The notes under the pieces are model-generated. The model was not told the origin of the DNA. It saw only the letters and a list, made by a program, of their open reading frames with translations, and searched no databases. A program made the position numbers and the translations under genes. DNA of 64,000 nt from Haladaptatus sp. R4 (GTDB lineage Archaea > Halobacteriota > Halobacteria > Halobacteriales > Haladaptataceae), in the NCBI RefSeq assembly GCF_001625445.1, contig NZ_LWHG01000021.1:930001-994000 (forward strand), given 5' to 3'. Shown here in pieces: positions 1 through 64,000 of the stretch (position 1 is its first letter; every line of letters begins with the position of its first letter).

Positions 1-354
1 GGAATCGGCGGGAGCGATGACTCCCTTACCGCGCTCTCCCGAACCGTCGAGCGCGCGGTCGCGGCGGACGACGAACTGACGGTCGCCATCCTTGACAACC
101 CGGAAAGCGATCTGGCGAAGGACGACATCACGGAGAAGGTACAGGCGGTACTGGACGACGTCGGGTTCGACGCGACCGTTCGGGACGTCTCCGGCGACCC
201 CGGGAGCCGACTGCTCGACATCGCCGAAAGCGAAGGGTTCGAACAGATCGTTCTCGGCGGCGGCCAGCGCAGTCCGATGGGGAAGATCCGCTTGGGCCAG
301 ATCGCGGAGTTCGTCCTATTGAACTCGCACGTCTCGGTGAAACTAGTACGATGA
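1..354 (+). CDS. Universal stress protein (Usp) family, 3' part only
   Basis: The open frame runs from the first base of the window to TGA at 352-354, so the N-terminus lies outside. The visible 117 residues end with GGGQRSPMGKIRLG followed by a VLLNSHVSVKLVR tail, which is the ATP-binding glycine/serine loop and last beta-strand of UspA-fold proteins. Such proteins are small cytoplasmic dimers that bind ATP and are linked to stress survival; the specific role cannot be told here. The stop overlaps the ATG of the next gene (ATGA), so the two are probably translationally coupled. Confidence 0.85.
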   Translation, partial: GIGGSDDSLTALSRTVERAVAADDELTVAILDNPESDLAKDDITEKVQAVLDDVGFDATVRDVSGDPGSRLLDIAESEGFEQIVLGGGQRSPMGKIRLGQIAEFVLLNSHVSVKLVR

Positions 355-878
355 GTCCCGACCGCCGGTTCCCGGACGAGCCCGCCGGGCCGTTCCCGGA
401 ACCACCGCAGACGTTCACCGACCGCGAAGGGCGAGACATCGAGGTCCGTCCCTTCGAGGAGGGGGATGCGGAAGCACTCGTCTCGATGTACGTCGATTTC
501 GACCCGGCCGACCGGGCACAGGGGATTCCCCCGGCCACGGAACCACGGGTGCGCAACTGGGTGGAGACGTTAACCGACGGCGACGGGTTGAACGTCATCG
601 CGTGGGACGGTGACGAGGTCGCGGGTCATGCGACCCTCGTTCCCGACGGGAACTCCTCCTACGAACTCGCCATCTTCGTGCATCAGGGGTACCAACGCGC
701 CGGAATCGGATCGCACCTCATCCGTACCCTCCTCGGCTACGGGCGACAGGAAGGCATCGACAAGGTGTGGCTCACGGTCGAACGATGGAACCGCGCCGCC
801 GTCAACCTCTATCGCAACGTCGGGTTCGAAACCGCCGACGCCGAGAGTTTCGAGCTAGAGATGGTTTTGCGGTTGTGA
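351..878 (+). CDS. GNAT family N-acetyltransferase
   Basis: This 175-residue protein carries the GNAT acetyl-CoA binding motif in VHQGYQRAGIGSHLI (about residues 104-118), followed by the typical LTVERWNRAAVNLYRNVGFE block, where the Asn and Tyr near the C-terminus contribute to the fold and to acid catalysis in many members. It should transfer an acetyl group from acetyl-CoA to an amine in the cytoplasm. The substrate is not indicated. It begins inside the stop codon of the preceding universal stress gene (4-nt overlap), suggesting a stress-linked operon. A T6 tract lies just after the stop. Confidence 0.85.
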   Translation: MSPDRRFPDEPAGPFPEPPQTFTDREGRDIEVRPFEEGDAEALVSMYVDFDPADRAQGIPPATEPRVRNWVETLTDGDGLNVIAWDGDEVAGHATLVPDGNSSYELAIFVHQGYQRAGIGSHLIRTLLGYGRQEGIDKVWLTVERWNRAAVNLYRNVGFETADAESFELEMVLRL

Positions 879-880
879 GA

Positions 881-886
881 TTTTTT
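881..886 (+). terminator. Oligo-T archaeal terminator after the GNAT gene
   Basis: A run of six T begins three bases after the stop at 878. Archaeal RNA polymerase terminates on such U-tracts without needing a hairpin, and the next gene starts only at 970. Confidence 0.45.
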
Positions 887-969
887 CACGGCCATCCTTT
901 CGTTACCGTGTCGTATGCTATATTCAACCGAACGATTTTTGCTCGCGCGACCACCATAGCCGCGTAATC

Positions 970-3488
970 GTGAGCGATCTACTGTCCATCTCGAATCTCA
1001 AAACGCAGTTCCACACCGAGCGGGGAACTGTCGAAGCGGTGGACGACTTCGAACTGAATATCCGCGAGGCGAAACGATCGGACTCGTCGGCGAATCAGGG
1101 TCCGGAAAGAGTGTTACCGCGCTCTCGGCGATGCAACTCATCGACGACCCGGGTGAAGTCGTCTCGGGTGATATCGAATTCCAACACGCCGAAGTCGCCG
1201 AAACGTTCGCCGAGAAATATCCGAGCGGCGTCGGGGAGTTCGTGTTCCCCGACGAGGGCTACATCGACATCATGGCCGCGCCCGAATCCGTCATGCGGGA
1301 CATCCGCGGCAGCGAGATGGGGATGATCTTCCAGGACCCCATGACCTCGCTCAACCCGGCACTGACCGTCGGCGAGCAGGTGGCCGAAAGCCTTCGACTC
1401 CACCAGTACGGCGGCCAGCGAAAGGATAGCTGGTGGAACGCGGTGCGGGAAATCGCCCCGAAACTCGGCAACGACGAAATCGACGGCGAACTCCTCGAAG
1501 ACACCATCGACATCCTCGAAGAGGTGGGGATTCCGGAACCGGAATCCCGCGTGGAGGAGTACCCACACGAGTTCTCGGGCGGGATGCGCCAGCGCGTCCT
1601 CATCGCCATCGCGCTCGCGTGCAAGCCGAAACTGCTCATCGCGGACGAGCCGACGACCGCACTGGACGTGACGATTCAGGCCCAGATTCTCGACCTCATC
1701 AACGACCTGCAGGACGAGTTGGGCATGTCCGTCTTCATGATCACCCACGACCTCGGCGTCGTCGCCGAGACCTGTGACCGCGTCGCGGTGATGTACGCGG
1801 GCGACCTCGTGGAAGTCGGTCCCGTGGACGAGATTTTCCACAACCCGAGCCACCCGTACACCTACGCGCTCCTCGAATCCGTCCCGCGCGAGGACAAGGA
1901 ACGGCTGACTCCCATCGAGGGGAACGTTCCCGACCTCATCGACATGCCGCAGGGGTGTCACTTCGCCGACCGCTGTCCGTGGGCGCAACCCGAATGTACG
2001 CAGGGTGAAATTCCGAACCTCCAACACGGTCCGGAGGACCTGGACCACCGCGCCAAGTGCGTCCTCGAATCGTTCGACAAAACGGAGTACATCCAGGAAC
2101 AGGAGAGTCTCACGACCAGTGACCACGAAATCGGCGACACGCTGGTCGAAGTCGATCAACTGAAGAAGCACTACTCGCGCGCGGACGACTTCCTCGACAA
2201 GTGGCTCTCGGACGGCGACGACAGCGTGAAAGCGGTCGATGGCATCTCGTTCGACATCTACGAGGGCGAGACCGTGGGGTTGGTTGGCGAGTCCGGCTGT
2301 GGCAAATCGACCGCCGGGCGGTCGCTGCTCCGGCTCGAAGACCTGACCGACGGGCGAGTCGTCTTCGCCGGAACGGACCTCGGCGGCTTGGACGGCGACG
2401 AGATGCGCGATCGGCGCAAGGACGTCCAGATGATCTTCCAGGACCCGCTGTCCAGTCTGGACCCCCGGATGTCCATCGGGAGTATCATCGCGGAACCGCT
2501 CAAGATCCACGGATTGGCGAAGGAGAACCGACGGGAACGCGTGGAGGAACTGATGGAGAACGTCGGCCTCGACCCCAGTCAGCGCGACCGGTACCCGCAC
2601 GAGATTTCCGGCGGCCAGCGCCAGCGTGTCGGCATCGCCCGCGCGCTCGCGGTGGACCCGGACTTCATCGTCGCCGACGAACCGGTCTCGGCGCTGGACG
2701 TCTCCGTGCAGGCCCAGATCATCAACCTGCTCGAAGACCTGCAGGACGAGTTCGGCCTGACGTTCCTGTTCATCGCGCACGACCTCTCCGTGGTTCGGCA
2801 CATCTCCGACCGTATCGCCGTGATGTACCTCGGCGAAATCGTGGAGATAGCGGACACGGACGAACTGTTTGCCGATCCGAAACACCCCTACACGCAGGCG
2901 TTACTCTCGGCGATTCCGGAACCCGACCCGAGAGCGGACACCGACGACCGCGTCATCCTCAAGGGCGACGTTCCGTCGCCCATCGACCCGCCGAGCGGCT
3001 GTCACTTCCGGACGCGCTGTCCGCAGATTATCCCACCGGAGGGAATGGACATCGACCAGCAGGCGTACCGCGAAGTGATGAACTACCGCGAGCGAGTCGA
3101 AAACCGCGCCATCAACCTCGATTCGATTCACGAGCAGGCGGCGGAGGGAGGGGCCCCGACACAAGCCGCGACCGACGGCGGTGAAAAGCGGGCGGACGCC
3201 CAGTCCACGGCGGACGTGGAATCTCCCGCTTCGACGGACGAACCGATGGGCCGACAGCCTGTGGACGATTCGTTCCACGCCGTTCTCTGGGACAGGTTGT
3301 TCGAGACGGAACCGACGGGCGAACCGCGTGAGGTCGTTGCCGAATCGTTCGACCATCTCGCCGATGGCGATTGGGAATCGGCGGAGTCACTCCTGCGCGA
3401 ACAGTTTGCGAGCATCTGCGAGCAGCAGAATCCGGTGCTTCAGGACACGACCCACCCGTCGGCCTGTCACCTCTACGACCAACCGTAG
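970..3488 (+). CDS. Fused dual ATP-binding subunit of a dipeptide/oligopeptide ABC importer (DppD-DppF type), apparent frameshift
   Basis: The gene starts at GTG 970 ([18 protein letters not shown]) and changes frame near 1068, where GAGGCGAAACG should read GAGGGCGAAACG; with one G restored the protein is about 839 residues and continuous. It carries two complete ABC ATPase domains: first Walker [11 protein letters not shown] (about residue 40) with signature FSGGMRQRV, second Walker [10 protein letters not shown] (about residue 440) with signature ISGGQRQRV. Each half ends with the Cys-rich C-terminal segment of oligopeptide ATPases ([15 protein letters not shown] and GCHFRTRCP). It powers peptide uptake with the binding protein and permeases at 3782-7483. 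The first Walker A lies just after the frame change, so the sequence as written would lose it. A roughly 150-residue C-terminal extension (from about 3040) shows no family I recognise. Confidence 0.88.
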
Positions 3489-3750
3489 TAGTCGATTCGA
3501 CATTTCTGTTCATCGAGTTCCTTTATTCACCATCTCGAAACACGCGTGTGCAATACCACGCGTCGAAGGAGCATAGACGACGATGCCGCCAGATTCGTCG
3601 CCGAACCATCCCGGAACGTCGTTTTTCCTAATGAAAAACGGTGTTCTATTTAAGAATCCAAACTTTATGTGCGGAAATGTGGCTAATTGTTGGCGCTGTT
3701 CGACTGTTTCTTTCATTTCTTTCCCGTTCTGAATACTATTGGTCCGGTAT

Positions 3751-3760
3751 GTTTATATAC
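3751..3760 (+). promoter_or_regulatory. TATA box of the peptide-binding protein gene
   Basis: GTTTATATAC is centred about 27 bases upstream of the ATG at 3782, the spacing expected if the transcript starts at the start codon. It gives the binding protein its own promoter, separate from the upstream ATPase gene. Confidence 0.65.
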
Positions 3761-3781
3761 AACATGTGACCACACTGGCGT

Positions 3782-5494
3782 ATGGCGTCACGCGACAGAT
3801 TGACTGACAGACGTAATTTCCTCAAAGCTGCTGGTGGTGCCGCGGCAGCAGCGACGCTCGCTGGTTGTATCGGCGGTAACACGGGCGACGACGACAGTTC
3901 GACGAGCGATGGTAACGGTGGCGGAGACAACACCGATAACGGAAACGGCGGCGACAAGAGCGGCACGCTGACCTACACCCGCGGTAGCGGTTCGGGGTCG
4001 CTCGACTTCCAGAACACGACGAGCGGTGAAGCCGCGAAGGTGACGAACCAGATTTACGACACGCTCATCGCGTTCAAACCCGGAAAGACCTCCCTCACCG
4101 AAGGGCTCGCGACGAACTGGAAGGTCGACGGCAAGACGGTCACGCTCGACCTCCGGAAGAACGTCAAGTTCCACAACGGAGAGACGTTCACCGCGGACGA
4201 CTTCGTCGCCTCCTACCGACGGTTCGTGGATACGGATTACAAGTACTACCCCGGCAAGAAGTACGCCTCCTCGTACGGTCCGTACACGCTCGGCGTCATC
4301 GAGGACGTGAAAGCGAAGAGCGACAACGAGTTGGAGATCACCTTGGAGAAGAAGTACGCGCCGATCCTGCCGAACCTCGCCATGTTCGTCTCGGCGGTTC
4401 ACTCCAAGAAAGCGATCGAGGAGAAGGGCAAGGACCTCAAATCGGACCCTGTCGGCACCGGGCCGTTCAAATTCAAAAACTGGGACACGAACAACAACCG
4501 AATCCGCCTCGAAAAGAACGACGATTACTGGGGCGATGGTCCCTACGTGGACGAAGTCGTCTTCACGGTCGTCGGGAGCAACACCTCGCGCGCCCAGACG
4601 CTCGACACTGGCAACGCCGACATCATCGACGGACTCGGCGCACAGTCGTCCAAGCAGGTCAAGCAGTCCGGCAACGCGGAACTCGTCTCGGCCGCCGGTA
4701 TCAACGTCGGCTACATGGCGTTCAACATGGCGAAGGTGAAGCCGTTCCGGAAGAAGAAGGTCCGGCAGGCCATCAGCTACGCCATCAACACGAAGGCCAT
4801 CGTCAACACCATCTTCGATGGTATCGCAAAGGAGGCGAACCAGCCGATTCCGGAAAGCGTCATGGGCTACAACGACAGCATCAGCCCGTACGAGCACAAC
4901 CCGGAGAAGGCGAAGAAGTTGCTGAAGGAAGCGGGCTACGGCGACGGTTTCTCGTTCGAGTTGGCGACGTTCAAGAACCCGCGGACGTACAACCCGAGTC
5001 CGATTCAGGCCGCCCAGACGGTCAAATCGAACCTCCACCAAGTCGGTATCGAGGTGACCATCCACCAGCAGGCGTTCGATCCGTTCCTCGATTACACCAG
5101 TAGCGGAAAGCACGACGCGTGTTTCCTCGGCTGGATGACGGACAACGCCGACCCGGACAACTTCTACTACGCGCTGCTCCACCCCGGCGTCTCCATCGAC
5201 AAGGTTCCGAAGGGACAGGACTGGGTCAGCTTCGACGCGGAGAACTTCAACACGCTCAACGTGGCCGGATGGGCGAACACGGACTTCATGAAGCTCGTCG
5301 AGGACGCGCAAGTGACCTACGACAACGCGACGCGGAAGAAGAAGTACAAGAAGGCGGGCAAACTCGCACACGACGAAGCGCCGTGGGTGTTCATGGACCA
5401 CGCGAAGGACCTCCGTGGCGTTCACAACAGGGTCAGCGGGTTCGAACTCGCACCCATCAGCGGTCCGTTCCTCCGTCTCGTGAAACTCAACTGA
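3782..5494 (+). CDS. Dipeptide/oligopeptide ABC transporter substrate-binding lipoprotein (SBP_bac_5)
   Basis: This 570-residue protein opens with a Tat signal, RRNFLK (Arg10-Arg11), then an alanine-rich core and the lipobox LAGC (Cys29), so it is exported folded and lipid-anchored outside the membrane. A Gly/Asp/Asn-rich linker (about residues 31-58) follows. The rest matches family 5 solute-binding proteins, including the GLATNWKVDGKTVTLDLRKNVKFH and DPVGTGPFKF motifs. It captures peptides, or possibly other family 5 ligands such as nickel or sugars, and hands them to the DppB/DppC-type permeases directly downstream. The ATG fits the TATA box about 27 bases upstream. Confidence 0.93.
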   Translation: MASRDRLTDRRNFLKAAGGAAAAATLAGCIGGNTGDDDSSTSDGNGGGDNTDNGNGGDKSGTLTYTRGSGSGSLDFQNTTSGEAAKVTNQIYDTLIAFKPGKTSLTEGLATNWKVDGKTVTLDLRKNVKFHNGETFTADDFVASYRRFVDTDYKYYPGKKYASSYGPYTLGVIEDVKAKSDNELEITLEKKYAPILPNLAMFVSAVHSKKAIEEKGKDLKSDPVGTGPFKFKNWDTNNNRIRLEKNDDYWGDGPYVDEVVFTVVGSNTSRAQTLDTGNADIIDGLGAQSSKQVKQSGNAELVSAAGINVGYMAFNMAKVKPFRKKKVRQAISYAINTKAIVNTIFDGIAKEANQPIPESVMGYNDSISPYEHNPEKAKKLLKEAGYGDGFSFELATFKNPRTYNPSPIQAAQTVKSNLHQVGIEVTIHQQAFDPFLDYTSSGKHDACFLGWMTDNADPDNFYYALLHPGVSIDKVPKGQDWVSFDAENFNTLNVAGWANTDFMKLVEDAQVTYDNATRKKKYKKAGKLAHDEAPWVFMDHAKDLRGVHNRVSGFELAPISGPFLRLVKLN

Positions 5495-5513
5495 CTGATT
5501 GTAGTAACGAGCA

Positions 5514-5519
5514 TTTTTT
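5514..5519 (+). terminator. T6 tract between binding protein and permease
   Basis: Six T lie 20 bases after the binding-protein stop and before the permease start at 5547. They could end part of the transcripts so that the binding protein is made in excess over the permeases, as is usual for ABC importers. This role is inferred. Confidence 0.35.
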
Positions 5520-5546
5520 GACCCCGCAAAATTGACCTTGGTGTAG

Positions 5547-6560
5547 ATGATATCCAAGCGGTTTGTTGTCAAGCGACTGTTGCTACTCGTTCCCGTGCTA
5601 CTCGGGGTGGCGACGTTCGTCTTCGCCATTCTGCAACTGTCACCGGGTGATCCCGCGAAGGTGGTTGCCGGTCAACGGGCGTCGAAGGCGTTCGTCGAGC
5701 AAGTTCGCCACCAGATGGGACTGGACCAACCGATTTGGGTCCAGTACCTCGATTTCCTGTGGAAGGCGCTTCACCTCAATCTCGGAAAGTCCTACCAGAT
5801 TCAAAAGGGTGTTCCGGTCACGAACATCCTCCTGCACAAGCTTCCCGTTACCGTCGAGCTAGCGATTTACGGGCAGATATTCGGCATCCTGTTCGGAATC
5901 CCGCTCGGCGTGATTTCGGCCATCAAGCAGGACTCCGCGACCGACCACCTCACCCGCCTCGGTGCGCTGACCGGCATCAGCGTCCCGATTTACTGGAGCG
6001 GACCGCTCATCATTCTGTTGTTCGCCCAGATTCTCCATCTGTTCCCGCCGAGCCAGCGCATCGCATCACAGTTCAGCATTCCGCTTGTCACCGGCCTCAT
6101 CACCGTCGATACGTTGTTGAGCGGTAACCTCGCGGCGTTCCAATCGGCCGTGATGCACCTGTTCTTGCCCGCGCTCGTCATCGGTATCTACTCGATGGCG
6201 CTCATCTCGCGCATGATGCGGTCGTCCATGCTGGAGGTCGTCCGGCAGGACTACATCCGAACCGCCCGCGCGAAGGGGCAGGGAACCAAGATCACGATGC
6301 TGAAACACGGCTTCCGAAACGCGTTGATTCCGGTCATCACCGTCATCGGTATCCAGTTCGGTACCCTGCTCGGCGGCGCAGTGCTGACCGAAACCGTCTT
6401 CGGGATTACGGGTATCGGAACGCTGCTCGTGAACGCGATCGAAGTCGGTGACTTCCCGGTTGTACAGGGAACCGTGCTGACCTTCGCGCTCCTGTTCACC
6501 CTCGTCAACCTGTTCGTCGACATCACCTACTCCTATCTCGACCCGAGGATCCAACAATGA
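5547..6560 (+). CDS. dppB: ABC transporter permease, DppB type
   Basis: This 337-residue integral membrane protein has the N-terminal RFVVKRLLLLVPVLLGVATFVF helix and the LSPGDPAKVVAGQRAS segment typical of DppB/OppB. The cytoplasmic EAA loop, which contacts the ATPase, is visible as DYIRTARAKGQGTKITMLKHGFRNALIPV (about residues 233-261). Together with the DppC-type partner it forms the translocation channel for peptides delivered by the lipoprotein at 3782. Its last four bases overlap the next gene (ATGA), showing tight coupling of the two permease subunits. Confidence 0.93.
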   Translation: MISKRFVVKRLLLLVPVLLGVATFVFAILQLSPGDPAKVVAGQRASKAFVEQVRHQMGLDQPIWVQYLDFLWKALHLNLGKSYQIQKGVPVTNILLHKLPVTVELAIYGQIFGILFGIPLGVISAIKQDSATDHLTRLGALTGISVPIYWSGPLIILLFAQILHLFPPSQRIASQFSIPLVTGLITVDTLLSGNLAAFQSAVMHLFLPALVIGIYSMALISRMMRSSMLEVVRQDYIRTARAKGQGTKITMLKHGFRNALIPVITVIGIQFGTLLGGAVLTETVFGITGIGTLLVNAIEVGDFPVVQGTVLTFALLFTLVNLFVDITYSYLDPRIQQ

Positions 6561-7483
6561 GCACACAAACAGAAAACAGCGAAACGGTTTCCCGTGGCTT
6601 TTTCGAACGCCTACGGGCGTCGCCGTTCCTCTCCGAACTCCTGTCGAATCGCCTCGCCGTCACCGGACTCGCCATCATCGTCTTCATGCTCGTAGTGGCG
6701 ATTTACGCGAGATTTACCATCGATCTCGATACCATCAAACAGACACAGATCGGGGTGATACCGAGCATGCACCCACCGAGCGCGAAGTATCCCTTCGGAA
6801 CGACCCAACTGGGACGGGACATCTTCCCGCGCGTCCTCTACGGGGCGTGGTACGCCATGCTGTTCGGAACGGTAACGGTCGTCGCCTCCACGACGCTCGG
6901 TGTCGGTCTCGGCATCGTCGCGGCCTACTACAGCGACCTCACCGACAACATCATCATGCGGACGATGGACGTGCTGTTGGCGTTCCCATCGCTCCTGCTG
7001 TCGCTCGCGTTGGTCGCGATTTTCCCCAATGAATGGGGCTTGTGGCGCGCAGTCGCCGCACTGACCCTCGTCTACACGCCGCGATTCGCCCGCGTCGTCC
7101 GCGGAGCGGCCCTGAAAGTGCTCGAAGACGAGTACATCGATGCGACGGTGGCGTTGGGGGCACAGAACGCCCGCGTGCTGGTCCGCCACGTTCTGCCGAA
7201 CTGCCTCGCGCCGATCACGGTGCAGAGCACGCTCAACTTCGGCCTCGCAATCCTCGACCTCGCGGCGCTATCGTTCCTCGGATTCGGTGGCGCTCCGGGT
7301 ACCCCGTCGTGGGGACTGATGCTCTCGAACGGCGTCAAGCACGGCCTGTTCAGCATTCCGAGTGCGTGGTGGTGGTCGTTCTTCCCCGGCCTCTTCCTCG
7401 CGGTCACGGTGCTGGGCTTCAACCTCCTCGGTGACGGGATGCGCGACGCGCTCGACCCCCGGATGCGCGAAGCGGTCGACTGA
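6557..7483 (+). CDS. dppC: ABC transporter permease, DppC type
   Basis: This 308-residue membrane protein has a cytoplasmic N-terminus, a first helix (NRLAVTGLAIIVFMLVVAIYA), the HPPSAKYPFGTTQLGRDIFPRVLYGA block characteristic of DppC/OppC, and the EAA loop DEYIDATVALGAQNARVLVRHVLPNCLAPI. It pairs with the DppB-type subunit in the inner leaflet-spanning channel of the importer. The stop overlaps the start of the next gene as TGATG, so the following small membrane protein is co-translated with the transporter. Confidence 0.93.
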   Translation: MSTQTENSETVSRGFFERLRASPFLSELLSNRLAVTGLAIIVFMLVVAIYARFTIDLDTIKQTQIGVIPSMHPPSAKYPFGTTQLGRDIFPRVLYGAWYAMLFGTVTVVASTTLGVGLGIVAAYYSDLTDNIIMRTMDVLLAFPSLLLSLALVAIFPNEWGLWRAVAALTLVYTPRFARVVRGAALKVLEDEYIDATVALGAQNARVLVRHVLPNCLAPITVQSTLNFGLAILDLAALSFLGFGGAPGTPSWGLMLSNGVKHGLFSIPSAWWWSFFPGLFLAVTVLGFNLLGDGMRDALDPRMREAVD

Positions 7484-7839
7484 TGGATTTCGCCGGTTAT
7501 CTGCGCCCGCGACTCCGTCTCATCGTTCGATTCGGACTTTTTGGCATTGTCCTCAGCAGTGCTGCCATGCTCCTCGTCGTCGCTAATGGAGAGACGGTCT
7601 CGTTCGCCAGTCGGAAGACGTTCGCGGTCACTACACTCGCGTTCGGGTTCGCCATCCTCGGCTGGTCGGGTTCGGTGTTCGCTGGGTCCGCAATCGAAAA
7701 TGTGCAGGAACACCTCGATACGAATTCGAACTGGACGGAGGCGGGGTCCCGCCGAGCCATGACGGCCATCGGAAGTTTCGGCGCTGGCGGCATGCTCGGC
7801 GTCGTCGTTATGACGACCGTCTTGCGTGCGGCACACTGA
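7483..7839 (+). CDS. Small haloarchaeal membrane protein in the peptide-transporter operon
   Basis: This 118-residue protein has four predicted hydrophobic helices (about residues 12-34, 44-67 and a C-terminal GSFGAGGMLGVVVMTTVL segment) and no recognisable catalytic motif. It starts inside the stop codon of the DppC-type gene (TGATG), so it belongs to the same operon. Comparable uncharacterised membrane proteins are common in haloarchaea, but I cannot name a function; an accessory role in the transporter is only suggested by the coupling. Confidence 0.75.
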   Translation: MDFAGYLRPRLRLIVRFGLFGIVLSSAAMLLVVANGETVSFASRKTFAVTTLAFGFAILGWSGSVFAGSAIENVQEHLDTNSNWTEAGSRRAMTAIGSFGAGGMLGVVVMTTVLRAAH

Positions 7840-7868
7840 GCCGCAACATTTTTTATTATATCATTGTT

Positions 7869-8096
7869 ATGGAGTATATGGTCGTCTTCGAAACACTGTT
7901 TGTGGGCGTCTTATTCGCCCTATTCGGCGTCGTCGTCACGACAAAGCCGCAGGAAGTGTTTGGGATCAGACAATCAGTTGCGGTCGCATCGACCGGCGAA
8001 CTCGGCGAGTTCGGTGTCGCGCGGTATCAGACCTACGGGTTGCTCTGTGTCCTCGCCGGATTGCTTCTCGCATTGGTTCCCTTCTTCCTTCCTTAA
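7869..8096 (+). CDS. Small two-helix membrane protein
   Basis: This 75-residue protein has one N-terminal helix (VFETLFVGVLFALFGVVVTT) and one C-terminal helix (YGLLCVLAGLLLALVPFFL), with a conserved-looking middle KPQEVFGIRQ and GVARYQTYG. The family is unknown to me by function. A strong TATA-like stretch TTTTATTATA (7851-7860) lies so close that the start may be the second ATG at 7878 (MVVFETLF) instead of 7869. The stop overlaps by 4 nt the stop of the convergent hydrolase gene. Confidence 0.7.
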   Translation: MEYMVVFETLFVGVLFALFGVVVTTKPQEVFGIRQSVAVASTGELGEFGVARYQTYGLLCVLAGLLLALVPFFLP

Positions 8097-8731
8097 GGCT
8101 CGACGAGTTTCGACGCGAACCACTCACCGGCGACGGTGGCAACTGCCTCCAGCGTTCCCGGTTCCTCGAACAGGTGCCCCGCCCCATCGACGACCTCCAA
8201 TCGCTTTTCACAGCCCAACTCGTCGTACGCTTCCCGATTCAGTTCGAGGACGTCGGTGTCCCGTCCGCCGACGACGAACAGCGACGGGGCGGTCACATCG
8301 GCGAGAGCGTTCATCGCGAGGTCCACGCGCCCGCCGCGCGAGACCGTCGCTCCGATGTCCGGACGGCGTGCGGCGGCACGCAGTGCAGCGGCCGCACCCG
8401 TACTCGATCCGAAGTACCCGACACGACGCTCCGCGATTCCCCGCTCGTCTTCGAGCCACTTCGTCGCCGCGACGAGGCGGTCGGTCAGTAATCCAATGTC
8501 GAACCGATTCGCGTACGTCTCGTCCTCCGCTTCGGTGAGCAAGTCGAACAGGAGCGTCCCGAGGCCGAACTCGTGGAGTCGATCCGCGACGAAGTTGTTT
8601 CGTGGGCTGTGCCGACTACTCCCGCTCCCGTGTGCGAACACCACGACTCCCGTCGAACCCTCCGGAACGTCGAGAAACCCGTCGAGGCGAACGGAATCGA
8701 TGGGTATCTCGACCGTGTTCTCCCCCGGCAT
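8093..8731 (-). CDS. Alpha/beta hydrolase, dienelactone hydrolase-like
   Basis: Starting at ATG 8731 (MPGENTVEIPIDSVRLDGFL), the 212-residue protein has an alpha/beta hydrolase core: the oxyanion strand VVVFAHGSGSS, the nucleophile elbow GYFGSSTGAAAAL (Ser within GSSTG), the acid in VVGGRDTDVL (Asp) and the catalytic His in VDGAGHLFEEPG. It should cleave an ester or lactone-type bond in the cytoplasm; the substrate is unknown. A longer frame upstream lacks any conserved sequence, so the ATG directly before the conserved region is preferred. Confidence 0.85.
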   Translation of the reverse strand: MPGENTVEIPIDSVRLDGFLDVPEGSTGVVVFAHGSGSSRHSPRNNFVADRLHEFGLGTLLFDLLTEAEDETYANRFDIGLLTDRLVAATKWLEDERGIAERRVGYFGSSTGAAAALRAAARRPDIGATVSRGGRVDLAMNALADVTAPSLFVVGGRDTDVLELNREAYDELGCEKRLEVVDGAGHLFEEPGTLEAVATVAGEWFASKLVEP

Positions 8732-8823
8732 ATCGCGCTGACTATCGTCGCGAGAGTGCCTAACCTTGGTGGCTCCACGGTCCAACGCTCGCCGATCACC
8801 GATCACCAATTACCAGTTTTCGA

Positions 8824-9540
8824 TCACCGATTACCGGCAAGCCGTTGCTCCGCGTCGTCCCGCTCCGCGGGCGTGTTGACGTTTACCGTCCATCCGTCGG
8901 TTTGCCCCACCAGCATCGTATTCTCGGCGACGAACCGCTCGATGGACTCCGCGAGTTCGTATTCGCCGCGCACCGACAACTCGGTCTCGGCACACGCCTC
9001 GAAGATCGAGGGACTGTAAACCGCGAATCCCACCGCGATGAGGCTCGGTTCGGGCGGGTCGTCGGGTTCCTTTTCGATTCCGAGTAACTCACCGCCGTCC
9101 GTCACGTCACAAATAGCCTTCACGCGCGCCGCCTCAGTCGGGACTTCTTCGACCTGTTGTACTGCATCCACTCCCACTTCGCGCTGTCGTGTGACCAGCG
9201 GTTCGAGGTCCGCGCGGATCACACAGTCGCCGTCGAAACACATGAAATCCCCTTCGACGTACGGTTCGGCCTGCAACAGCGCGTGTGCCATCCCCAACTG
9301 CTCGTCCTGTCGGACGTACGTTATCGGGACGCCGGAGAACGACGCCCCGTATCGTTTCCGAATCCGTTTCCCTTCGTATCCGACGACGACGACCAACTCC
9401 TCCGCGTCGAGTTCGAGGGCGTTCTCGAAACAGCGAGTCAGGATCGGTTTTCCGGCTACCTCGACCAGCGCTTTCGGTTTCTCGTCGGTGAGTGGCCGAA
9501 GACGGGTTCCTTTTCCGGCGGCGAGGACGACTGCTTGCAT
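8824..9540 (-). CDS. Sugar-phosphate nucleotidyltransferase
   Basis: The protein starts at ATG 9540 with MQAVVLAAGKGTRLRPLT, the GxGTRLxPLT nucleotide-binding signature of NDP-sugar pyrophosphorylases, followed by KPKALVEVAGKPIL. At about 238 residues it holds only the Rossmann-like catalytic domain; the left-handed beta-helix acyltransferase domain of full GlmU-type enzymes is absent. It should join a sugar 1-phosphate with an NTP to make an NDP-sugar for glycan synthesis, for example S-layer glycosylation. The Asp metal ligands are seen in CFDGDCVI. It follows pyrC on the same strand with 44 bases between them. Confidence 0.88.
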   Translation of the reverse strand: MQAVVLAAGKGTRLRPLTDEKPKALVEVAGKPILTRCFENALELDAEELVVVVGYEGKRIRKRYGASFSGVPITYVRQDEQLGMAHALLQAEPYVEGDFMCFDGDCVIRADLEPLVTRQREVGVDAVQQVEEVPTEAARVKAICDVTDGGELLGIEKEPDDPPEPSLIAVGFAVYSPSIFEACAETELSVRGEYELAESIERFVAENTMLVGQTDGWTVNVNTPAERDDAEQRLAGNR

Positions 9541-9584
9541 AGGGTTGCTACACGCTACACCCCCACGACGGATAATTTCGGGGT

Positions 9585-10856
9585 CTATGCTCGAACGTTT
9601 TCCCCGATTTGCTCGCCGAACTCGCCATCCTCGAAGACGATGTGGCCGCGAACCATCGTCGTCTCGGGGAACACACCCTTCCACCCTTCGAACGGCGTCC
9701 AGTCGCAGTTGGTATGGAGGTCGTCCGCTCGAATCTCGCGGGATTCATCGGGGTCGACGAAGACGAGGTCGGCCATCCGACCCTCCTCGATTCGGCCCTT
9801 TCGCGGCAGTCCGAACACCTTCGACGGGTTTCGAGCCGTGAGGTCGGCGACGCGTTCGTAGCTGAGATTCCCTTTGCGTGCTTGCTCCAACAGGAGCGGG
9901 AGCATCGTCTCGACGCCTGGTACGCCGCTCGGTGCGTCCCAGATTCCGGCGTCCTTCTCCTCGCGCGTGTGGGGTGCGTGGTCGGTCGCGATCATATCCA
10001 CCGTCCCGTTCGCCACGCGTGCGAAGACTTCCTCGCGGCGCTCTTCGCTCCGGAGCGGGGGATTCATCCGCCCGAACGTCCCGAGTTCGTCGAGGTGGTC
10101 GCGCGAGAGTAACATGTGATGCGGCGTCACCTCGCAGGTCGCACCCGCGTCCTTCGCCGCGTCGATTCCCTCCGGCGTGCTGGTGTGGGCGATGTGCAGT
10201 CGCGCGTCGAGGTCGTTCCCGATTTTACACGCCCGTTCGACGGCGTCGGCCTCGGCTTCCGCGGTTCGGTAGGCGCTCCACGCGTCCGCGTCGTCGCGAG
10301 ATTTCGCGTCCGAGTCGAACAGGTCGGCGTTCTCGGCGTGCACCGTCACGACGATGTACTCGTCCGTCGCTCGCTCCACCGCCACCCGAAACAGGTCCTC
10401 CTCGATACCCATCTTCCCGGTCGAATCCGCCAGAAACACCTCGCCGAGCGCGAGAATCGGCTTCTCGAACAGTTCGTCCGGATTCCAGTCGGGTGTGACA
10501 CCCCCGTTGATGCCGTAATCGACGTAGGATTCGGCCGCGAGTTCGGCTTTCTCGTCGAACGACGTCGCATCGACCGTCGGTGGGTTGGTGTTCGGTTGGT
10601 CCACGACCGTCGTCACGCCACCCGCAGCAGCGCTCTTGCTACCGGTCTCCCACGTCTCCTTGTGTGAAAAGCCGGGCTGTCGGAAGTGGACGTGAGCGTC
10701 GATAGCGCCGGGTAACAACAGTTTTCCAGTCGCATCGACCACCTCGCCGGACTCCGTGAGCGAAGAGCCGACGGCCGATATCCTCCCGGCGTCTGTGTCG
10801 ATACGAACGTCTCGTCTACTCCCAGAAGGTAGCGTCGCGTTCCGGATTGTGAGCAT
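9585..10856 (-). CDS. pyrC: Dihydroorotase (amidohydrolase superfamily, class I)
   Basis: This 423-residue enzyme begins at ATG 10856 (MLTIRNATLPSG), catalyses the reversible ring closure of carbamoyl-aspartate to dihydroorotate in pyrimidine synthesis, and binds zinc. The metal motif DAHVHFRQPG, the VTVHAENADL and RLHIAHTSTPEG histidines, and the final TDHAPHTREEK aspartate are all present. Where many amidohydrolases carry a carbamylated lysine, this protein reads LGEVFLADSTGKMG, with Glu at that point; haloarchaeal homologues as I recall them have the same motif. A longer N-terminal frame exists but is not conserved. Confidence 0.92.
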   Translation of the reverse strand: MLTIRNATLPSGSRRDVRIDTDAGRISAVGSSLTESGEVVDATGKLLLPGAIDAHVHFRQPGFSHKETWETGSKSAAAGGVTTVVDQPNTNPPTVDATSFDEKAELAAESYVDYGINGGVTPDWNPDELFEKPILALGEVFLADSTGKMGIEEDLFRVAVERATDEYIVVTVHAENADLFDSDAKSRDDADAWSAYRTAEAEADAVERACKIGNDLDARLHIAHTSTPEGIDAAKDAGATCEVTPHHMLLSRDHLDELGTFGRMNPPLRSEERREEVFARVANGTVDMIATDHAPHTREEKDAGIWDAPSGVPGVETMLPLLLEQARKGNLSYERVADLTARNPSKVFGLPRKGRIEEGRMADLVFVDPDESREIRADDLHTNCDWTPFEGWKGVFPETTMVRGHIVFEDGEFGEQIGENVRA

Positions 10857-10881
10857 ACTCGCCACTGTTCCGGGAATCGCC

Positions 10882-11568
10882 CTAAATCCCTCGGTCAACG
10901 TGTTCGACCGTCACGTCCGCGCCACCGACCAACATCTCCTCGATTATCTCGACGACGCGCTTCGGGTCGCTATCACCGTCCACCTTGGCGATACTCCCGA
11001 CCGAATCGGGATTGAACGGGACGTCGAGGGCGGAATAAATCGGGTCCAAGACGCCCGCGATTTCACCGTGGTCGTCTACGATGACGACGCCGGAAACGAG
11101 CGCCGCGCCGGTTCGAACCCGTTGTGCCACGCCGGCAACCTTCCCCTTCCACTGGAGCGAGTAATCGCCCGGACAGAACGACCGTTCCGGCTCGCCGCGC
11201 TGGGCCGGAACACCCAGTCGCCAGAACGCGCGCTGGAGGTCCTCCGTGATTTCGGCGTACCGCTTTTCCATGCCCGTTCGCATGTCCGCCAGCGGGACCG
11301 TTTTGGCGAACGCAACCGTCGTTCCGGTGTATGCGACGGCACGTCCACCGACGCTTCGTTCGAGAGGTTCGAACCCACACGCCCGCGCGACGGATTTCGC
11401 GACGTCGTACTTCTCGGCACGGGTATCCCGCCGCCCGAACGCGACCTGTCGATGTGGCGTCCAGACGCGGACCGCGGATTCCTCCGTGTCCGCCGTCTCC
11501 GTGAGCATCGCGGCAGTGACCTGCCGGTCCTCATCCCGCGTCTCCGCCTGCCCACGCAGCACACGCAT
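10882..11568 (-). CDS. Lipoate-protein ligase A-like (biotin/lipoate transferase fold)
   Basis: The 228-residue protein has the lipoate ligase core motif RSVGGRAVAYTG (about residues 71-82), the FCPGDYSLQWKGKVAGVAQR block that contains the substrate-binding lysine region (WKGKVAG), and a GALVSGVVIVDD strand. It should attach or transfer a lipoyl or octanoyl group to a carrier protein, as in the oxoacid dehydrogenase or glycine cleavage systems. It is a single-domain form without the separate C-terminal LplA domain. It lies 25 bases upstream of pyrC on the same strand. Paralogues of unknown substrate exist, so the exact acyl donor is uncertain. Confidence 0.8.
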   Translation of the reverse strand: MRVLRGQAETRDEDRQVTAAMLTETADTEESAVRVWTPHRQVAFGRRDTRAEKYDVAKSVARACGFEPLERSVGGRAVAYTGTTVAFAKTVPLADMRTGMEKRYAEITEDLQRAFWRLGVPAQRGEPERSFCPGDYSLQWKGKVAGVAQRVRTGAALVSGVVIVDDHGEIAGVLDPIYSALDVPFNPDSVGSIAKVDGDSDPKRVVEIIEEMLVGGADVTVEHVDRGI

Positions 11569-11621
11569 GGGCCACTATTGTGACCCGATGTATGTAAACG
11601 CTCCCGCTCGTAACTGGGTTC

Positions 11622-12539
11622 ATGGTCGGGCTTCCCCCTGACGTGCTGTCGCGCTATCCTCGATTTTCGATCTACAACTCGCCGTACGCCGCACACGATG
11701 ACGGCTGTGCTATCGACCTCTATCCCGACAACGAGGAGCCACGGACGCCCCTCGCGCCGAGTCCCGTCGCTGGTGAGGTGGTCGAAACCCGGACGGTAAC
11801 GGCCCCGTCGAAACCCTACGCCGTGGAGCATGACCATCTCATCGTGATCGATACCGGCGACTACCTCGCGCGCACCCTGCACGTCGACCCATCGGTCGAA
11901 CCGGGAGACACGGTCGAAGTCGGCGACTCGCTCGGTGAGTTGGTTCGCTCGGGTTTTTTCGCGCCGTGGGTCGCAAACCACATTCATCTCGGATTCCGCG
12001 AACTCGGATCGAACCCCGTGCGCGCATCCGGGTCGCTCCCGCTCGACCTTCCGGTAGACGTGGAACCGATTCCGTGGGACGGCACCGGGCAAGTGGTCGA
12101 GACCGGGGACACGTTCGTCGTCCTCGATTCGCCGGTGCATCCCGCCCCCGGCGAGCGCTTCGCGGGCATCGAAGCAGTGGTCGGCGGCGATGCCGTGGTA
12201 CTGGATGGTGGACTGCCACACTACGAGGGAGGCGGCGTACTCCGTACGCCGGAATATCGAGCGGTAACGCCGCGAGATGGCGGTGCGCTCCGCGCACCGG
12301 AAGGTCGAGTGGAAACGGAATCGGAACCAGTGGCCCCGGAGCCAGTCTCACTGTTCGACGCTCGTGTCGGGAGGTCCGTCGGTCGCACCGTGACGTGGGA
12401 CGACGTGAGGGTTTGTGCGAACGGCGAACCGATTACCGGCCTCTCCCTGTTCGTCTCGCTGGAGCAGTTCGGCGCGAAACTCGTCCGTCCCGGCCACGAC
12501 TTTTCGGTCGGCGACTCGATTTCGGTGGAGATTCGCTGA
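11622..12539 (+). CDS. Haloarchaeal protein with an M23/LytM-like fold
   Basis: This 305-residue protein is recognised only by pattern. The N-terminal 130 residues follow the order of LytM-type domains: DDGCAIDLYP, a GEVVETRTV strand, VEPGDTVEVGDSLGEL and NHIHLGFRE, the last corresponding to the HxH zinc motif of M23 peptidases. Archaea lack peptidoglycan and no signal peptide is visible, so the classical cell-wall role is unlikely. A second beta-rich part (about residues 160-305) is unassigned. A TATA-like GTATGTAAAC lies about 28 bases upstream of the start. The function remains unknown; the fold call is an inference. Confidence 0.72.
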   Translation: MVGLPPDVLSRYPRFSIYNSPYAAHDDGCAIDLYPDNEEPRTPLAPSPVAGEVVETRTVTAPSKPYAVEHDHLIVIDTGDYLARTLHVDPSVEPGDTVEVGDSLGELVRSGFFAPWVANHIHLGFRELGSNPVRASGSLPLDLPVDVEPIPWDGTGQVVETGDTFVVLDSPVHPAPGERFAGIEAVVGGDAVVLDGGLPHYEGGGVLRTPEYRAVTPRDGGALRAPEGRVETESEPVAPEPVSLFDARVGRSVGRTVTWDDVRVCANGEPITGLSLFVSLEQFGAKLVRPGHDFSVGDSISVEIR

Positions 12540-12561
12540 GCTATCGAGTCCCTGTTTTGGC

Positions 12562-12654
12562 TTACTCCGCGCTGTTTTCGTATTCGTCCTTCAGTCTCTG
12601 GTATCGGTCATCCTGACGAATCTGGTCCCATCTTCGTTTAAAAACCTTCGTCAC
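12562..12654 (-). CDS. Possible 30-residue basic/acidic small protein coupled to nicotinamidase
   Basis: Reading begins at GTG 12654, which shares one base with the TAG stop of the nicotinamidase gene (TAGTG), and ends with TAA at 12562. The peptide starts VTKVFKRRWDQIRQDD and ends with YQRLKDEYENSAE, a helix-like, highly charged composition consistent with a haloarchaeal protein. No family is known to me. Support comes only from the stop-start coupling and the composition; it could also be a chance frame. Confidence 0.33.
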   Translation of the reverse strand: MTKVFKRRWDQIRQDDRYQRLKDEYENSAE

Positions 12655-13226
12655 TATTTGAACTCGATATCGTCCAGTTCCACCCCTTCGCCGAACAGCC
12701 ACGCGGCGTGTTCGAGGGCGTAGTCCCGATGGCCTTCCTCGATGTAGCCGACCGCATCCTCCACGATGATGGGTTTGAAATCGCGCAGTCCGGCGCTTCC
12801 GGCAGTGTGAAGCACACAGACGTTCGCCAGCGTCCCACAGATGAGCAAGTCGTGGATGTCGTGGGCGTTCAGGTAGCCTTCGAGGTCGGTCTGGTAGAAG
12901 GCGTCGTAGGTGTACTTCGTGACGACGTGGTCGTCCTCGCGAACGTCGAAGTCGTCCACGACCTCGGCCTCCCACGAACCTTCGAGGACGTGTTCGCCCC
13001 AGCGGTCGAACTCGTCGTAGTAGTGAGTGTCCTCGAACTGCTCGGGCGTGTGCACGTCGCGGGTGAACACGACGGACGCACCTGCGTCCCGAGCGCGCGC
13101 GAGGAGGTCTCGAATCGGGTCTATAACGTCCTCGCTTGTGGGGGAGTACAGACTCCCATTCGGATGACAAAAGCCGTTTTGCATATCGACGACGACGACG
13201 GCGGTCGAGTCGGAATCGACGTTCAT
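12654..13226 (-). CDS. Nicotinamidase / isochorismatase family hydrolase
   Basis: This 190-residue cysteine hydrolase has the full catalytic triad of the family: Asp in VVVVDMQNGF, Lys in VVTKYTYDAF and the nucleophile Cys in CGTLANVCVLHTA. The nearby aspartate/histidine residues (FTRDVHTPEQFEDTHYYDEF) fit the metal site of nicotinamidases. It most likely converts nicotinamide to nicotinate for NAD salvage, because the nicotinate phosphoribosyltransferase that would use its product is encoded 1.7 kb away (14965-16104). Isochorismatase proper is less likely. Confidence 0.87.
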   Translation of the reverse strand: MNVDSDSTAVVVVDMQNGFCHPNGSLYSPTSEDVIDPIRDLLARARDAGASVVFTRDVHTPEQFEDTHYYDEFDRWGEHVLEGSWEAEVVDDFDVREDDHVVTKYTYDAFYQTDLEGYLNAHDIHDLLICGTLANVCVLHTAGSAGLRDFKPIIVEDAVGYIEEGHRDYALEHAAWLFGEGVELDDIEFK

Positions 13227-13294
13227 ACTGGGAACTACGGGCGGTTTTCAGGAAACGGTTTCGCGTCAGGTTTATTTTGCCTCGCTTTCACGAG

Positions 13295-13305
13295 CTTTTT
13301 TACAT
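13295..13305 (+). promoter_or_regulatory. TATA box of the Hvo_1808-like gene
   Basis: TTTTTTACATA is centred about 32 bases upstream of the ATG at 13332, which fits a leaderless or nearly leaderless transcript. Confidence 0.5.
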
Positions 13306-13331
13306 AGCAGTCCTACGTTGCAGGCACGAGA

Positions 13332-14837
13332 ATGCGAACATTTACCGTAGTTGCACTAGCCCTCATGCTCGTTCTCGCGGGGTGTGCCCAAGCACCTGGG
13401 ACGAATACGAGTACGAGCACATCGCAGAGCGGCCCTGACGTGACGAGCACATCGCAGAGCGACGGGACGGCAGTGTCCGGACCGAACACGAACAAAACGA
13501 CTCACCCGCCGGACCCGAAATCCGACGTTCTCGGCTGGGAGAACGGATATTGGTACAACGAGACGCTCTCCGTTGACGCGAGCGACGGCTTCAATCAGTC
13601 GGAAGTCGAAGCGGTCGTCAATCGGGCGATGGCCCGTGACGAGAAGATCCGCCATCTGGAGTTCACACAGAAGGTCCCCGTCAAGATCATTTCGCGAAAG
13701 GAGTTCCGCAAGCAACAGAGCAACCAGTCCGTTCCCGCAAACCGGCAGTTGTTCGACAACGCGAAGTACGAATCGTTGTTCATGATCAACGAATCGACGG
13801 ACTCCATCGCGGTACAGAACACGAACTCCGGTTCGTCCGTCGGTGGCTACTACAGTCCGTCGAAGGACTCCATCGTCCTCGTCTCGAACGATAACGAACA
13901 CCTGAAAGTGAGCGAGAGTACGCTCTCACACGAACTGATGCACGCGCTTCAGGACCAGCATTTCGACATCACGTCGTTCAACAAGTCCACCCGGGAACGG
14001 ACCAACGCCGTCAATGGCCTGCTCGAAGGGGAAGCCAACAACATCGAGTTCCTCTATCAGAACCGCTGTCAGAACCAGTGGAAGGGGACGTGCTTCTCGG
14101 ACACCGAGCAGAGCAGTGGCGGCGATCTCGCCAACATCGGACCGTACCTCATCAAATACCAACCGTACAGCGACGGTCCCGCGTTCATCCGATACATTCG
14201 CAACCAATCGGGCTGGAAGGGTGTCAACCAGTTGTACTCGAACCCGCCCGCCAGCACCGAACAGATAATCCACCCGGAGAAGTATCCGAGCGACGAACCG
14301 TCGAACATCTCGGTGCAGGATACGACGAGCAATGGCTGGACGCGTCTGAACCCGCAGGGGCGACCGAACTACGGTCAAGTCGGTGAAACGGGCATCTTCG
14401 CGATGTTCATGTATCCGTACTACGAGAGTCAGGGAACCACACAGATCATCCCCGCACGGAACTTCTTCAACAAGAACGGCGACAGCCTGCAAACGGTCGA
14501 TCCGCTCAACTACGAGAGCAAACCGACCGACGGGTGGGACGGCGACAAGATCGTCGTCTACACGAACCCCAACGAGCCGAAAAACGAGACCGGCTACGTC
14601 TTCAAGACGAAGTGGGACTCGAAGCGGGACGCGACACAATTCGTGAACGCCTACAAGAAACTGCTCAACTACCACGACGCGAAGAAGGTCGACGGGAAGC
14701 AAAACACGTGGACGGTGCCAGACAGCACGGGCTTCGGTGATGCCTTCCAAGTCCGGCAGAACGGCAACACCGTCACCATCGTGAACGCGCCCACGGTGTC
14801 GGACCTCTCGCACGTTCACGGCAACACTGCATCGTAG
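13332..14837 (+). CDS. Hvo_1808-like surface lipoprotein with a zinc-metalloprotease motif
   Basis: The 501-residue protein starts with a Sec-type lipoprotein signal (MRTFTVVALALMLVLAGC, Cys18) and a Thr/Ser-rich linker. The mature part opens with DVLGWENGYWYNETLSV and has HELMHALQDQHF near residue 200, an HExxH-type zinc site. This is the arrangement of the Hvo_1808 family of haloarchaeal surface proteins as I recall it. The protein is expected on the outer face of the membrane, where it may cleave peptides; no substrate or activity is documented to my knowledge. It is very rich in Asn, Gln and Ser, unlike the cytoplasmic proteins around it. Confidence 0.85.
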   Translation: MRTFTVVALALMLVLAGCAQAPGTNTSTSTSQSGPDVTSTSQSDGTAVSGPNTNKTTHPPDPKSDVLGWENGYWYNETLSVDASDGFNQSEVEAVVNRAMARDEKIRHLEFTQKVPVKIISRKEFRKQQSNQSVPANRQLFDNAKYESLFMINESTDSIAVQNTNSGSSVGGYYSPSKDSIVLVSNDNEHLKVSESTLSHELMHALQDQHFDITSFNKSTRERTNAVNGLLEGEANNIEFLYQNRCQNQWKGTCFSDTEQSSGGDLANIGPYLIKYQPYSDGPAFIRYIRNQSGWKGVNQLYSNPPASTEQIIHPEKYPSDEPSNISVQDTTSNGWTRLNPQGRPNYGQVGETGIFAMFMYPYYESQGTTQIIPARNFFNKNGDSLQTVDPLNYESKPTDGWDGDKIVVYTNPNEPKNETGYVFKTKWDSKRDATQFVNAYKKLLNYHDAKKVDGKQNTWTVPDSTGFGDAFQVRQNGNTVTIVNAPTVSDLSHVHGNTAS

Positions 14838-14944
14838 ACCGTAACGACGTATCACAGCGCTTCGAATCGACTGCGATTTCAGATTCCGCTTTTCACACCG
14901 ACGAATCCGGCCCTTTTTCTCTCTCGCGGGGAATACCCCCGGAT

Positions 14945-14968
14945 ATGCAAGACAGGAGGTTCGCGTGA
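14945..14968 (+). promoter_or_regulatory. Seven-codon leader ORF with Shine-Dalgarno overlapping the nicotinate phosphoribosyltransferase start
   Basis: ATG at 14945 opens a frame encoding MQDRRFA and closes with TGA at 14966-14968, inside the GTG start of the next gene (GTGA). The same bases hold AGGAGGT, a strong Shine-Dalgarno match about six bases before that GTG. Most genes here look leaderless, so a clear Shine-Dalgarno is notable and supports the GTG start. Whether the leader is translated is unknown. Confidence 0.4.
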
Positions 14969-16104
14969 GCGACCGATTCGACGTGGTTTCCGAGGAGTCC
15001 ATCCGCGACGGAACCGCGACGGATGCCTACTTCCTTCGTACAGAGACGACGCTCGAAGCGGTCGGGAAGAACCCGCACGTCGTCGTCGAAGTGACCGCAG
15101 ACCAGTTCCCGACCGGCGAGTTCGAACTCCTCTCCGGCGTGAAAGACGCGGCCCACCTTCTCACCGGGCTTCCAATCGACGTGGACGCGATGGCGGAAGG
15201 TCGACTGTTCGACGGCGGACCGGTCATGTCCATCGAGGGGGACTACCTCGACTTCGCGCGATACGAAACGTCGCTGTTGGGATTTCTCTCACACGCGTCG
15301 GGAATGGCGACGAACGCGCTCGAAGCACGACTCGCGGCACCGGAGTCCGCGGTCCTGAGTTTCGGCGCGCGGCACGTCCATCCGTCCATCGCGGCCGTTG
15401 TCGAGCGCTCCGCGCTCGTCGCGGGATTGGACGGGTTCTCGCACGTCGCGGCCGGTGAGGTACTGGGACGAGAACCCGGCGGCACCATGCCCCACGCGTT
15501 GATGATCTGTTTCGGGAACGGCAACCAGGAGGACGCGTGGCGCGCGTTCGACGCCGCGGTCGGCGAGGACGTTCCCCGTGTCGCGCTCTGTGATACCTTC
15601 TCCGACGAAAAGGACGAGGTGCTTCGCGCGGCGCACGCGCTCGGCGACGACCTCGACAGCGTTCGCATCGACACCACGGGGTCGCGTCGTGGAAACTTCG
15701 AGCACATCCTGCGGGAACTTCGCTGGGAACTCGATTCACACGGCTTCGAGGACGTCGATATCTTCGCGAGCGGCGGTCTCGGCCCGGCAGAACTCCGGAA
15801 TCTCGACGATATCGTGGACGGTTTCGGCGTCGGAAGCTACGTCAGCGACGCGAATCCGGTCGACTTCGCGCTCGACATCGTGGAAGTCGATGGCGAACCG
15901 GTGTCCAAGCGCGGTAAGCTCTCCGGACGAAAACAGGTGTATCGCACGGCCGATGGCGACCATCACGTCGGTCTCGCACGCCACGACGCGGACGGTGAGA
16001 AGCTGCTACAGCCGCTGATTCGTGACGGTGAACTGGTCCGGGAGTTCGATATCGATGCCGCTGCTCGCCGTGCTGAAGAAGACGCGGCGGCCGTCGACTT
16101 TTAA
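14965..16104 (+). CDS. Nicotinate phosphoribosyltransferase
   Basis: This 379-residue enzyme transfers a phosphoribosyl group from PRPP to nicotinate, giving nicotinate mononucleotide for NAD synthesis. Family features include the N-terminal GTATDAYFLRT, the LSFGARHVHPS segment (the Arg/His pair around the active site), DTTGSRRGN and the phosphate-binding IFASGGLGPAELRNL strand-loop. It is of the short archaeal/QPRT-like type. GTG 14965 is chosen because AGGAGGT precedes it. With the nicotinamidase at 12654 it completes nicotinamide-to-NaMN salvage. The stop overlaps that of the convergent AMMECR1 gene. Confidence 0.9.
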   Translation: MSDRFDVVSEESIRDGTATDAYFLRTETTLEAVGKNPHVVVEVTADQFPTGEFELLSGVKDAAHLLTGLPIDVDAMAEGRLFDGGPVMSIEGDYLDFARYETSLLGFLSHASGMATNALEARLAAPESAVLSFGARHVHPSIAAVVERSALVAGLDGFSHVAAGEVLGREPGGTMPHALMICFGNGNQEDAWRAFDAAVGEDVPRVALCDTFSDEKDEVLRAAHALGDDLDSVRIDTTGSRRGNFEHILRELRWELDSHGFEDVDIFASGGLGPAELRNLDDIVDGFGVGSYVSDANPVDFALDIVEVDGEPVSKRGKLSGRKQVYRTADGDHHVGLARHDADGEKLLQPLIRDGELVREFDIDAAARRAEEDAAAVDF

Positions 16105-16703
16105 ATCCGCTCGATACTCCCCTCTGGTTCGCGCTCGCGGAACACCGGTCCGTCGACTAGTGTTACCGTCACGTCGTCGTCTTCCCACGCTCCGTGCGGG
16201 AGACCAGCCTTGCGACACGTTCGGTCGAGATACTCGAATGTACTCCAGTTGTGTTCGACCGGCAGGGTCGGATACATCCACGCTGCACCGCCACGACCTT
16301 CGATGGCGACCCCGTGTCGCCCGAGTCGAATTTCGTTTGCCGGATCGTTCGACAACTTGGTATCCTCGACGATGAACACGGAGATGTTGAGATTCGACAA
16401 CTCTGCGGGCTCGATTTCCGACCCGCACGAATCCTCGCTCGCCGCCGCGATGGCGGAATCGACGATCGCGTGCCCCAACTGTTCGCTCGTGTCGTAGGCA
16501 CCTGCGCACCCGCGTAGGCTTCCACGACCACGGGTGGATTCGAGCCGGACGAATACGCCAGTGCGTGCGTAGAACGCTTCTCGCATACTTCCTGGCTGTT
16601 CTCGTTGTCCGTTGATCACGTAAGAATTGACTGCCTCCCGAGCGAGTTCGACCGCGCGCGTGCCATCCTCGTAGGAGAGGGTTACTGCCTGTGCCTCAGA
16701 CAT
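16101..16703 (-). CDS. AMMECR1 domain protein
   Basis: The 200-residue protein has the AMMECR1 hallmark LRGCAG (here GSLRGCAGAYD, about residues 61-71), plus ISVFIVEDTKL and the GRHGVAIEGRGGAAWMYPTLPVEHNW block. The family is conserved from archaea to humans; its biochemical activity is still not established, although the invariant Cys suggests catalysis. It converges on the nicotinate phosphoribosyltransferase gene with overlapping stop codons. I choose ATG 16703 since no conserved sequence lies before it. Confidence 0.88.
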   Translation of the reverse strand: MSEAQAVTLSYEDGTRAVELAREAVNSYVINGQREQPGSMREAFYARTGVFVRLESTRGRGSLRGCAGAYDTSEQLGHAIVDSAIAAASEDSCGSEIEPAELSNLNISVFIVEDTKLSNDPANEIRLGRHGVAIEGRGGAAWMYPTLPVEHNWSTFEYLDRTCRKAGLPHGAWEDDDVTVTLVDGPVFREREPEGSIERI

Positions 16704-16787
16704 ACAGATGGTTTATGCATACAAACACCTTCAACGCTTCCCTTCAATCTGGCCGGCTTTAAGGGCCCATGACTATTCGTATCGAAC

Positions 16788-16796
16788 GGCTTAAAC
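16788..16796 (+). promoter_or_regulatory. TATA box of the RNase P RNA gene
   Basis: GGCTTAAAC is centred about 27 bases upstream of the predicted 5' end at 16820, the normal archaeal spacing for a stable RNA gene. Confidence 0.5.
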
Positions 16797-16819
16797 GCGT
16801 GCAAAGACTAGCTTTCCTC

Positions 16820-17291
16820 GGCAGAGGGAGCCCGGTTTCCGCGGTGCACGTGGTAATCGCTGCGTGCGGACGTACCGATTTCCGGTACCTACGTGAGGAA
16901 AGTCCCCCCACCCGCCGGGTAGGCAACCGGACGCAAGTCCGGAGTGGGAGACCACTGGCTCTGAAACAGAAACGAGACCACTTCGCGTGACCGATGAGGT
17001 GTGCGAACCGACCCGAGAGGGGAGGAAGCTAACCCACCGAGGGATTTGGTGGCACTGCCACCGAACGGCGCGACGGTGAAACCCCCGCGTCGATGCGTGC
17101 CGACGCTGTCGGCACGCGGACCGCGAAGAATGGATGGAACGGTGAATCCTTGCCGGTGCAAGTCCGTGCCATATTGGTAGCCCGGACACGCCGTCGGAAT
17201 CCTCCGACGTGCCTCCGGAGATAATCCGGGGATGGTTCGGACGCTGAGCCGAATACTGGGCCGAACAGAAGGGGGCTTACTCCCCTCAGCC
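16820..17291 (+). ncRNA. rnpB: RNase P RNA (archaeal type A)
   Basis: RNase P RNA is the ribozyme that removes the 5' leader of pre-tRNAs. The conserved GAGGAAAGTC (16895-16904) and the 3' block ACAGAAGGGGGCTTAC (17265-17280) are present, as are the AGTGGGAGACC and GGTGAAACCC-type loops. The ends are set by the P1 pairing of GGCAGAGGG (16820-16828) with CCCTCAGCC (17283-17291). The size, about 470 nt, fits haloarchaeal type A RNAs, and long GC-rich helices such as the GGCACTGCC hairpin are seen inside. The ends could be off by a few bases. Confidence 0.93.
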
Positions 17292-17300
17292 GCTATTCAT

Positions 17301-17393
17301 TTAGATACCAAATGCGACGGCCAGTAATGCGACCCCAGCGAGTATTTCTATCGCAACTATCGTCAAAGCGGCGCTTGCTTTAATGTGCGTCAT
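17301..17393 (-). CDS. Possible 30-residue single-helix membrane peptide
   Basis: ATG at 17393 opens a 30-residue frame ending with TAA at 17301. It starts MTHIKASA and continues as one uninterrupted hydrophobic helix (ALTIVAIEILAGVALLAVAF). The composition is what a one-pass membrane micro-protein looks like and is unlike random translation of this region. It reads toward the 3' end of the RNase P RNA gene, converging with it at 10 bases distance. No family is known to me; expression is unproven. Confidence 0.35.
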   Translation of the reverse strand: MTHIKASAALTIVAIEILAGVALLAVAFGI

Positions 17394-17758
17394 GCTGCCC
17401 GGTTTGGTTATCGATATCACCCCCAATAAGTGAGAACGATGGTTATGCACAGTTTCCTATTTCAACAGAATCATAACGGATTGAACGGTTTTGAACGGTC
17501 AATCAGCGACGACAATCGCGTCGTGAAACGACTTGGAACGTCCGAATGTGGTTCCCCAATGAGTGCTTAACCCGTTATCCGTACCCTAAAATCGCCATCG
17601 ATCAGTCACTGAACGAAATATGTTTGACAATTCAATACTGATTTTTGATTCTGAAAATAATAACCCGCTTCGATCAAGGGTCGTATTTCCAAGCTATCTC
17701 CGAACTGGATTTTCCGAGGCCGGAAGGTTTGATAGGGCTAGCGTCGGATAACGTAACG
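17394..17758. other. Intergenic region, A/T-rich, nothing else recognised
   Basis: About 365 bases of A/T-richer sequence separate the small membrane peptide from the matrixin-like gene. I see no further coding frame or RNA. A TATA-like TTTGATAGG near 17728 precedes the start at 17759 by about 30 bases. Confidence 0.5.
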
Positions 17759-18793
17759 ATGAAGCGGCGTGTACTGTTGCTCGTTGCCTGCCTCGTCCTC
17801 GCAGGGTGTGCTGGCGCGCAGTTCGACTATACGACACACACCGTAACCAACCCGACGCGGACAGTGAACCAGCAGACAGGAGCGGAAACGGGAACCGGAA
17901 TGGTCGCCGACCGCACGAACCCGTGGGGGGACGGGCCAGTGCAGATTGCGATCAACGCGAGTGCCGACGGTTCGCGTAACTACGCTCCCGAGGTACGACA
18001 GGCGCTCGATTACTGGGAGAACCACAGCGAGCAGTACGCTGGCTACTCGGTTCAGTACGAGTTGACGCCGAATGCGGAACATCCCGATCTCGTGATCAAC
18101 TTCGTCGATACCGTGAAAAGTTGTCCACGCGTGGAAAACGCCGCTGGCTGTGCACCGTACATCACCGACTCCGCGCAGATTTCCCGTCCCATGAAAATCG
18201 ACGTGGACGACTCGTTTTCGAACGGTTCGACCGTTCTCATCGTGAAACACGAACTCGGCCACACGCTCGGGTTGAACCACAGTTCCGCTCCGCAGTCGAT
18301 AATGGCCGCCTCGGCGGCACTCTCGACGCGGCCCCAACCGGACGCGACCGAGCGCAATCTCCCGTGGGGGGACCCGGATTTTACGGTGTATCTCGGCGCG
18401 ACGAAGGACCGCGCCGCGGTCAAAAATCAGGTCCGGCACGCGCTCGACTACTACGCCGATAGCGCGGACGGGACGGTTCCGTCGAACGTTACGTTCTCGT
18501 TCACGAGGAATCGGTCCGCGGCCGATATCGTGATTCAGTTCCCCGAGACGCTTCCGTGCAATCCCGGAACGAGCGGGTCCTGCGGCGGTATCCGTGGAAC
18601 CGATCCCGACGGCGACTCCGCACTGGAGGAGTACGATAAGCTCATCATCTCGATTTCGGGCGTCGATACCGACACTGTCGGGTGGTACACCGGTTACTGG
18701 TTGGGCTACGGATTCGGCCTCGACGAGTCGGAACTCGCACCGCCGTTCCAACACGCTTCGGAGCGGGAGCGCAGAAGCGACTGGTGGAAATAA
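17759..18793 (+). CDS. Matrixin-like (metzincin) zinc metalloprotease lipoprotein
   Basis: The 344-residue protein starts at ATG 17759 with a lipoprotein signal (MKRRVLLLVACLVLAGC, Cys17). After a Thr-rich linker comes a domain with WGDGPVQIAINAS and the metzincin zinc motif HELGHTLGLNH (about residues 164-174), followed by a Met-turn-like SIMAAS. This is the HExxHxxGxxH pattern of matrixins, so an extracellular endoprotease is predicted. A second copy of the WGDPDFTVYLGAT strand pattern begins about residue 200 but without the zinc motif, so the protein looks like a tandem duplication with one inactive half. Substrate unknown. Confidence 0.85.
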   Translation: MKRRVLLLVACLVLAGCAGAQFDYTTHTVTNPTRTVNQQTGAETGTGMVADRTNPWGDGPVQIAINASADGSRNYAPEVRQALDYWENHSEQYAGYSVQYELTPNAEHPDLVINFVDTVKSCPRVENAAGCAPYITDSAQISRPMKIDVDDSFSNGSTVLIVKHELGHTLGLNHSSAPQSIMAASAALSTRPQPDATERNLPWGDPDFTVYLGATKDRAAVKNQVRHALDYYADSADGTVPSNVTFSFTRNRSAADIVIQFPETLPCNPGTSGSCGGIRGTDPDGDSALEEYDKLIISISGVDTDTVGWYTGYWLGYGFGLDESELAPPFQHASERERRSDWWK

Positions 18794-18965
18794 CCGCGCA
18801 CTTTTTTACCTCGTCGGGTGGGCTTCTCCCACCCCTCCTCGTGAAAATCTGCGCCGGGAGAGCAAAGCTCTCCCGAGCCATCCGTTCGCTCCTTCGTCGC
18901 TCACGGAGAGACCAAAAACGTCCCGCTCGTCTTTCGAGGCGCTTCGCGCCTCGCGCCGCTCGCGG
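18794..18965. repeat. Hairpin cluster between convergent genes
   Basis: Three perfect or near-perfect hairpins fill the gap: GGGTGGG/CCCACCC around 18820-18835, GGGAGAGC/GCTCTCCC around 18857-18876, and GAGGCGC/GCGCCTC around 18937-18953. A T-run (CTTTTTTAC) follows the plus-strand stop. The block probably ends transcription from both sides. CGTTCGCTCCTTCGTCGCTCACG at its middle resembles, in reverse, the constant loop of the repeats at 54.2-54.7 kb. Confidence 0.55.
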
Positions 18966-20063
18966 TTATTCCTCGAACCCGTCTTCCCACCGGAACGTGC
19001 CGTTTCGTTGGACGACCTCACCGTCGATTTCCATGCGCGAGTCCTCGCTCATGTCGGTGATCATATCGACGTGGACGGCGCTGTCGTTACCCGTTTCACC
19101 GTCGGGAAGGCACGAGTCGTAGGCCCGTCCGACAGCGAGGTGAATCGTATCGCCCATCTTCTCGTCGAAGAGGATACTGTCGGTAAAGCGGTCGATGCCA
19201 CGGTTCATGCCGATGCCGAGTTCGCCGAGTTTGCGTGCCCCTTCGTCGGTGTCGAAGATGTCCGCCAGCACGTCCTCGCCGGTGTCGGCGCTGAACGCCA
19301 CGACCTCCCCGTCCTCGAACGTGAGCCGAACGTCCCGGATGTGTTGCCCTTGATGCGTCATCGGCACGTCGAAGAACACCTCGCCCTCGGTGGCGTGCGG
19401 TGCGGTAAACACCTCGCCGCTGGGGAGGTTGTGCGAGTCGTATGCCACCGACGCGGAGCTATTGACCGCCGTTCTCCCCTCGATGGACATCGTGACGTCG
19501 GTGTTCTCCTTGACGATTCGAACCTCGCTTCCCTCGTCGATGAGCGTCTTCATCTTCTCCATCTCATCGGCCAGCGCCTCCCAGTCGCGGAGCACGGCGC
19601 TGTACACGAAATCCCGATACTCCTCGTAGGCCATCCCCGCCTGCTGTGCGTATGCACGCGTTGGATGCTGCGTCGAAATCCAGTCCGTTCCGAGGCGCGT
19701 CTCGCGGATGAGCATCCGGGATTTGTCGTACGCCTGCTTCGTCTCCCCCGGAACGTCGGCCTTCCCCATCGTGTTGTGCGTTCCGGAGAGGACGAGAACG
19801 ACGTCCGCGTTCTCGTACATCGCCAGTTCGGGTGCAGGGTTCTCGTCGAAGTCGCCGTCGTGTGTCCGAAGGAACGCCCGTTCGATCTCATCGGACCGGT
19901 ACACTGTCAGCATGTTCGCGTTTCGCTCGCCCAGTTTCTCGCCGACGGCGACGGCGAGGTCGTGTGCACCCTCATCGACCACGACGACGACGTCGTCGCC
20001 TTCTTCGACCCGTGCACTCCAATCGACCAGAATCTCCGCGTGTTCGTGAACTCGGTCGTCCAT
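18966..20063 (-). CDS. M29 family metallo-aminopeptidase
   Basis: From ATG 20063 (MDDRVHEHAEILVDWS) the protein is 365 residues, the usual M29 length. Family features include PSGEVFTAPHATEG, where the Glu is a metal ligand, FDEKMGDTIHLAVGRAYDS (Glu and His ligands with the conserved Tyr) and the final HVDMITDM pair (His, Asp). It is predicted to remove N-terminal residues from peptides in the cytoplasm using two metal ions. An earlier in-frame ATG at 20090 (MRTLAVPPG) is possible; the longer frame to 20237 has no conserved sequence. It is divergent from the large regulator at 20296. Confidence 0.9.
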   Translation of the reverse strand: MDDRVHEHAEILVDWSARVEEGDDVVVVVDEGAHDLAVAVGEKLGERNANMLTVYRSDEIERAFLRTHDGDFDENPAPELAMYENADVVLVLSGTHNTMGKADVPGETKQAYDKSRMLIRETRLGTDWISTQHPTRAYAQQAGMAYEEYRDFVYSAVLRDWEALADEMEKMKTLIDEGSEVRIVKENTDVTMSIEGRTAVNSSASVAYDSHNLPSGEVFTAPHATEGEVFFDVPMTHQGQHIRDVRLTFEDGEVVAFSADTGEDVLADIFDTDEGARKLGELGIGMNRGIDRFTDSILFDEKMGDTIHLAVGRAYDSCLPDGETGNDSAVHVDMITDMSEDSRMEIDGEVVQRNGTFRWEDGFEE

Positions 20064-20250
20064 GCCCGGAGGTACCGCCAAAGTCCGCATAACTCCGGCG
20101 GTTCGTCCACTGCACGACGGCTCAACCGAATCTCGAATCCCCGTGCCGGGCACCGGGCAGAACGCACATAGCTCGGTCGGTCGGTTACGAGTACCCAAGC
20201 GATCGATATCGAAAAAATACGTTTTCAAATCACACATTCAAAGATAGAAT

Positions 20251-20260
20251 TATTATATTG
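20251..20260 (+). promoter_or_regulatory. TATA box that supports the start of the STAND protein
   Basis: TATTATATTG lies about 40 bases before ATG 20296 and only about 8 before an earlier in-frame ATG at 20263. A transcript starting about 27 bases downstream of the TATA would miss 20263, which favours 20296. Confidence 0.55.
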
Positions 20261-20295
20261 GATTGAGAAATGTAAATGACGATCATCGTAACAAA

Positions 20296-23200
20296 ATGTC
20301 ACTCAACTCGGCGGCGGAAGAACTATTCGGAACGCTCGTCCAGCGTCACGGATTCCTCACCTGCGTACTGGAAACGGATGGACCGACACTGAAACGCACA
20401 CTCGCCGACAGGACGGGTCTCTCGCAGCCGACCGTCAACAAGGCGCTCATCGAACTGCGCGACTGGGATCTCATCGAATCGGGGGACGACGGTATCGTTC
20501 CGACCTCGATCGGGATATTGGTCTGGGAGCCGTATCGTGCGTACGAACGGTGCCTCGCGGGGGTCGTGACCCCGGGAAACCATGGCTCCCGGTGGACGAC
20601 GGACGCGAGTCGCCGAGACGCGATGCGACTCGTCGCCGACCGACGTTCCGTCATCGAGTGCGTCGAGACGACGACACGGGACAAACGGGATCTCGTCGCA
20701 AACCTCGACGCATCCCGTTCGACCGTGAACCGAGCGGTTCGTGACCTCGAAACCGCCGGAATCCTCCACCGGACGGCCGACGGCTACACGGTGACGGCCG
20801 ACGGCCAGCGGGTCGTGGACCGGTATTGGTCCGCCATCGCCACGCTCGCGGACATCCTCGACGCTCGGGACGTTCTCGTGTCGCTCCCTCCCGACGACAG
20901 ACTCCGGTCGGCCATGGTTTCCGATGCGACCACCGAGGAGAGCGTCGATGCACCACCGTATCACCTCCCGGCCGGTGTTCGGGAGCGAATCGTCACGGCC
21001 GAACGCGTCCGGCTTTCGCTCCCAGCTCTGGCCGCGCCACAGCTGCTCGATTGCTGTCTGCAGCAGGTCGTTCGACACGACGTGCCGGTCGAACTACTCG
21101 CCAGCCAGTCGTTGTTGGACTCGATCACGGAGGAGTTCCCGGGACCGCTAACGACGATGGCGGCCGAAAGGAACCCTTTTTCGGCGTGGGTTCCGGAGCC
21201 GGAATCGGCTCACGTCCCGCCGTTCGGGGTGGTTCTCACTGAAGCGGAGACGACGACGGTCACCGTTATCGCGTACGATGAGGACCGGACCATTTCGGGG
21301 GTGATACAGACCGCTGCCGACGACGCCGTCCGGTGGGCCGAGGAATGCTACACGCGGACTTTCGACGAGACAGTCGAGGTGACGGACGACTTGCGCGGCC
21401 TCACACCGGCAACGATGGCAACGGGTATGGGACTGCCGAGAACCGGCGACGCCGAGCGCATCGCACGTGAAACCGAAGCGTTCGTCCGTCTGACGCCCGA
21501 CTATTTCGCGCGGCGCGATCCGATGTCTCCGACGACCGCGTGGCGGACGGGATTCGACCTCGTAGACGTTCACGCCGGGTACGCCATCGACCGCGAGGGG
21601 ACACGGGACGAGGACCGATTCAACCTCACCGATGACCTCGTGAGGTCGCTTTACCGCGGGACCGACCACGTGTTGCTCGGTTCCCCCGGTTCGGGAAAGA
21701 GCACCGTCTGTAAGTCCGTTGCGTGTCGGTGGTACGAGCAGGGTCTCGGCCCCGTGTTCTACCGCGGAAGCGACACCGACGTGATGTTCGACTCGCCCGC
21801 CGTCATCCGGGAACAGCTTCGAACGGCATCGGCGGACGGTCACGTCTTGGTCGTCGTCGAGGACGCGGTGCGGATGGAAGCGAGCGACATCTTCCGGGTG
21901 ATGAAGGCGTTCCGCGGGACCGACGCCGTGACGTTCCTGCTCGACGCGCGCGAAGGGGAGTGGGAGGACCCCGAGTCGCTCCCGACCGACGCCGGACTCG
22001 AAGCGTACCGACGCGAGGCGATCGAGACGGTTTCGGTCCCGCCGCTCGACGACATCGAACGCGAGCGGTTCGTTCGACGGTTCGAGTTGGTGACCGGTCA
22101 CGACGTCGGTCGTGCGGTTCGACGCGGACTGGACGGGACGACATCCGGCGGCACGAGCGGGGCGGAACAGTCCCCTCCGAGCACCCGCCCGGGCGAGCCG
22201 CTATTGTTGGTCCATCGGTTGGTGACACACGCCGACCCGTTCACTGTCTACGACGCCGAGACGCCAACCACGTTCGTCGAAACCGTCCAGCGAGCGCTAG
22301 AAACGCTCCCCGACGACGGCCTCGTGCTCGACGTGAGCATCCTCCTGATGCTCCTCGACCTGTCCGGCGTCGGCGTCCATCCCGCGCTCGTGTACGCGCT
22401 CGCCGACGACGAAGGGGATATCGAGGCCGTTCGGGAGGCGTTTTTGAAACTTGACGGACGGCTCGTCTTCGAAACGGATCCGTCGACGGACGCGGAAGCT
22501 GCCCCGTACCGGACGATTCACGGGGCGTGGTCGGCGCTGTTTCTCGACCAGTATCTCGAAACCACGACCGACCATGCGGCGAGTCGGCGAGCCGGACGAT
22601 GCCTCACGGCGGTTCTCAGAGTGGCCGACGACGAGAAAAAGCGGGAGCGGCTCGCAACGGTACTGAACGTCGACACGACGATACTCGACCGTATCGGGTC
22701 CGATCCCGGCAAATGGGCCGACACGACCGTCGAACGGTTCTTCGCGGCCGGGCGACGTCGCCCCGGACTCGCTCCCTTGTTCGGACGGACCGACGATTCA
22801 TTTTTCGAGCTTCCTGCCGTCTGTTCGTCCTCAATGGCCGCCGACTGTACGCTGTGGCGGGCGCAAATGGCACGCGAGACGGGCGCACTCGACAGGGCGG
22901 ACGACGAGTACGAGGCCCTGACCCCCCACGTCTCCGACGCCGACGGCTCCGAATGGGCGACGAAGCTTCGCGGCCAGCGCTTCCACGGTCACGGAACCAT
23001 CGCGTGGCAACGGGGTGATTTTGCCACCGCCGAGCAACAGTACGTTCGTGCGCTCGACCACTACCACGAAGCGGATGACAGGCGGCAGTGCGCAGTGACG
23101 CGCATGAACCTCGGACTGGTCACGATGGCCCGTGGTGACATCGGAACGGCGGAGACCGCTTTCTCCCGGTGTCGTGACCTGTATCGGGAACTCGACGATA

Positions 23201-24234
23201 TGCGCGGAGAGGCGTTGGCGCTGACCAACCTCGCCGGTATCGTCGCGCGGACCGACACGCTGGAGACGGCCATCGAACAGTATCGACGGGCGCTCGACCT
23301 CTCGGACGAGTTCGACGGCCACCAGGTGAGGGCCAACTGCCTCCACGGCATCGGTCGAGCCGTCGCCCATCGGGGGAACCTTGATTCGGCGACGTCGTAC
23401 TGCACCCAAGGGTTGGAGTATTGTCGGGAGAGCGGGATTCGCAACGTCGAAGCGTACTGTCTCGCCCAGTTGGGGTTGATTCGCCGGATACGGGGGGACT
23501 TGGACGCTGCCGAACGCTACCATCGGAAGAGCCTCGATATCCGTCGGAAAACCGGCGACAGACGAGGTGAAGCGTGGAGCCTCACGACGCTCGGAACGCT
23601 GGCTTGTGAGCGTGGTGCCGAAGACGTTGCCGACGAGCGCTGTAGGGAGAGCAACGAACTCGCTCGGGAGATCAGCGACCGAACGGTCGAGGCCGACAGC
23701 CTCGTCGCGCTCGGCGAGGTCGCCCGGAAGCGGGGTGACCTCGATACGGCCGCGGAACGCGCACGCACGGCGCTCGACCGATACGAACCGGCCGGGAACC
23801 GGTTCGGTGCGGCGAAATGTCGGCGCGTGATCGGACGAATCGCGCGCGACCGCGGGCGATTCCCGATCGCCGAACGACGGCTCCGGCAGTCGCTCGACGA
23901 CTTCCACGATATGGGATATCGGTACGAAGCGGCGCGGACGACGGTTGCGCTCGGAACGCTCGCCCGGGAGCGAGACGCTCACGCGGAAGCATGCAGGCAC
24001 TGGGACGCCGGAGCGAAACTCCATCGGAATATCGGTGCACACCGCGCCGCCGTCAAGGCCTACGAACGACTCTCGGCGGTCCACGAGGAGCGCGGCGAGT
24101 TCGACGTCGCAATCGAACACTGCGAGTCCGCTCGCACCATCGAGCGCGGGACGGAGTTTCTCGAACCGTCCGCATCGCTCAGCGAGCGACTGACACGGTT
24201 GACGGAGCACCGCGCTGCCGCCGGTGACAACTGA
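20296..24234 (+). CDS. Large STAND-type signalling NTPase: twin wHTH, FilR1-like sensor, P-loop ATPase, TPR repeats
   Basis: This 1312-residue cytoplasmic protein has four parts. Residues ~5-85 and ~110-172 are two winged-helix domains (LSQPTVNKALIELRDWDLIE and ASRSTVNRAVRDLETAGILH are the recognition regions). Residues ~200-360 match the FilR1/DUF1724 sensor of haloarchaeal regulators, ending in GVVLTEAETTTVTVIAYDED and RWAEECYTR. An ATPase follows: Walker A GSPGSGKST (~461-469), Walker B VLVVVEDA (~517), then VTFLLDARE. From ~858 to ~1290 there are about ten 40-residue TPRs (NLGLVTMARGDIGTAETAF type). STAND proteins are usually autoinhibited switches that assemble on ligand binding; here the output or input may be DNA binding. 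No effector domain (nuclease, TIR, protease) is visible. Target and ligand are unknown. Domain fusion of this order is new to me. Confidence 0.88.
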   Translation: MSLNSAAEELFGTLVQRHGFLTCVLETDGPTLKRTLADRTGLSQPTVNKALIELRDWDLIESGDDGIVPTSIGILVWEPYRAYERCLAGVVTPGNHGSRWTTDASRRDAMRLVADRRSVIECVETTTRDKRDLVANLDASRSTVNRAVRDLETAGILHRTADGYTVTADGQRVVDRYWSAIATLADILDARDVLVSLPPDDRLRSAMVSDATTEESVDAPPYHLPAGVRERIVTAERVRLSLPALAAPQLLDCCLQQVVRHDVPVELLASQSLLDSITEEFPGPLTTMAAERNPFSAWVPEPESAHVPPFGVVLTEAETTTVTVIAYDEDRTISGVIQTAADDAVRWAEECYTRTFDETVEVTDDLRGLTPATMATGMGLPRTGDAERIARETEAFVRLTPDYFARRDPMSPTTAWRTGFDLVDVHAGYAIDREGTRDEDRFNLTDDLVRSLYRGTDHVLLGSPGSGKSTVCKSVACRWYEQGLGPVFYRGSDTDVMFDSPAVIREQLRTASADGHVLVVVEDAVRMEASDIFRVMKAFRGTDAVTFLLDAREGEWEDPESLPTDAGLEAYRREAIETVSVPPLDDIERERFVRRFELVTGHDVGRAVRRGLDGTTSGGTSGAEQSPPSTRPGEPLLLVHRLVTHADPFTVYDAETPTTFVETVQRALETLPDDGLVLDVSILLMLLDLSGVGVHPALVYALADDEGDIEAVREAFLKLDGRLVFETDPSTDAEAAPYRTIHGAWSALFLDQYLETTTDHAASRRAGRCLTAVLRVADDEKKRERLATVLNVDTTILDRIGSDPGKWADTTVERFFAAGRRRPGLAPLFGRTDDSFFELPAVCSSSMAADCTLWRAQMARETGALDRADDEYEALTPHVSDADGSEWATKLRGQRFHGHGTIAWQRGDFATAEQQYVRALDHYHEADDRRQCAVTRMNLGLVTMARGDIGTAETAFSRCRDLYRELDDMRGEALALTNLAGIVARTDTLETAIEQYRRALDLSDEFDGHQVRANCLHGIGRAVAHRGNLDSATSYCTQGLEYCRESGIRNVEAYCLAQLGLIRRIRGDLDAAERYHRKSLDIRRKTGDRRGEAWSLTTLGTLACERGAEDVADERCRESNELAREISDRTVEADSLVALGEVARKRGDLDTAAERARTALDRYEPAGNRFGAAKCRRVIGRIARDRGRFPIAERRLRQSLDDFHDMGYRYEAARTTVALGTLARERDAHAEACRHWDAGAKLHRNIGAHRAAVKAYERLSAVHEERGEFDVAIEHCESARTIERGTEFLEPSASLSERLTRLTEHRAAAGDN

Positions 24235-24340
24235 CCTCGACGAACCGGCAGACGGCGTCCGCCGCGAATCCGCCGGTGGAACGCGTTCATCTATTTGTAG
24301 AATACAAGTCAATAGATAAAATACAATATTTTGAAGAAAA

Positions 24341-24350
24341 TTATTTATAG
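24341..24350 (+). promoter_or_regulatory. TATA box of the beta-helix protein gene
   Basis: TTATTTATAG sits in an A/T-rich stretch about 85 bases before ATG 24432. It implies a leader of roughly 60 nt and separate transcription from the STAND gene. Confidence 0.4.
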
Positions 24351-24431
24351 ACCTTCTCAGGCCATTTTGCGAGCAAAAATCCGGTGACGGGAACGTCGAA
24401 GGCGAAGAATAACACGTTGCGTAGTTCAACT

Positions 24432-26427
24432 ATGTCTGACAAGGACCAGCCATCGGACGGGACCCGGCACGGATTCGGGACCGACGATACCGACTCGACA
24501 CGGAACCGCCTCCTCGACCGACGGGATTATCTCAAACTCACCGGCGCGAGCGCCGCGGCGGCCGCCGCAGGCCTCGGCGCGACTGGCATTGCCGCCGCCG
24601 AGGACTACGACACTATCACCGTCGGCGCGGGCGAAACGAAAAAGTACGTCCTCCGCGACGGCGACACGCTCGAAAACAAACTGTTCGACATCAGCGCCGA
24701 CAAAGCCTACGTCCGCGTTCGAGCGAAGGGGAGCGGATGGAAGATTCGGAACATCGGATTCCGCGGTCTGTTCGACTGCCGAGACCGCGACCGCGGCGAG
24801 ATGTTCTCGGTAGATGTCCCCGACGAGAACGGGCACGGTCTCATCGAGAACGTCTACTTCGGCGACAAATCCACCATCGGCTACGGCACCCCAATTTTCG
24901 TCGGCATCAACCACGCCGGGACGCTGACGATTCGCAACGGCTACTTCCGTCACTGGGCGGGTCACGCCGTCTACGGGGCCGCACCCGGCCGCTCGGCCCC
25001 CCAACGACGGTGGCGGTGGCGGCGGCGAGGTCCACATCGAGAACTGCTACGCGCGCAACAACAACCTCGACAACTTCCGTATCGGCACCGACGGCTCGTA
25101 CGTCAAGGACTCGGTCGTCCACGTCGACAAGGACGTTGCACCGGGATACAACGATCCGACCAAGGTCAACGCTCGCGGTATCTGGGTGAAGGAGGGCGGT
25201 CACTGTACCATCAAGAACTGCGACATCCTGCTCGAACACCCCGACGCCTCCTACTGTATTTGGGAGGGCGACAAGGAAGAGGAGGGGTTGGCCCGAGTCA
25301 GGGATTGTCAGCTCGTCGCCCGCGACGGCGCGGACGGGCTGTATCACGGCAACGTCGACCACCAAAACGTCGGACACAACCCCGACGTCTCCGTTCCGAA
25401 CGGCGTCCCGACCAGTGCCCAACAGGCCGCGAAGGGCGGCGGTCACGTCGGCAATCCGCCGAACCTCAACGGCCCGAAGAACGACATCTCGTTCTCGGGC
25501 GGCGGCGACGGCACGTTCGACTACTACTTCCGGGCGACGGGTTCCGTCGAGGGAAAACACGGTATCGGCGGCGAGGACGACGTGGACGGCGACAGCGGCG
25601 ACGGTTCGACGGTCGGCACCGGGACCGACACGTATCTGTACGAACGGGACGTCGCCGGAATGTCGTTGAACCTCGACGGCTACCTCAAGGTCCATCTGAA
25701 CCGGTCGGACGGGACGGTGACGTTCAGCGGCACCGACGACGGGAACACCTACGGCTACTATCTCGAAGTCACGGGCGACATCTACCCGACCGATAGTTCC
25801 GACGACCACGACGTCGAGGCCGACCCGAACGGCGATTCGGTCAACGGATTAGTCGGGTCGGGGTCGGACAAGTGGCAGTACACCGGTGAGCTTTCACACA
25901 TCGGTCTCGACGCCGGTACGGCAACCGTGGACGTCACGCGTCGTCACAAGCTCGAAATCGAGGACTACGACGACGGGAAAACGGGTGACTACGACTTCAC
26001 CGTCTCCGGTTCGGTCAAGAAGGGCAGCAAGGCCAACTCCGGCGATTCGGCGTCCGGTCACTCGGCCAGCGGGGCCGTCACCGGCGGAACCGATTCGTAC
26101 ATCTACACGGGTCGCATCACCGACTTCAACCACTCGGGCGCGATTCACACCTACATCGACGATCTCGAAGTCATCACGCCCTCGCTTGGACACAACACCG
26201 TCACGTTCGAAGGTTCGGGATCATCGAAGAGCTACTCGTTCAAGGTCGTCGGTGGACTCGGCAAGAGCGCGGTCGGTGATTCGTCTATCAACAGCGGCGA
26301 TGACGTTTCCGGCCGCACCGCCAGCGGAGCGGTCAGTTCCGGCGACGACAGCTACGACTACCGCGACGGGGTTCTGGCCGTCGACAACAAGTGGAAAGGA
26401 CTCACCCCGGAGTTCTCCACGAACTGA
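24432..26427 (+). CDS. Tat-exported right-handed beta-helix (pectate lyase-like) protein, apparent frameshift
   Basis: Starting at ATG 24432, the protein has a Tat signal RRDYLKLTGASAAAAAAGL (about residues 35-53) and an alanine cleavage region AAAED. A beta-helix region follows (GLIENVYFGDKSTIGYG, TLTIRNGYFRHW, HIENCYARNNNLDNFRIG, CTIKNCDILLEHPDA), the pattern of parallel beta-helix polysaccharide-active proteins. Frame changes at the six-C run 24997-25002; removing one C joins both halves into about 664 residues. The C-terminal 330 residues contain about four repeats of a Tyr/Gly-rich unit (SGAVTGGTDSYIYTGRI, SGAVSSGDDSYDY). It should act outside the cell on, or bind to, a polysaccharide. 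The catalytic residues of lyases are not identifiable. Confidence 0.8.
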
Positions 26428-26479
26428 TCGCCGCGTTCCCCTTCCAAAGGGCGAAAAATAGCCGAAGCGACGATGTTTT

Positions 26480-29097
26480 TCAGGGGAAGACGAGGACCGT
26501 CGCGTGCTCCGTCTCCAGCACTTCGACTTCCTCGCCGCTTTCGGCCCGATACTCCTCCTCGATTTCGACCCAATCACCGTCGAGCGTGACTTCCTCGCCC
26601 GCCGCGTCGAGCGTGATTTCGCCGTGGGTGTCCAGTTGAGCCTTGAGTTCGGCGGGGTCGGCCGATTCGAGTGCACCGACGACGGCGCCCGCCTTGTCGC
26701 GGAACTTCGGACCGATGGACGAGTGGTCGGGGTCGACGCCGACCGGCGCGAGTTCGACGTTCGGTCGTCCCTCTTCGAGGTAGACGGGGCCGTTCACGGC
26801 TTCGCTCAAGTCGTAGGTGTCGGGGTGGCGCTCCGAGTCGTCGTACAGCTCGATACGGTTGATTTCACCGTTGAGAGCCATTCCTTCCTCGGATTTCCAT
26901 GCTCGAACCTCGCTCGCGACTTCGGCGATGATGTCGCCCGCGAGTTCGGCCTCCTCGTCGTGCATCTCGACGTCGGGCCACGAAGCCTGATTGATGCTCG
27001 CTTCCGTGCCGGGAAGGTAGCTGTACACTTCCTCGGCGAAGAACGGCGAGAACGGCGCGAGCATGCGGACGACGGACGAAACGCACGTGTAGAGCGCGTG
27101 GCGGGCCGCGTTCCGCTCGCCGGGACGGCCTTCGTAGAGGCGGCCTTTCACGAGTTCGAGGTAGTCGTCCGCGAGGTCGTCCCAAACGAACTCGCGGAGC
27201 GTTCTGAGTGCCCGGTCGTAGCGGTAGGCTTCCATGTCCTCGGCGATGCTGTCGGCCGCGTTTGAGAGACGGGAAAGGATCCATCGGTCCGCGTCGCGGT
27301 AGGCCGGGTCCGCGATTTCCGGCGTGTTCTCGTCGAAGTGGTTCCGGGAGAACTGGAAGATGTTCCAGACCTTCGTGAGGAATCGGGAGGCCGAAGTGGC
27401 CTCCTTCGGCTGGAACTGCACGTCGCTTCCGGGTTGTCCGCCGAGCACCAGCGCCTGCCGAACCGAGTCGGCACCGTACTCCGCGACGGCGTCCTTCGGC
27501 GTCACGACGTTGCCGCGCGACTTGCTCATCTTGTTGCCGTCCGGGCCGAACACCATGCCGTTGATGAGGATTTCGTCCCACGGCCGTTTGTCGGTGAGTT
27601 CGCCGACGCGGAGGAGCGTGTAGAACGCCCACGTCCGGATGATGTCGTGCCCTGCGGGCGGAGCGAAACGGGTTCGAACTCGTCCAAGTCGAGGTCCTCG
27701 GGCCATCCCGTGATGTGTAGCGGTGTGATGGACGAATCCATCCACGTGTCCATGACGTCGGTTTCGCCCGTCCACGCGTCCGCACCACAGTCGGGACAGT
27801 CGCCGGTGGCGGGACCGGTTTCGGTCGGATCGACGGGTAGCTCTTCGGTGTCCGCGATGTGCCAGTGGCCACACTCCTCGCACTCCCACGCGGGAATCGG
27901 CGTGGCAAAGACGCGCTGGCGGGAGATAACCCAATCCCAACTCATCCCGTCCGCCCACTCTTCGAGACGGGCGTACATGTGCTCGGGAATCCACTCGACT
28001 TCCTGGGCTTTCTCGACGATTTTGTCCGGTTCGACTTCGACGAACCACTGTTCTTTCGAGAGGATTTCAATGGGGGTGTCACACCGCCAGCAGGTGCCGA
28101 CGGACTGCTCGGTCGGTTCCGAATCGTTCAGGTAGCCCTCCTCGGCCAACGCGTCGGCGATTTCCGTTTTCGCCTCGTCGATGGCCAATCCCTCGAACTC
28201 ACCCGCGAGTTCGTTCAGGTGGCCGTCCTCGGTGAACACTGGACGGAGGTCGAGGTCGTGTCGCGCCCACCAGTCCACGTCCTGTTTGTCCCCGAAGGTA
28301 CAGATCATGACCGCGCCGGTTCCGAAGTCGCCGTCGACGTCGTCGTCGGCGACGAGTTCGATCTCCTGCCCGAACAGCGGAACTTCGAACGTATCGCCGA
28401 TACGGTCGGCGTAGCGTTCGTCCTCGGGATCGACAGCCATGCCGACACACGCCGCGAGCAGTTCGGGGCGCGTGGTTGCGATCTCGATGTCGTCGTTTCC
28501 GACGCCGTCGAACGTGACGTAGTAGAGCGTTCCCGTCCGGTCCTCGTTCTCGACTTCCGCGTCCGCGATGGCCGTCTCACAGCGCGGACACCAGTTGACG
28601 GGGTGTTCGTCGCGGTAGACGTGGTCCTCCATCTCGACGAACGAGCGCTGAGTCTTCCCCCAGTATTCGGGGTCCATCGTGCGGAACTCCGCGTTCCAGT
28701 CGATGGAGAACCCGAGTTCGTTCATCGTCTCCTTCATCGAGTCGATCTGCTCCTCGGTGTGCTCGATGCAGAGTTGACGGAACTTCTCGCGGGAGACTTC
28801 GGTGCGGTGGATGTCGTGGTTCTCCTCGACCTTCACCTCGGTCGGCAGACCGTGACAGTCCCATCCCTGCGGGAAGAGGACTTGTTCACCTTTGAGTCGG
28901 TGGTAGCGCGCCGCGAAGTCGATGTAACTCCACTGGAGTCCGTGGCCGATGTGGAGGTTACCCGTCGGGTACGGTGGCGGCGTGTCGATGACATACTCCA
29001 AATCGCCATCCGGCGTGTACACGTCGGAGTCTTGCCATTCGTCCTTCCACTTTCGCTCGATACGCTCTGGTTCGTAGTCGTTTGGAACGTCAGTCAT
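26480..29097 (-). CDS. valS: Valyl-tRNA synthetase, apparent frameshift
   Basis: This class I synthetase charges tRNA-Val with valine. The N-terminal frame from ATG 29097 holds the HIGH motif ([12 protein letters not shown]) and the editing domain; the C-terminal frame holds KMSKS ([10 protein letters not shown]) and the anticodon-binding helices. The frames join near 27650, where the minus strand reads CAGGGCAC instead of CAGGGGCAC; restoring one G gives [19 protein letters not shown] without a break and about 872 residues, the normal size. Zinc-like Cys pairs ([30 protein letters not shown]) are present. Because this enzyme is essential and usually single-copy, the indel is more likely a sequence error than an inactivating mutation. 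Confidence 0.93.
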
Positions 29098-29250
29098 GGC
29101 TGCAAATCCCTGTCGCTAAATGGTGAATCGGCGAGAAACACTATCGGCTCGTCGTCTACGCTACAGACGTACTACCGACACCATCGCGCTCATACCTGTG
29201 ACTCTGCGCGGCGTCGCTGATAAAGGTTCCCGTCCATTGATCGCGTGAAA

Positions 29251-29445
29251 TCAACTCCGAACCGTCCGATACGTCCTGACGAGGAGGAATCCGCCCATCG
29301 TTCCGAGAGCCGTGACGACGGCGAAGAGGAAATTCGGGAAGTTCCGGACCACGAACATGAGATACGGTATCGTGACGAAAACGGCGATGAGACAGAGGAG
29401 AACGATAACGAGATTCAATCGCCAAACGATTCTATCCTCATTCAT
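29251..29445 (-). CDS. Small two-helix membrane protein
   Basis: This 64-residue protein has two membrane helices, LNLVIVLLCLIAVFVTIPYLMFVV and FLFAVVTALGTMGGFLLV, joined by a short RNFPN turn, with charged ends (MNEDR and RTYRTVRS). The topology puts both ends on the same side of the membrane. No family is recognised. It stands alone between valS and the thermonuclease remnant. The clean hydrophobic pattern makes it a likely real gene. Confidence 0.6.
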   Translation of the reverse strand: MNEDRIVWRLNLVIVLLCLIAVFVTIPYLMFVVRNFPNFLFAVVTALGTMGGFLLVRTYRTVRS

Positions 29446-29704
29446 ACCCTCAACACACCCCCCGTATTGTTATTTGTTTGGACCGGATGAAAGATACAAA
29501 CGATTATCGTCGTTCGAGTTCGTGGCTCGTGACTCGACCGAACGACGTAGGGGTCAGGTGCGCAACTCCCTAAAATCCTGAAAGACTGGAAAGAAGAGTG
29601 ATTTTGCCGAAGAAGTACCGATAGCCGCCATCCAGTTTTGCACCGATTGCTATCGATGTGTCTCTTCGCGTGCAAAATGCTCATAGTGCAATGTGTTGAT
29701 TTTA

Positions 29705-29713
29705 GTTATATAA
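29705..29713 (+). promoter_or_regulatory. TATA box before the thermonuclease remnant
   Basis: GTTATATAA ends one base before the ATG at 29714, so transcription about 27 bases further on would start near 29736. The in-frame ATG at 29744 is therefore the usable start. Confidence 0.5.
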
Positions 29714-29743
29714 ATGAATGCAACAACCCGGAAGAGAGTTCTC

Positions 29744-30004
29744 ATGATCGTTCTCATTCTACTGATCCTCGGTATCATCGGCGGGTTAGCAAGCAGGCCG
29801 ACCGCGGCGTCGGTAACTGACAGCGATCAGGTAACGGTCACGGACGTCGTGGACGGCGACACGCTGGATATCCAGTATTCGAACGGTTCGACCGATACGG
29901 TTCGTACTGACTCCGCAAAATCGCAACCCCTACCACCCCCGCCACGCAGGGTTCACCCATGCAACTGGGCGTCATCGGACTCGGACGGATGGGTCGCATC
30001 GTAG
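29744..30004 (+). pseudogene. Truncated thermonuclease (SNase-like) N-terminal fragment
   Basis: From ATG 29744 the frame gives a hydrophobic anchor (MIVLILLILGIIGGLAS) and then VTVTDVVDGDTLDIQYSNGSTDTVR, which is the first two strands of an SNase-like nuclease (VxxVxDGDTL is the family signature, the Asp binding calcium). After DTVR the sequence no longer resembles the family: the expected LGVDTPE segment and catalytic Arg/Glu residues are missing, and the frame runs out-of-register into gnd. I found no restoration in other frames, so this is a deletion remnant rather than a frameshift. The promoter is still intact. Confidence 0.65.
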
Positions 30005-30861
30005 TGGACAGAACCCTCGACGCTGGACACGATATCGTGGCGTACGACGTCGCGGAGGAAGCCGTCGAATCCGCCGCGGAAGGGGGCGCGGAACCGGCCG
30101 ACTCGGTCGCGGACCTCGCGGAGAAACTCGGCGACGAGAAACGGATCTGGTTGATGGTTCCCGCCGGTGACCCCGTGGACGCCGCCCTCGAAGATTTGGA
30201 ACCGTACCTCGACGCGGACGACGTCGTCGTCGACGGTGGAAACTCGTACTTCGAGGACTCCGTGCGCCGAAACGAGACGACTTCCGCGACCTATCTCGAC
30301 TGTGGAACGAGCGGCGGCCCGGCGGGGGCCGAACTCGGTTTCTCGCTGATGATCGGTGGGGAGCAGTGGGCCTACGACGAACTAACGCCCGTCTTCGACG
30401 CCGTTGCGACCGGCCCGGCGGGACACGACCGGATGGGCGAATCGGGGTCCGGCCACTACGTCAAGATGGTCCACAACGGCGTCGAATACGCACTGATGCA
30501 GACCTACGGCGAAGGGTTCGAACTGCTCCACGAGGGGCGCTACGACCTCGATTTGGAAGCCGTCGCGCGGACGTGGAACAACGGCGCGGTCATCCGCTCG
30601 TGGCTCCTCGAACTCTGCGAAGAGGCGTTCCGCGAGGAGGGCACCGATTTGGGCGACGTTGCCGACCACATCGCGGGCGGTTCGACCGGAACGTGGACGG
30701 TTCAAGAGGCACTCGAACAGGAAGTTCCCGTCCCGCTCATCTACGAGGCGCTTTCCGAGCGGTTCGGCAGTCGTTCCGGGGACGATGGCCGCTTCTCGCG
30801 CCGGTTGGCGAACCGACTCCGATACGGGTTCGGTCGGCACGAAGTCGCACGACAGGAGTAA
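29959..30861 (+). CDS. gnd: 6-phosphogluconate dehydrogenase, decarboxylating, short archaeal form
   Basis: The 300-residue enzyme oxidises 6-phosphogluconate to ribulose 5-phosphate and CO2 and reduces NAD(P)+. The dinucleotide motif GLGRMG opens the protein (residues 7-12), followed by VVVDGGNSYFEDS, the substrate loop CGTSGGPAGAELGFSLMIGG and the catalytic Lys/Asn helix GHYVKMVHNGVEYALMQ. It is the ~300-residue bacterial/archaeal type rather than the ~470-residue dimer form. In haloarchaea this gives the oxidative pentose phosphate route to pentoses. The start lies within the tail of the thermonuclease remnant frame. Confidence 0.93.
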   Translation: MQLGVIGLGRMGRIVVDRTLDAGHDIVAYDVAEEAVESAAEGGAEPADSVADLAEKLGDEKRIWLMVPAGDPVDAALEDLEPYLDADDVVVDGGNSYFEDSVRRNETTSATYLDCGTSGGPAGAELGFSLMIGGEQWAYDELTPVFDAVATGPAGHDRMGESGSGHYVKMVHNGVEYALMQTYGEGFELLHEGRYDLDLEAVARTWNNGAVIRSWLLELCEEAFREEGTDLGDVADHIAGGSTGTWTVQEALEQEVPVPLIYEALSERFGSRSGDDGRFSRRLANRLRYGFGRHEVARQE

Positions 30862-30939
30862 GGCGTCGATTGGTGGGGTGGAAGACGAATGGAGGGGGGC
30901 GAAAGGGGACGGACGGAGGGAAACGAAGGGGGACGGAAC

Positions 30940-31458
30940 TCACTCCGACGCCGTCGGGGTGGTCCGTCGAGAGACGACGAGAACGCCGGTCGAATAACAG
31001 GCGTAGTAGCCGAGGAACACGAGGAGGACCACGACCGTCAGCGGATCGGTCGGCATTCCGGATGCGGAAGTGCCGGTCGTCGTGGAGTTCGCCGCGTTAC
31101 CCATCACCAGCGGATACAAGTGGCTCGCCAACCGGAGGAGAAACAGCGCGAAGACGGCGAGTCCGACGTACGGGTGCGGTTCGTAAAACGCACCGTCGTC
31201 CGTGTGTTCGAACTCCGTGAAGGTGAGACCGATGGCGGCAGTGACGCCGCCGATACCCACGCCGACCAGGTCTTCGAGAAGGTTCACCGGACTCGTCACC
31301 GACGACGCCACGACAAACGCGACGAGGACCGTGATGAGCACCGCTCGGAGTCCGAGACGCTTCTTCGATACCGGTTGCCGCCCGAACGACCGCTTGAATC
31401 GACGGTAGACGATCACGCCGAAGATTCCGACGGTGAAGAGGACCGGGAGGACGTTCAT
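30940..31458 (-). CDS. Four-to-five-helix membrane protein, CcdC/DUF1453-like
   Basis: From ATG 31458 (MNVLPVLFTVGIFGVIVYRRFKRSF) the protein has about 172 residues and four to five hydrophobic helices, with the central segment DDGAFYEPHPYVGLAVFALFLLRL and a C-terminal VVVLLVFLGYYACYSTGVLVVSRR. The layout recalls the CcdC/DUF1453 membrane family, but I hold this assignment lightly. It is convergent with gnd, and no partner gene suggests its role. Confidence 0.7.
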   Translation of the reverse strand: MNVLPVLFTVGIFGVIVYRRFKRSFGRQPVSKKRLGLRAVLITVLVAFVVASSVTSPVNLLEDLVGVGIGGVTAAIGLTFTEFEHTDDGAFYEPHPYVGLAVFALFLLRLASHLYPLVMGNAANSTTTGTSASGMPTDPLTVVVLLVFLGYYACYSTGVLVVSRRTTPTASE

Positions 31459-31573
31459 AGTCGGAATAACCGGATCGTTTTCTATCAACCTGCCGTTCGA
31501 TTCGTCCCGTTCGGTTTCACGAACTGATCGACGGAGAGTTACAACGAAGGGAGACGCGCCCGATTTTCACAAT

Positions 31574-31581
31574 GGTTAAAC
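31574..31581 (+). promoter_or_regulatory. TATA box of tRNA-Arg(CCG)
   Basis: GGTTAAAC is centred about 29 bases before the tRNA 5' end at 31607. Confidence 0.5.
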
Positions 31582-31606
31582 GGACACCGCCTGTACGGCG
31601 TGGTGA

Positions 31607-31679
31607 GGGCGCGTAGCTCAGTGGACAGAGTCCTTGGTTCCGGACCAAGATGTCGCGGGTTCAAATCCCGTCGCGCCCG
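31607..31679 (+). tRNA. tRNA-Arg, anticodon CCG
   Basis: The cloverleaf closes with acceptor GGGCGCG (31607-31613) pairing CGCGCCC (31672-31678) and discriminator G at 31679. The anticodon stem CTTGG/CCAAG encloses loop TTCCGGA, giving anticodon CCG for the codon CGG. The T-arm GCGGG-TTCAAAT-CCCGT is canonical. No intron and no encoded CCA are present. Confidence 0.95.
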
Positions 31680-31777
31680 TGCAGCGAGGAACGAAGTGAC
31701 GAGCGAACCGGTACGCTGGATTTTGAATCCGACCAGTCGCATGCCCGCAGTTTCTCCGACGAAATCCCGTTTTCGAC

Positions 31778-33085
31778 CTATTCCAGCGTCGGGATGTATT
31801 CGGCGTTGGCTTCGATGAGTTCCTCGGTCATCTCGTGGAGTTCGTCCAGCGAACAGGCCGCGGCGGAAAGCGGGTCGAGTTTGACGGCTTGGTGGATTTT
31901 CTCCCGGTTTCCTTCGAGCGCACCTTCGACGGTGAGTTCGTACACGGCCGAATGCTGGCGGTCGAGCGCGGCGAGTTGGGTCGGAAGCGCGCCGACCGAC
32001 GCGGGGTGAAGACCGGTTCCGTCGACGAAAACGGGGACTTCGACGCAGGCGTCGTTCGGGAGGTTCTCGATGGCGTTCGTCGCGTTCGGGACGTTCAGGT
32101 TGAACCGCCGCTGGGTACCGGTTTCGAGCGAGTGGATGATTCTGGACGCGTATTCCTCCGAGCGCTCGACGCCGACCGAATCGAGGTCGATGCCGAGTTC
32201 GGGGTCGTCCCGTTCCGCCGAACGGGCTTTCCACCCTTCCAGATACGTCGCGGTGGGCATCCGCTCCGCGAAGTTCGTCCCGACCATCTCCTCGATGGCC
32301 GCGTCGTCGGTGCGGACGTACGGGACGTACTCGCTCATGTGATGGCTCGATTCGGTGGGAAACGCGCCGAAGTGTTTCAGCATCTCGAACCGGACCGTGT
32401 CCTTTCGATAAGTTTCGTCGTTCTCGGCGGCGTCACGGAGCGCCGGGTAGACGGAGTGGCCGTCGTGTTCACACTCCAGGAACCACGCCATATGGTTGAT
32501 ACCCGCGACCCAGTACTCCAGTTCCGACGCCGGGACGCCGACGTACTCCGCGATGGCCTCGGCCGTGTGCGGAACGGAGTGACAGAGACCGACGACGTCG
32601 ATGTCAGTCGCGTCGAACAGAGCTTTACAGAGGATCGCCATCGGGTTCGTGTAGTTGAGAAGGTGGGCATCGGGGCACAATTCTTCCATGTCGGCGGCGA
32701 GGTCGAGTATCGTCGGAATCGTACGGAGTCCGCGGAAAATCCCGCCCGGTCCGGTCGTGTCGCCGATGGATTGTTTCACGCCGTACTTCTCGGGGATACG
32801 AATCTCGTTTTCGAACGGTTCGGTTCCGCCGACGTTGATCATGTTCAGGACGTAGTCCGCGTCCGCGACCGCTTCTCGGCGGTCGAGTGTCGCTTCGACG
32901 CTCGCATCGAGCCCTTCGTTCTCGATCATCGCCTCGGCGATTCGATGGGTTTGGGAGAGGCGGTGCTCGTCGATGTCCATCAACGAGAGTTCGCTGCTCG
33001 AAAGCTCCTCGAACGAGAGTATATCCCCGATCAATTTCCTCGCAAAGACCATACTCCCCGCACCGATCAGGGCAATCTTCGGCAT
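31778..33085 (-). CDS. Glycoside hydrolase family 4 (alpha-galactosidase/alpha-glucosidase type)
   Basis: This 435-residue protein shows the GH4 set: the NAD-binding GAGSMVFARKLIGD at the N-terminus, NYTNPMAILCKAL, the metal-binding Cys in GLCHSVPHTAEA and the His in VAGINHMAWFLE. GH4 enzymes hydrolyse alpha- or beta-glycosides by an unusual redox-elimination route that needs NAD+ and a divalent metal (usually Mn2+), in the cytoplasm. The CHSV motif is the form seen in alpha-galactosidases (MelA) and alpha-glucosidases acting on unphosphorylated sugars. No sugar transporter gene is next to it. Confidence 0.9.
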   Translation of the reverse strand: MPKIALIGAGSMVFARKLIGDILSFEELSSSELSLMDIDEHRLSQTHRIAEAMIENEGLDASVEATLDRREAVADADYVLNMINVGGTEPFENEIRIPEKYGVKQSIGDTTGPGGIFRGLRTIPTILDLAADMEELCPDAHLLNYTNPMAILCKALFDATDIDVVGLCHSVPHTAEAIAEYVGVPASELEYWVAGINHMAWFLECEHDGHSVYPALRDAAENDETYRKDTVRFEMLKHFGAFPTESSHHMSEYVPYVRTDDAAIEEMVGTNFAERMPTATYLEGWKARSAERDDPELGIDLDSVGVERSEEYASRIIHSLETGTQRRFNLNVPNATNAIENLPNDACVEVPVFVDGTGLHPASVGALPTQLAALDRQHSAVYELTVEGALEGNREKIHQAVKLDPLSAAACSLDELHEMTEELIEANAEYIPTLE

Positions 33086-33592
33086 GGTAGGGATATCTCC
33101 TCGGCGAGGTCATTACCATTTCGCCGGATAGCATCAGAATTATGTCGAGCGTACGGCGTGAAGAACCGCCCCTCGTTCTGCTGGCGCGTCACCCAACACT
33201 GCACATGCTCTCTCGGGAGCAAAGGGCTTTTCCGACGCACTCACAGAGCATGAAACCATCCCACGCCGTGCCCGGTAGCCCCAAGGCCAAAAGGTGCTCC
33301 GGTGAGAAACACACGGCGGGGATGTACTTGATGTATGTAGTCCTCACCTATTAGAGTTACAACTCCGTTTTTCGGTGTGAACTGTTTAAGCTACTGTTCG
33401 AAAACATCACGAACAGTGGGGACAAACAAATCCATAAACAGACATTATTGGACGTATAGAACCGTGAAAACCGCGTGACGTGGCCGAACGTGCCAGTTTG
33501 GAGCACTGAATCGAGGTCGCCATTTCATATCCATTCCAGACTATTCAATTATACGTCACATAATAAAGGTAGATGCATGCCAACAGACTACC
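33086..33592. other. Intergenic region with no convincing gene
   Basis: About 500 bases, A/T-rich in the second half. A 70-codon plus frame at 33142-33354 is basic and lacks the acidic character of haloarchaeal proteins, so I do not call it. A TATA-like CATAATAAA (about 33559-33567) precedes the small gene at 33593 by about 30 bases. Confidence 0.5.
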
Positions 33593-33754
33593 ATGGCGAT
33601 CAGCCTGAATGACCCGGAATACACGGTTGAGAGTCCCGCCGACCGACCCTCCCTTCGAGAGACGGACGACGGCGAATGGATCGCATCCGACACGAGCGGA
33701 CGTTCGTGTCGTGGGGCGACGCCAGCCAGTGCCATCGCGTCGCTCCGGCAGTAA
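33593..33754 (+). CDS. Small ~53-residue protein, paralogue 1 of a tandem pair (HicB-like pattern)
   Basis: ATG 33593 to TAA 33752-33754 encodes 53 residues. PEYTVESPA, GEWIASDTSGRSCRGA and TPASAIASLRQ align with the next small gene at Pro-Glu-Tyr, Pro-Ala, Trp, Ala, Asp, Gly-Arg, Gly, Thr-Pro-Ala and Ala-Ile-Ala. The strand-turn-helix order W-x-A-x-D-x-x-G-R...G-x-T-P-x-x-A recalls the HicB antitoxin/partial RNase H fold (GDTPEEA-like), but no HicA toxin or DNA-binding domain is visible. A TATA-like element about 30 bases upstream supports expression. Function unknown. Confidence 0.6.
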   Translation: MAISLNDPEYTVESPADRPSLRETDDGEWIASDTSGRSCRGATPASAIASLRQ

Positions 33755-33852
33755 TTATCCACACAAGTATTTTCACCCAAACTTCGATTCAGGTTAGTGC
33801 TACGCTGTTGTAGCTGGTAATTACTTAATCTAACAGTCGTCCAAGCCGAAGT

Positions 33853-34008
33853 ATGCCCATTGGTTTGCCAGAATACGCCGTTCGAAATCCCGCACAGTGT
33901 CCCCAGGTCCGACAGATTTCCAACAATAAATGGAGAGCCAAGGACGAGCACGGTCGGTGTGCTTCGGGGTCGACGCCCGCCCAAGCGATAGCGAGACTGA
34001 AGCCATAA
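33853..34008 (+). CDS. Small ~51-residue protein, paralogue 2 of a tandem pair (HicB-like pattern)
   Basis: ATG 33853 to TAA 34006-34008 encodes 51 residues with PEYAVRNPA, KWRAKDEHGRCASGS and TPAQAIARLKP. It shares roughly 40% of positions with its neighbour 98 bases upstream, so the two are a local duplication. A TATA-like TTACTTAAT stretch (about 33816-33826) gives it its own promoter. The conservation between two independent copies, not length, is the evidence that both are coding. Function unknown. Confidence 0.6.
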   Translation: MPIGLPEYAVRNPAQCPQVRQISNNKWRAKDEHGRCASGSTPAQAIARLKP

Positions 34009-34245
34009 CCGCGAATTATCCCGAATAACGCGATTTAGGGGGTGTTTAATCGACGACCGCTTGAGCGGCGAGTCAGTACGAGTTCGAACGTCGTGCGACA
34101 GAACGACTGATTTGAGAACCGTCTGACCGGAGCGGGGTAGAGCCGTGGGTCTCGAAACGACGATTCGAAAGGAAGTACGGCACAGTTCGTCGATCCGAGG
34201 ACGATTCGGAATCTTGATGTCAAGGTGTTTCGTTTCGAAGGTACG

Positions 34246-35670
34246 ATGACCAGCACACAGTCCAGCAGTTCGATCACAGAGGGTGGACTGGTGCGACCGA
34301 TGTTCGAACTCGCGTGGCCGATCGTCGTCATTCAGCTTCTACAGGTGATGTACAACGTTGCGGACACCTTTTGGCTGGGACGGTTGTCGTCCGCCGCGGT
34401 CGGCGCGATGAGTATCGCATTTCCGCTCATCTTCTTCCTCATCTCCGTCGCGGGCGGGTTTACGACGGCCGGGAGCATCTTGGTCGCCCAGTTCACCGGG
34501 GCGGACAGCGAAGGATCCGCGGGAAAAGTCGCGGGCCAGATTCTCTCGTTCGTCCTGTTACTCTCCGTCCTCCTCGCTATCGCCGGATACTTCCTCACCG
34601 AACCGATGCTCTCGGTGATGCCGTCGCAGGGCGCGACGGCCACGCAGGTCGTTCCGCTCGCTCGGGAGTACATGGAGACGTACTTCCTCGGATTGCCCTT
34701 CCTGTTCGGGTTCTTCGTCTTCACGTCGTTGATGCGCGGGTACGGCAACACCCGTACCCCGATGCGTATCATGCTAGTGAGCGTCGCCGTCAACGTCGTT
34801 CTCGACCCGGTTCTCATCTTCGGGGCGGGACCGATTCACGGCATGGACGTTCGGGGCGCGGCGCTCGCGACCATCTCCGCACGGGCCGTTGCGAGCGTTC
34901 TCGGACTGTACGTCCTCTTCTACACCGACGCAGGACCGAACGTCAGCGTCGACGACCTCGTCCCGGACCTCGGTCTTATCTGGAAGATAATCCGAATCGG
35001 CACGCCGAGCGCTCTCGAACAGTCCACGAGTTCGCTCGCGATGATTTCGCTGACCGCGATGATCGTCCAGTTCCAACCGGCGGTGGTCAGCGCCTACGGA
35101 CTCGGAAACCGCCTCGTGTCGCTCGTGTTCCTCCCGGCGATGGGGCTGGGACGAGCGACGAACACGATGGTGGGTCAGAACCTCGGCGCGAAGAAACCCG
35201 ACCGTGCGGAGCGGGCGGTGTGGCTCGCGGCGAAGGTTGGCGCGGGTGTGATGTTCATCGTTGCAATCGTTGCAGCGTTGTTTCCCCACCCTATCGTCGG
35301 CGTCTTCATGGCGACTGGAACCGACCAAGCCCACGAAACGGTCAAGTTCGGGAGTCAGTACCTCCGGATACGATCGGTCGAGTTCGCGTTTATGGCCGTC
35401 CTACAGGTGCTCCTCGGCGCGTATCGCGGTGCAGGCAACACGAAATTGGCGATGGCGTTCTCGATGATCACGCTGTGGCTCGGGCGCGTCCCGACGGTGT
35501 ACTTCCTCGCGTTCGTCCAGCATATGGGGCCGACTGGTATCTGGGTAGGGATGGCCTTCGGAAATATAATCGGAGCCATCGTGGCGGCTCTGTGGTTCAC
35601 ACGCGGGACGTGGAAGCGGACGGTCATCGACGAACCGAGTGTTACCCTCACTGACGGTGAAGGGGAATGA
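34246..35670 (+). CDS. MATE family efflux transporter
   Basis: This 474-residue membrane protein has about twelve helices and MATE features: LARPMFELAWPIV-type N-terminus (GGLVRPMFELAWPIVVIQLL), the NVADTFWLGRLSSAAVGAMSIAFP segment and the mirrored second half GLGNRLVSLVFLPAMGLGRATNTMVGQNLGA. It should export drugs, toxic organics or metabolites in exchange for Na+ or H+. ATG 34246 (MTSTQSSSS) is preferred over an earlier frame start because the serine-rich tail and first helix follow directly. Monocistronic by spacing. Confidence 0.92.
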   Translation: MTSTQSSSSITEGGLVRPMFELAWPIVVIQLLQVMYNVADTFWLGRLSSAAVGAMSIAFPLIFFLISVAGGFTTAGSILVAQFTGADSEGSAGKVAGQILSFVLLLSVLLAIAGYFLTEPMLSVMPSQGATATQVVPLAREYMETYFLGLPFLFGFFVFTSLMRGYGNTRTPMRIMLVSVAVNVVLDPVLIFGAGPIHGMDVRGAALATISARAVASVLGLYVLFYTDAGPNVSVDDLVPDLGLIWKIIRIGTPSALEQSTSSLAMISLTAMIVQFQPAVVSAYGLGNRLVSLVFLPAMGLGRATNTMVGQNLGAKKPDRAERAVWLAAKVGAGVMFIVAIVAALFPHPIVGVFMATGTDQAHETVKFGSQYLRIRSVEFAFMAVLQVLLGAYRGAGNTKLAMAFSMITLWLGRVPTVYFLAFVQHMGPTGIWVGMAFGNIIGAIVAALWFTRGTWKRTVIDEPSVTLTDGEGE

Positions 35671-35826
35671 CTATTCGGTTCCAGAATTAAGAGTAGCATA
35701 ATAAAATGACTAGGGAGTGTAGGAGGTTCCAATGAGTCCGACGAGCGTCGTAATGCAAGGAGACACCTCTTGCTCGACGAACGGAACGACACGCGCTGGT
35801 CGCAGGTACGATCTAGGTGATGGTAA

Positions 35827-37455
35827 ATGAGTAACGTAGATGTTCTTCTTATCGGTATCGACGCCGGATGTCTGCCCGTCTTCGAGCGGTTGTATGAGGA
35901 CGACGTCATTCCCAACATCCGCTCCATCTGTGACGGTGGCGCATCCGCACCGCTGGAATCACAGATGCCGCCGTGGACCCCGAGTGCGTGGCCGTCGATG
36001 TACACCGGCGTCAACCCCGGGAAACACGGCGTCTGCGGGTTCGTCGCCTACGACGGATACGATTTCCACGTCGTGAGCGGGCAGGACGTCGAGGAACACT
36101 CGATCTGGTCGCTGCTCGACCAACACGACCTCACGAGCGTCGTCGTCAACGTCCCGGTGACACACCCGCCGGACGACATCAACGGCGCGCTCATTCCGGG
36201 GTTCATCGGTCCCGAAAACCCGCGCTGTTCCCCCGATGGACTGCTGGACGACATCCGCGAAGAGATCGGCGAATACCGCGTGTATCCGACCTACTCCCGC
36301 GAGGAGTCGGATTACACCGACGCACAGAAGATGGACGAATATACGAGTCTCGTCCGCATGCGAGGGGAAGCGTTCCGCTACCTCGCGGACGACTACGAAC
36401 CCGACTTCGGGTTCGTCCAGTTCCAGAAGCCCGACACCGTCTTCCACGAGTTCGACGGCGACTGGGACAAAGTGAAGACCGTCTACGAGGAGACAGACAG
36501 GCAGGTCGGGAAACTGCTTGAGGAGTGTGACCCGAACACCGTCTTCATCGCGAGCGACCACGGGATGGGACCGTACGAGAAGTACGAGTTCCGCGTCAAC
36601 GAGTTCCTCCGCGACGAGGGCTTCGTGAAGGCCCGAAACGGCGGACGCGGAATGCCGTCGTGGAACCCGATTCAAGACGAACTCCGGGAAGGGAAGGACA
36701 CGAAGACGTGGGAGCCGAACACGTTCGAACGGCTGGCCGCGAAAGTGGCCCAGTTCGGCTTCACCGCGCATCGAATCCGAACCGGATTGGAGAAGGTCGG
36801 TCTCGCCGAGATCGCAAAACAGTACGCGCCGAAGAACGTGGCTCGGATGGCGAACGAACAGGTGGACTTCGCCAAATCGACCGCCTACGTCCGTGCACGA
36901 ACCGAACTCGGCGTACGTATCAACTTGCAGGGCCGCGAACCGAACGGCATCGTCCCGCCGGAGAAGTACGACGAGGTGCGTGACGAGCTCATCGAGAAAC
37001 TCAGCGGCGTCGAAACGCCGGACGGAGAACCCATCTTCGGCGAGGTCGTGCCCCGCGAGAACTACTTCCACGGGAAGAACGCGGACAACGCGCCGGACAT
37101 CGTGACGATTCCGAACCAGATGGGCCAGTTCATCTCCGCGCAACTGCTCGGCGATTACTTCGCGCCGCCGACCGAACCGTGGAACCACAAACTCGAAGGC
37201 ATCGTCGCCGCGAAAGGGGAAGGCATCGACGTGGACGCGATGCCGACCAAAGCACACCTCTTCGACATCGCGCCGACGATCATGTCCGCGCTCGGCGTGC
37301 CCTACAGCGACCGCATGGACGGGACGGTGATCCCGGTCGTCGAGGACGCCGGTTCGCAGTCCTACCCCGAATACGACGAGGAGAACGACGGTTCATTGGG
37401 CGACGACGAGGGCAACGTGGAAGAACGGTTGGCCGACCTCGGCTATATGCAGTAA
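35827..37455 (+). CDS. Alkaline phosphatase superfamily protein (type I phosphodiesterase/nucleotide pyrophosphatase-like)
   Basis: The 542-residue protein starts with [19 protein letters not shown] (metal-binding Asp), then [21 protein letters not shown], where the Thr of PPWT is the expected nucleophile, and [22 protein letters not shown] with the DHG metal motif; a late [16 protein letters not shown] matches the C-terminal part of the fold. No signal peptide or membrane helix is visible, so it is probably cytoplasmic. It should cleave or transfer a phosphoester; in haloarchaea such proteins often sit with glycan genes. It lies just before trpB, with no clear functional link. Confidence 0.88.
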
Positions 37456-37561
37456 CGCTTCTGCCGACTCGCTTCCCCGTACTTCCCGACGAAGTTGTAC
37501 ACCGACGGACGGAGTAGTACCGTGGAGTAGATTTATGTTCTCTACTAACCATTCTGGATTT

Positions 37562-38731
37562 ATGTCACGAGAACAATCCATCGAGTTCGGGACGTTCGGG
37601 GGGCGACACGTTCCCGAACCGCTGGAGGAACCGCTCGAACAGTTAGCAGGAGCGTACGACGAAATTTCGGAGACGGAGGAGTTCCAGTCGGAGTTCCGGT
37701 CCCTGCTCGAATCGTTCGCCGGTCGGCCGACACCGATCTATCACGCGAAACGGCTTTCTGCGGAGTACGGTGCACGGATCTACCTGAAGCGGGAGGACCT
37801 GCTCCACGGCGGGGCACACAAGATCAACAACTGTCTCGGGCAAGCCCTGCTGGCGAAACAGGCGGGCAAGGAACGACTCATCGCGGAAACCGGCGCGGGA
37901 CAACACGGCACCGCGACGGCGATGGTCGGCGCGCTGCTCGACATTCCCACCGAGATTTACATGGGCAAAAAGGACGTCGAGCGCCAGAAGATGAACGTCT
38001 TCCGCATGCGCCTGATGGGTGCCGAGGTGAACGAGGTCACGCGCGGCGATTCGGGACTCGCGGACGCGGTCGATGCCGCATTGGAGGACTTCGCCCACAA
38101 CGTGGACGACACGCACTATCTCGTCGGAAGCGTCGTCGGGCCGGATCCGTTCCCCCGCATGGTTCGGGACTTCCAGTCGGTCATCGGCGAGGAGGCACGG
38201 GAGCAGATTCAGGAGAAGGCCGGGAAACTCCCCGACGGCCGCGTCGCGTGCGTCGGCGGGGGGTCGAACGCCATCGGGTTGTTCCACGCGTTCCGCGACG
38301 ACCCCGTCGAACTGTACGGTGCGGAAGGCGGCGGCGAAGGCACCGACTCGAAGCGCCACGCCGCACCGCTGGCGAACGGCACGACCGACATCCTGCACGG
38401 GATGCGAACGCGGATTCTGAACGACGACGTGGAAGTTCACTCGGTTTCTGCGGGACTCGACTACCCCGGCGTCGGTCCGGAACACGCCCAGTTCCGCGAG
38501 ACGGGACGGTGTGAGTACACCGGCGTCACCGACGAGGAGGCGCTCGCCGCGTTCCGCGAACTCAGCGAACTGGAGGGCATCATCCCCGCGCTCGAATCGA
38601 GCCACGCCGTCGCACTGGCGAAACAGCTAGCCGCCGAAAAGGACGAGGACGACGTCATTCTCGTGAATTTGAGCGGCCGCGGCGACAAGGACATGGAACA
38701 GGCCGCCGAGTTGTTCGACCTCGGAAAATAA
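37562..38731 (+). CDS. trpB: Tryptophan synthase beta chain (TrpB1 type), orphan in this window
   Basis: This 389-residue PLP enzyme joins indole and serine to tryptophan. [20 protein letters not shown] carries the Schiff-base lysine (HKIN), [13 protein letters not shown] the catalytic Glu, and [13 protein letters not shown] the phosphate loop. The motifs are those of TrpB1, which normally partners with TrpA, not of the stand-alone TrpB2. No trpA or trpC is next to it, which is unusual. ATG 37562 ([14 protein letters not shown]) is chosen over the earlier ATG 37535 because the conserved sequence starts here. Confidence 0.92.
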
Positions 38732-38785
38732 GGAAACGTTCGACCGGCAGACGAATTCAACCGACAGACGAATTCGACCGATCGA

Positions 38786-40764
38786 TCAGACGGCCGCCAT
38801 CGGCGGCACCGTCGCTCGGTTGGTGTCCTCGTTTTCGTTCGTCTCGTTCGTTCCGTCGCGCTCGTTCGCGCCGTGTCCGTTCCGGTCCGCGAGCGTCGCA
38901 GTCACGTCCGCGTTCAGCCGGGAGTAGTTGAAGTAGACGCGGTCGTACTGCGAGGATCGATACTCGCCGTAGAGGTCGAGCTGTGCCGTTTCATTACAGC
39001 CGACGAGCGACGCGAGTTCGGCGTCGTCGAACCGAACCGTGAGCGTGTCCTCGTCGGCGTCGTAGGTGACTTTCTCCGTGGCAACGGTGCGGTTGTCCGG
39101 AGTGGAGACGACGAACGTGTTCGGGGCGGTTGCGTCGTAGTCGTCCGGTGCGTCGAACTGCATGACGGCGTTTCCGTGCCCGTCGAGGGAGACGGATTCG
39201 TCGGCGAGTGACGTATCGACGCGCTGAATTCGGCCGTCCGTCGTCGGCGCGATTTTTCCGTTCGATTTCAGGTAGTCCACGACGGTGGTCGAGAGCAGTT
39301 TGTCCGTGCGCTGAACGACCGGCTTGTCGGCGAGCGGATAGCCGCTGCCGCCGCCAGCCATGAAGTCGTTGACGGCGACTTCGTACGTCGCGTTCGGATC
39401 GAGCGGTTTTCCATCGACCCGGACGTCGCGTATTTTTTGTTTTCCGTCGTGGCCGACCCACTCGAAGCGGACGCCGCTGACCTGCATCGACATCTCCGCG
39501 CCGTACTGCTGTCCGGCGTCACTTTCCATCGTCGTGATTTGGCTCGCGAGCGTCTCCTTGAGTTGTGCGCCCGTCAGTCGAACCGTCACGACCTTGTTCC
39601 CGAACGGGAGCGTGTTGAACACGTCCCCGCCCGTGATGTTTCCGGGGCCGTAAACACCGTTCGAACGGATTCCACCGGCGTTGGTGATGGCGACGTCGGC
39701 ACCCGTTTGGGATCGCATCGCGTCGGTCACGAGGTCGCCGTAGTTGCTCTCGCGGTGGTAGTTCGTGGAGAATCGCGCGTCGAGCGGTGTCTCGGTGTAC
39801 GCGATAGTCGAATCGAGGTCGACTTCCGAACGGTAGTCGTTGATGATCCGCGAGACGGTTTCGTTCTTCGGCGTCGACTCCGTGATGTTGATGAGTCGGC
39901 CGTTCGCGCCGACGACGTCGCCGTCCTCGACCGTGAGGTTGATTTCACTCAGGTACTCGGCGCGGGCTTCCGTCTCGCTGATGATGGTTCCGTCCACGAC
40001 GCGCGGTCGGTAGACGACCTCGTCGTGACCGGTCAGCACCACGTCGGCGTCGGTCTGCTTTGCGACCGTTTCGGCTTCCTTGGTGCCTTCGTGGAGCAGG
40101 ACGACGACCACGTCAACGTTCTTCTGTTGCCGAAGTAGCTTCTCGTACTTCTGCAGCGTCGGGACGACGGGTTTCGCGGTAATGTTGTGCGCCGAGAGGT
40201 TCTCCGAAACGGAGCCATCGACGCCGGGATAGATGGCACCGACGACGCCGACTTTGACGCCGCCACGGTGGACGACCTCGTAGGGCTGTGCTCCCTCGAT
40301 GGTGTCACCGGTCGTCTCGTTCACGAGGTTCGCCGCAAGCCACGGGAAGTTCTCGGCGGGGACGCGTTCGCGAACGCGTCAGTTCCGTAGTCGAGGTCGT
40401 GATTTCCGACCGCTTCCGCGTCGGGATGAATGAGATCGTACACGTCAACGGGTGCGTGCCACCCCGAGACGGGCGAGAGCGCGTTCGGTGACAGTTCGTC
40501 ACCGCCGCCCATGACGAACGTCGGGTTGTCGTGGGCCTGCCGACGCTCGTCGATTCGGTTAACGAGCCGCGGCACGTTGCCGTCCTTCGCCGCGGCGGTC
40601 TGAATGTCGTTGTAGGAGAGGATGGTCACGTTCGTCGAACTGTTCGTGGTTGCCGTGGTCGGTCCGGTGTCGGAGTGTCGCCCGCCGACGTTCACACCGA
40701 GTGCGGGAATCGCTCCCGCGCTCACGATGCAAACGAGCAGAACGACTGCAGTAGCACGTCGCAT
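38786..40764 (-). CDS. Secreted 5'-nucleotidase/metallophosphoesterase, apparent frameshift
   Basis: From ATG 40764 a signal peptide (MRRATAVVLLVCIVSAGAIPALG) leads into the metallophosphoesterase domain with ILSYNDIQTA, GGGDELSPNALSP and AVGNHDLDYG. At the four-G run 40357-40360 (C run on the coding strand) one base is missing; restoring it gives NASPAENFPWLAANLVNETTG in one frame. The rest holds VVLLHEGTKEAE, VVLTGHDEVVYRP and the 5'-nucleotidase C-terminal domain (SNYGDLVTDAMRSQTGADVAITNAGGIRSNGVYG), about 659 residues in all. It should release phosphate from nucleotides outside the cell. Two usual histidine ligands are replaced (DIQ, GHDE). A Thr/Asn/Glu-rich tail ends the protein. Confidence 0.87.
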
Positions 40765-40897
40765 TCATCGTAGTAAAACTACCGTTCGACGTTAATTGTA
40801 TCTATGAGATGTTGATAGTATAATGTATTCTATGGATGGGAAATATTCGACTTTGGGACACATCGGTACGTTGGTGGATTGGAGCCGTCAGTGGTCG

Positions 40898-42145
40898 CTA
40901 CCACTGTGTCAGCGCCTTCGTCCCGTGGGAGTACGACAGTACGCCGAGGAACGTCAGGACGCCGGAAATGGCGGCAGCGCCGCCGAAATAGAACACCCAC
41001 TGGATACCCGGTCCGGTCGTCAGTATTCCGGCGAGAATCGGCGCGAGGATACTCCCCGGCCGCCACACCAAATCCCGAACGCCGAAACTGCTCGCCACGC
41101 CGCCGCCCTCGACCCCTTCGTCGGCGAACAGCGCCATGCTAGCCGGTTCGCGGAAGCTATCGGCGATGCCGAGAAGCGCGTTCAACCCCACCAGGGGGAG
41201 GAACGCGGGCGAGAGTTGCCCGAGGATCGGAAACATCGACGGAAGTCCGAGCGTCCGACCGATGGCCGGTGAGAACGGAATACAGAGCGCGACGAGTCCG
41301 TACAGGCCGCCGCCGCAGAAGACGAACAGAGCGCGGCCGTATCGGTCTGAAAGGCGTCCCGTGTGGGGTTGAAACAGCATGTTCGTGAACTTCTCCGAGA
41401 TGAGAACGGCGCTGACGGCGAGCGCCGCGTAGGCCAACCCACCCTGAGACGCCTTCAGTCCCGCGTATACGACGACCCAGTTTCGAACCATCGTTACCGC
41501 GACGGCGTACTGGGAGCGGAAACTCGTCAGCGTCAGGAGTTTGCGATTGAGCGCCAAATCCGAGAACGGAAAGCCTTCGATTCGCGTGTCGTCGGGTTCC
41601 ACGAACAACAACACGCCGAACAGCGCCGGAACCAGCAGGGCGACGATAACCCCGAACACCACGTCGAACCCGTACTGTTGATACAACGTCGCGGCCGAAA
41701 TAGACCCGAGGATGGACGCCGCGAACCGCGCCGAATTGGCTTTCCCGATATGGTTCGCACGCGTGTCGGCCGTCGAGAGTTCACCGACGAGCGCGAGCGT
41801 GATGAGGCCGGTTCCGGTCAGGGCAACCCCTTGGAGCGCACGCGCGGCGATGAAGCCCCAACTGCTCTCCACGAACGGAAACGCGACGTAGGCCGCGATG
41901 GAAACCACGATGCTTCCAAGCAACACGGTTCGTTTGTCGTATCGGTCGCCACCCCACGCAAGCGGGACGACGGCGATCGACTGTGCGGCGGTCAGTCCGG
42001 AGACGAACAATCCGACGACGACGCCCGACTGGGGATTCAAAACGTTGAGATACGTCGGGAGGAGCGTCGCCAGCGTGATGAATCCGAACCCGGCGGCGAA
42101 TCGGGTGAGATAGAGTGCGTAGAACTGAACGCGGTTTTTGTTCAC
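40898..42145 (-). CDS. Major facilitator superfamily transporter
   Basis: From GTG 42145 (VNKNRVQFYALYLTRFAAGFG) the protein has about 415 residues and twelve helices, with the MFS loop signature GGDRYDKRTVLLGS between helices 2 and 3 and the second-half counterpart TGRLSDRYGRALFVF. Substrate cannot be told; drug or sugar exporters share this pattern. An alternative TTG start at 42163 is less likely. The start codon lies inside an inverted repeat (42140-42161), suggesting repression by a dimeric regulator. Confidence 0.88.
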   Translation of the reverse strand: MNKNRVQFYALYLTRFAAGFGFITLATLLPTYLNVLNPQSGVVVGLFVSGLTAAQSIAVVPLAWGGDRYDKRTVLLGSIVVSIAAYVAFPFVESSWGFIAARALQGVALTGTGLITLALVGELSTADTRANHIGKANSARFAASILGSISAATLYQQYGFDVVFGVIVALLVPALFGVLLFVEPDDTRIEGFPFSDLALNRKLLTLTSFRSQYAVAVTMVRNWVVVYAGLKASQGGLAYAALAVSAVLISEKFTNMLFQPHTGRLSDRYGRALFVFCGGGLYGLVALCIPFSPAIGRTLGLPSMFPILGQLSPAFLPLVGLNALLGIADSFREPASMALFADEGVEGGGVASSFGVRDLVWRPGSILAPILAGILTTGPGIQWVFYFGGAAAISGVLTFLGVLSYSHGTKALTQW

Positions 42146-42161
42146 GGTTCTAACTGTGAAC
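42140..42161. promoter_or_regulatory. Inverted repeat (candidate operator) over the MFS start codon
   Basis: GTTCAC and GTGAAC half-sites flank an inner GTT/AAC pair around a CT centre; ten of eleven positions per arm are symmetric. The site covers the predicted GTG start at 42145. A dimeric repressor binding here would block transcription or early elongation. The regulator is not identified in this window. Confidence 0.5.
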
Positions 42162-42247
42162 AACCCCGCAAAACACCTTTCGTTTCGAAACCCACCCGTC
42201 GCTATCGTCGACGCGAGTGCTCGCTATCGGAACTCGACGCTGGTGAG

Positions 42248-42349
42248 TTACGATTCACGACAGTCCGGACAGAGGCCGCCTTCGAGATAGATTTCGAGCA
42301 ACTTTTCGCCGCATTCGGAACATCGTTTCAGTACGTCTTTCTCCGCCAC
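42248..42349 (-). CDS. 33-residue zinc-finger micro-protein
   Basis: GTG 42349 opens a 33-codon frame ending with TAA at 42248. It encodes two CxxC pairs: KRCSECGEKLL and GGLCPDCRES, a zinc-ribbon knuckle pair with 15 residues between the first and second pair. Small two-CxxC proteins of this size are abundant in haloarchaea (described as zinc-finger micro-proteins in Haloferax) and some affect biofilm or metabolism. A TATA-like ATTTTTATC lies about 30 bases upstream on this strand. Function of this one is unknown. Confidence 0.7.
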   Translation of the reverse strand: MAEKDVLKRCSECGEKLLEIYLEGGLCPDCRES

Positions 42350-42407
42350 GTTCGCTCAGGACGAAATCGAAATCCGATAAAAATAGGCGTGTCGATTTTC
42401 CCCATCC

Positions 42408-43853
42408 TCAGTTACTCACGAGACTCACGTCGCCGTACGTACCGAGGGAACCGTTCTCGGCACGGGTTACCGAATCGACGGCGTCCACGAACCCGGTTCC
42501 GATGTTCCACGCGGTGTAGTTGTCGTGTGTGTCCTCCGCCTCGGCCGTGAGGGTATTGAGTAGTTCCAGCGGGCTGATGTCGCCGTTGTTGTTCTTCCGA
42601 TAGGCGTCGACGACGAGCGTGGCGATTCCCGCGACCATCGGCGTCGCCATGCTCGTCCCGCTGATGGTTGCATACCAGAGCCGACCATCCTCCGGGCTTT
42701 CTGCCTGTAGCGCGTCATCGGGCGACATCGTACTGACTATCTCGTTGCCCGGTGCACCGATACCGGGACGGTAGATTCCGTACGGTCCGGAACTCCCACC
42801 GCCGTCGTGATACGCCGTGAGATTGTCGAGTGCGGTTTTCCGGTCCCAGTTGTCCGGGGTGTTGGTGCTATCCTGTTTCCGACCACGGGACGAAAAGTCG
42901 GTCACGGTCTTGTCGTCCTTCGTCGCCGCGACGCCGAGGACGTGCGGCGCTTTCGCGTACTGATTGAGCGTGTTCGTGTCCGGTCCGCTGTTGCCCGCCG
43001 CGAACACCGGCAGTAGCCCCGCTTGGTAGGCGTGCCACGTCGCGACGTTGAGCGCTTGATCCGGGTGGAACTTCTCGCCGTTCGAGGAACCGTAGGAGTT
43101 CGAGACGATTTTTACGTCCGTCGCGCCGCTCTGGACGCGCGACAGCAGGTGGTCGTACGCCGCGGCCGCCTTCACGACTAACAGGCTCACACCCGCGGCG
43201 TACACCGTCAGGTTCGCATCCGGAGCCATCCCTCGCTGTTTCCCGTCGCTCTTCGTCCCGTCGCCCGCGATGGACCCCGAGCAGTGGGTTCCGTGCCCGA
43301 TCGTGTCGGTATCGAGAACGCTCGCGCGGGTCCACAACGTCGGTGAGTCGAGCGGGTTACCGACCCACTGCCAGTTGGCGACGAGACTGGATTCGAGGTC
43401 CGGATGGTCGCCGTCCACACCCGAGTCGATGACTGCGGTGTGCACGTCGGTCCCGGTATACCCGAGGTCCGATTGCACGTCGTTGGCTCCCGTAACTTGC
43501 CGACTGTCGTCGTTGTAGTAGTCCAACTCGACGTTCTTTCGGACGTATCGAACCGATTCCCAGTCAGCTATCGTCTCCAACTGGCTCACCGAAAGTTCGG
43601 TATAGCCGATAGGGAGCACGTCGAACTTGTGATAGCCATTAGCAAGGCTCAACGTACCGAGTTGATCCACGTCGTCGTTGCTCTCGAAGACGACGAGAGA
43701 TTCCTGGAGGAGATCCGTCGTATCGTCGAACGCACCGTCCAGCACACCACCATCCGCCGCCGCTGCCCCGCTGAACGGTATCGTGGACGCAACCGCCGCC
43801 GCCCCGGTCCTTTTGAGAAATCGTCGCCGACCTTGTGAGTTGTTGTCAACCAT
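42408..43853 (-). CDS. Tat-exported subtilisin-like serine protease (halolysin-like, S8)
   Basis: The 481-residue precursor begins at ATG 43853 with a Tat signal RRRFLKRTGAAAVAST and a propeptide of about 100 residues. The S8 triad is complete: Asp in AVIDSGVDGDHPDL (~142), His in GHGTHCSGSIAG (~188) and Ser in GTSMATPMVAG (~401), with the oxyanion Asn in VFAAGNSGPDTN. It should degrade protein outside the cell after autocatalytic removal of the propeptide. The C-terminal extension domain of some halolysins is absent. The start agrees with a TATA box 25 bases upstream. Confidence 0.93.
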   Translation of the reverse strand: MVDNNSQGRRRFLKRTGAAAVASTIPFSGAAAADGGVLDGAFDDTTDLLQESLVVFESNDDVDQLGTLSLANGYHKFDVLPIGYTELSVSQLETIADWESVRYVRKNVELDYYNDDSRQVTGANDVQSDLGYTGTDVHTAVIDSGVDGDHPDLESSLVANWQWVGNPLDSPTLWTRASVLDTDTIGHGTHCSGSIAGDGTKSDGKQRGMAPDANLTVYAAGVSLLVVKAAAAYDHLLSRVQSGATDVKIVSNSYGSSNGEKFHPDQALNVATWHAYQAGLLPVFAAGNSGPDTNTLNQYAKAPHVLGVAATKDDKTVTDFSSRGRKQDSTNTPDNWDRKTALDNLTAYHDGGGSSGPYGIYRPGIGAPGNEIVSTMSPDDALQAESPEDGRLWYATISGTSMATPMVAGIATLVVDAYRKNNNGDISPLELLNTLTAEAEDTHDNYTAWNIGTGFVDAVDSVTRAENGSLGTYGDVSLVSN

Positions 43854-43872
43854 CACAATTTCTGGTTACGAT

Positions 43873-43882
43873 CAAATAAACT
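43873..43882 (-). promoter_or_regulatory. TATA box of the subtilisin-like protease gene
   Basis: On the minus strand AGTTTATTTG lies about 25 bases before ATG 43853, the leaderless spacing. Confidence 0.55.
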
Positions 43883-43962
43883 AAAGATTTGTTGCCGGTA
43901 GTTGAGAATTGAATCGATTGAGATATTCCGTGGGATGAAACGACGTTCGTTCCCGCCGTCAC

Positions 43963-44445
43963 TCAGTCCAAGTTCTCGCGCTGATAGTCGCCGTCGTAGG
44001 TTTCGTCGTGGTCCGCCTCTGCGAGAACGAGTTGTGCGATACGTGCACCGCGTTCGAGTTCGATGTCGTGGTGGACCTGCAACAATCCTTCACCCTTCCC
44101 CTCGTAGCCCGCGTCCCACACCGCCGTGTTGAGCATACACGAGTTACGCATGAGCGACGACCGCGGATAGATGAAGCCGACGTGCCCCTCCGGAATTTCG
44201 ACCGTTTCGGCGTACTGGACGATGTAGCCACCTTCCGGGAGGTAGTAGTTCTCCGGCGACTTTTCCGTCATCTGCTCGGATTCGATCCGGTGACGGTCGC
44301 CGATTTCCTTGTTGTTTCGCCCGATTCGCCCGGAATCCCGTTGTTCGTACACCTTCTCCAGCGTCAGATCGACGCCGTTCGGTTGTATCTGCTGTCTCCG
44401 AACCTCCTCGATGTGTTCTGCGACGAACGTTCCGCTCTGGAACAT
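43963..44445 (-). CDS. dUTPase / dCTP deaminase family protein
   Basis: This 160-residue protein starts at ATG 44445 (MFQSGTFVAEHIEEVRRQQI). PNGVDLTLEKVYEQ, the EIPEGHVGFIYPRSSLMRNS motif and GYEGKGEGLLQVHHDIELERGARIAQLVLAEAD match the trimeric dUTPase/Dcd family; Arg-Ser-Ser is the phosphate-binding motif. Haloarchaea have separate short (~160) and longer (~195) members, and the short one is usually annotated as dUTP nucleotidohydrolase. It removes dUTP, or deaminates dCTP, to keep uracil out of DNA. The upstream frame has no conserved sequence. Confidence 0.88.
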   Translation of the reverse strand: MFQSGTFVAEHIEEVRRQQIQPNGVDLTLEKVYEQRDSGRIGRNNKEIGDRHRIESEQMTEKSPENYYLPEGGYIVQYAETVEIPEGHVGFIYPRSSLMRNSCMLNTAVWDAGYEGKGEGLLQVHHDIELERGARIAQLVLAEADHDETYDGDYQRENLD

Positions 44446-44542
44446 AGGCGGACGGCGTGTCCGAGAAACTAAAGCCGTTACCGTTCTCGCGCAGCGTGCG
44501 TGTCTCACACACGCACCATTCACGCATCGTTCACATGTCACT

Positions 44543-44586
44543 CAGTGGCGGTACCCGTGTCGATCAGTGGCGGTACCCGTATCGAT
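44543..44586. repeat. Two 22-bp direct repeats with a decayed third copy
   Basis: The unit starts CAGTGGCGGTACCCG and ends TCGAT; the two copies (44543-44564 and 44565-44586) differ at one base, and a weaker copy with GGTACC follows to about 44608. They lie about 100-140 bases upstream of the dUTPase/Dcd start. The inner GGTACC palindrome could be a regulator core. Confidence 0.55.
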
Positions 44587-44602
44587 TAGGAACGGTACCG
44601 TA

Positions 44603-45280
44603 TCATTCGGCCGAGTCGACGACCGCCCCGTCCGCCATATCGAGTTCCTCCGCCTCAACGACGCCGACGCGGGCGTTCGCTCCGAGTTTGACGTGGTCGC
44701 CGACGACTCGCTCCACGTCCACGTAGTCAAGCGCGATATCGCTTCCCTCGATGGACTTCGCTCGAAGGAAACCGTCGGGCCGACGCCGACCGACGACGAT
44801 GGAATCCCCAATGATGGACGAAACGACCGACTCGCCGACGAGGTTGAGCCGGATGTCGTCCGCCTCGACGTGACCCACCTGGATCGCACCGTGGACCCGC
44901 ACCGCTTCGGCGTCCAACGTCGCCACTTTGGCCATACCCGAGGTTTCGAACTGATCGACCGTGACCGTCTCCAGTTTCACCGACCCCGAACAATCGAGCG
45001 TGTCCGCCTGCGTGGTTCCCCGTACCGATAGCGACCCGGACACGGAGACGCTGTCCGCTGTCACGTCTTCAGCGACTTTTGTCGATCCGGAGACCGTGAT
45101 GGAATCCACGTCGAGATTACCCCGTATCGTCGCCGAACCCGCGACCTTCGCTCGTTCCGCGTGCGTATCGCCCTTTACCGTAAGGGAGCCCAGAACGCGA
45201 ACGTGTTCGGCGTCGATGTCGTCGTAGGTGGCGGAACCGAGTACTTTGACCCGGTCGTCCTTCGTGATGGATGGGTTCAT
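44603..45280 (-). CDS. Bactofilin-like repetitive beta-solenoid protein
   Basis: From ATG 45280 the 225-residue protein is built from short repeats with regularly spaced Val/Gly/Ala/Asp: VLGSATYDDIDAEHVRVLGS, VKGDTHAERAKVAGSATIRG, NLDVDSITVSGSTKVAEDVT and so on. This spacing resembles polymer-forming cytoskeletal proteins (bactofilin/DUF583) that stack into a beta-helix. It has no signal peptide, so it is expected inside the cell. It is divergent from a ribbon-helix-helix protein gene, with a phased repeat array in the shared promoter. Whether it polymerises is unknown. Confidence 0.75.
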   Translation of the reverse strand: MNPSITKDDRVKVLGSATYDDIDAEHVRVLGSLTVKGDTHAERAKVAGSATIRGNLDVDSITVSGSTKVAEDVTADSVSVSGSLSVRGTTQADTLDCSGSVKLETVTVDQFETSGMAKVATLDAEAVRVHGAIQVGHVEADDIRLNLVGESVVSSIIGDSIVVGRRRPDGFLRAKSIEGSDIALDYVDVERVVGDHVKLGANARVGVVEAEELDMADGAVVDSAE

Positions 45281-45304
45281 CACCCGGGGGTTTGTCGACG
45301 GGTG

Positions 45305-45314
45305 TCATAAATCT
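45305..45314 (-). promoter_or_regulatory. TATA box of the bactofilin-like gene
   Basis: On the minus strand AGATTTATGA is about 29 bases upstream of ATG 45280. It sits at the left edge of the 11-bp repeat array. Confidence 0.5.
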
Positions 45315-45323
45315 ATGCACTAG

Positions 45324-45378
45324 ATGTGCGTCCAATGTATGTTTAATGTGTGTTCAATGTGATTTTGATGTGCGTTCA
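45324..45378. repeat. Five tandem 11-bp repeats between divergent promoters
   Basis: The units ATGTGCGTCCA, ATGTATGTTTA, ATGTGTGTTCA, ATGTGATTTTG and ATGTGCGTTCA follow without gaps. The 11-bp period is close to one helical turn, so every site faces the same side of the DNA. The array fills the space between the two divergent TATA boxes (45305-45314 and 45386-45396). It is a likely operator, possibly for the ribbon-helix-helix protein encoded at 45418. Confidence 0.75.
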
Positions 45379-45385
45379 GAGGAAA

Positions 45386-45396
45386 CAGTTATGATA
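45386..45396 (+). promoter_or_regulatory. TATA box of the ribbon-helix-helix protein gene
   Basis: CAGTTATGATA is centred about 27 bases before ATG 45418, at the right edge of the 11-bp repeat array. Confidence 0.5.
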
Positions 45397-45417
45397 CCGG
45401 GGACGGTAGCGACTGAT

Positions 45418-46134
45418 ATGAGTCGGAACATCCGAATCACCATCGACGACGACGAAGTGTTCGAACGGCTGAAACACCGAAAGCGCGAGTTGGACCTGTC
45501 GTGGGAGGAGGCGCTTCGACGAGGGTTGGAACGGGGACCCCACGACGACGAGAGGCGAGGGGCCCGTCGGGGAGGAGGGCATAAAAGAGGGCGAACGCAC
45601 GCACGGCAGATGCACGACCAACGGCATCACCGGCATCGCGGGCGCGAACGACACGGAAAGGGTCATCCCAGCCCGTTCGACCCAGACTTCGGCGAACAGC
45701 TTCGCCGCGGCATCGAGGAATCGGTACAGGAATCCATGCATTCCGTCGAGGAATCGGTGAATGCCGTCCGTGAAGGGTTGGGAACCGAGATCGACCGGTT
45801 GGAGGACGCGGAAGACGCCGTCCTCGCGTTTCCGTTCCTCTCCGACGAGCGTGCACAGGTCCCCCTCCGTGTGAACCTCCGGACGAGCGCCGACGGGCTT
45901 TCCGTCGAGGTCGTCGCGGTTCGCCGCGGGAAGAACACGGCGGAGACGAACCGGTTCGCCGACGACCACCGAGCGGAGATAAATCGGTGGCTCGCGGACG
46001 GGCGGACGGTTCGACTCGAACTACAGAACGGAACCGAAGCCTACGACGTCGTTCCGTCCCTCTCGTGGGGACGGGCCGACGACGATACGCCGATCGTTAC
46101 CGAGGTCGAAATCGTGGAGGTTCGTTTCGACTAA
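45418..46134 (+). CDS. Ribbon-helix-helix protein with a haloarchaeal C-terminal domain
   Basis: The 238-residue protein starts at ATG 45418 with SRNIRITIDDDEVFERLKHRKRELDLSWEEALRRGLERG, which looks like a CopG/Arc-type ribbon-helix-helix: a beta-strand, two helices and a typical RKRELDLSWEEAL turn. An Arg/His/Gly-rich linker (about residues 45-80) and a region with ESVQESMHSVEESVNAV, likely a coiled coil, follow. The last 110 residues form a beta-rich domain (QVPLRVNLRTSADGLSVEVVAVRRGKN). The N-terminus suggests DNA binding, and phased 11-bp repeats lie right upstream. Partner of the divergent bactofilin-like gene. Confidence 0.7.
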   Translation: MSRNIRITIDDDEVFERLKHRKRELDLSWEEALRRGLERGPHDDERRGARRGGGHKRGRTHARQMHDQRHHRHRGRERHGKGHPSPFDPDFGEQLRRGIEESVQESMHSVEESVNAVREGLGTEIDRLEDAEDAVLAFPFLSDERAQVPLRVNLRTSADGLSVEVVAVRRGKNTAETNRFADDHRAEINRWLADGRTVRLELQNGTEAYDVVPSLSWGRADDDTPIVTEVEIVEVRFD

Positions 46135-46230
46135 TTTTCGTCGTCTCACCCTTTTGACCGCCCTCATTTTCGCAATGATTGCCTGACGAGAGCCTGATTT
46201 ACCACGAACGATGAAAACGTAAACACGCGG

Positions 46231-46240
46231 GATTTATACC
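46231..46240 (+). promoter_or_regulatory. TATA box of the aconitase gene
   Basis: GATTTATACC is centred about 30 bases upstream of ATG 46266, consistent with a leaderless transcript. Confidence 0.55.
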
Positions 46241-46265
46241 TTCGGAGGGTCGATATTCGTCTGAT

Positions 46266-48245
46266 ATGGGACAAACACTGACGGAAAAGATTCTCGGCGA
46301 GCACCTCGTCGAGGGCGAACTCGAAACCGGTGAGGAAATCGGGATCGAGATTGACCAGGTTCTCACACAGGACACCACGGGGACACTCGTCTGGCTCCAG
46401 TTCGAGGCACTCGACATGGACGAAGTCCAGACCGAGATCGCGGCCCAGTACTGTGACCACCAGACCTACCAGTTCGACTTCAAGAACACGGACGACCACC
46501 GATTCCTCCGCTCCGCGGCAGGCACGTTCGGTGCACACTACTCCCGTCCGGGTAACGGTATCTGTCACAACGTCCACAAGGAGAACTTCGCCGCACCCGG
46601 CAAGACGATGCTCGGGTCTGACTCCCACACGCCGACTCCCGGTGGCCTGGGTGAACTCGCGATCGGTTCCGGCGGTCTCGACGTCGCAGTCGCCATGGGT
46701 GGCGGCCCGTACTACATCGAGATGCCGGAGATCGTCAGCGTTCGCCTCGAAGGCGAACTCCCCGAATGGTCCACCGCGAAGGACGTCATCCTCGAGATGC
46801 TCCGTCGCCTCTCCGTGAAAGGTGGCGTCGGCAAAATCTTCGAGTACACCGGCCCCGGTGTCGAGACGCTTTCCGTTCCGGAACGGACGACCATCACCAA
46901 CATGGGCACGGAACTCGGCGCGACGACCTCCATCTTCCCGACGGACGAGAAGACCGAGGAGTGGCTCAGCGCCCTCGGCCGCGAGGACGAGCACGTCGAA
47001 CTCCAGGCCGACGACGACGCGGAGTACGACGACGAGATCGTCATCGACCTCTCCGAGGTCGAACCGCTCATCGCACAGCCATCGATGCCCGACAACGTCG
47101 TCCCTGTCCGCGAAGTCGCCGGACAGTCGGTCGACCAGGTCATGATCGGTTCCTGTACGAACGGTGGCTACGAGGACATCCTCCCCGCCGCGAAGATGGT
47201 CGAAGGCCGCACGGTCAACCGGAAGACGGACCTCATCGTCGCCCCGGCATCCAAACAGGCATCCGAGATGCTCGCCCGCGAGGGCTGGGTTGCTGAACTG
47301 ATGGCGGCAGGCGTCAACTTCTCCGAGGCGACCTGTGGTGCGTGTATCGGTATCGGTCACGTTCCGGCCTCGGACTCCGTTTCCCTGCGTACGTTCAACC
47401 GCAACTTCGAGGGTCGCTCCGGTATCGAGGACGACTCCGTCTACCTCTGTTCGCCCGAAGTCGCCACGGCGGCGGCCATCAAAGGCGAAATCATCGACCC
47501 GCGCGACCTCGCCGACGAACTCGGCGACCTCGACGCGCCCGGATTCGAGATGGGTAACGACTACGGCACCACCGCCGACGACCCCGACCTCATCGCCCCC
47601 GACCAGGCCGTCGACGACGAACTCATCAAAGGCCCGAACATCGGCGACGTCCCGCTGAAGGACGAACTCGAATCCACGCTCGAAGGCCCGGCCCTGCTCA
47701 AGATGCAGGACAACATCACGACCGACCACATCATCCCTGCGACGCAGGACATCCTGATGTACCGGTCGAACATCCCGAAGCTCTCCGAGTTCACGCTCTC
47801 GCGCGTTGACGACGACTTCGCACAGCGCGCACTCGACTCCGACGGTGGTTTCCTCGTCGCTGGCGAGAACTACGGTCAGGGTAGCTCGCGCGAACACGCG
47901 GCACTGTGCCCGATGTACCTCGGCGTGGACGGCGTCCTCGCACAGAGCTTCGCCCGCATCCACAAGGCGAACCTGTTCAACTTCGGTCTCATCCCGCTCA
48001 CCATCGACGCGGACGACTACGAGAAGATCGAACAGGGCGACGACATCGAAATCGTCGACGACGTTTCGGAAGCGGTCCGCTCCGGCCAGGAAGAGTTCAC
48101 GGTCAGCGTGAACGGCGACTGGGAACTCACCGCGACGCTCGACGCGTCCGAACGTGAGCGCCAGATTCTCGCCGACGGTGGCAAGCTGCCCCACACGAAG
48201 AAGCAAGTCGAAGGCGGCGACGCAGCGGCCTCCGCGGACGACTAG
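46266..48245 (+). CDS. acnA: Aconitate hydratase
   Basis: This 659-residue iron-sulfur enzyme isomerises citrate to isocitrate in the TCA cycle. The cluster cysteines appear in MIGSCTNGGYEDI (~296) and ATCGACIGIG (~357, 360); LGSDSHTPTPGGLGELAIGSGG and the swivel-domain ENYGQGSSREHAALCP are also present. The domain order and length match the single-chain haloarchaeal and mitochondrial-type aconitase. The protein is extremely acidic, in keeping with high-salt cytoplasm. It stands alone; the nested inverted repeat starts five bases after its stop. Confidence 0.95.
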   Translation: MGQTLTEKILGEHLVEGELETGEEIGIEIDQVLTQDTTGTLVWLQFEALDMDEVQTEIAAQYCDHQTYQFDFKNTDDHRFLRSAAGTFGAHYSRPGNGICHNVHKENFAAPGKTMLGSDSHTPTPGGLGELAIGSGGLDVAVAMGGGPYYIEMPEIVSVRLEGELPEWSTAKDVILEMLRRLSVKGGVGKIFEYTGPGVETLSVPERTTITNMGTELGATTSIFPTDEKTEEWLSALGREDEHVELQADDDAEYDDEIVIDLSEVEPLIAQPSMPDNVVPVREVAGQSVDQVMIGSCTNGGYEDILPAAKMVEGRTVNRKTDLIVAPASKQASEMLAREGWVAELMAAGVNFSEATCGACIGIGHVPASDSVSLRTFNRNFEGRSGIEDDSVYLCSPEVATAAAIKGEIIDPRDLADELGDLDAPGFEMGNDYGTTADDPDLIAPDQAVDDELIKGPNIGDVPLKDELESTLEGPALLKMQDNITTDHIIPATQDILMYRSNIPKLSEFTLSRVDDDFAQRALDSDGGFLVAGENYGQGSSREHAALCPMYLGVDGVLAQSFARIHKANLFNFGLIPLTIDADDYEKIEQGDDIEIVDDVSEAVRSGQEEFTVSVNGDWELTATLDASERERQILADGGKLPHTKKQVEGGDAAASADD

Positions 48246-48249
48246 AATC

Positions 48250-48726
48250 CACCTTTTACGACGGTCGAAAGCCAGCGTTCGGGTCGTTGCGACCCGAACA
48301 CTGGCAGCCTCCCTGTAAAAGCTGGACCAAAAACACTCCTCTTTCATTTTGACGAACGACTCGCAGAGCGAGTCGTTCGTCTCCATTCAATCGTCGGTTC
48401 GGAAAATCTTCGATTTTCCGGAGTCTCAAAATCGCAGGGCGATTTTGATGGCTCGTAAGACCGCAGGTCTTTCGGTGTTGATGCTAGCGACTAGCGGTTG
48501 GTCAGTCTACTGTATTGGGTTGGTGAAGCCGACTTCACACAAACGACGGAATCTACACAACCGCTGGCCGCTAGTATTCTTCCGGAAAATCCCTGATTTT
48601 CTGGGCCGACGACTGAATGGGGATGGCTGACTCGCAACGCGAGTCAGCCATCGAAATGAAGGAGGAGTGCTTTTGGTCCAGCTTTTTATCGAGGGTCGCT
48701 CCGCGACCCTCGCAATAAAAAGGTGG
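48250..48726. repeat. Nested inverted repeat filling the acn-rimI interval
   Basis: Two 81-base arms, 48317-48397 and 48606-48686, are inverted copies of each other (65 of 81 positions match), with an inner pair at 48483-48500/48558-48575 and outer ends CCACCTTTT (48250) and AAAAGGTGG (48718). Each arm contains its own hairpins: GACGAACGACTCGC/GCGAGTCGTTCGTC on the left and GGCTGACTCGC/GCGAGTCAGCC on the right. Several differences between the arms are paired changes that keep the inner stem. It may be a non-autonomous element or a structured RNA; no coding frame looks real. Confidence 0.85.
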
Positions 48727-48768
48727 GTGGGCACGAACGCTTTAGTTCTCCGCGTCGAAGTCACACTC

Positions 48769-49254
48769 GTGACAGCCACTGCGAGCGAGACGGGGTCGAT
48801 TTCGATTCGCCCCGCCGAAGATGCGGACTTGCTCGCCATCTTCCGCATCGAGAAGGCGTCGTTCGAACAGCCGTGGCCGTTCGCCGCGTTCGAGCGGTAC
48901 GTCGGCGAGCCGACGTTTCTCGTCGCCACGGACGGGGTGAAGATCATCGGCTACATCGTCGCGGACGTGATTCCGAACCACGGACAGCCACTCGGGCACG
49001 TCAAGGACCTCGCGGTGCATCCGTCCCGCCGTGGCGAAGGAATCGGGCGGGAATTGCTCAAGCGAGCGCTGTCCGGGTTGCAGTTCCAGTCAACACACAG
49101 CGTGAAGCTCGAAGTTCGGGCGAGCAACGAACCGGCGATTTCGCTGTATCAGGAGTTCGGGTTCCGGTATCTCCGGACGATACCGCAATACTACGGCGAT
49201 GGTGAGGACGCGCTCGTGATGTTAGTCGAACTCGACCCGGTCGGCACCGAGTGA
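48769..49254 (+). CDS. rimI: Ribosomal protein S18-alanine N-acetyltransferase (RimI-like GNAT)
   Basis: From GTG 48769 (VTATASETGSISIRPAEDADL) the 161-residue protein has GNAT motif A in VKDLAVHPSRRGEGIGRELLKRAL, the RASNEPAISLYQEFGFRYLRTIPQYYGDGEDALVM ending typical of RimI/Ard1. The archaeal member acetylates protein N-termini in a ribosome-linked fashion. The upstream sequence in the same frame lies inside the inverted repeat and is not conserved, so GTG 48769 is preferred; a TATA-like CTTTAG lies about 28 bases upstream. Confidence 0.88.
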   Translation: MTATASETGSISIRPAEDADLLAIFRIEKASFEQPWPFAAFERYVGEPTFLVATDGVKIIGYIVADVIPNHGQPLGHVKDLAVHPSRRGEGIGRELLKRALSGLQFQSTHSVKLEVRASNEPAISLYQEFGFRYLRTIPQYYGDGEDALVMLVELDPVGTE

Positions 49255-49287
49255 ATCGTTTTTCAATGCGGAAACCGTATCGCACGT

Positions 49288-49746
49288 ATGGGATATGCGT
49301 GTCCAGTGTGTGAAACGCCACAGTCGGACGGGGAACATCTCGCCAATCATCTCGCGTTTGCGGCCATTCTCGGGGACGACGAACACGAATCGTGGCTCGA
49401 CGAGTACGCGCCGGGGTGGAACGAGGACGGTCCCGACGAACTCGCGCCGCGAATCACGGAGTACGCGGACGAAGAGGAGTATCCGCAGGTGTTCGAGGAT
49501 ACGGTCCACGACCACGGTCACGGGCACGACCACGGCCATGGAAACGGTGGACACGGTGGGCACGGACTCGAAGACGAACTCCAGCAAGCCGGTGGCTACG
49601 GTCGGGACGCGGCGATGGGTGCCGACGCACAGCGAATCATGGCGGAAGCACGGCAGATGACCGAGCAGATGATGAACGACGAAAGCGAGGGTTCGGAGGA
49701 CGACGACGCAAACGGAACGGACTCGGCACAGGACGAAAACGAATAG
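49288..49746 (+). CDS. Small haloarchaeal zinc-finger-like protein (DUF5810-like)
   Basis: This 152-residue protein starts MGYACPVCETPQSDGEHLANHLAFAAILGDDEH, with a CxxC and His residues resembling a single zinc-finger. A His/Gly/Asp-rich stretch (HDHGHGHDHGHGNGGHGGHG, about residues 74-94) could bind metal. The C-terminus is acidic and disordered. I believe it is the haloarchaeal DUF5810 family, from memory. It is followed closely by the next small gene, and the pair is conserved as I recall; its function is unknown. Confidence 0.75.
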   Translation: MGYACPVCETPQSDGEHLANHLAFAAILGDDEHESWLDEYAPGWNEDGPDELAPRITEYADEEEYPQVFEDTVHDHGHGHDHGHGNGGHGGHGLEDELQQAGGYGRDAAMGADAQRIMAEARQMTEQMMNDESEGSEDDDANGTDSAQDENE

Positions 49747-49771
49747 TTCCCCGCCCCGAAACGTATCGCTC

Positions 49772-50182
49772 ATGGAGACGCACGGCGTTTTTTCTCCGGC
49801 AACGGAAGCGACCGCACGCGAACAGTACGAGGACGTCGGTCCGGCAGCACAGACCGTCGTCAAGGAAACGGCGAAAGCGATGCGATTCGACAGCGACGAG
49901 TACGGCGAGCGGGTGACGAGCGACGTCGTTTCCACCGCGCGGGACGCGCTTTTCGCCTCCCTCCTCGAAACGCACACCGGAACCACGGAGGAGTTCGACG
50001 CCGACGTTCCGGACGATTTCGAGAGACACGTGGAGGGCAGTGAAAACGTGGACAGCGTCGCGTGGCACGTCGCACCCGCAGCAGAAACGGTCGTCGCCGT
50101 GACGTACCACGAAAAGGAGGAAGCCGCGATTGGAACCCTTCAGCGTATCGCCTTCGGTCGCGTGTACCGGGACATCCTGTAA
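49772..50182 (+). CDS. Small haloarchaeal protein (DUF5809-like)
   Basis: The 136-residue protein has METHGVFSPATEATAREQYEDVGPAAQTVV at the N-terminus, a central helix ERVTSDVVSTARDALFASLL and VAWHVAPAAETVVAVTYHEKEEAA near the C-terminus. No catalytic motif is evident. It lies 25 bases after the DUF5810-like gene, so the two probably form an operon. The DUF5809 assignment is from memory and only moderately sure. Confidence 0.75.
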   Translation: METHGVFSPATEATAREQYEDVGPAAQTVVKETAKAMRFDSDEYGERVTSDVVSTARDALFASLLETHTGTTEEFDADVPDDFERHVEGSENVDSVAWHVAPAAETVVAVTYHEKEEAAIGTLQRIAFGRVYRDIL

Positions 50183-50235
50183 TCGTTCCTCTCGGGACAT
50201 CGTTTAATTGGCTCGCGCGCGATTCCTTCGTCAGC

Positions 50236-51969
50236 ATGACTGTCGATTACGGGCAATTCGACCGCGGGCGAGGGCTGAACTACTGGCAGTACGACCCGGT
50301 ACTACAGCACGAAGTCGAACGCACTTACGGCGGTGACCGAGGATGGGCCGAGGAGCGATTCGACGAGTTCGGCGACATCGTCGGAACCACCATCGCGGAG
50401 CACTCGGACGACATCGACGAACACGGTCCAGAGCTCCGGCGTTACGACCGGTTCGGCGATGCCGTGAACGAGGTCGAATATCATCCTCACCAGTTCGAAA
50501 ACGAGCGACTGGTGTACGGTTCGGGTGCTGTCGCCGACTCGTTTCGGGCACCTCCCGAGCAGGACGCCCCGGCGCCCATGCTCCATCACTTGACGATGGA
50601 TTACCTGCTCGCCTACGCCGACGTGGGGTTGACCTGTCCGGTCGCGATGACGGCCGGTGTCGCGCTCGTGTTGGAACGGTTCGCTGACGGGTCCGAGGGC
50701 GACAGTTCCGGTGGCGACGGTTCGCTCTCGGAAACTTTCGACCGACTCACGACCCGCGAGTACGACGACCTGCTCCAAGGCGCGATGTTCCTCACGGAGC
50801 GGCAGGGCGGAAGCGACGTCGGCGCGACCGAAACCATCGCGGAGCGCGTCGAGGACGGAAACGGGTGGGAACTCACCGGCGAGAAGTGGTTCTGCTCGAA
50901 CGTCGATTCCGGAGCGGTTCTCACGCTCGCCCGGCGACCCGACGCACCCGCCGGAACCGATGGACTGTCCTTGTTCTTGGTGCCGGAGACGACCCGTGAC
51001 GGCGAGGAAAACGAATACACGATTCGCCGCCTGAAGGACAAACTCGGGACGGTCAGCGTCCCGACAGGGGAGGTCGAATTCGACGGCACCGAGGCGTCTC
51101 TCGTGGGGAAAATCGACTCGGGGTTCCGCTACATGTCCGAGATGCTCAACCTCGAACGGATCGCGAACGCGTTCGCGTCGTGCGGTCTCATGGGACGGGC
51201 GCTGTTGGAGAGCAAGGTTCGGGCGGCCAACCGCGAGGCGTTCGGGAAGGCCATCGACCAGTATCCGCTGATGCGTCGCGACCTGGTCGAGATGGCGGTG
51301 GCACACGAAGCGGCGACCGCCTTCACTTTCGATGCCGGGAGGGCGTTCGACCGCTACCAGCGAGGTGACGAGGACGCGTTCGGATTGATGCGACTGCTCG
51401 TCCCCATTGCCAAGTTCCGAACGGGACGGATGGCCGTCGACGTCGCCTCGTACGCGATGGAGATCCAGGGCGGCAACGGCTACGTAAACGATTTCGTCAC
51501 CCACCGTCTTCTGCGCGATGCACAGGTACTCCCCATCTGGGAGGGAACGTCGAACATCCTCTCGCTCGACGTGCTTCGTTCGATGGCACGCGAAAACGCA
51601 CACGAACCGGCACTGGCCCTGATCCGTGATCGACTCGATGGCGTAGAACACGACGAACTCGCCGACCTCGTGACGACGACGCGCGACGAACTCGGCGGGC
51701 TACAGGAGGCGCTCGGGGCGGTAGCGACGGAAGGCGACGACTACGCACAGCACCACGCGAAGGAACTGGCCGACTACGTCTTCGACGTGTACACTGCCGC
51801 GTTGTTGCTGTCGGAAGCGGACGGGGAACTCGCGGCAGGAAACGACCGGAAGGCACTCGTCGCCCGTCAGTTCGTCACCGATTCGCTGGGGGAAACCGCC
51901 GCACGGGGAATCACGTCGGGCGAAACGCTTCCGTCCGATGCCTTCGAGAAAATCGTCCGCTTCGCCTGA
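50236..51969 (+). CDS. AidB-like acyl-CoA dehydrogenase
   Basis: The 577-residue flavoprotein starts at ATG 50236 (MTVDYGQFDRGRGLNYWQYD). The FAD-binding GAMFLTERQGGSDVGATETIA and GEKWFCSNVDSG segments, the FRYMSEMLNLERIANAFAS helix and the C-terminal YAMEIQGGNGYVNDFVTHRLLRDAQVLPIWEGTSNI (the IWEGTxxI motif) are all present. The extended N-terminus and the extra C-terminal helices are AidB features rather than those of short-chain acyl-CoA dehydrogenases. AidB-type proteins are linked to alkylation damage or isovaleryl-CoA oxidation; the actual substrate here is unknown. Confidence 0.9.
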   Translation: MTVDYGQFDRGRGLNYWQYDPVLQHEVERTYGGDRGWAEERFDEFGDIVGTTIAEHSDDIDEHGPELRRYDRFGDAVNEVEYHPHQFENERLVYGSGAVADSFRAPPEQDAPAPMLHHLTMDYLLAYADVGLTCPVAMTAGVALVLERFADGSEGDSSGGDGSLSETFDRLTTREYDDLLQGAMFLTERQGGSDVGATETIAERVEDGNGWELTGEKWFCSNVDSGAVLTLARRPDAPAGTDGLSLFLVPETTRDGEENEYTIRRLKDKLGTVSVPTGEVEFDGTEASLVGKIDSGFRYMSEMLNLERIANAFASCGLMGRALLESKVRAANREAFGKAIDQYPLMRRDLVEMAVAHEAATAFTFDAGRAFDRYQRGDEDAFGLMRLLVPIAKFRTGRMAVDVASYAMEIQGGNGYVNDFVTHRLLRDAQVLPIWEGTSNILSLDVLRSMARENAHEPALALIRDRLDGVEHDELADLVTTTRDELGGLQEALGAVATEGDDYAQHHAKELADYVFDVYTAALLLSEADGELAAGNDRKALVARQFVTDSLGETAARGITSGETLPSDAFEKIVRFA

Positions 51970-51978
51970 ATTCGCCAG

Positions 51979-52425
51979 TCACTCGGGAGTCGGTTCCGTG
52001 TCGCGCACGTCGTCACAGCACTCGTTGTACTCGGTATGTGGTGCGCTACACTCCCCGGTACACGGATGGTTGATACGCTCGCGGATACGCGCGGCCACCT
52101 CGTCCGAGAGGGCGTTCCCCATCTCGCGTGCTTCCTCCGGGCTATCGATTTCGAGGTCGGAAAGCAGGAAGTTCTCCGCGAGACAGTGTTTCCACATCAC
52201 TTCGCGTGCGGTTTCCTCGCCTTCGTCGGTGAGCCTCGCCCCCTTGTACTTCTCGTACGTCGCGAGGTCGCGCGCTTCGAGCGTGGTGAGCATTTCGGTG
52301 ACGCTGGCGGAACTCACGTCCAACGCCGTTGCCAGTTCGCCGGTTTTGGCCGGACGGCCGGTGCTCTCGCTCACGAGGTGAATCGTGCTGAGATAACGCC
52401 CGACGCTCGCGGAAACCTCGCTCAT
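51979..52425 (-). CDS. DtxR/MntR-family metal-dependent transcriptional regulator
   Basis: This 148-residue protein has an N-terminal wHTH (YLSTIHLVSESTGRPAKTGELATALDVSSASVTEMLTTLEARDL) and the metal-sensing/dimerisation helix domain VMWKHCLAENFLLSDLEIDSPEEAREMGNALSDEV, with Cys and His/Glu residues at the expected ligand positions. It should repress metal uptake or related genes when Fe2+ or Mn2+ is bound. The C-terminal CTGECSAPHTEYNECCDD adds cysteine ligands and replaces the SH3-like domain of DtxR. No metal transporter is adjacent. Confidence 0.9.
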   Translation of the reverse strand: MSEVSASVGRYLSTIHLVSESTGRPAKTGELATALDVSSASVTEMLTTLEARDLATYEKYKGARLTDEGEETAREVMWKHCLAENFLLSDLEIDSPEEAREMGNALSDEVAARIRERINHPCTGECSAPHTEYNECCDDVRDTEPTPE

Positions 52426-52503
52426 TGTCTGTGCCTAGCGGGAGTCACGACCATAAATCATTCCCAATATCCTGCTCGTGTCTCCGTTTCCGAGCGACGG
52501 CAT

Positions 52504-53121
52504 CTACTCGAACAGGCCGTCAACGTCCGTCTCCCGGAACTCCCGTCGTTCGACGTGTTGGGCCAGACGCTGAAAGATCAACGCCCTGTTCTCAGGTTGG
52601 CGGACGAAATCCATGACGAACGTGATGAACCGACTTCCTTCGTCGCCCGCATCCAAATCCGTCCGCGCGAACTCGATAGCCCGTTCGAGCACCGACTCAT
52701 CGTAGCCGAACTCCTCGGCGAAGACGAGTGCGGCGACGGCCGATTCCTCGAAATCGAGGTCGTCGGGACGGAGGACGGCCCCGTCGTCGGTCAAGCGTGG
52801 CGGTGCTACCCGCTCGACGTACTCGGGGTCGTCACGAACGGCACGGAGGTAGCTCCGAACCGTCTCGACGTCGACGCCTCGATACTCCTCGGGAAGGTCG
52901 CCCAGGTAAGCGGCCGCGCTCTCGGCGAGGCCGCGGATTCCCGTCCAATTCGAGTCCGTCGTGTGGTGCACCACGGCGGTGAACTGGATGAGTCCGTGGA
53001 GAAAACGTTCGTCCGCCGTACCGCTGTCGAGGTCCAACCAGTAATCCTCCCACGCGTCGTGGGCGGCGTGAAACTCCCCAGCGTTGTAGATGGCGAGTCC
53101 GGCCCGAAGGTAAGTTTCCAT
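52504..53121 (-). CDS. DUF309 family protein
   Basis: This 205-residue all-helical protein shows the DUF309 pattern NAGEFHAAHDAWEDYW and RFLHGLIQFTAVVHH in its first 60 residues. The conserved His, Asp, Glu and Trp could form a metal or ligand pocket, but no activity is known to me. It lies 79 bases upstream, in transcript sense, of the DtxR-type gene on the same strand. A role connected with that regulator is possible but not shown. Confidence 0.85.
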   Translation of the reverse strand: METYLRAGLAIYNAGEFHAAHDAWEDYWLDLDSGTADERFLHGLIQFTAVVHHTTDSNWTGIRGLAESAAAYLGDLPEEYRGVDVETVRSYLRAVRDDPEYVERVAPPRLTDDGAVLRPDDLDFEESAVAALVFAEEFGYDESVLERAIEFARTDLDAGDEGSRFITFVMDFVRQPENRALIFQRLAQHVERREFRETDVDGLFE

Positions 53122-53245
53122 ACGACTACTCGTTCGTCGAGACGAAAATTCCTTTCCGACGATGAACAGTCACACACCGAACCGAGGAAAACGAACCCCC
53201 ATGGGACCTGACTGGGTTATCGTCGGGGGTTCGAACCGAGAATGG

Positions 53246-53320
53246 TTATTTAGCGGCTTTCTTCGCGGCCCATTTCTTCAGATCACGAACGAACAAACGG
53301 TAGGTTTCAGTTTTACTCAT
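53246..53320 (-). CDS. Possible 24-residue basic peptide
   Basis: ATG 53320 to TAA 53246 encodes MSKTETYRLFVRDLKKWAAK followed by KAAK. It is strongly basic and helix-like, unlike the acidic proteins around it. A TATA-like ACTTTTGAA lies about 26 bases upstream on the minus strand. It is antisense to the region before the methyltransferase gene. No family is known to me. Confidence 0.3.
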   Translation of the reverse strand: MSKTETYRLFVRDLKKWAAKKAAK

Positions 53321-53482
53321 ACACGAGTAAATATTCAGCCGAGATTCAAAAGTGTCCCGGTTCGTACCAGATTTGGCCAGACAAAACATACCACGGTCAC
53401 CGACCCGTACATCCATCCACATCTTTCCGCGAATATTGGTCAAACGGTAACGGTATTCGCACCGCTCGACGTACCGTCGCGC

Positions 53483-54234
53483 ATGGACGAACTCGAACGG
53501 AAGCGGGCGACGACGGATTCGTTCGGCGCCGTGGCCGCTTCCTATCTCGACAGCGACGTTCACCGGGAAGGTGCGGACCTCGAACTCCTCGCGTCGTGGT
53601 GCGACGGCGCATCGACAGCCCTCGACGTGGCCTGCGGTGCCGGACACACCGCTGGCGCGCTCGCAGAAACCGCCGACGCCGACACCGTCGTCGCCGCCGA
53701 CGCAACCCCCGAGATGGTCGAAACGGCGACGGACGCGTTTCCGGTGGTCGGCACCGTCGCCGACGCGGAGCGGCTACCGTTCTCGGACGAAGCGTTCGAC
53801 GCCGTCACCTGCCGCATCGCGGCCCACCACTTCCCGAACCCGGACGCCTTCGTGTCGGAAGTCGCGCGCGTGCTCGCTCCCGGCGGCGTCGTCGCCTTCG
53901 AGGACAACCCATCCCGGACGACGACGAACTGGCGACGTTCTACAACCGGTTCGAACGCCTCCGCGATTCGACTCACGGCGAGGCCTACTCCGCCGCGCAG
54001 TGGCGCGACCGGTTCGGCGAGGTCGGATTGTCGGTTGACGAACTCACGACCATGCGAAAATCCCTCGATTACGAGTCGTGGGCCGAACGAACCGATCCCG
54101 GAGCGGACGCGCGCGAGGAACTGGACGAACTCGTCCGCGGGCCGGAAGCCGAAGAGGTGTACGACGTGACTGTTGAAGATGGGAACGTGACCGAGTTCAG
54201 CAACGAGAAGGTTCTACTGCGCGCGACGAAGTGA
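53483..54234 (+). CDS. Class I SAM-dependent methyltransferase, apparent frameshift
   Basis: From ATG 53483 (MDELERKRATTDSFGAVAASYLDS) the protein has the SAM motif ALDVACGAGHTAGALAE, the acidic loop VVAADATPEMVE, ADAERLPFSDEAFDAVTCRIAAHHF and VLAPGGVVAFED. At the C run 53908-53910 one base is missing; restoring it gives IPDDDELATFYNRFERLRDS and a total of about 250 residues. It resembles UbiE/Methyltransf_11 enzymes. Substrate unknown. A small molecule methyltransferase is most likely. Confidence 0.85.
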
Positions 54235-54240
54235 GAATCC

Positions 54241-54733
54241 GACTCACTTCGCTCGTTGGATTCGAGAAGCGTCCTGACGGAGTCCTACGCGAACGGAGTG
54301 AGCGTAGGGCCAGTCAGAGCGAAGCTCTGACGACTGTCCCACGCGAACGGAGTGAGCGTAGGGCCAGTCAGGTCGTGAATGAAATGAACGTCCTGACGGA
54401 GGTTTACCCGAGTGTAGCGAGGGTAAACCACGTTAGAGCGTGAACGAAGTGAGCGGTCTAACGGAGTTTCACATGAGTGTAGCGAATGTGAGGCCAGTCA
54501 GAGCACGAACAAAGTGAGTGCTCTGACGGAGATTTGAACTCTCCGAGACGGTCACGCTCACATCCGCTCGCGCGCTGCGTCTCGTCTGCTCAAAATCTCC
54601 GCAGTCGTCATCTTCCTCCACGACTCACGAGAGCCTCGGCTCTCGTGAGTTGGTTCCGTAAGAATGACGTCCTGACGGAGTCCTACGCGAGCGGACGCGA
54701 GCGTAGGGCAAGTCAGGTCGCGAACAAAGTGAG
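54241..54733. repeat. Hairpin-repeat field with constant loops and variable stems, beside tRNA-Arg
   Basis: About eight to ten hairpins follow each other. Their loops share a GAACGNAGTGAG-like core (CGAACGGAGTGAGCG, CGTGAACGAAGTGAGCG, CACGAACAAAGTGAGTG, CGAGTGTAGCGAGGG), while the stems differ (CTACGC/GCGTAG, CAGAGCAC/GTGCTCTG, GGTTTACCC/GGGTAAACC). Units are separated by CCTGACGGAG or GCCAGTCAG. No coding frame is convincing. The copies of CCTGACGGAG match the 3' end of the neighbouring tRNA gene. Confidence 0.8.
54523..54541 (-). repeat. Copy of the tRNA-Arg 3' end
   Basis: CTGACGGAGATTTGAACTC at 54523-54541 is identical to 54738-54756 inside the tRNA gene (T-arm and 3' acceptor strand). 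Such duplicated tRNA 3' ends are typical of integrase attachment sites, although no integrase gene is visible. Confidence 0.6.
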
Positions 54734-54806
54734 CGTCCTGACGGAGATTTGAACTCCGGTCCCTGGCTCCGCAAGCCAAGAGGATAGTCCACTACCCTAC
54801 CAGGAC
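54734..54806 (-). tRNA. tRNA-Arg, anticodon GCG
   Basis: On the minus strand the cloverleaf has acceptor GTCCTGG paired with TCAGGAC and discriminator G. The anticodon stem TTGGC/GCCAG encloses loop TTGCGGA, anticodon GCG, reading CGC and CGU codons. The T-arm CGGAG-TTCAAAT-CTCCG is canonical. It lacks an intron and encoded CCA. Confidence 0.92.
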
Positions 54807-54940
54807 TCATTCATTCATTTCGCGCTCGGCTTAATAGCGCTTGCGATGTGGTGGCGGTGTGTGGATGCGAGGCAACCACACGATTCGCACCCGGCGGGAC
54901 TATGAGAATAACTCAAATCGCTATTTTCGTCTACGGGACA

Positions 54941-54950
54941 GTTTTTAGAA
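54941..54950 (+). promoter_or_regulatory. TATA box of the poly-Thr lipoprotein gene
   Basis: GTTTTTAGAA is centred about 25 bases before ATG 54971, the leaderless spacing. Confidence 0.5.
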
Positions 54951-54970
54951 TGGGTATAGTATCCGATAGT

Positions 54971-55552
54971 ATGCAACGACGAGACATCCTGAAACGAGCG
55001 GGCGCGGCGACGACGGTCGGCATACTGGCCGGTTGTCTCAGTCGAGACGGTGGTAGTCCCGGCGGTTCGGGGTCCGAGAGTACGACGACGACCACCACGA
55101 CCACAACCACCACGACGACCACGGCGGACGGGACGACGAGCGAAGAGATGACGACGAAGACCGGATCGGAGACCACGACTTCGGCGGGCGACGGCGAGTC
55201 GAATCTCAAGGACGGAACGGTGAAGGTCCTCAGTTCGAACTGCGGAACCCCGAAAAACGAGGCGTCCGTCGAAGTCAAGGACTCGCGGATGGTCATCACC
55301 GGCACGATAGGAGGAAGCGACTCCTGTGCGATACCCTACCTCAAGAGCACGAAAACCGACGCGAAAACGGGGACGTACATGGTGACGGTCGGAACGAAGC
55401 AGAAGAGCGGGACCGTCGGCTGTTCGGAGTGTCTCACCAAAATCGAGTACCGTGCGACGCTCACGTTCGCCGGTTCGGTTCCGAAATCGGTGAAAGTCAC
55501 CCACGAGAGCATGGGGAAATCGAAAGTGGTCGCGAACACCGACGACAGTTAG
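54971..55552 (+). CDS. Tat lipoprotein with a poly-Thr linker, unknown function
   Basis: From ATG 54971 the protein has a Tat signal RRDILKRAGAATTVGILAGC (lipobox Cys22), then SRDGGSPGGSGSES and an uninterrupted run of 14 threonines that likely carries glycans and spaces the domain from the membrane. The mature domain is about 100 residues, beta-rich, with four cysteines (SSNCGTPKN, DSCAIPYL, GCSECLTK) that can form two disulfides. No family is recognised. It is probably a small surface protein; ligand binding is a guess. Confidence 0.8.
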   Translation: MQRRDILKRAGAATTVGILAGCLSRDGGSPGGSGSESTTTTTTTTTTTTTTADGTTSEEMTTKTGSETTTSAGDGESNLKDGTVKVLSSNCGTPKNEASVEVKDSRMVITGTIGGSDSCAIPYLKSTKTDAKTGTYMVTVGTKQKSGTVGCSECLTKIEYRATLTFAGSVPKSVKVTHESMGKSKVVANTDDS

Positions 55553-55730
55553 TCCAGCGACGGGAACTGACGATCCACGAAAGCGTCATCGAGGCACGGG
55601 GCGTAACTTTATCAACGAAAATGCGGCCACTGATAGCTATGATTCGAACCGGATCGGGGTCGGCGGACTTCCGTTCCCCGACACAAAGACAACGCTTAAG
55701 CGACGGCCAACCCTGCAACCGAGTACGATT

Positions 55731-57167
55731 ATGGGCGTTATAGACGAGGTACATGGGGACCTCGACGCCGACATCTCTCTGGACGAGTTCCGGGACGCCG
55801 TCGAGGAAAAAGTCGAACAGATGGGTGGGCTTGCGGACGAAGAAACCGCCGCAATGCTCATCGCGCACGAACTGGACGAAAGCGAGGTGAACGGCGTCGC
55901 CGACATCGAACCCGGCATCGAAGAAGTGAAATTCGTTGCCAAGGTGACGAGCGTCGGCGATATCCGAACGTTCGAACGCGACGGCGACGACGCGGAGGAC
56001 GGTCACGTCTTGAACGTCGACGTCGCGGACGAAACCGGGTCGATTCGCATCTCGCTCTGGGACGAACAGGCACGGGGCGCGGAGGAGGAACTCGAACCCG
56101 GCCAAGTCCTGCGGATCAAGGGCCGCCCGACGGACGGCTACAGCGGAACCGAGGTCAACGTGGATCAAGCCGAACCCGACGACGATACGGAGATCGACGT
56201 GCAGGTTCAGGACTCCTACTCCGTCTCCGACCTCTCGCTCGGCCTCTCGGACGTGAACCTTCCGGGTAAACTACTCGACACCGGTACCGTCCGCACGTTC
56301 GACCGTGACGACGGCTCCGAGGGCAAAGTCGCCAACCTCACCGTCGGCGACGAAACCGGCCGAATCCGAATCACGCTCTGGGACGAGCGCGCTGACATCG
56401 TCGAGGAACTGGAACCCGGCATCACCGTCGAAATCGTGGACGGATACGTCCGCGAGCGCGATGGGAACCTCGAACTCCACGTCGGCAACCGCGGTGCGGT
56501 CGAGGAAATCGACGCCGACATCGAATACGTTCCCGAGAGCACGCCGATCGAGAACCTCGAAATCGGCGACACGGCGGACATCACCGGTGTGATTCGCTCA
56601 TCGGACCCGAAACGCACGTTCGACCGCGACGACGGGTCGGAAGGCCAAGTGAAGAACGTCCGCGTGCAGGACGAAACCGGCGACATCCGCGTCGCGCTCT
56701 GGGGTGAAAAGGCCGACCGAGAACTCGCGCCGGGCGACAAAGTCGCGTTCGCGGACGTCTCCATCAAGGACGGCTGGGCGGACGACATCGAAGCCTCCGC
56801 CGGATGGCAATCGACCATCTCCGTCCTCGACAACAGTTCCCCGACGGACGCGGCGAACGGAGACAACGACACGAACGAGGCGGAAACCGGACTCGACGCG
56901 TTCGGAAGCGACGTCGAAGGCGACAGCGAAGAAACGACGACCGAGACGGAATCCGACTCGACGGCGGACGCGAACACGACCTCGGCCGACGACGGCGAAC
57001 AGGTCGAGTTCACCGGAACGGTCGTTCAAGCGGGTAACCCTGTCGTGTTGGACGACGGTGAAGAAACGATAAGCGTCGAGACCGATGCCGACGTTCACCT
57101 CGGGCAGGAAGTGACCGTTCGCGGCGAGCGTCGTGGTGGGAAACTCGACGCAGAGGACGTGTTCTAA
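55731..57167 (+). CDS. rpa2: Replication protein A (single-stranded DNA-binding, Rpa2-like)
   Basis: The 478-residue protein has an N-terminal helical part (MGVIDEVHGDLDADISLDEFRDAV) followed by three OB-folds, each with the DETGxIRxxLWDE signature (DETGSIRISLWDEQA, DETGRIRITLWDERA, DETGDIRVALWGEKA), an acidic Thr/Glu linker, and a shorter C-terminal OB-like domain (FTGTVVQAGNPVVLDDG). It coats single-stranded DNA in replication and repair. The zinc finger of Rpa1-type proteins is absent, which points to Rpa2. Histone and histone deacetylase genes follow, the order I recall around H. volcanii rpa2. Confidence 0.9.
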   Translation: MGVIDEVHGDLDADISLDEFRDAVEEKVEQMGGLADEETAAMLIAHELDESEVNGVADIEPGIEEVKFVAKVTSVGDIRTFERDGDDAEDGHVLNVDVADETGSIRISLWDEQARGAEEELEPGQVLRIKGRPTDGYSGTEVNVDQAEPDDDTEIDVQVQDSYSVSDLSLGLSDVNLPGKLLDTGTVRTFDRDDGSEGKVANLTVGDETGRIRITLWDERADIVEELEPGITVEIVDGYVRERDGNLELHVGNRGAVEEIDADIEYVPESTPIENLEIGDTADITGVIRSSDPKRTFDRDDGSEGQVKNVRVQDETGDIRVALWGEKADRELAPGDKVAFADVSIKDGWADDIEASAGWQSTISVLDNSSPTDAANGDNDTNEAETGLDAFGSDVEGDSEETTTETESDSTADANTTSADDGEQVEFTGTVVQAGNPVVLDDGEETISVETDADVHLGQEVTVRGERRGGKLDAEDVF

Positions 57168-57188
57168 CGCGTTTTCGGACGTTCCGAA

Positions 57189-57395
57189 TTAGCTCTGGAA
57201 CGGCTCTTCGTCGCGGTGATTGTCCTTGTTCTGTTCGTCGGTCGCGGCGTCTTCACGGGCCTGCTTTTGTTCGACTTCCGTCTCGTCTTCGAGTTCCTCT
57301 TCGCGGGCCTGTTCGGCCTCGGCTTCCCCTTCCTGTTCTGCTTCGTCTTCCTTTTCCTTCGCCATCGTTCGGTCACGTTCGTGTTGGTCGCTCAT
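57189..57395 (-). CDS. Small acidic, likely disordered or coiled-coil protein
   Basis: The 68-residue protein starts MSDQHERDRTMAKEKEDEAE and is almost all charged residues (Glu, Asp, Lys, Arg, Gln), with a heptad-like EELEDETEVEQKQAREDAA stretch. It lies antisense between rpa2 and the histone gene. A TATA-like AATTAAAAC lies about 30 bases upstream. The composition is that of a haloarchaeal protein and not of random translation. No function can be given. Confidence 0.6.
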   Translation of the reverse strand: MSDQHERDRTMAKEKEDEAEQEGEAEAEQAREEELEDETEVEQKQAREDAATDEQNKDNHRDEEPFQS

Positions 57396-57540
57396 CGTGT
57401 CCGAGGGTTTGGCGTCGTCGTTTTAATTCGTGATGGCTGCACTGTCGTCCTTTTTATTGTGATAGCGATTTCCGCGTGTCCGATTTGCCGCGAGCGACAG
57501 TAGGGAAAGATTAAGGGCGACAGACTTCCGCTGTTGGATT

Positions 57541-57972
57541 ATGAGCGTTGAGCTTCCGTTCGCGCCGGTCGATACGATAATCCGACGGAATGCGGGTACC
57601 CTTCGTGTCAGTGCGGATGCCGCCGAGGAACTCGCCCGACGGATTCAGAGTCACGGAGCGGAGCTGGCCGTGGATGCTGCAAAACAGGCGACGAAAGATA
57701 GACGGAAGACACTGATGGCGGCTGATTTCGGCGTCCAACAGGTCATCGACAAGGACGAACTCACCCTTCCGGTCGCCCCCGTCGATCGAATTGCCCGCCT
57801 CGATATCGGTGACGATTATCGGGTCTCGATGGACGCGCGGGTGGCGCTTGCGGACATCCTCGAAGATTACGCCGACAACGTCGCATCGGCGGCAACGATC
57901 CTCGCCCATCACGCGGACCGGCGAACCGTTAAGGCAGAGGACATCGAGACTTACTTCAGGCTGTTCGAATGA
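57541..57972 (+). CDS. hstA: Archaeal histone, end-to-end doublet
   Basis: The 143-residue protein contains two histone folds in one chain: residues 4-70 (ELPFAPVDTIIRRNAGTLRVS... DFGVQQVIDK) and residues 76-143 (LPVAPVDRIARLDIGDDYRVS... ETYFRLFE). Each has the three-helix pattern with the conserved AxDTIIRR/PVDRIARL start and the Arg and Thr/Lys residues near the L2 loop. Haloarchaea have this covalent pseudo-dimer, which binds DNA as a nucleosome-like unit or acts as a global regulator. The second fold is more acidic. The stop overlaps the deacetylase start. Confidence 0.93.
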   Translation: MSVELPFAPVDTIIRRNAGTLRVSADAAEELARRIQSHGAELAVDAAKQATKDRRKTLMAADFGVQQVIDKDELTLPVAPVDRIARLDIGDDYRVSMDARVALADILEDYADNVASAATILAHHADRRTVKAEDIETYFRLFE

Positions 57973-58979
57973 ACTTCGGCTACAGCGAGGTCTGTTTAGC
58001 TCACGATACCGGAAAACGGCACCCGGAAAACCCCGACCGACTACGTGCGATTCGGCAGGCCCTCACGCGCAAACACGGCGTCGAATACGTAGAGTCACCA
58101 CCCGCCACGGAAGCGGACGTCACGGCGGTTCACGACGAGGGGTACGTCAAGGAATTACGCGAGTTCTGTGATAGCGGTGGCGGTAACTGGGACCCGGACA
58201 CCGTCGCCGTCGAAGCGACGTGGGATGCCGCACTCGAAAGCGCGGGGCTCGCAAAATGGGCTGCGAACAGCGCACTGGACGGCGAAGACGGACGTGCGAC
58301 GCCGTTCGCGTTGGGGCGTCCACCGGGACACCACGCGGTAGAAGACGACGCGATGGGGTTCTGTTTTTTCAACAACGCCGCCGTCGCAGCCCAAGCGGTC
58401 ATCGACGACGACCGGGCCGAACGCGTCGCGATCATCGACTGGGACGTCCATCACGGGAACGGCACGCAGGACATCTTCTACAACGACGGAAACGTGTTCT
58501 ACATCTCGATTCACGAGGACGGACTGTATCCCGGCACGGGCGAAATCGAGGAAGCGGGCGAAGGGGGCGGAAACGGGACGACGCTCAACGCACCGCTCCC
58601 GGCGGGAGCGGGCGACCCCGAATATCGCTCGGTCTTCGACGAACTCATCGCACCCGCAGTTCTCGAATTCGATCCCGACCTCGTGTTGGTGAGCGCAGGG
58701 TTCGACGCTCATCGGCACGACCCGATTTCCCGGATGCGTGTCTCGACGGAGGGATACGGCATGCTCACCGCCCAAGTTCGTGAACTGGCGGACGAGTCGA
58801 ACGCGGCTCTCGGGTTCGTTCTCGAAGGGGGCTACGGGTTGGACACGCTTTCGGACGGCGTTGCGATGGTCCACGAAGTGTTCGACGGGATGGACCCGGT
58901 CGTTCCCGAAGAGGAGGAGAACGAGGAGGTCCGCGAGGTCATCACGGAACTACTCGATACCCATCCGATGTTCGAGTAG
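57969..58979 (+). CDS. hdaI: Histone deacetylase family protein (HdaI-like)
   Basis: This 336-residue zinc hydrolase matches class II HDAC/acetoin-utilisation AcuC proteins: GRPPGHHAVEDDAMGFCFFN (the His-His pair), IIDWDVHHGNGTQDIF (zinc Asp/His), VSAGFDAHRHDP (zinc Asp) and VLEGGYG. It should remove acetyl groups from lysine in a protein, or from another acetylated amine. It overlaps the histone gene by 4 nt (ATGA), so the two are made together. Archaeal histones lack N-terminal tails; the true substrate may be another protein. Confidence 0.92.
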   Translation: MNFGYSEVCLAHDTGKRHPENPDRLRAIRQALTRKHGVEYVESPPATEADVTAVHDEGYVKELREFCDSGGGNWDPDTVAVEATWDAALESAGLAKWAANSALDGEDGRATPFALGRPPGHHAVEDDAMGFCFFNNAAVAAQAVIDDDRAERVAIIDWDVHHGNGTQDIFYNDGNVFYISIHEDGLYPGTGEIEEAGEGGGNGTTLNAPLPAGAGDPEYRSVFDELIAPAVLEFDPDLVLVSAGFDAHRHDPISRMRVSTEGYGMLTAQVRELADESNAALGFVLEGGYGLDTLSDGVAMVHEVFDGMDPVVPEEEENEEVREVITELLDTHPMFE

Positions 58980-59038
58980 GTCGGGAACGCCCCCTGCTCG
59001 ACGGATAGAGAGCCGGTATTTTTCAAAATGCCCACCAC

Positions 59039-59048
59039 AATTTATACT
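59039..59048 (+). promoter_or_regulatory. TATA box of the glycan operon
   Basis: AATTTATACT is centred about 44 bases before ATG 59088. With the usual 27-base offset the leader would be about 17 nt and includes GGGGTGGG, a Shine-Dalgarno-like purine tract. Confidence 0.45.
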
Positions 59049-59087
59049 ATAGCGTGCTGTAGCATCGTCACGCTCAGGGGTGGGCCA

Positions 59088-60263
59088 ATGAGACAGGATT
59101 CATACGACGTAGCGGTGTTGCACGACAGATTCCCGGGTATGGGCGGTGGTGAGCGATTCGCCATCGAAGCGGCGCGCGTGCTCGATGCGCCGATTTACAC
59201 GATGTACGTGGCGAACGACGTCCGAATTCCCGACGACGTGACCGTCGTTCCGATACGGCAGGGAAAGTACACACGTGGCCTCTCGGGACGACTGCTCGAA
59301 TGGAAGAACGAGGGGATGAATCCACTGGAAACCCTCTCGGTATCGCTCGATATGACCGACGCGGCGGACGAACTGACGGAGTACGACGTACTCATCGAGA
59401 GCGCGCCGCTTTCGAAATCCTACGTCCCGCCGGTCGAGCAGACGGTGATTCACTACCCGCACAGTCCGCCGAGATGGCTGTACGACCTCTATCGTGACCG
59501 ACTCGGGGAGTTCGACTATCCGGGCATCAAGTTCGCGCTGAAAGGCTATGCGAAGTGCTGGCGAGCACTCGACAAGGAGAGCAACGACTACGTCGACCGG
59601 TTCGTCGCCAACAGCGAACTCGTCCGCGACCGAATTCAGCGATACTACGGCCGGAACGCGGCGGTCGTCTATCCGCCGGTTACCGGCGATTGGCGGAACG
59701 ACGGCGACGACGGGTACTTCGTGACGTGGTCCCGGCTCGCGCCGGAGAAACGCATCGGTCTCGTGATAGATGCGTTCGCGGGCCTAGACGAGCGTCTCCT
59801 CGTCGTCGGTGACGGGGAAGAACGCGAAGCGCTCGAACGGAGCGCACGCGGACACGACAACATCGAACTTCTGGGTTACGTCGAAGACGTCGCGGATATC
59901 GTTTCCCGCGCCACCGCCGTCGTCTACGCACCCAAGGACGAGGATTTCGGTCTGGTCGGTGCGGAGGCGTTGACGGCCGGGAAACCGCTCATCGGCGTGA
60001 ACGAGGGGTACACCCGTCACCAAATCGTGGAGGGAACGACCGGATTGGGGTTCGAACCCACCGTCGAATCGCTCCGCGAAACCGTCGAACGATTCGACCC
60101 CTCGGATTTCGACGCCGACGAGATTCAACGGTTCGCCCGTCGCTACGACAGGACGACGTTCGCCGAATCGCTCCTCGAACTGGTCAACCGAACGCACGCG
60201 GAGGCGGCGAAAAAGCGCGCCGCGGTGGATACCGATGATTCGAAACCCATACGAATCCAGTGA
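59088..60263 (+). CDS. Glycosyltransferase family 4
   Basis: From ATG 59088 (MRQDSYDVAVLHDRF) the 391-residue protein has the GT-B fold: an N-terminal Rossmann half with VAVLHDRFPGMGGGERFAIEAA (glycine-rich acceptor side), SPPRWLYDLYRD, and a C-terminal half with RLAPEKRIGLVIDAF, VVGDGEERE and the GT4 motif EDFGLVGAEALTAGKPLIGVNEGYTRH (Glu-x7-Glu type). It adds a sugar from an NDP-sugar to a growing glycan in the cytoplasm. It is the first gene of a five-gene glycan cluster; the next gene overlaps it by 29 bases. Confidence 0.9.
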   Translation: MRQDSYDVAVLHDRFPGMGGGERFAIEAARVLDAPIYTMYVANDVRIPDDVTVVPIRQGKYTRGLSGRLLEWKNEGMNPLETLSVSLDMTDAADELTEYDVLIESAPLSKSYVPPVEQTVIHYPHSPPRWLYDLYRDRLGEFDYPGIKFALKGYAKCWRALDKESNDYVDRFVANSELVRDRIQRYYGRNAAVVYPPVTGDWRNDGDDGYFVTWSRLAPEKRIGLVIDAFAGLDERLLVVGDGEEREALERSARGHDNIELLGYVEDVADIVSRATAVVYAPKDEDFGLVGAEALTAGKPLIGVNEGYTRHQIVEGTTGLGFEPTVESLRETVERFDPSDFDADEIQRFARRYDRTTFAESLLELVNRTHAEAAKKRAAVDTDDSKPIRIQ

Positions 60264-60906
60264 ACCGCGGGTTTCGGTCGTGATTCCGACGGTCCCGGAA
60301 AACGACCACGACGCCGTGGTCGCCGCCCTGCGAAATCAGACCGTCGCCGAATTCGAAGTGCTGGTCGTCGACGACGCGACGCTCGACATCTGCGAAGCAC
60401 GAAACGCAGGCATCGAGGCGGCGAGCGCGGATATCGTGGCGCTCACCGACGACGACTGCCGACCGCCACCCGACTGGGTCGCGAGCGTGGAGAGCGCCGT
60501 CTCCGATGGCGCGGTGTGCGTCGAGGGAAGCGTGTCGGGTGGACGAACGTACCGTGGGACGGGGCTGTACGTCGGTTGTAATCTGGCGTTCGACCGCGAA
60601 ACAGCGCTCGACGCGGGCGGGTTCAGGAGCGAGTACGCCGGGTGGCGCGACGACACGGAATTCGGCTGGCGAATGGAATCCTACGGCCCCTGTCGGTACG
60701 ACCCGACGCTGACGATGGAACATCCCGACCGAACGCGGGCCAGCATCGATGCCGAAAACGAGGCCCGGTTGCAGCGCGAGTATCCGACCCGGTACGAGGA
60801 ACGGATCGTTCCGAAGACGACGCTCGGCAGGGTCAACGACTGGCTTTGGCGGCGAGGGGTCTGGGACGCGGTCGATAGGGTTCGGTACGCTGGAGGGGGT
60901 CGATGA
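60235..60906 (+). CDS. Glycosyltransferase family 2
   Basis: The 223-residue GT-A protein has VSVVIPTVPENDHDAVVAALRNQT, VLVVDDATLDICEARNAGI (first Asp pair) and IVALTDDDCRPPPDW, a DxD-type metal/nucleotide motif, followed by FDRETALDAGGFRSEYAGWRDDTEFGWRM with the catalytic Asp region. It transfers a single sugar from an NDP-sugar. It overlaps the GT4 gene by 29 nt and its last bases overlap the next gene by 4 nt, so it belongs to the operon. Confidence 0.9.
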   Translation: MIRNPYESSEPRVSVVIPTVPENDHDAVVAALRNQTVAEFEVLVVDDATLDICEARNAGIEAASADIVALTDDDCRPPPDWVASVESAVSDGAVCVEGSVSGGRTYRGTGLYVGCNLAFDRETALDAGGFRSEYAGWRDDTEFGWRMESYGPCRYDPTLTMEHPDRTRASIDAENEARLQREYPTRYEERIVPKTTLGRVNDWLWRRGVWDAVDRVRYAGGGR

Positions 60907-61868
60907 CGCTGAAGGAGTGGCTAGGCGAAAGCAGTGACCGCGTCCACGAGGATGGATGGACCGGCGTGGACGCGTCCGCCTACGAGCTATACAAAGGCTT
61001 TCTCCGGCGACTAGCCGGACGGGAGTCGTTCGGCGAGTCGATATACGACCACTCGTGGGACGCCCTCGTCGTCCTCGACGGCTGTCGGTTCGATTGTATG
61101 TGTGAGGTCGCACCCGAGATTCCCTTCGTGAAGCGCGTCTGGCGCTTCGCGTCGGCAGGGACTCGTTCGGACGAGTGGATGCACGCGAACTTCGACCCCC
61201 GGGACTGCTCCGACACGGTCCACGTCACCGCGAACCCAAACTCCGCGGCGCATCTCGATTCGCGGAACTTCGCCGAGTTGGTCGAAGTGTGGCGTGACGG
61301 GTGGGACGACGAGTTGGGGACGGTTCCCGCCCGCGCAGTCACCGACCGGGCTATCGTCGCCGGACGGTCCATCGGGGACGGCGAGATCGACGCGGACAAA
61401 CTGGTCGTCCACTACATGCAACCACACTTCCCGTCGATTCCCGACCCGCTTCCGGGCGACGAGATGAGTCGCGGCGAGTTCGGCGAGCGCGTGGGCGTCT
61501 GGGAACGCTTGCGACGGGGGGACCTCACCCGCGAGCAAGTGTGGAGTTCCTACCGGGACAACCTCCGCTACGCCCTCTCAGAGGTGGCGGTGTTGCTCGA
61601 CAATCTGGACGCCGACCGAGTGGTCATCACGGCGGACCACGGCAACGGCTTCGGCGAGTGGTACATCTACGGCCATCCGGACAACACGCCGATTCGTGCC
61701 CTCCGCGACGTGCCGTGGGTAGTCACGAGCGGAACCGATTCGGGAACGTACGATCCGAAAAGCTGGATGGTGGGGCCGGACGAGACGGAAGGAGCGAACG
61801 GGACGAAAGGTGCGGACGGACAAACGGCATCGACCGCCGACCGCCTCTCGGCGTTGGGGTACCGATGA
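60903..61868 (+). CDS. Alkaline phosphatase/sulfatase-fold protein of the glycan operon, 1
   Basis: The 321-residue protein has WDALVVLDGCRFDCMCEVAP (Asp and the Cys/Arg motif at the site of the alkaline phosphatase nucleophile) and VVITADHGNGFGEWYIYGHP, the DHG metal-binding motif, near the C-terminus. It lacks a signal peptide. Such proteins in haloarchaeal glycan clusters may transfer or remove sulfate or phosphate groups on sugars. It overlaps the GT2 gene by 4 nt and the next gene by 4 nt. A Gly/Thr-rich tail (about residues 289-312) precedes the C-terminal STADRLSALGYR. Confidence 0.85.
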   Translation: MTLKEWLGESSDRVHEDGWTGVDASAYELYKGFLRRLAGRESFGESIYDHSWDALVVLDGCRFDCMCEVAPEIPFVKRVWRFASAGTRSDEWMHANFDPRDCSDTVHVTANPNSAAHLDSRNFAELVEVWRDGWDDELGTVPARAVTDRAIVAGRSIGDGEIDADKLVVHYMQPHFPSIPDPLPGDEMSRGEFGERVGVWERLRRGDLTREQVWSSYRDNLRYALSEVAVLLDNLDADRVVITADHGNGFGEWYIYGHPDNTPIRALRDVPWVVTSGTDSGTYDPKSWMVGPDETEGANGTKGADGQTASTADRLSALGYR

Positions 61869-63202
61869 ACGTCGCGCTCGTCGTCCTCGATACCCTTCGC
61901 AAGGACGCATTCGACGCGCATTTCGACTGGCTACCGGGAGCCCGGTTCGAGAACGCCTACTCGACCTCGCACTGGACGGTTCCGGCGCACGCCTCGCTGT
62001 TCGCGGGCAAATACGCGAGCGAACTGGGCGTCTACGCCGGTGCACAGGGCCTCGACTGTCCGGAACCCGTGCTTCCCGAGATCTTCCTCGAAGGCGGGTA
62101 CACCACCCGTGCGTTCAGTGCGAACGTCAATATCTCCCGCCCGTTCGACTTCCATCGAGGGTTCGACCGGTTCGAGGGTAGTTGGCGACTCGACGCCCTC
62201 TCGTCGAACGTCTTCGATTGGGACGGCTTCATCACCGAGACGCGCGACATGGGACCGGAACGCTACGCCTTCGCCCTGCGCGATATCCTACTGGGAGACT
62301 GTGATACCGTCCCGTCGCTCAAACGCGGCGCGTTCCTCAAGCTTCGTGATTTGGGGATGGGTCGGGCGACCCGTGACGACGGCGCGACCGAGGCGCTCGA
62401 ATTCGTCCGCGACACCGATTTCGGCGACGACGAGTTCCTCTTCGTCAACCTGATGGAAGCCCACACGCCGTATTCCGCGCCCGAGGAGTTCCGGACGGTC
62501 GAACCGCCGGAACTCGACGGCCTTCGTGCCACGCTCGGTTCGCCGGATGCGGACCCCGAGCGAATCCGGCAGGCGTACGACGACGGCGTTCGCTACCTCG
62601 CGGACCGCTACCGCGCCATCTTCGCGGAACTCCGCGAGTCGTTCGACTGCGTCATCACGCTCGGCGATCACGGCGAAGCTCTCGGCGAATACGGTGCGTG
62701 GGAACACCTCTGCGGGCTGTATCCGGATGTAACGCGGATTCCGTTGTGTCTCTGGCTGGCCGATGCGAGCGATGGAGACAATGGGGATCAAACCGCCGAA
62801 ATGCGAGACGATCCGGTCTCTCTGCTCGACGTCCATCGGACGGTTCTCGACATCGCGGACCTCGACGGCGATTCGAGGGGGAGAAGCCTGCTTGATGGAT
62901 CGGAGACGGGGGGAGAACCCGAACGGCTGGTCGAGTATCACGGCCTGACCGACCGCCACCGGACCGCGCTCACCCGCGATGGCTTCGATATCGAGCCGCT
63001 GGACACGGAAATGTACGGCATGGCCGCTGCCGACTATTACGGGTGGGAGACGCCGGACGGCCTCCACGAGGTGGGCGAAATAGCAAAGCCACGGGAGCGA
63101 ATGGATACGCTCGTGAACGAGCTGAACCGACGGGTCGTAACGGACGATGTGGCCCTCTCACCGGCCATCGAGGCGCAACTCCGCGACCTCGGTTACGTAT
63201 GA
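61865..63202 (+). CDS. Sulfatase-fold protein of the glycan operon, 2
   Basis: From ATG 61865 the 445-residue protein shows MNVALVVLDTLRKDAFDAHF (metal Asp), FENAYSTSHWTVPAHASLFAGKYASELGV, where a Thr or Ser replaces the usual Cys/Ser that becomes formylglycine, and VITLGDHGEALGEYGAWEHL with the DHGE metal motif. This pattern is shared by phosphoglycerol transferases and phosphonate hydrolases, so it may modify glycan phosphate groups rather than cleave sulfate. No membrane segment is visible. It overlaps the upstream gene by 4 nt and the flippase gene by 4 nt. Confidence 0.88.
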   Translation: MNVALVVLDTLRKDAFDAHFDWLPGARFENAYSTSHWTVPAHASLFAGKYASELGVYAGAQGLDCPEPVLPEIFLEGGYTTRAFSANVNISRPFDFHRGFDRFEGSWRLDALSSNVFDWDGFITETRDMGPERYAFALRDILLGDCDTVPSLKRGAFLKLRDLGMGRATRDDGATEALEFVRDTDFGDDEFLFVNLMEAHTPYSAPEEFRTVEPPELDGLRATLGSPDADPERIRQAYDDGVRYLADRYRAIFAELRESFDCVITLGDHGEALGEYGAWEHLCGLYPDVTRIPLCLWLADASDGDNGDQTAEMRDDPVSLLDVHRTVLDIADLDGDSRGRSLLDGSETGGEPERLVEYHGLTDRHRTALTRDGFDIEPLDTEMYGMAAADYYGWETPDGLHEVGEIAKPRERMDTLVNELNRRVVTDDVALSPAIEAQLRDLGYV

Positions 63203-64000
63203 GCGAGGCTGCGAAAACAAGCCTCAGCCGGGAAACCCTCGGTGGAACCATCGCGCAGTTCGTGATGGCCGGAATCGGGTTCGCCGGGACCATCGTCTTC
63301 GCGCGATGGCTCGGCCCGAGCGCGTTCGGCGGCGTCTACCTCCTCTTCGCGCTGGTGAAGTTCGCCGACCGACCGATGAACGGCTGGTCGCAGGCGGCCA
63401 AAAAGCGCCTCTCGGAATCCGACGCGCTTCGCCCACCCGCGTTCGGCGCACAGTTGTTGTTCGACGCCGGGTGGGTCGTTCTCGCCGCCGTGGTCGCCCT
63501 CCTCGCCGGTGACTTCCTTCGGAACTACACCGGTCTCGCGCTCGCTCCGTTCCTGATTATCTGCTTGCTCGCCACCGAATCGGTGTACGAATCCCTCGAA
63601 AACCTCGTTCAAGGGCGGGGGAAGATCAGCGCCGCGACGTGGGTGGACACCCTTCGCTCGACGCTCACCCTTCCACTGCAGATCGGCTTCGTCGCGCTCC
63701 TCAGCACCGCCACCGTGGTCGGGTCCGCGGGAATGGTGTACGGTCTCGCACTCGCTTCCGCGCTGACCGTTCCCCCCATCGTCGCGTACGTCGCTGCGCG
63801 CCCGACCATCCCGTCCCGCTCGTTCGTCCGGAGTCTCGCCGACTACGCCCGGTACAGCATCCCGGGGTCCCTGTTGAGCACGACGTACGACCGCCTCGAC
63901 GTGTTGTTGCTCGGCTTCTTACTGGTGAACGGAACGTCGGCGGTCGGGCTGTACGAAGTCGCGTGGAAACTCACACTCCCCGCCGTCTTCGTCGCCGACA
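63199..64000 (+). CDS. Oligosaccharide flippase (MOP superfamily), 5' part
   Basis: ATG 63199 overlaps the upstream stop (ATGA) and the frame stays open to the window end, 267 codons. The protein starts MSEAAKTSLSRETLGGTIAQF and continues with helices such as FAGTIVFARWLGPSAFGGVYLLFALVKF, typical of RfbX/Wzx flippases. It should move the lipid-linked glycan built by the two glycosyltransferases across the membrane. The C-terminus is outside the window. Confidence 0.88.
   Translation, partial: MSEAAKTSLSRETLGGTIAQFVMAGIGFAGTIVFARWLGPSAFGGVYLLFALVKFADRPMNGWSQAAKKRLSESDALRPPAFGAQLLFDAGWVVLAAVVALLAGDFLRNYTGLALAPFLIICLLATESVYESLENLVQGRGKISAATWVDTLRSTLTLPLQIGFVALLSTATVVGSAGMVYGLALASALTVPPIVAYVAARPTIPSRSFVRSLADYARYSIPGSLLSTTYDRLDVLLLGFLLVNGTSAVGLYEVAWKLTLPAVFVAD

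Follow-up and report, generated by a model that had tools for sequence, protein, structure and literature searches.

The element lying between acn and rimI in Haladaptatus sp. R4 belongs, with near certainty as regards both the family and its anatomy, to a large family of haloarchaeal 3'-flank elements that are mosaics of palindromes. This family is real, widespread and apparently undescribed, and no description of its end modules was found in the openly accessible papers that were searched. Overall, the best explanation, and on balance a probable one, is that portable end modules stand at gene ends, where they would terminate transcription, are maintained at the DNA level and are copied between slots. 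The window, by which the whole stretch of 64,000 nucleotides analysed is meant, contains this element at positions 48249–48726.

The two-ended element measures 478 bp (48249–48726) and, like other two-ended copies, is delimited by a terminal inverted repeat, CCACCTTTT...AAAAGGTGG. The stop codon of acn, encoding aconitase (PF00330), is located at 48243–48245 and CCACCTTTT begins at 48249, 3 nt past the stop; on the other side, the likely start of a rimI-like GNAT acetyltransferase gene (PF00583) is at 48769, about 40 nt past the end of the element (AAAAGGTGG, 48726). The left end module (48249–48331, + strand) abuts the acn stop codon and consists of the triplet CCA, the T-tract CCTTTT, a variable palindrome GCCAGCGTTCGGGTCG/CGACCCGAACACTGGC (48271–48305), replaced by other palindromes at orthologous sites, and AAAAGC-TGG-ACCAAA. 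The left conserved linker AAAAGCTGGACCAAAAAC (48319–48336, + strand) pairs also with the right linker. Further inwards are the hairpin GACGAACGACTCGC-AGA-GCGAGTCGTTCGTC (48351–48381), of which variants occur in other copies, the left copy of the hairpin module CGGAAAATC-TTC-GATTTTCCGG (48400–48421), present in most copies, and two small hairpin modules, CTCAAAATCG...CGATTTTGA and AAGACC-GCA-GGTCTT (48425–48475), found also in the copies L015, L018 and L019. The central segment (48484–48574) has CTAGCGGTTGGTC at one edge and the inverted partner ACACAACCGCTGGCCGCTAG at the other, and holds a DUF6176 gene in two relatives. It is followed by the right copy of the inner module, CCGGAAAATC-CCT-GATTTTCTGG (48582–48604), the hairpin GATGGCTGACTCGC-AAC-GCGAGTCAGCCATC (48622–48652) and the right end module (48672–48726, − strand). 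This module belongs to the TTTTTATTGCGAG type and in the − strand reading shows the triplet CCA, T5, a palindrome at 48688–48714 and the linker TGGACCAAA. In addition to the hairpins at 48351–48381 and 48622–48652, the segment contains others at 48271–48305, 48400–48421, 48425–48448, 48457–48472, 48582–48604 and 48683–48719.

An earlier note on this DNA had described the interval as a 477-nt hairpin of hairpins, and its observation of the symmetry was confirmed. The inverted arms (48317–48397 and 48606–48686) are complementary at 65 of 81 positions, the best of 60 shuffles of the segment reaching 45 of 81, and they can be extended to 48317–48422 and 48581–48686 (84 of 106 complementary). Both hairpins at 48351–48381 and 48622–48652 have perfect 14-bp stems and 3-nt loops, and the four differences between their stems are all two-sided. 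Folding of the two strands as RNA, a check proposed in that note, yielded −285 kcal/mol (z −19) for the + strand and −275 kcal/mol (z −22) for the − strand. The assembly artefact that the note had considered can be excluded, since the acn–rimI interval of five other species holds related but different sequences.

As a single conserved structure, the nested hairpin did not hold, because the inner arms of most two-ended relatives pair no better with each other than with foreign arms. In a set of 18 two-ended elements, some of which represent one locus retrieved twice, the window element reached a score of 73 between its inner arms, against a median of 40 for other combinations; arms above the cross-combinations were found in 4–5 of the 18 (the window element, L019, L179, L242 and, marginally, L207). 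Moreover, the end palindromes and inner modules of the acn–rimI interval in G008 and G006, two further Haladaptatus genomes, differ from those of the window. The large symmetry thus corresponds to two inverted copies that carry the same module set. Conserved long-range pairing of the arms was rejected; their mirror symmetry is neither general nor a conserved structure, and the conserved part is the end module. The note had offered two explanations, copying of whole modules and selection on structure. The former is supported by near-identical modules at unrelated loci of one genome and different ones at the same site elsewhere. As to the latter, paired changes are supported for single hairpins, but neither the 477-nt nesting as one conserved structure nor selection at the RNA level is supported.

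The frame of the end module is NNN-CCTTTT, a hypervariable palindrome, and AAAAGC-N'N'N'-ACCAAAAGC. Read outward from the gene, it comprises a free triplet, CC, T4–T6 on the sense strand, a near-arbitrary perfect palindrome, A4, GC, the complement of the triplet and A[C/T][C/G]AAAAGC. The same anatomy was observed in 97–116 modules, with the proviso that the family was recognised by its linker, which favours intact modules, and that neither species nor copies are independent. Copies are mosaics in which this frame is constant and the palindrome variable; they are extragenic, with palindromes in alternating orientations in the copies compared, range in length from 50 to more than 900 bp and occur in both one-ended and two-ended form. 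The small hairpin modules past the conserved linker CTGGACCAAAAGC include CCGGAAAATC-nnn-GATTTTCCGG and n-GACTCGC-nnn-GCGAGTC-n; the centre of the copies lies between CTAGCGGTTG and an inverted partner of it.

Parts of the element were detected at about 20 further places in the host genome and matches were obtained in all nine Haladaptatus genomes. The same end modules are present in a sister genus (by inference Halorussus) and in other haloarchaeal families. With a query of 138 bases, matches were found in 80 of 293 genomes, belonging to 23 genera, and the gapped end-module pattern was found in 291 of 392 haloarchaeal genomes (79 of 95 genera), about three quarters of those sampled and often in tens of copies; the reversed control pattern had almost no matches in the same genomes. 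A lack of related copies and of covariation elsewhere would, according to the earlier note, have spoken against the element; related copies and covariation were both found across the haloarchaea. In a wider sample of the phylum, matches outside the haloarchaeal order were few and scattered, except in one genus. In this genus (g143, family f19; G497, G516 and G528), the end-module pattern matched as many as 14 times, and these matches may represent an unrelated A+T-rich repeat. A viral or plasmid origin was rejected: the plasmid and phage collections PLSDB and INPHARED contained no match to the element, and the lone pattern match in IMG/VR looks like a chance occurrence in ordinary sequence.

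The placement of the end modules is strict. The distance from the 3' end of the same-strand gene to the start of the module was 0–10 nt (or an overlap) in 69 of 116 modules and at most 30 nt in 87 of 116, compared with 2.4% within 10 nt and 6.2% within 30 nt for random oriented intergenic positions of G006. Seven of the 116 modules were assigned to tRNA genes, and six of these start at most 2 nt past the tRNA end. The T-run is therefore situated just behind the gene and on its sense strand, so that the mark by which a terminator is recognised, a sense-strand T-tract shortly past the gene end, is present in the end modules. A T5C tract was sufficient for 95% termination in Haloferax volcanii, and a hairpin can terminate too (PMC7237163); many end modules have T4 only, weaker than the T5C assayed. 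Behind the approximately 1676 other genes examined in the relative G006, CCACCTTTT did not occur once; it is thus a part of the element and not the usual terminator of the genome, and its role as an ordinary genomic terminator was rejected. Ordinary genes end without the element, which is therefore not required. The end modules are, with modest confidence, probably portable transcription stops with a putative role in termination. Their T-tract would take over the termination of the adjacent gene, in place of the T-rich native terminator found where the element is absent.

Pairing within the end module was assessed on 97 modules collected without requiring it. Pairs were counted directly on the modules, since in an alignment of them different module frames and stems of unequal length were mixed. 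The outer triplet was exactly complementary to the linker triplet in 87 of them, while reshuffled partners gave a mean of 28 and a maximum of 39. The outer triplets seen were CCA, CGA, GAA, GCA, CAA and ACA; they vary yet stay complementary, which reveals covariation across the end module. In 91 end hairpins, 78 distinct arms were counted and 66 stems were perfect, with 1152 Watson–Crick pairs, 12 G.T and 16 A.C when mismatches were read in the direction of the RNA of the neighbouring gene. The 73 inner hairpins comprised 792 Watson–Crick pairs, one G.T and four A.C. Selection at the RNA level is expected to retain G.U and to purge A.C. Over some 160 stems, G.T and A.C numbered 13 and 20, respectively, which is no excess of G.T, although the counts are small. 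Together with the Watson–Crick character of the stems, the lack of a G.U excess indicates that palindromy is kept at the DNA level. Such maintenance as DNA is the likely situation, whether one arm serves as the template for the other or the hairpin is itself needed as DNA. Near-identical hairpin pairs showed 323 paired and 53 one-sided changes, in a set that includes unrelated hairpins and thus lends weak support.

The same data bear on the possibility of a structured non-coding RNA or an RNA-level regulator, which we consider very improbable. The very low folding energies (z −19 and −22) and the paired changes would suit such an RNA, but both strands fold about equally, G.T does not exceed A.C in either stem set and neither the loops nor the stem sequences are conserved. 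Nor did any Rfam family reach its gathering score, the best match scoring 22.9 bits where 100 was required; membership of a known Rfam family was rejected, as only sub-threshold noise was obtained.

Stems that are perfect at the DNA level are also what would be expected if the DNA structure itself were selected, in the form of cruciforms or of palindromes bound by protein, with a function in organising the chromosome or in relieving supercoils between genes. For gyrase-binding BIMEs a role in supercoiling and chromosome organisation has been proposed, and the location of the elements behind genes, often between converging ones, and their retention at shared sites agree with a similar function. 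Two-ended copies are, however, usually devoid of mirror symmetry, one-ended and collapsed copies persist and we know of no protein that binds the elements; this reading is accordingly judged quite unlikely.

The history of the sites was followed by comparison with relatives. Six Haladaptatus genomes carry an element in the acn–rimI interval, and the 10 host sites whose flanks could be mapped to G006, of which about two thirds of the chromosome was covered, are all occupied there. End modules had similarities of 0.80–1.00 to paralogues in their own genome, versus 0.41–0.75 to the module at the same site in G006; L025 was the sole reverse case (0.94). Hairpins found only in G006 (TTCTTCACGGC... 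and CGAGGGAGC...) are common to several elements of that genome. Since modules are closer to paralogues of their own genome than to the orthologous site, they have been exchanged between dispersed slots, or the slots have been refilled. Copying between slots is probably the main mode of change, and repeated site-specific reinsertion could be an alternative to it. If modules are copied within the genome, the slots are old and their contents young.

Several of the sites had particular features. In G001, the acn–rimI element (L055:1392-1470) is collapsed to a 50-bp palindrome with little beyond the two ends, and a 20-bp perfect palindrome stands behind acn. In G004 and G005 (L057:545-1460 and L058) the DUF6176 gene (PF19673) occupies the centre of the element, as if it were cargo or had been captured. 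In five relatives, a further motif (CACCTTTCAGC or GACCTTTCAGC) follows the acn stop codon ahead of the element; it looks like the degenerate end of an older copy and is absent in the window. In G006, an insertion of some 1.9 kb that is rich in A+T (G006:C1:99700-101600, L080–L081) lies beside a one-ended element, and its inverted GGCACTGTCTAGTTAAG-like repeats suggest remnants of insertion sequences.

Empty alleles were found as well. Sister genera likewise have acn and rimI side by side, but the site is empty in nearly all genomes with a readable acn, and T-rich tracts, usually T5–T6, follow acn at these empty sites. The tRNA-Leu site of Halorussus has alleles with the element, without it and with a remnant of it (G020), the downstream promoter region being intact. 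In two Halorussus loci (L259 and L263), the 3' end of tRNA-Leu is duplicated about 150 nt past the tRNA gene, with an element directly behind the duplicate, an arrangement that resembles an old integration site.

The occurrence of the element in some alleles of syntenic sites and its absence from others, together with the terminal inverted repeats and the tens of dispersed copies, could point to a selfish non-autonomous element (MITE-, foldback- or REPIN-like) that is moved by a transposase in trans and piles up behind genes because it is harmless there. We regard this as unlikely. No target duplication was seen by eye between filled and empty sites, whose flanks have diverged, and none of the 18 two-ended elements is a larger copy bearing a transposase. 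Of the nine Haladaptatus genomes, the host and three relatives (G001, G002 and G006), copy-rich ones among them, gave no match to the Y1 transposase family (PF01797), and mobility driven by REPIN/RAYT or IS200 was rejected for this reason. Furthermore, harmless insertion predicts neither the 0–10 nt offset nor shared sites with exchanged contents.

For the favoured explanation, portable end modules that are maintained as DNA and copied between slots, the following mechanism is proposed. Perfection of the palindromes would result either from copying on a hairpin template, with template switching at quasi-palindromes, or from a demand for the DNA hairpin. Within a genome, gene conversion or template switching would transfer modules among the elements. 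Template switching and gene conversion between palindromes are proposed here from general knowledge of quasi-palindromes. More tentatively, it is conceivable that the slot is inherited and its content is not, arbitrary perfect palindromes being rewritten and copied without a transposase as interchangeable terminators. The family would offer a natural experiment on the origin and upkeep of perfect palindromes in polyploid cells. If the termination role is true, an element that moves or is copied has repeatedly displaced the terminators of genes, and many of the low-complexity stretches between genes that make haloarchaeal annotation confusing would be accounted for.

Among known systems, haloarchaeal T-stretch terminators share with the end modules a sense-strand T-run a short way behind the gene (PMC7237163); the end modules differ from them in their conserved CC...linker frame, in being dispersed repeats and in the absence of CCACCTTTT behind other genes. 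The terminal inverted repeats that characterise MITEs are present in the element, at 48249 and 48726. Two groups of Haloquadratum elements are also comparable (PMC3119063). The palindrome-associated transposable elements (PATEs) are likewise haloarchaeal and non-coding, with near-terminal palindromes; they have no target duplication, and none was evident here. They are derived from IS605-type transposons and do not have terminal inverted repeats (PMC3119063), whereas the present elements possess such repeats in a host genome without an IS200-type (Y1) transposase, and hence fall outside the PATE definition. The small mobile repeats (SMRs) resemble the family in their inverted terminal repeats unrelated to known transposons, the lack of an evident target duplication and of a known mode of mobilisation. 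SMRs are about 80–110 bp long, uniform within a type (commonly >95% identity) and in many cases located in IS605-type elements (PMC3119063); in contrast, the elements of this family vary in length (50 to >900 bp), are mosaic and stand at gene ends, a distinction based on the published description of SMRs.

The closest similarity is to the REP/BIME repeats of bacteria, which are mobilised by RAYT transposases (PMC2817692). Both are extragenic and present in many copies, with palindromic modules that form mosaics in both orientations and show paired changes in the palindromes, and for both, roles in transcription termination and chromosome organisation have been suggested. In REP the palindrome is conserved and the flanks vary, whereas here the palindrome is hypervariable (78 arms in 91 end hairpins) and the flanks are conserved; no GTAG-type foot was seen in the modules, the host genome has no Y1 (RAYT) transposase and placement is much stricter, at ≤10 nt from gene ends with a T-tract on the sense strand. 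The family works most like BIME/REP mosaics but lacks two of their defining features, a conserved palindrome and a RAYT. It would be an archaeal counterpart of the bacterial BIMEs, the decisive contrast being, in a host without a Y1 transposase, a variable palindrome within a fixed frame.
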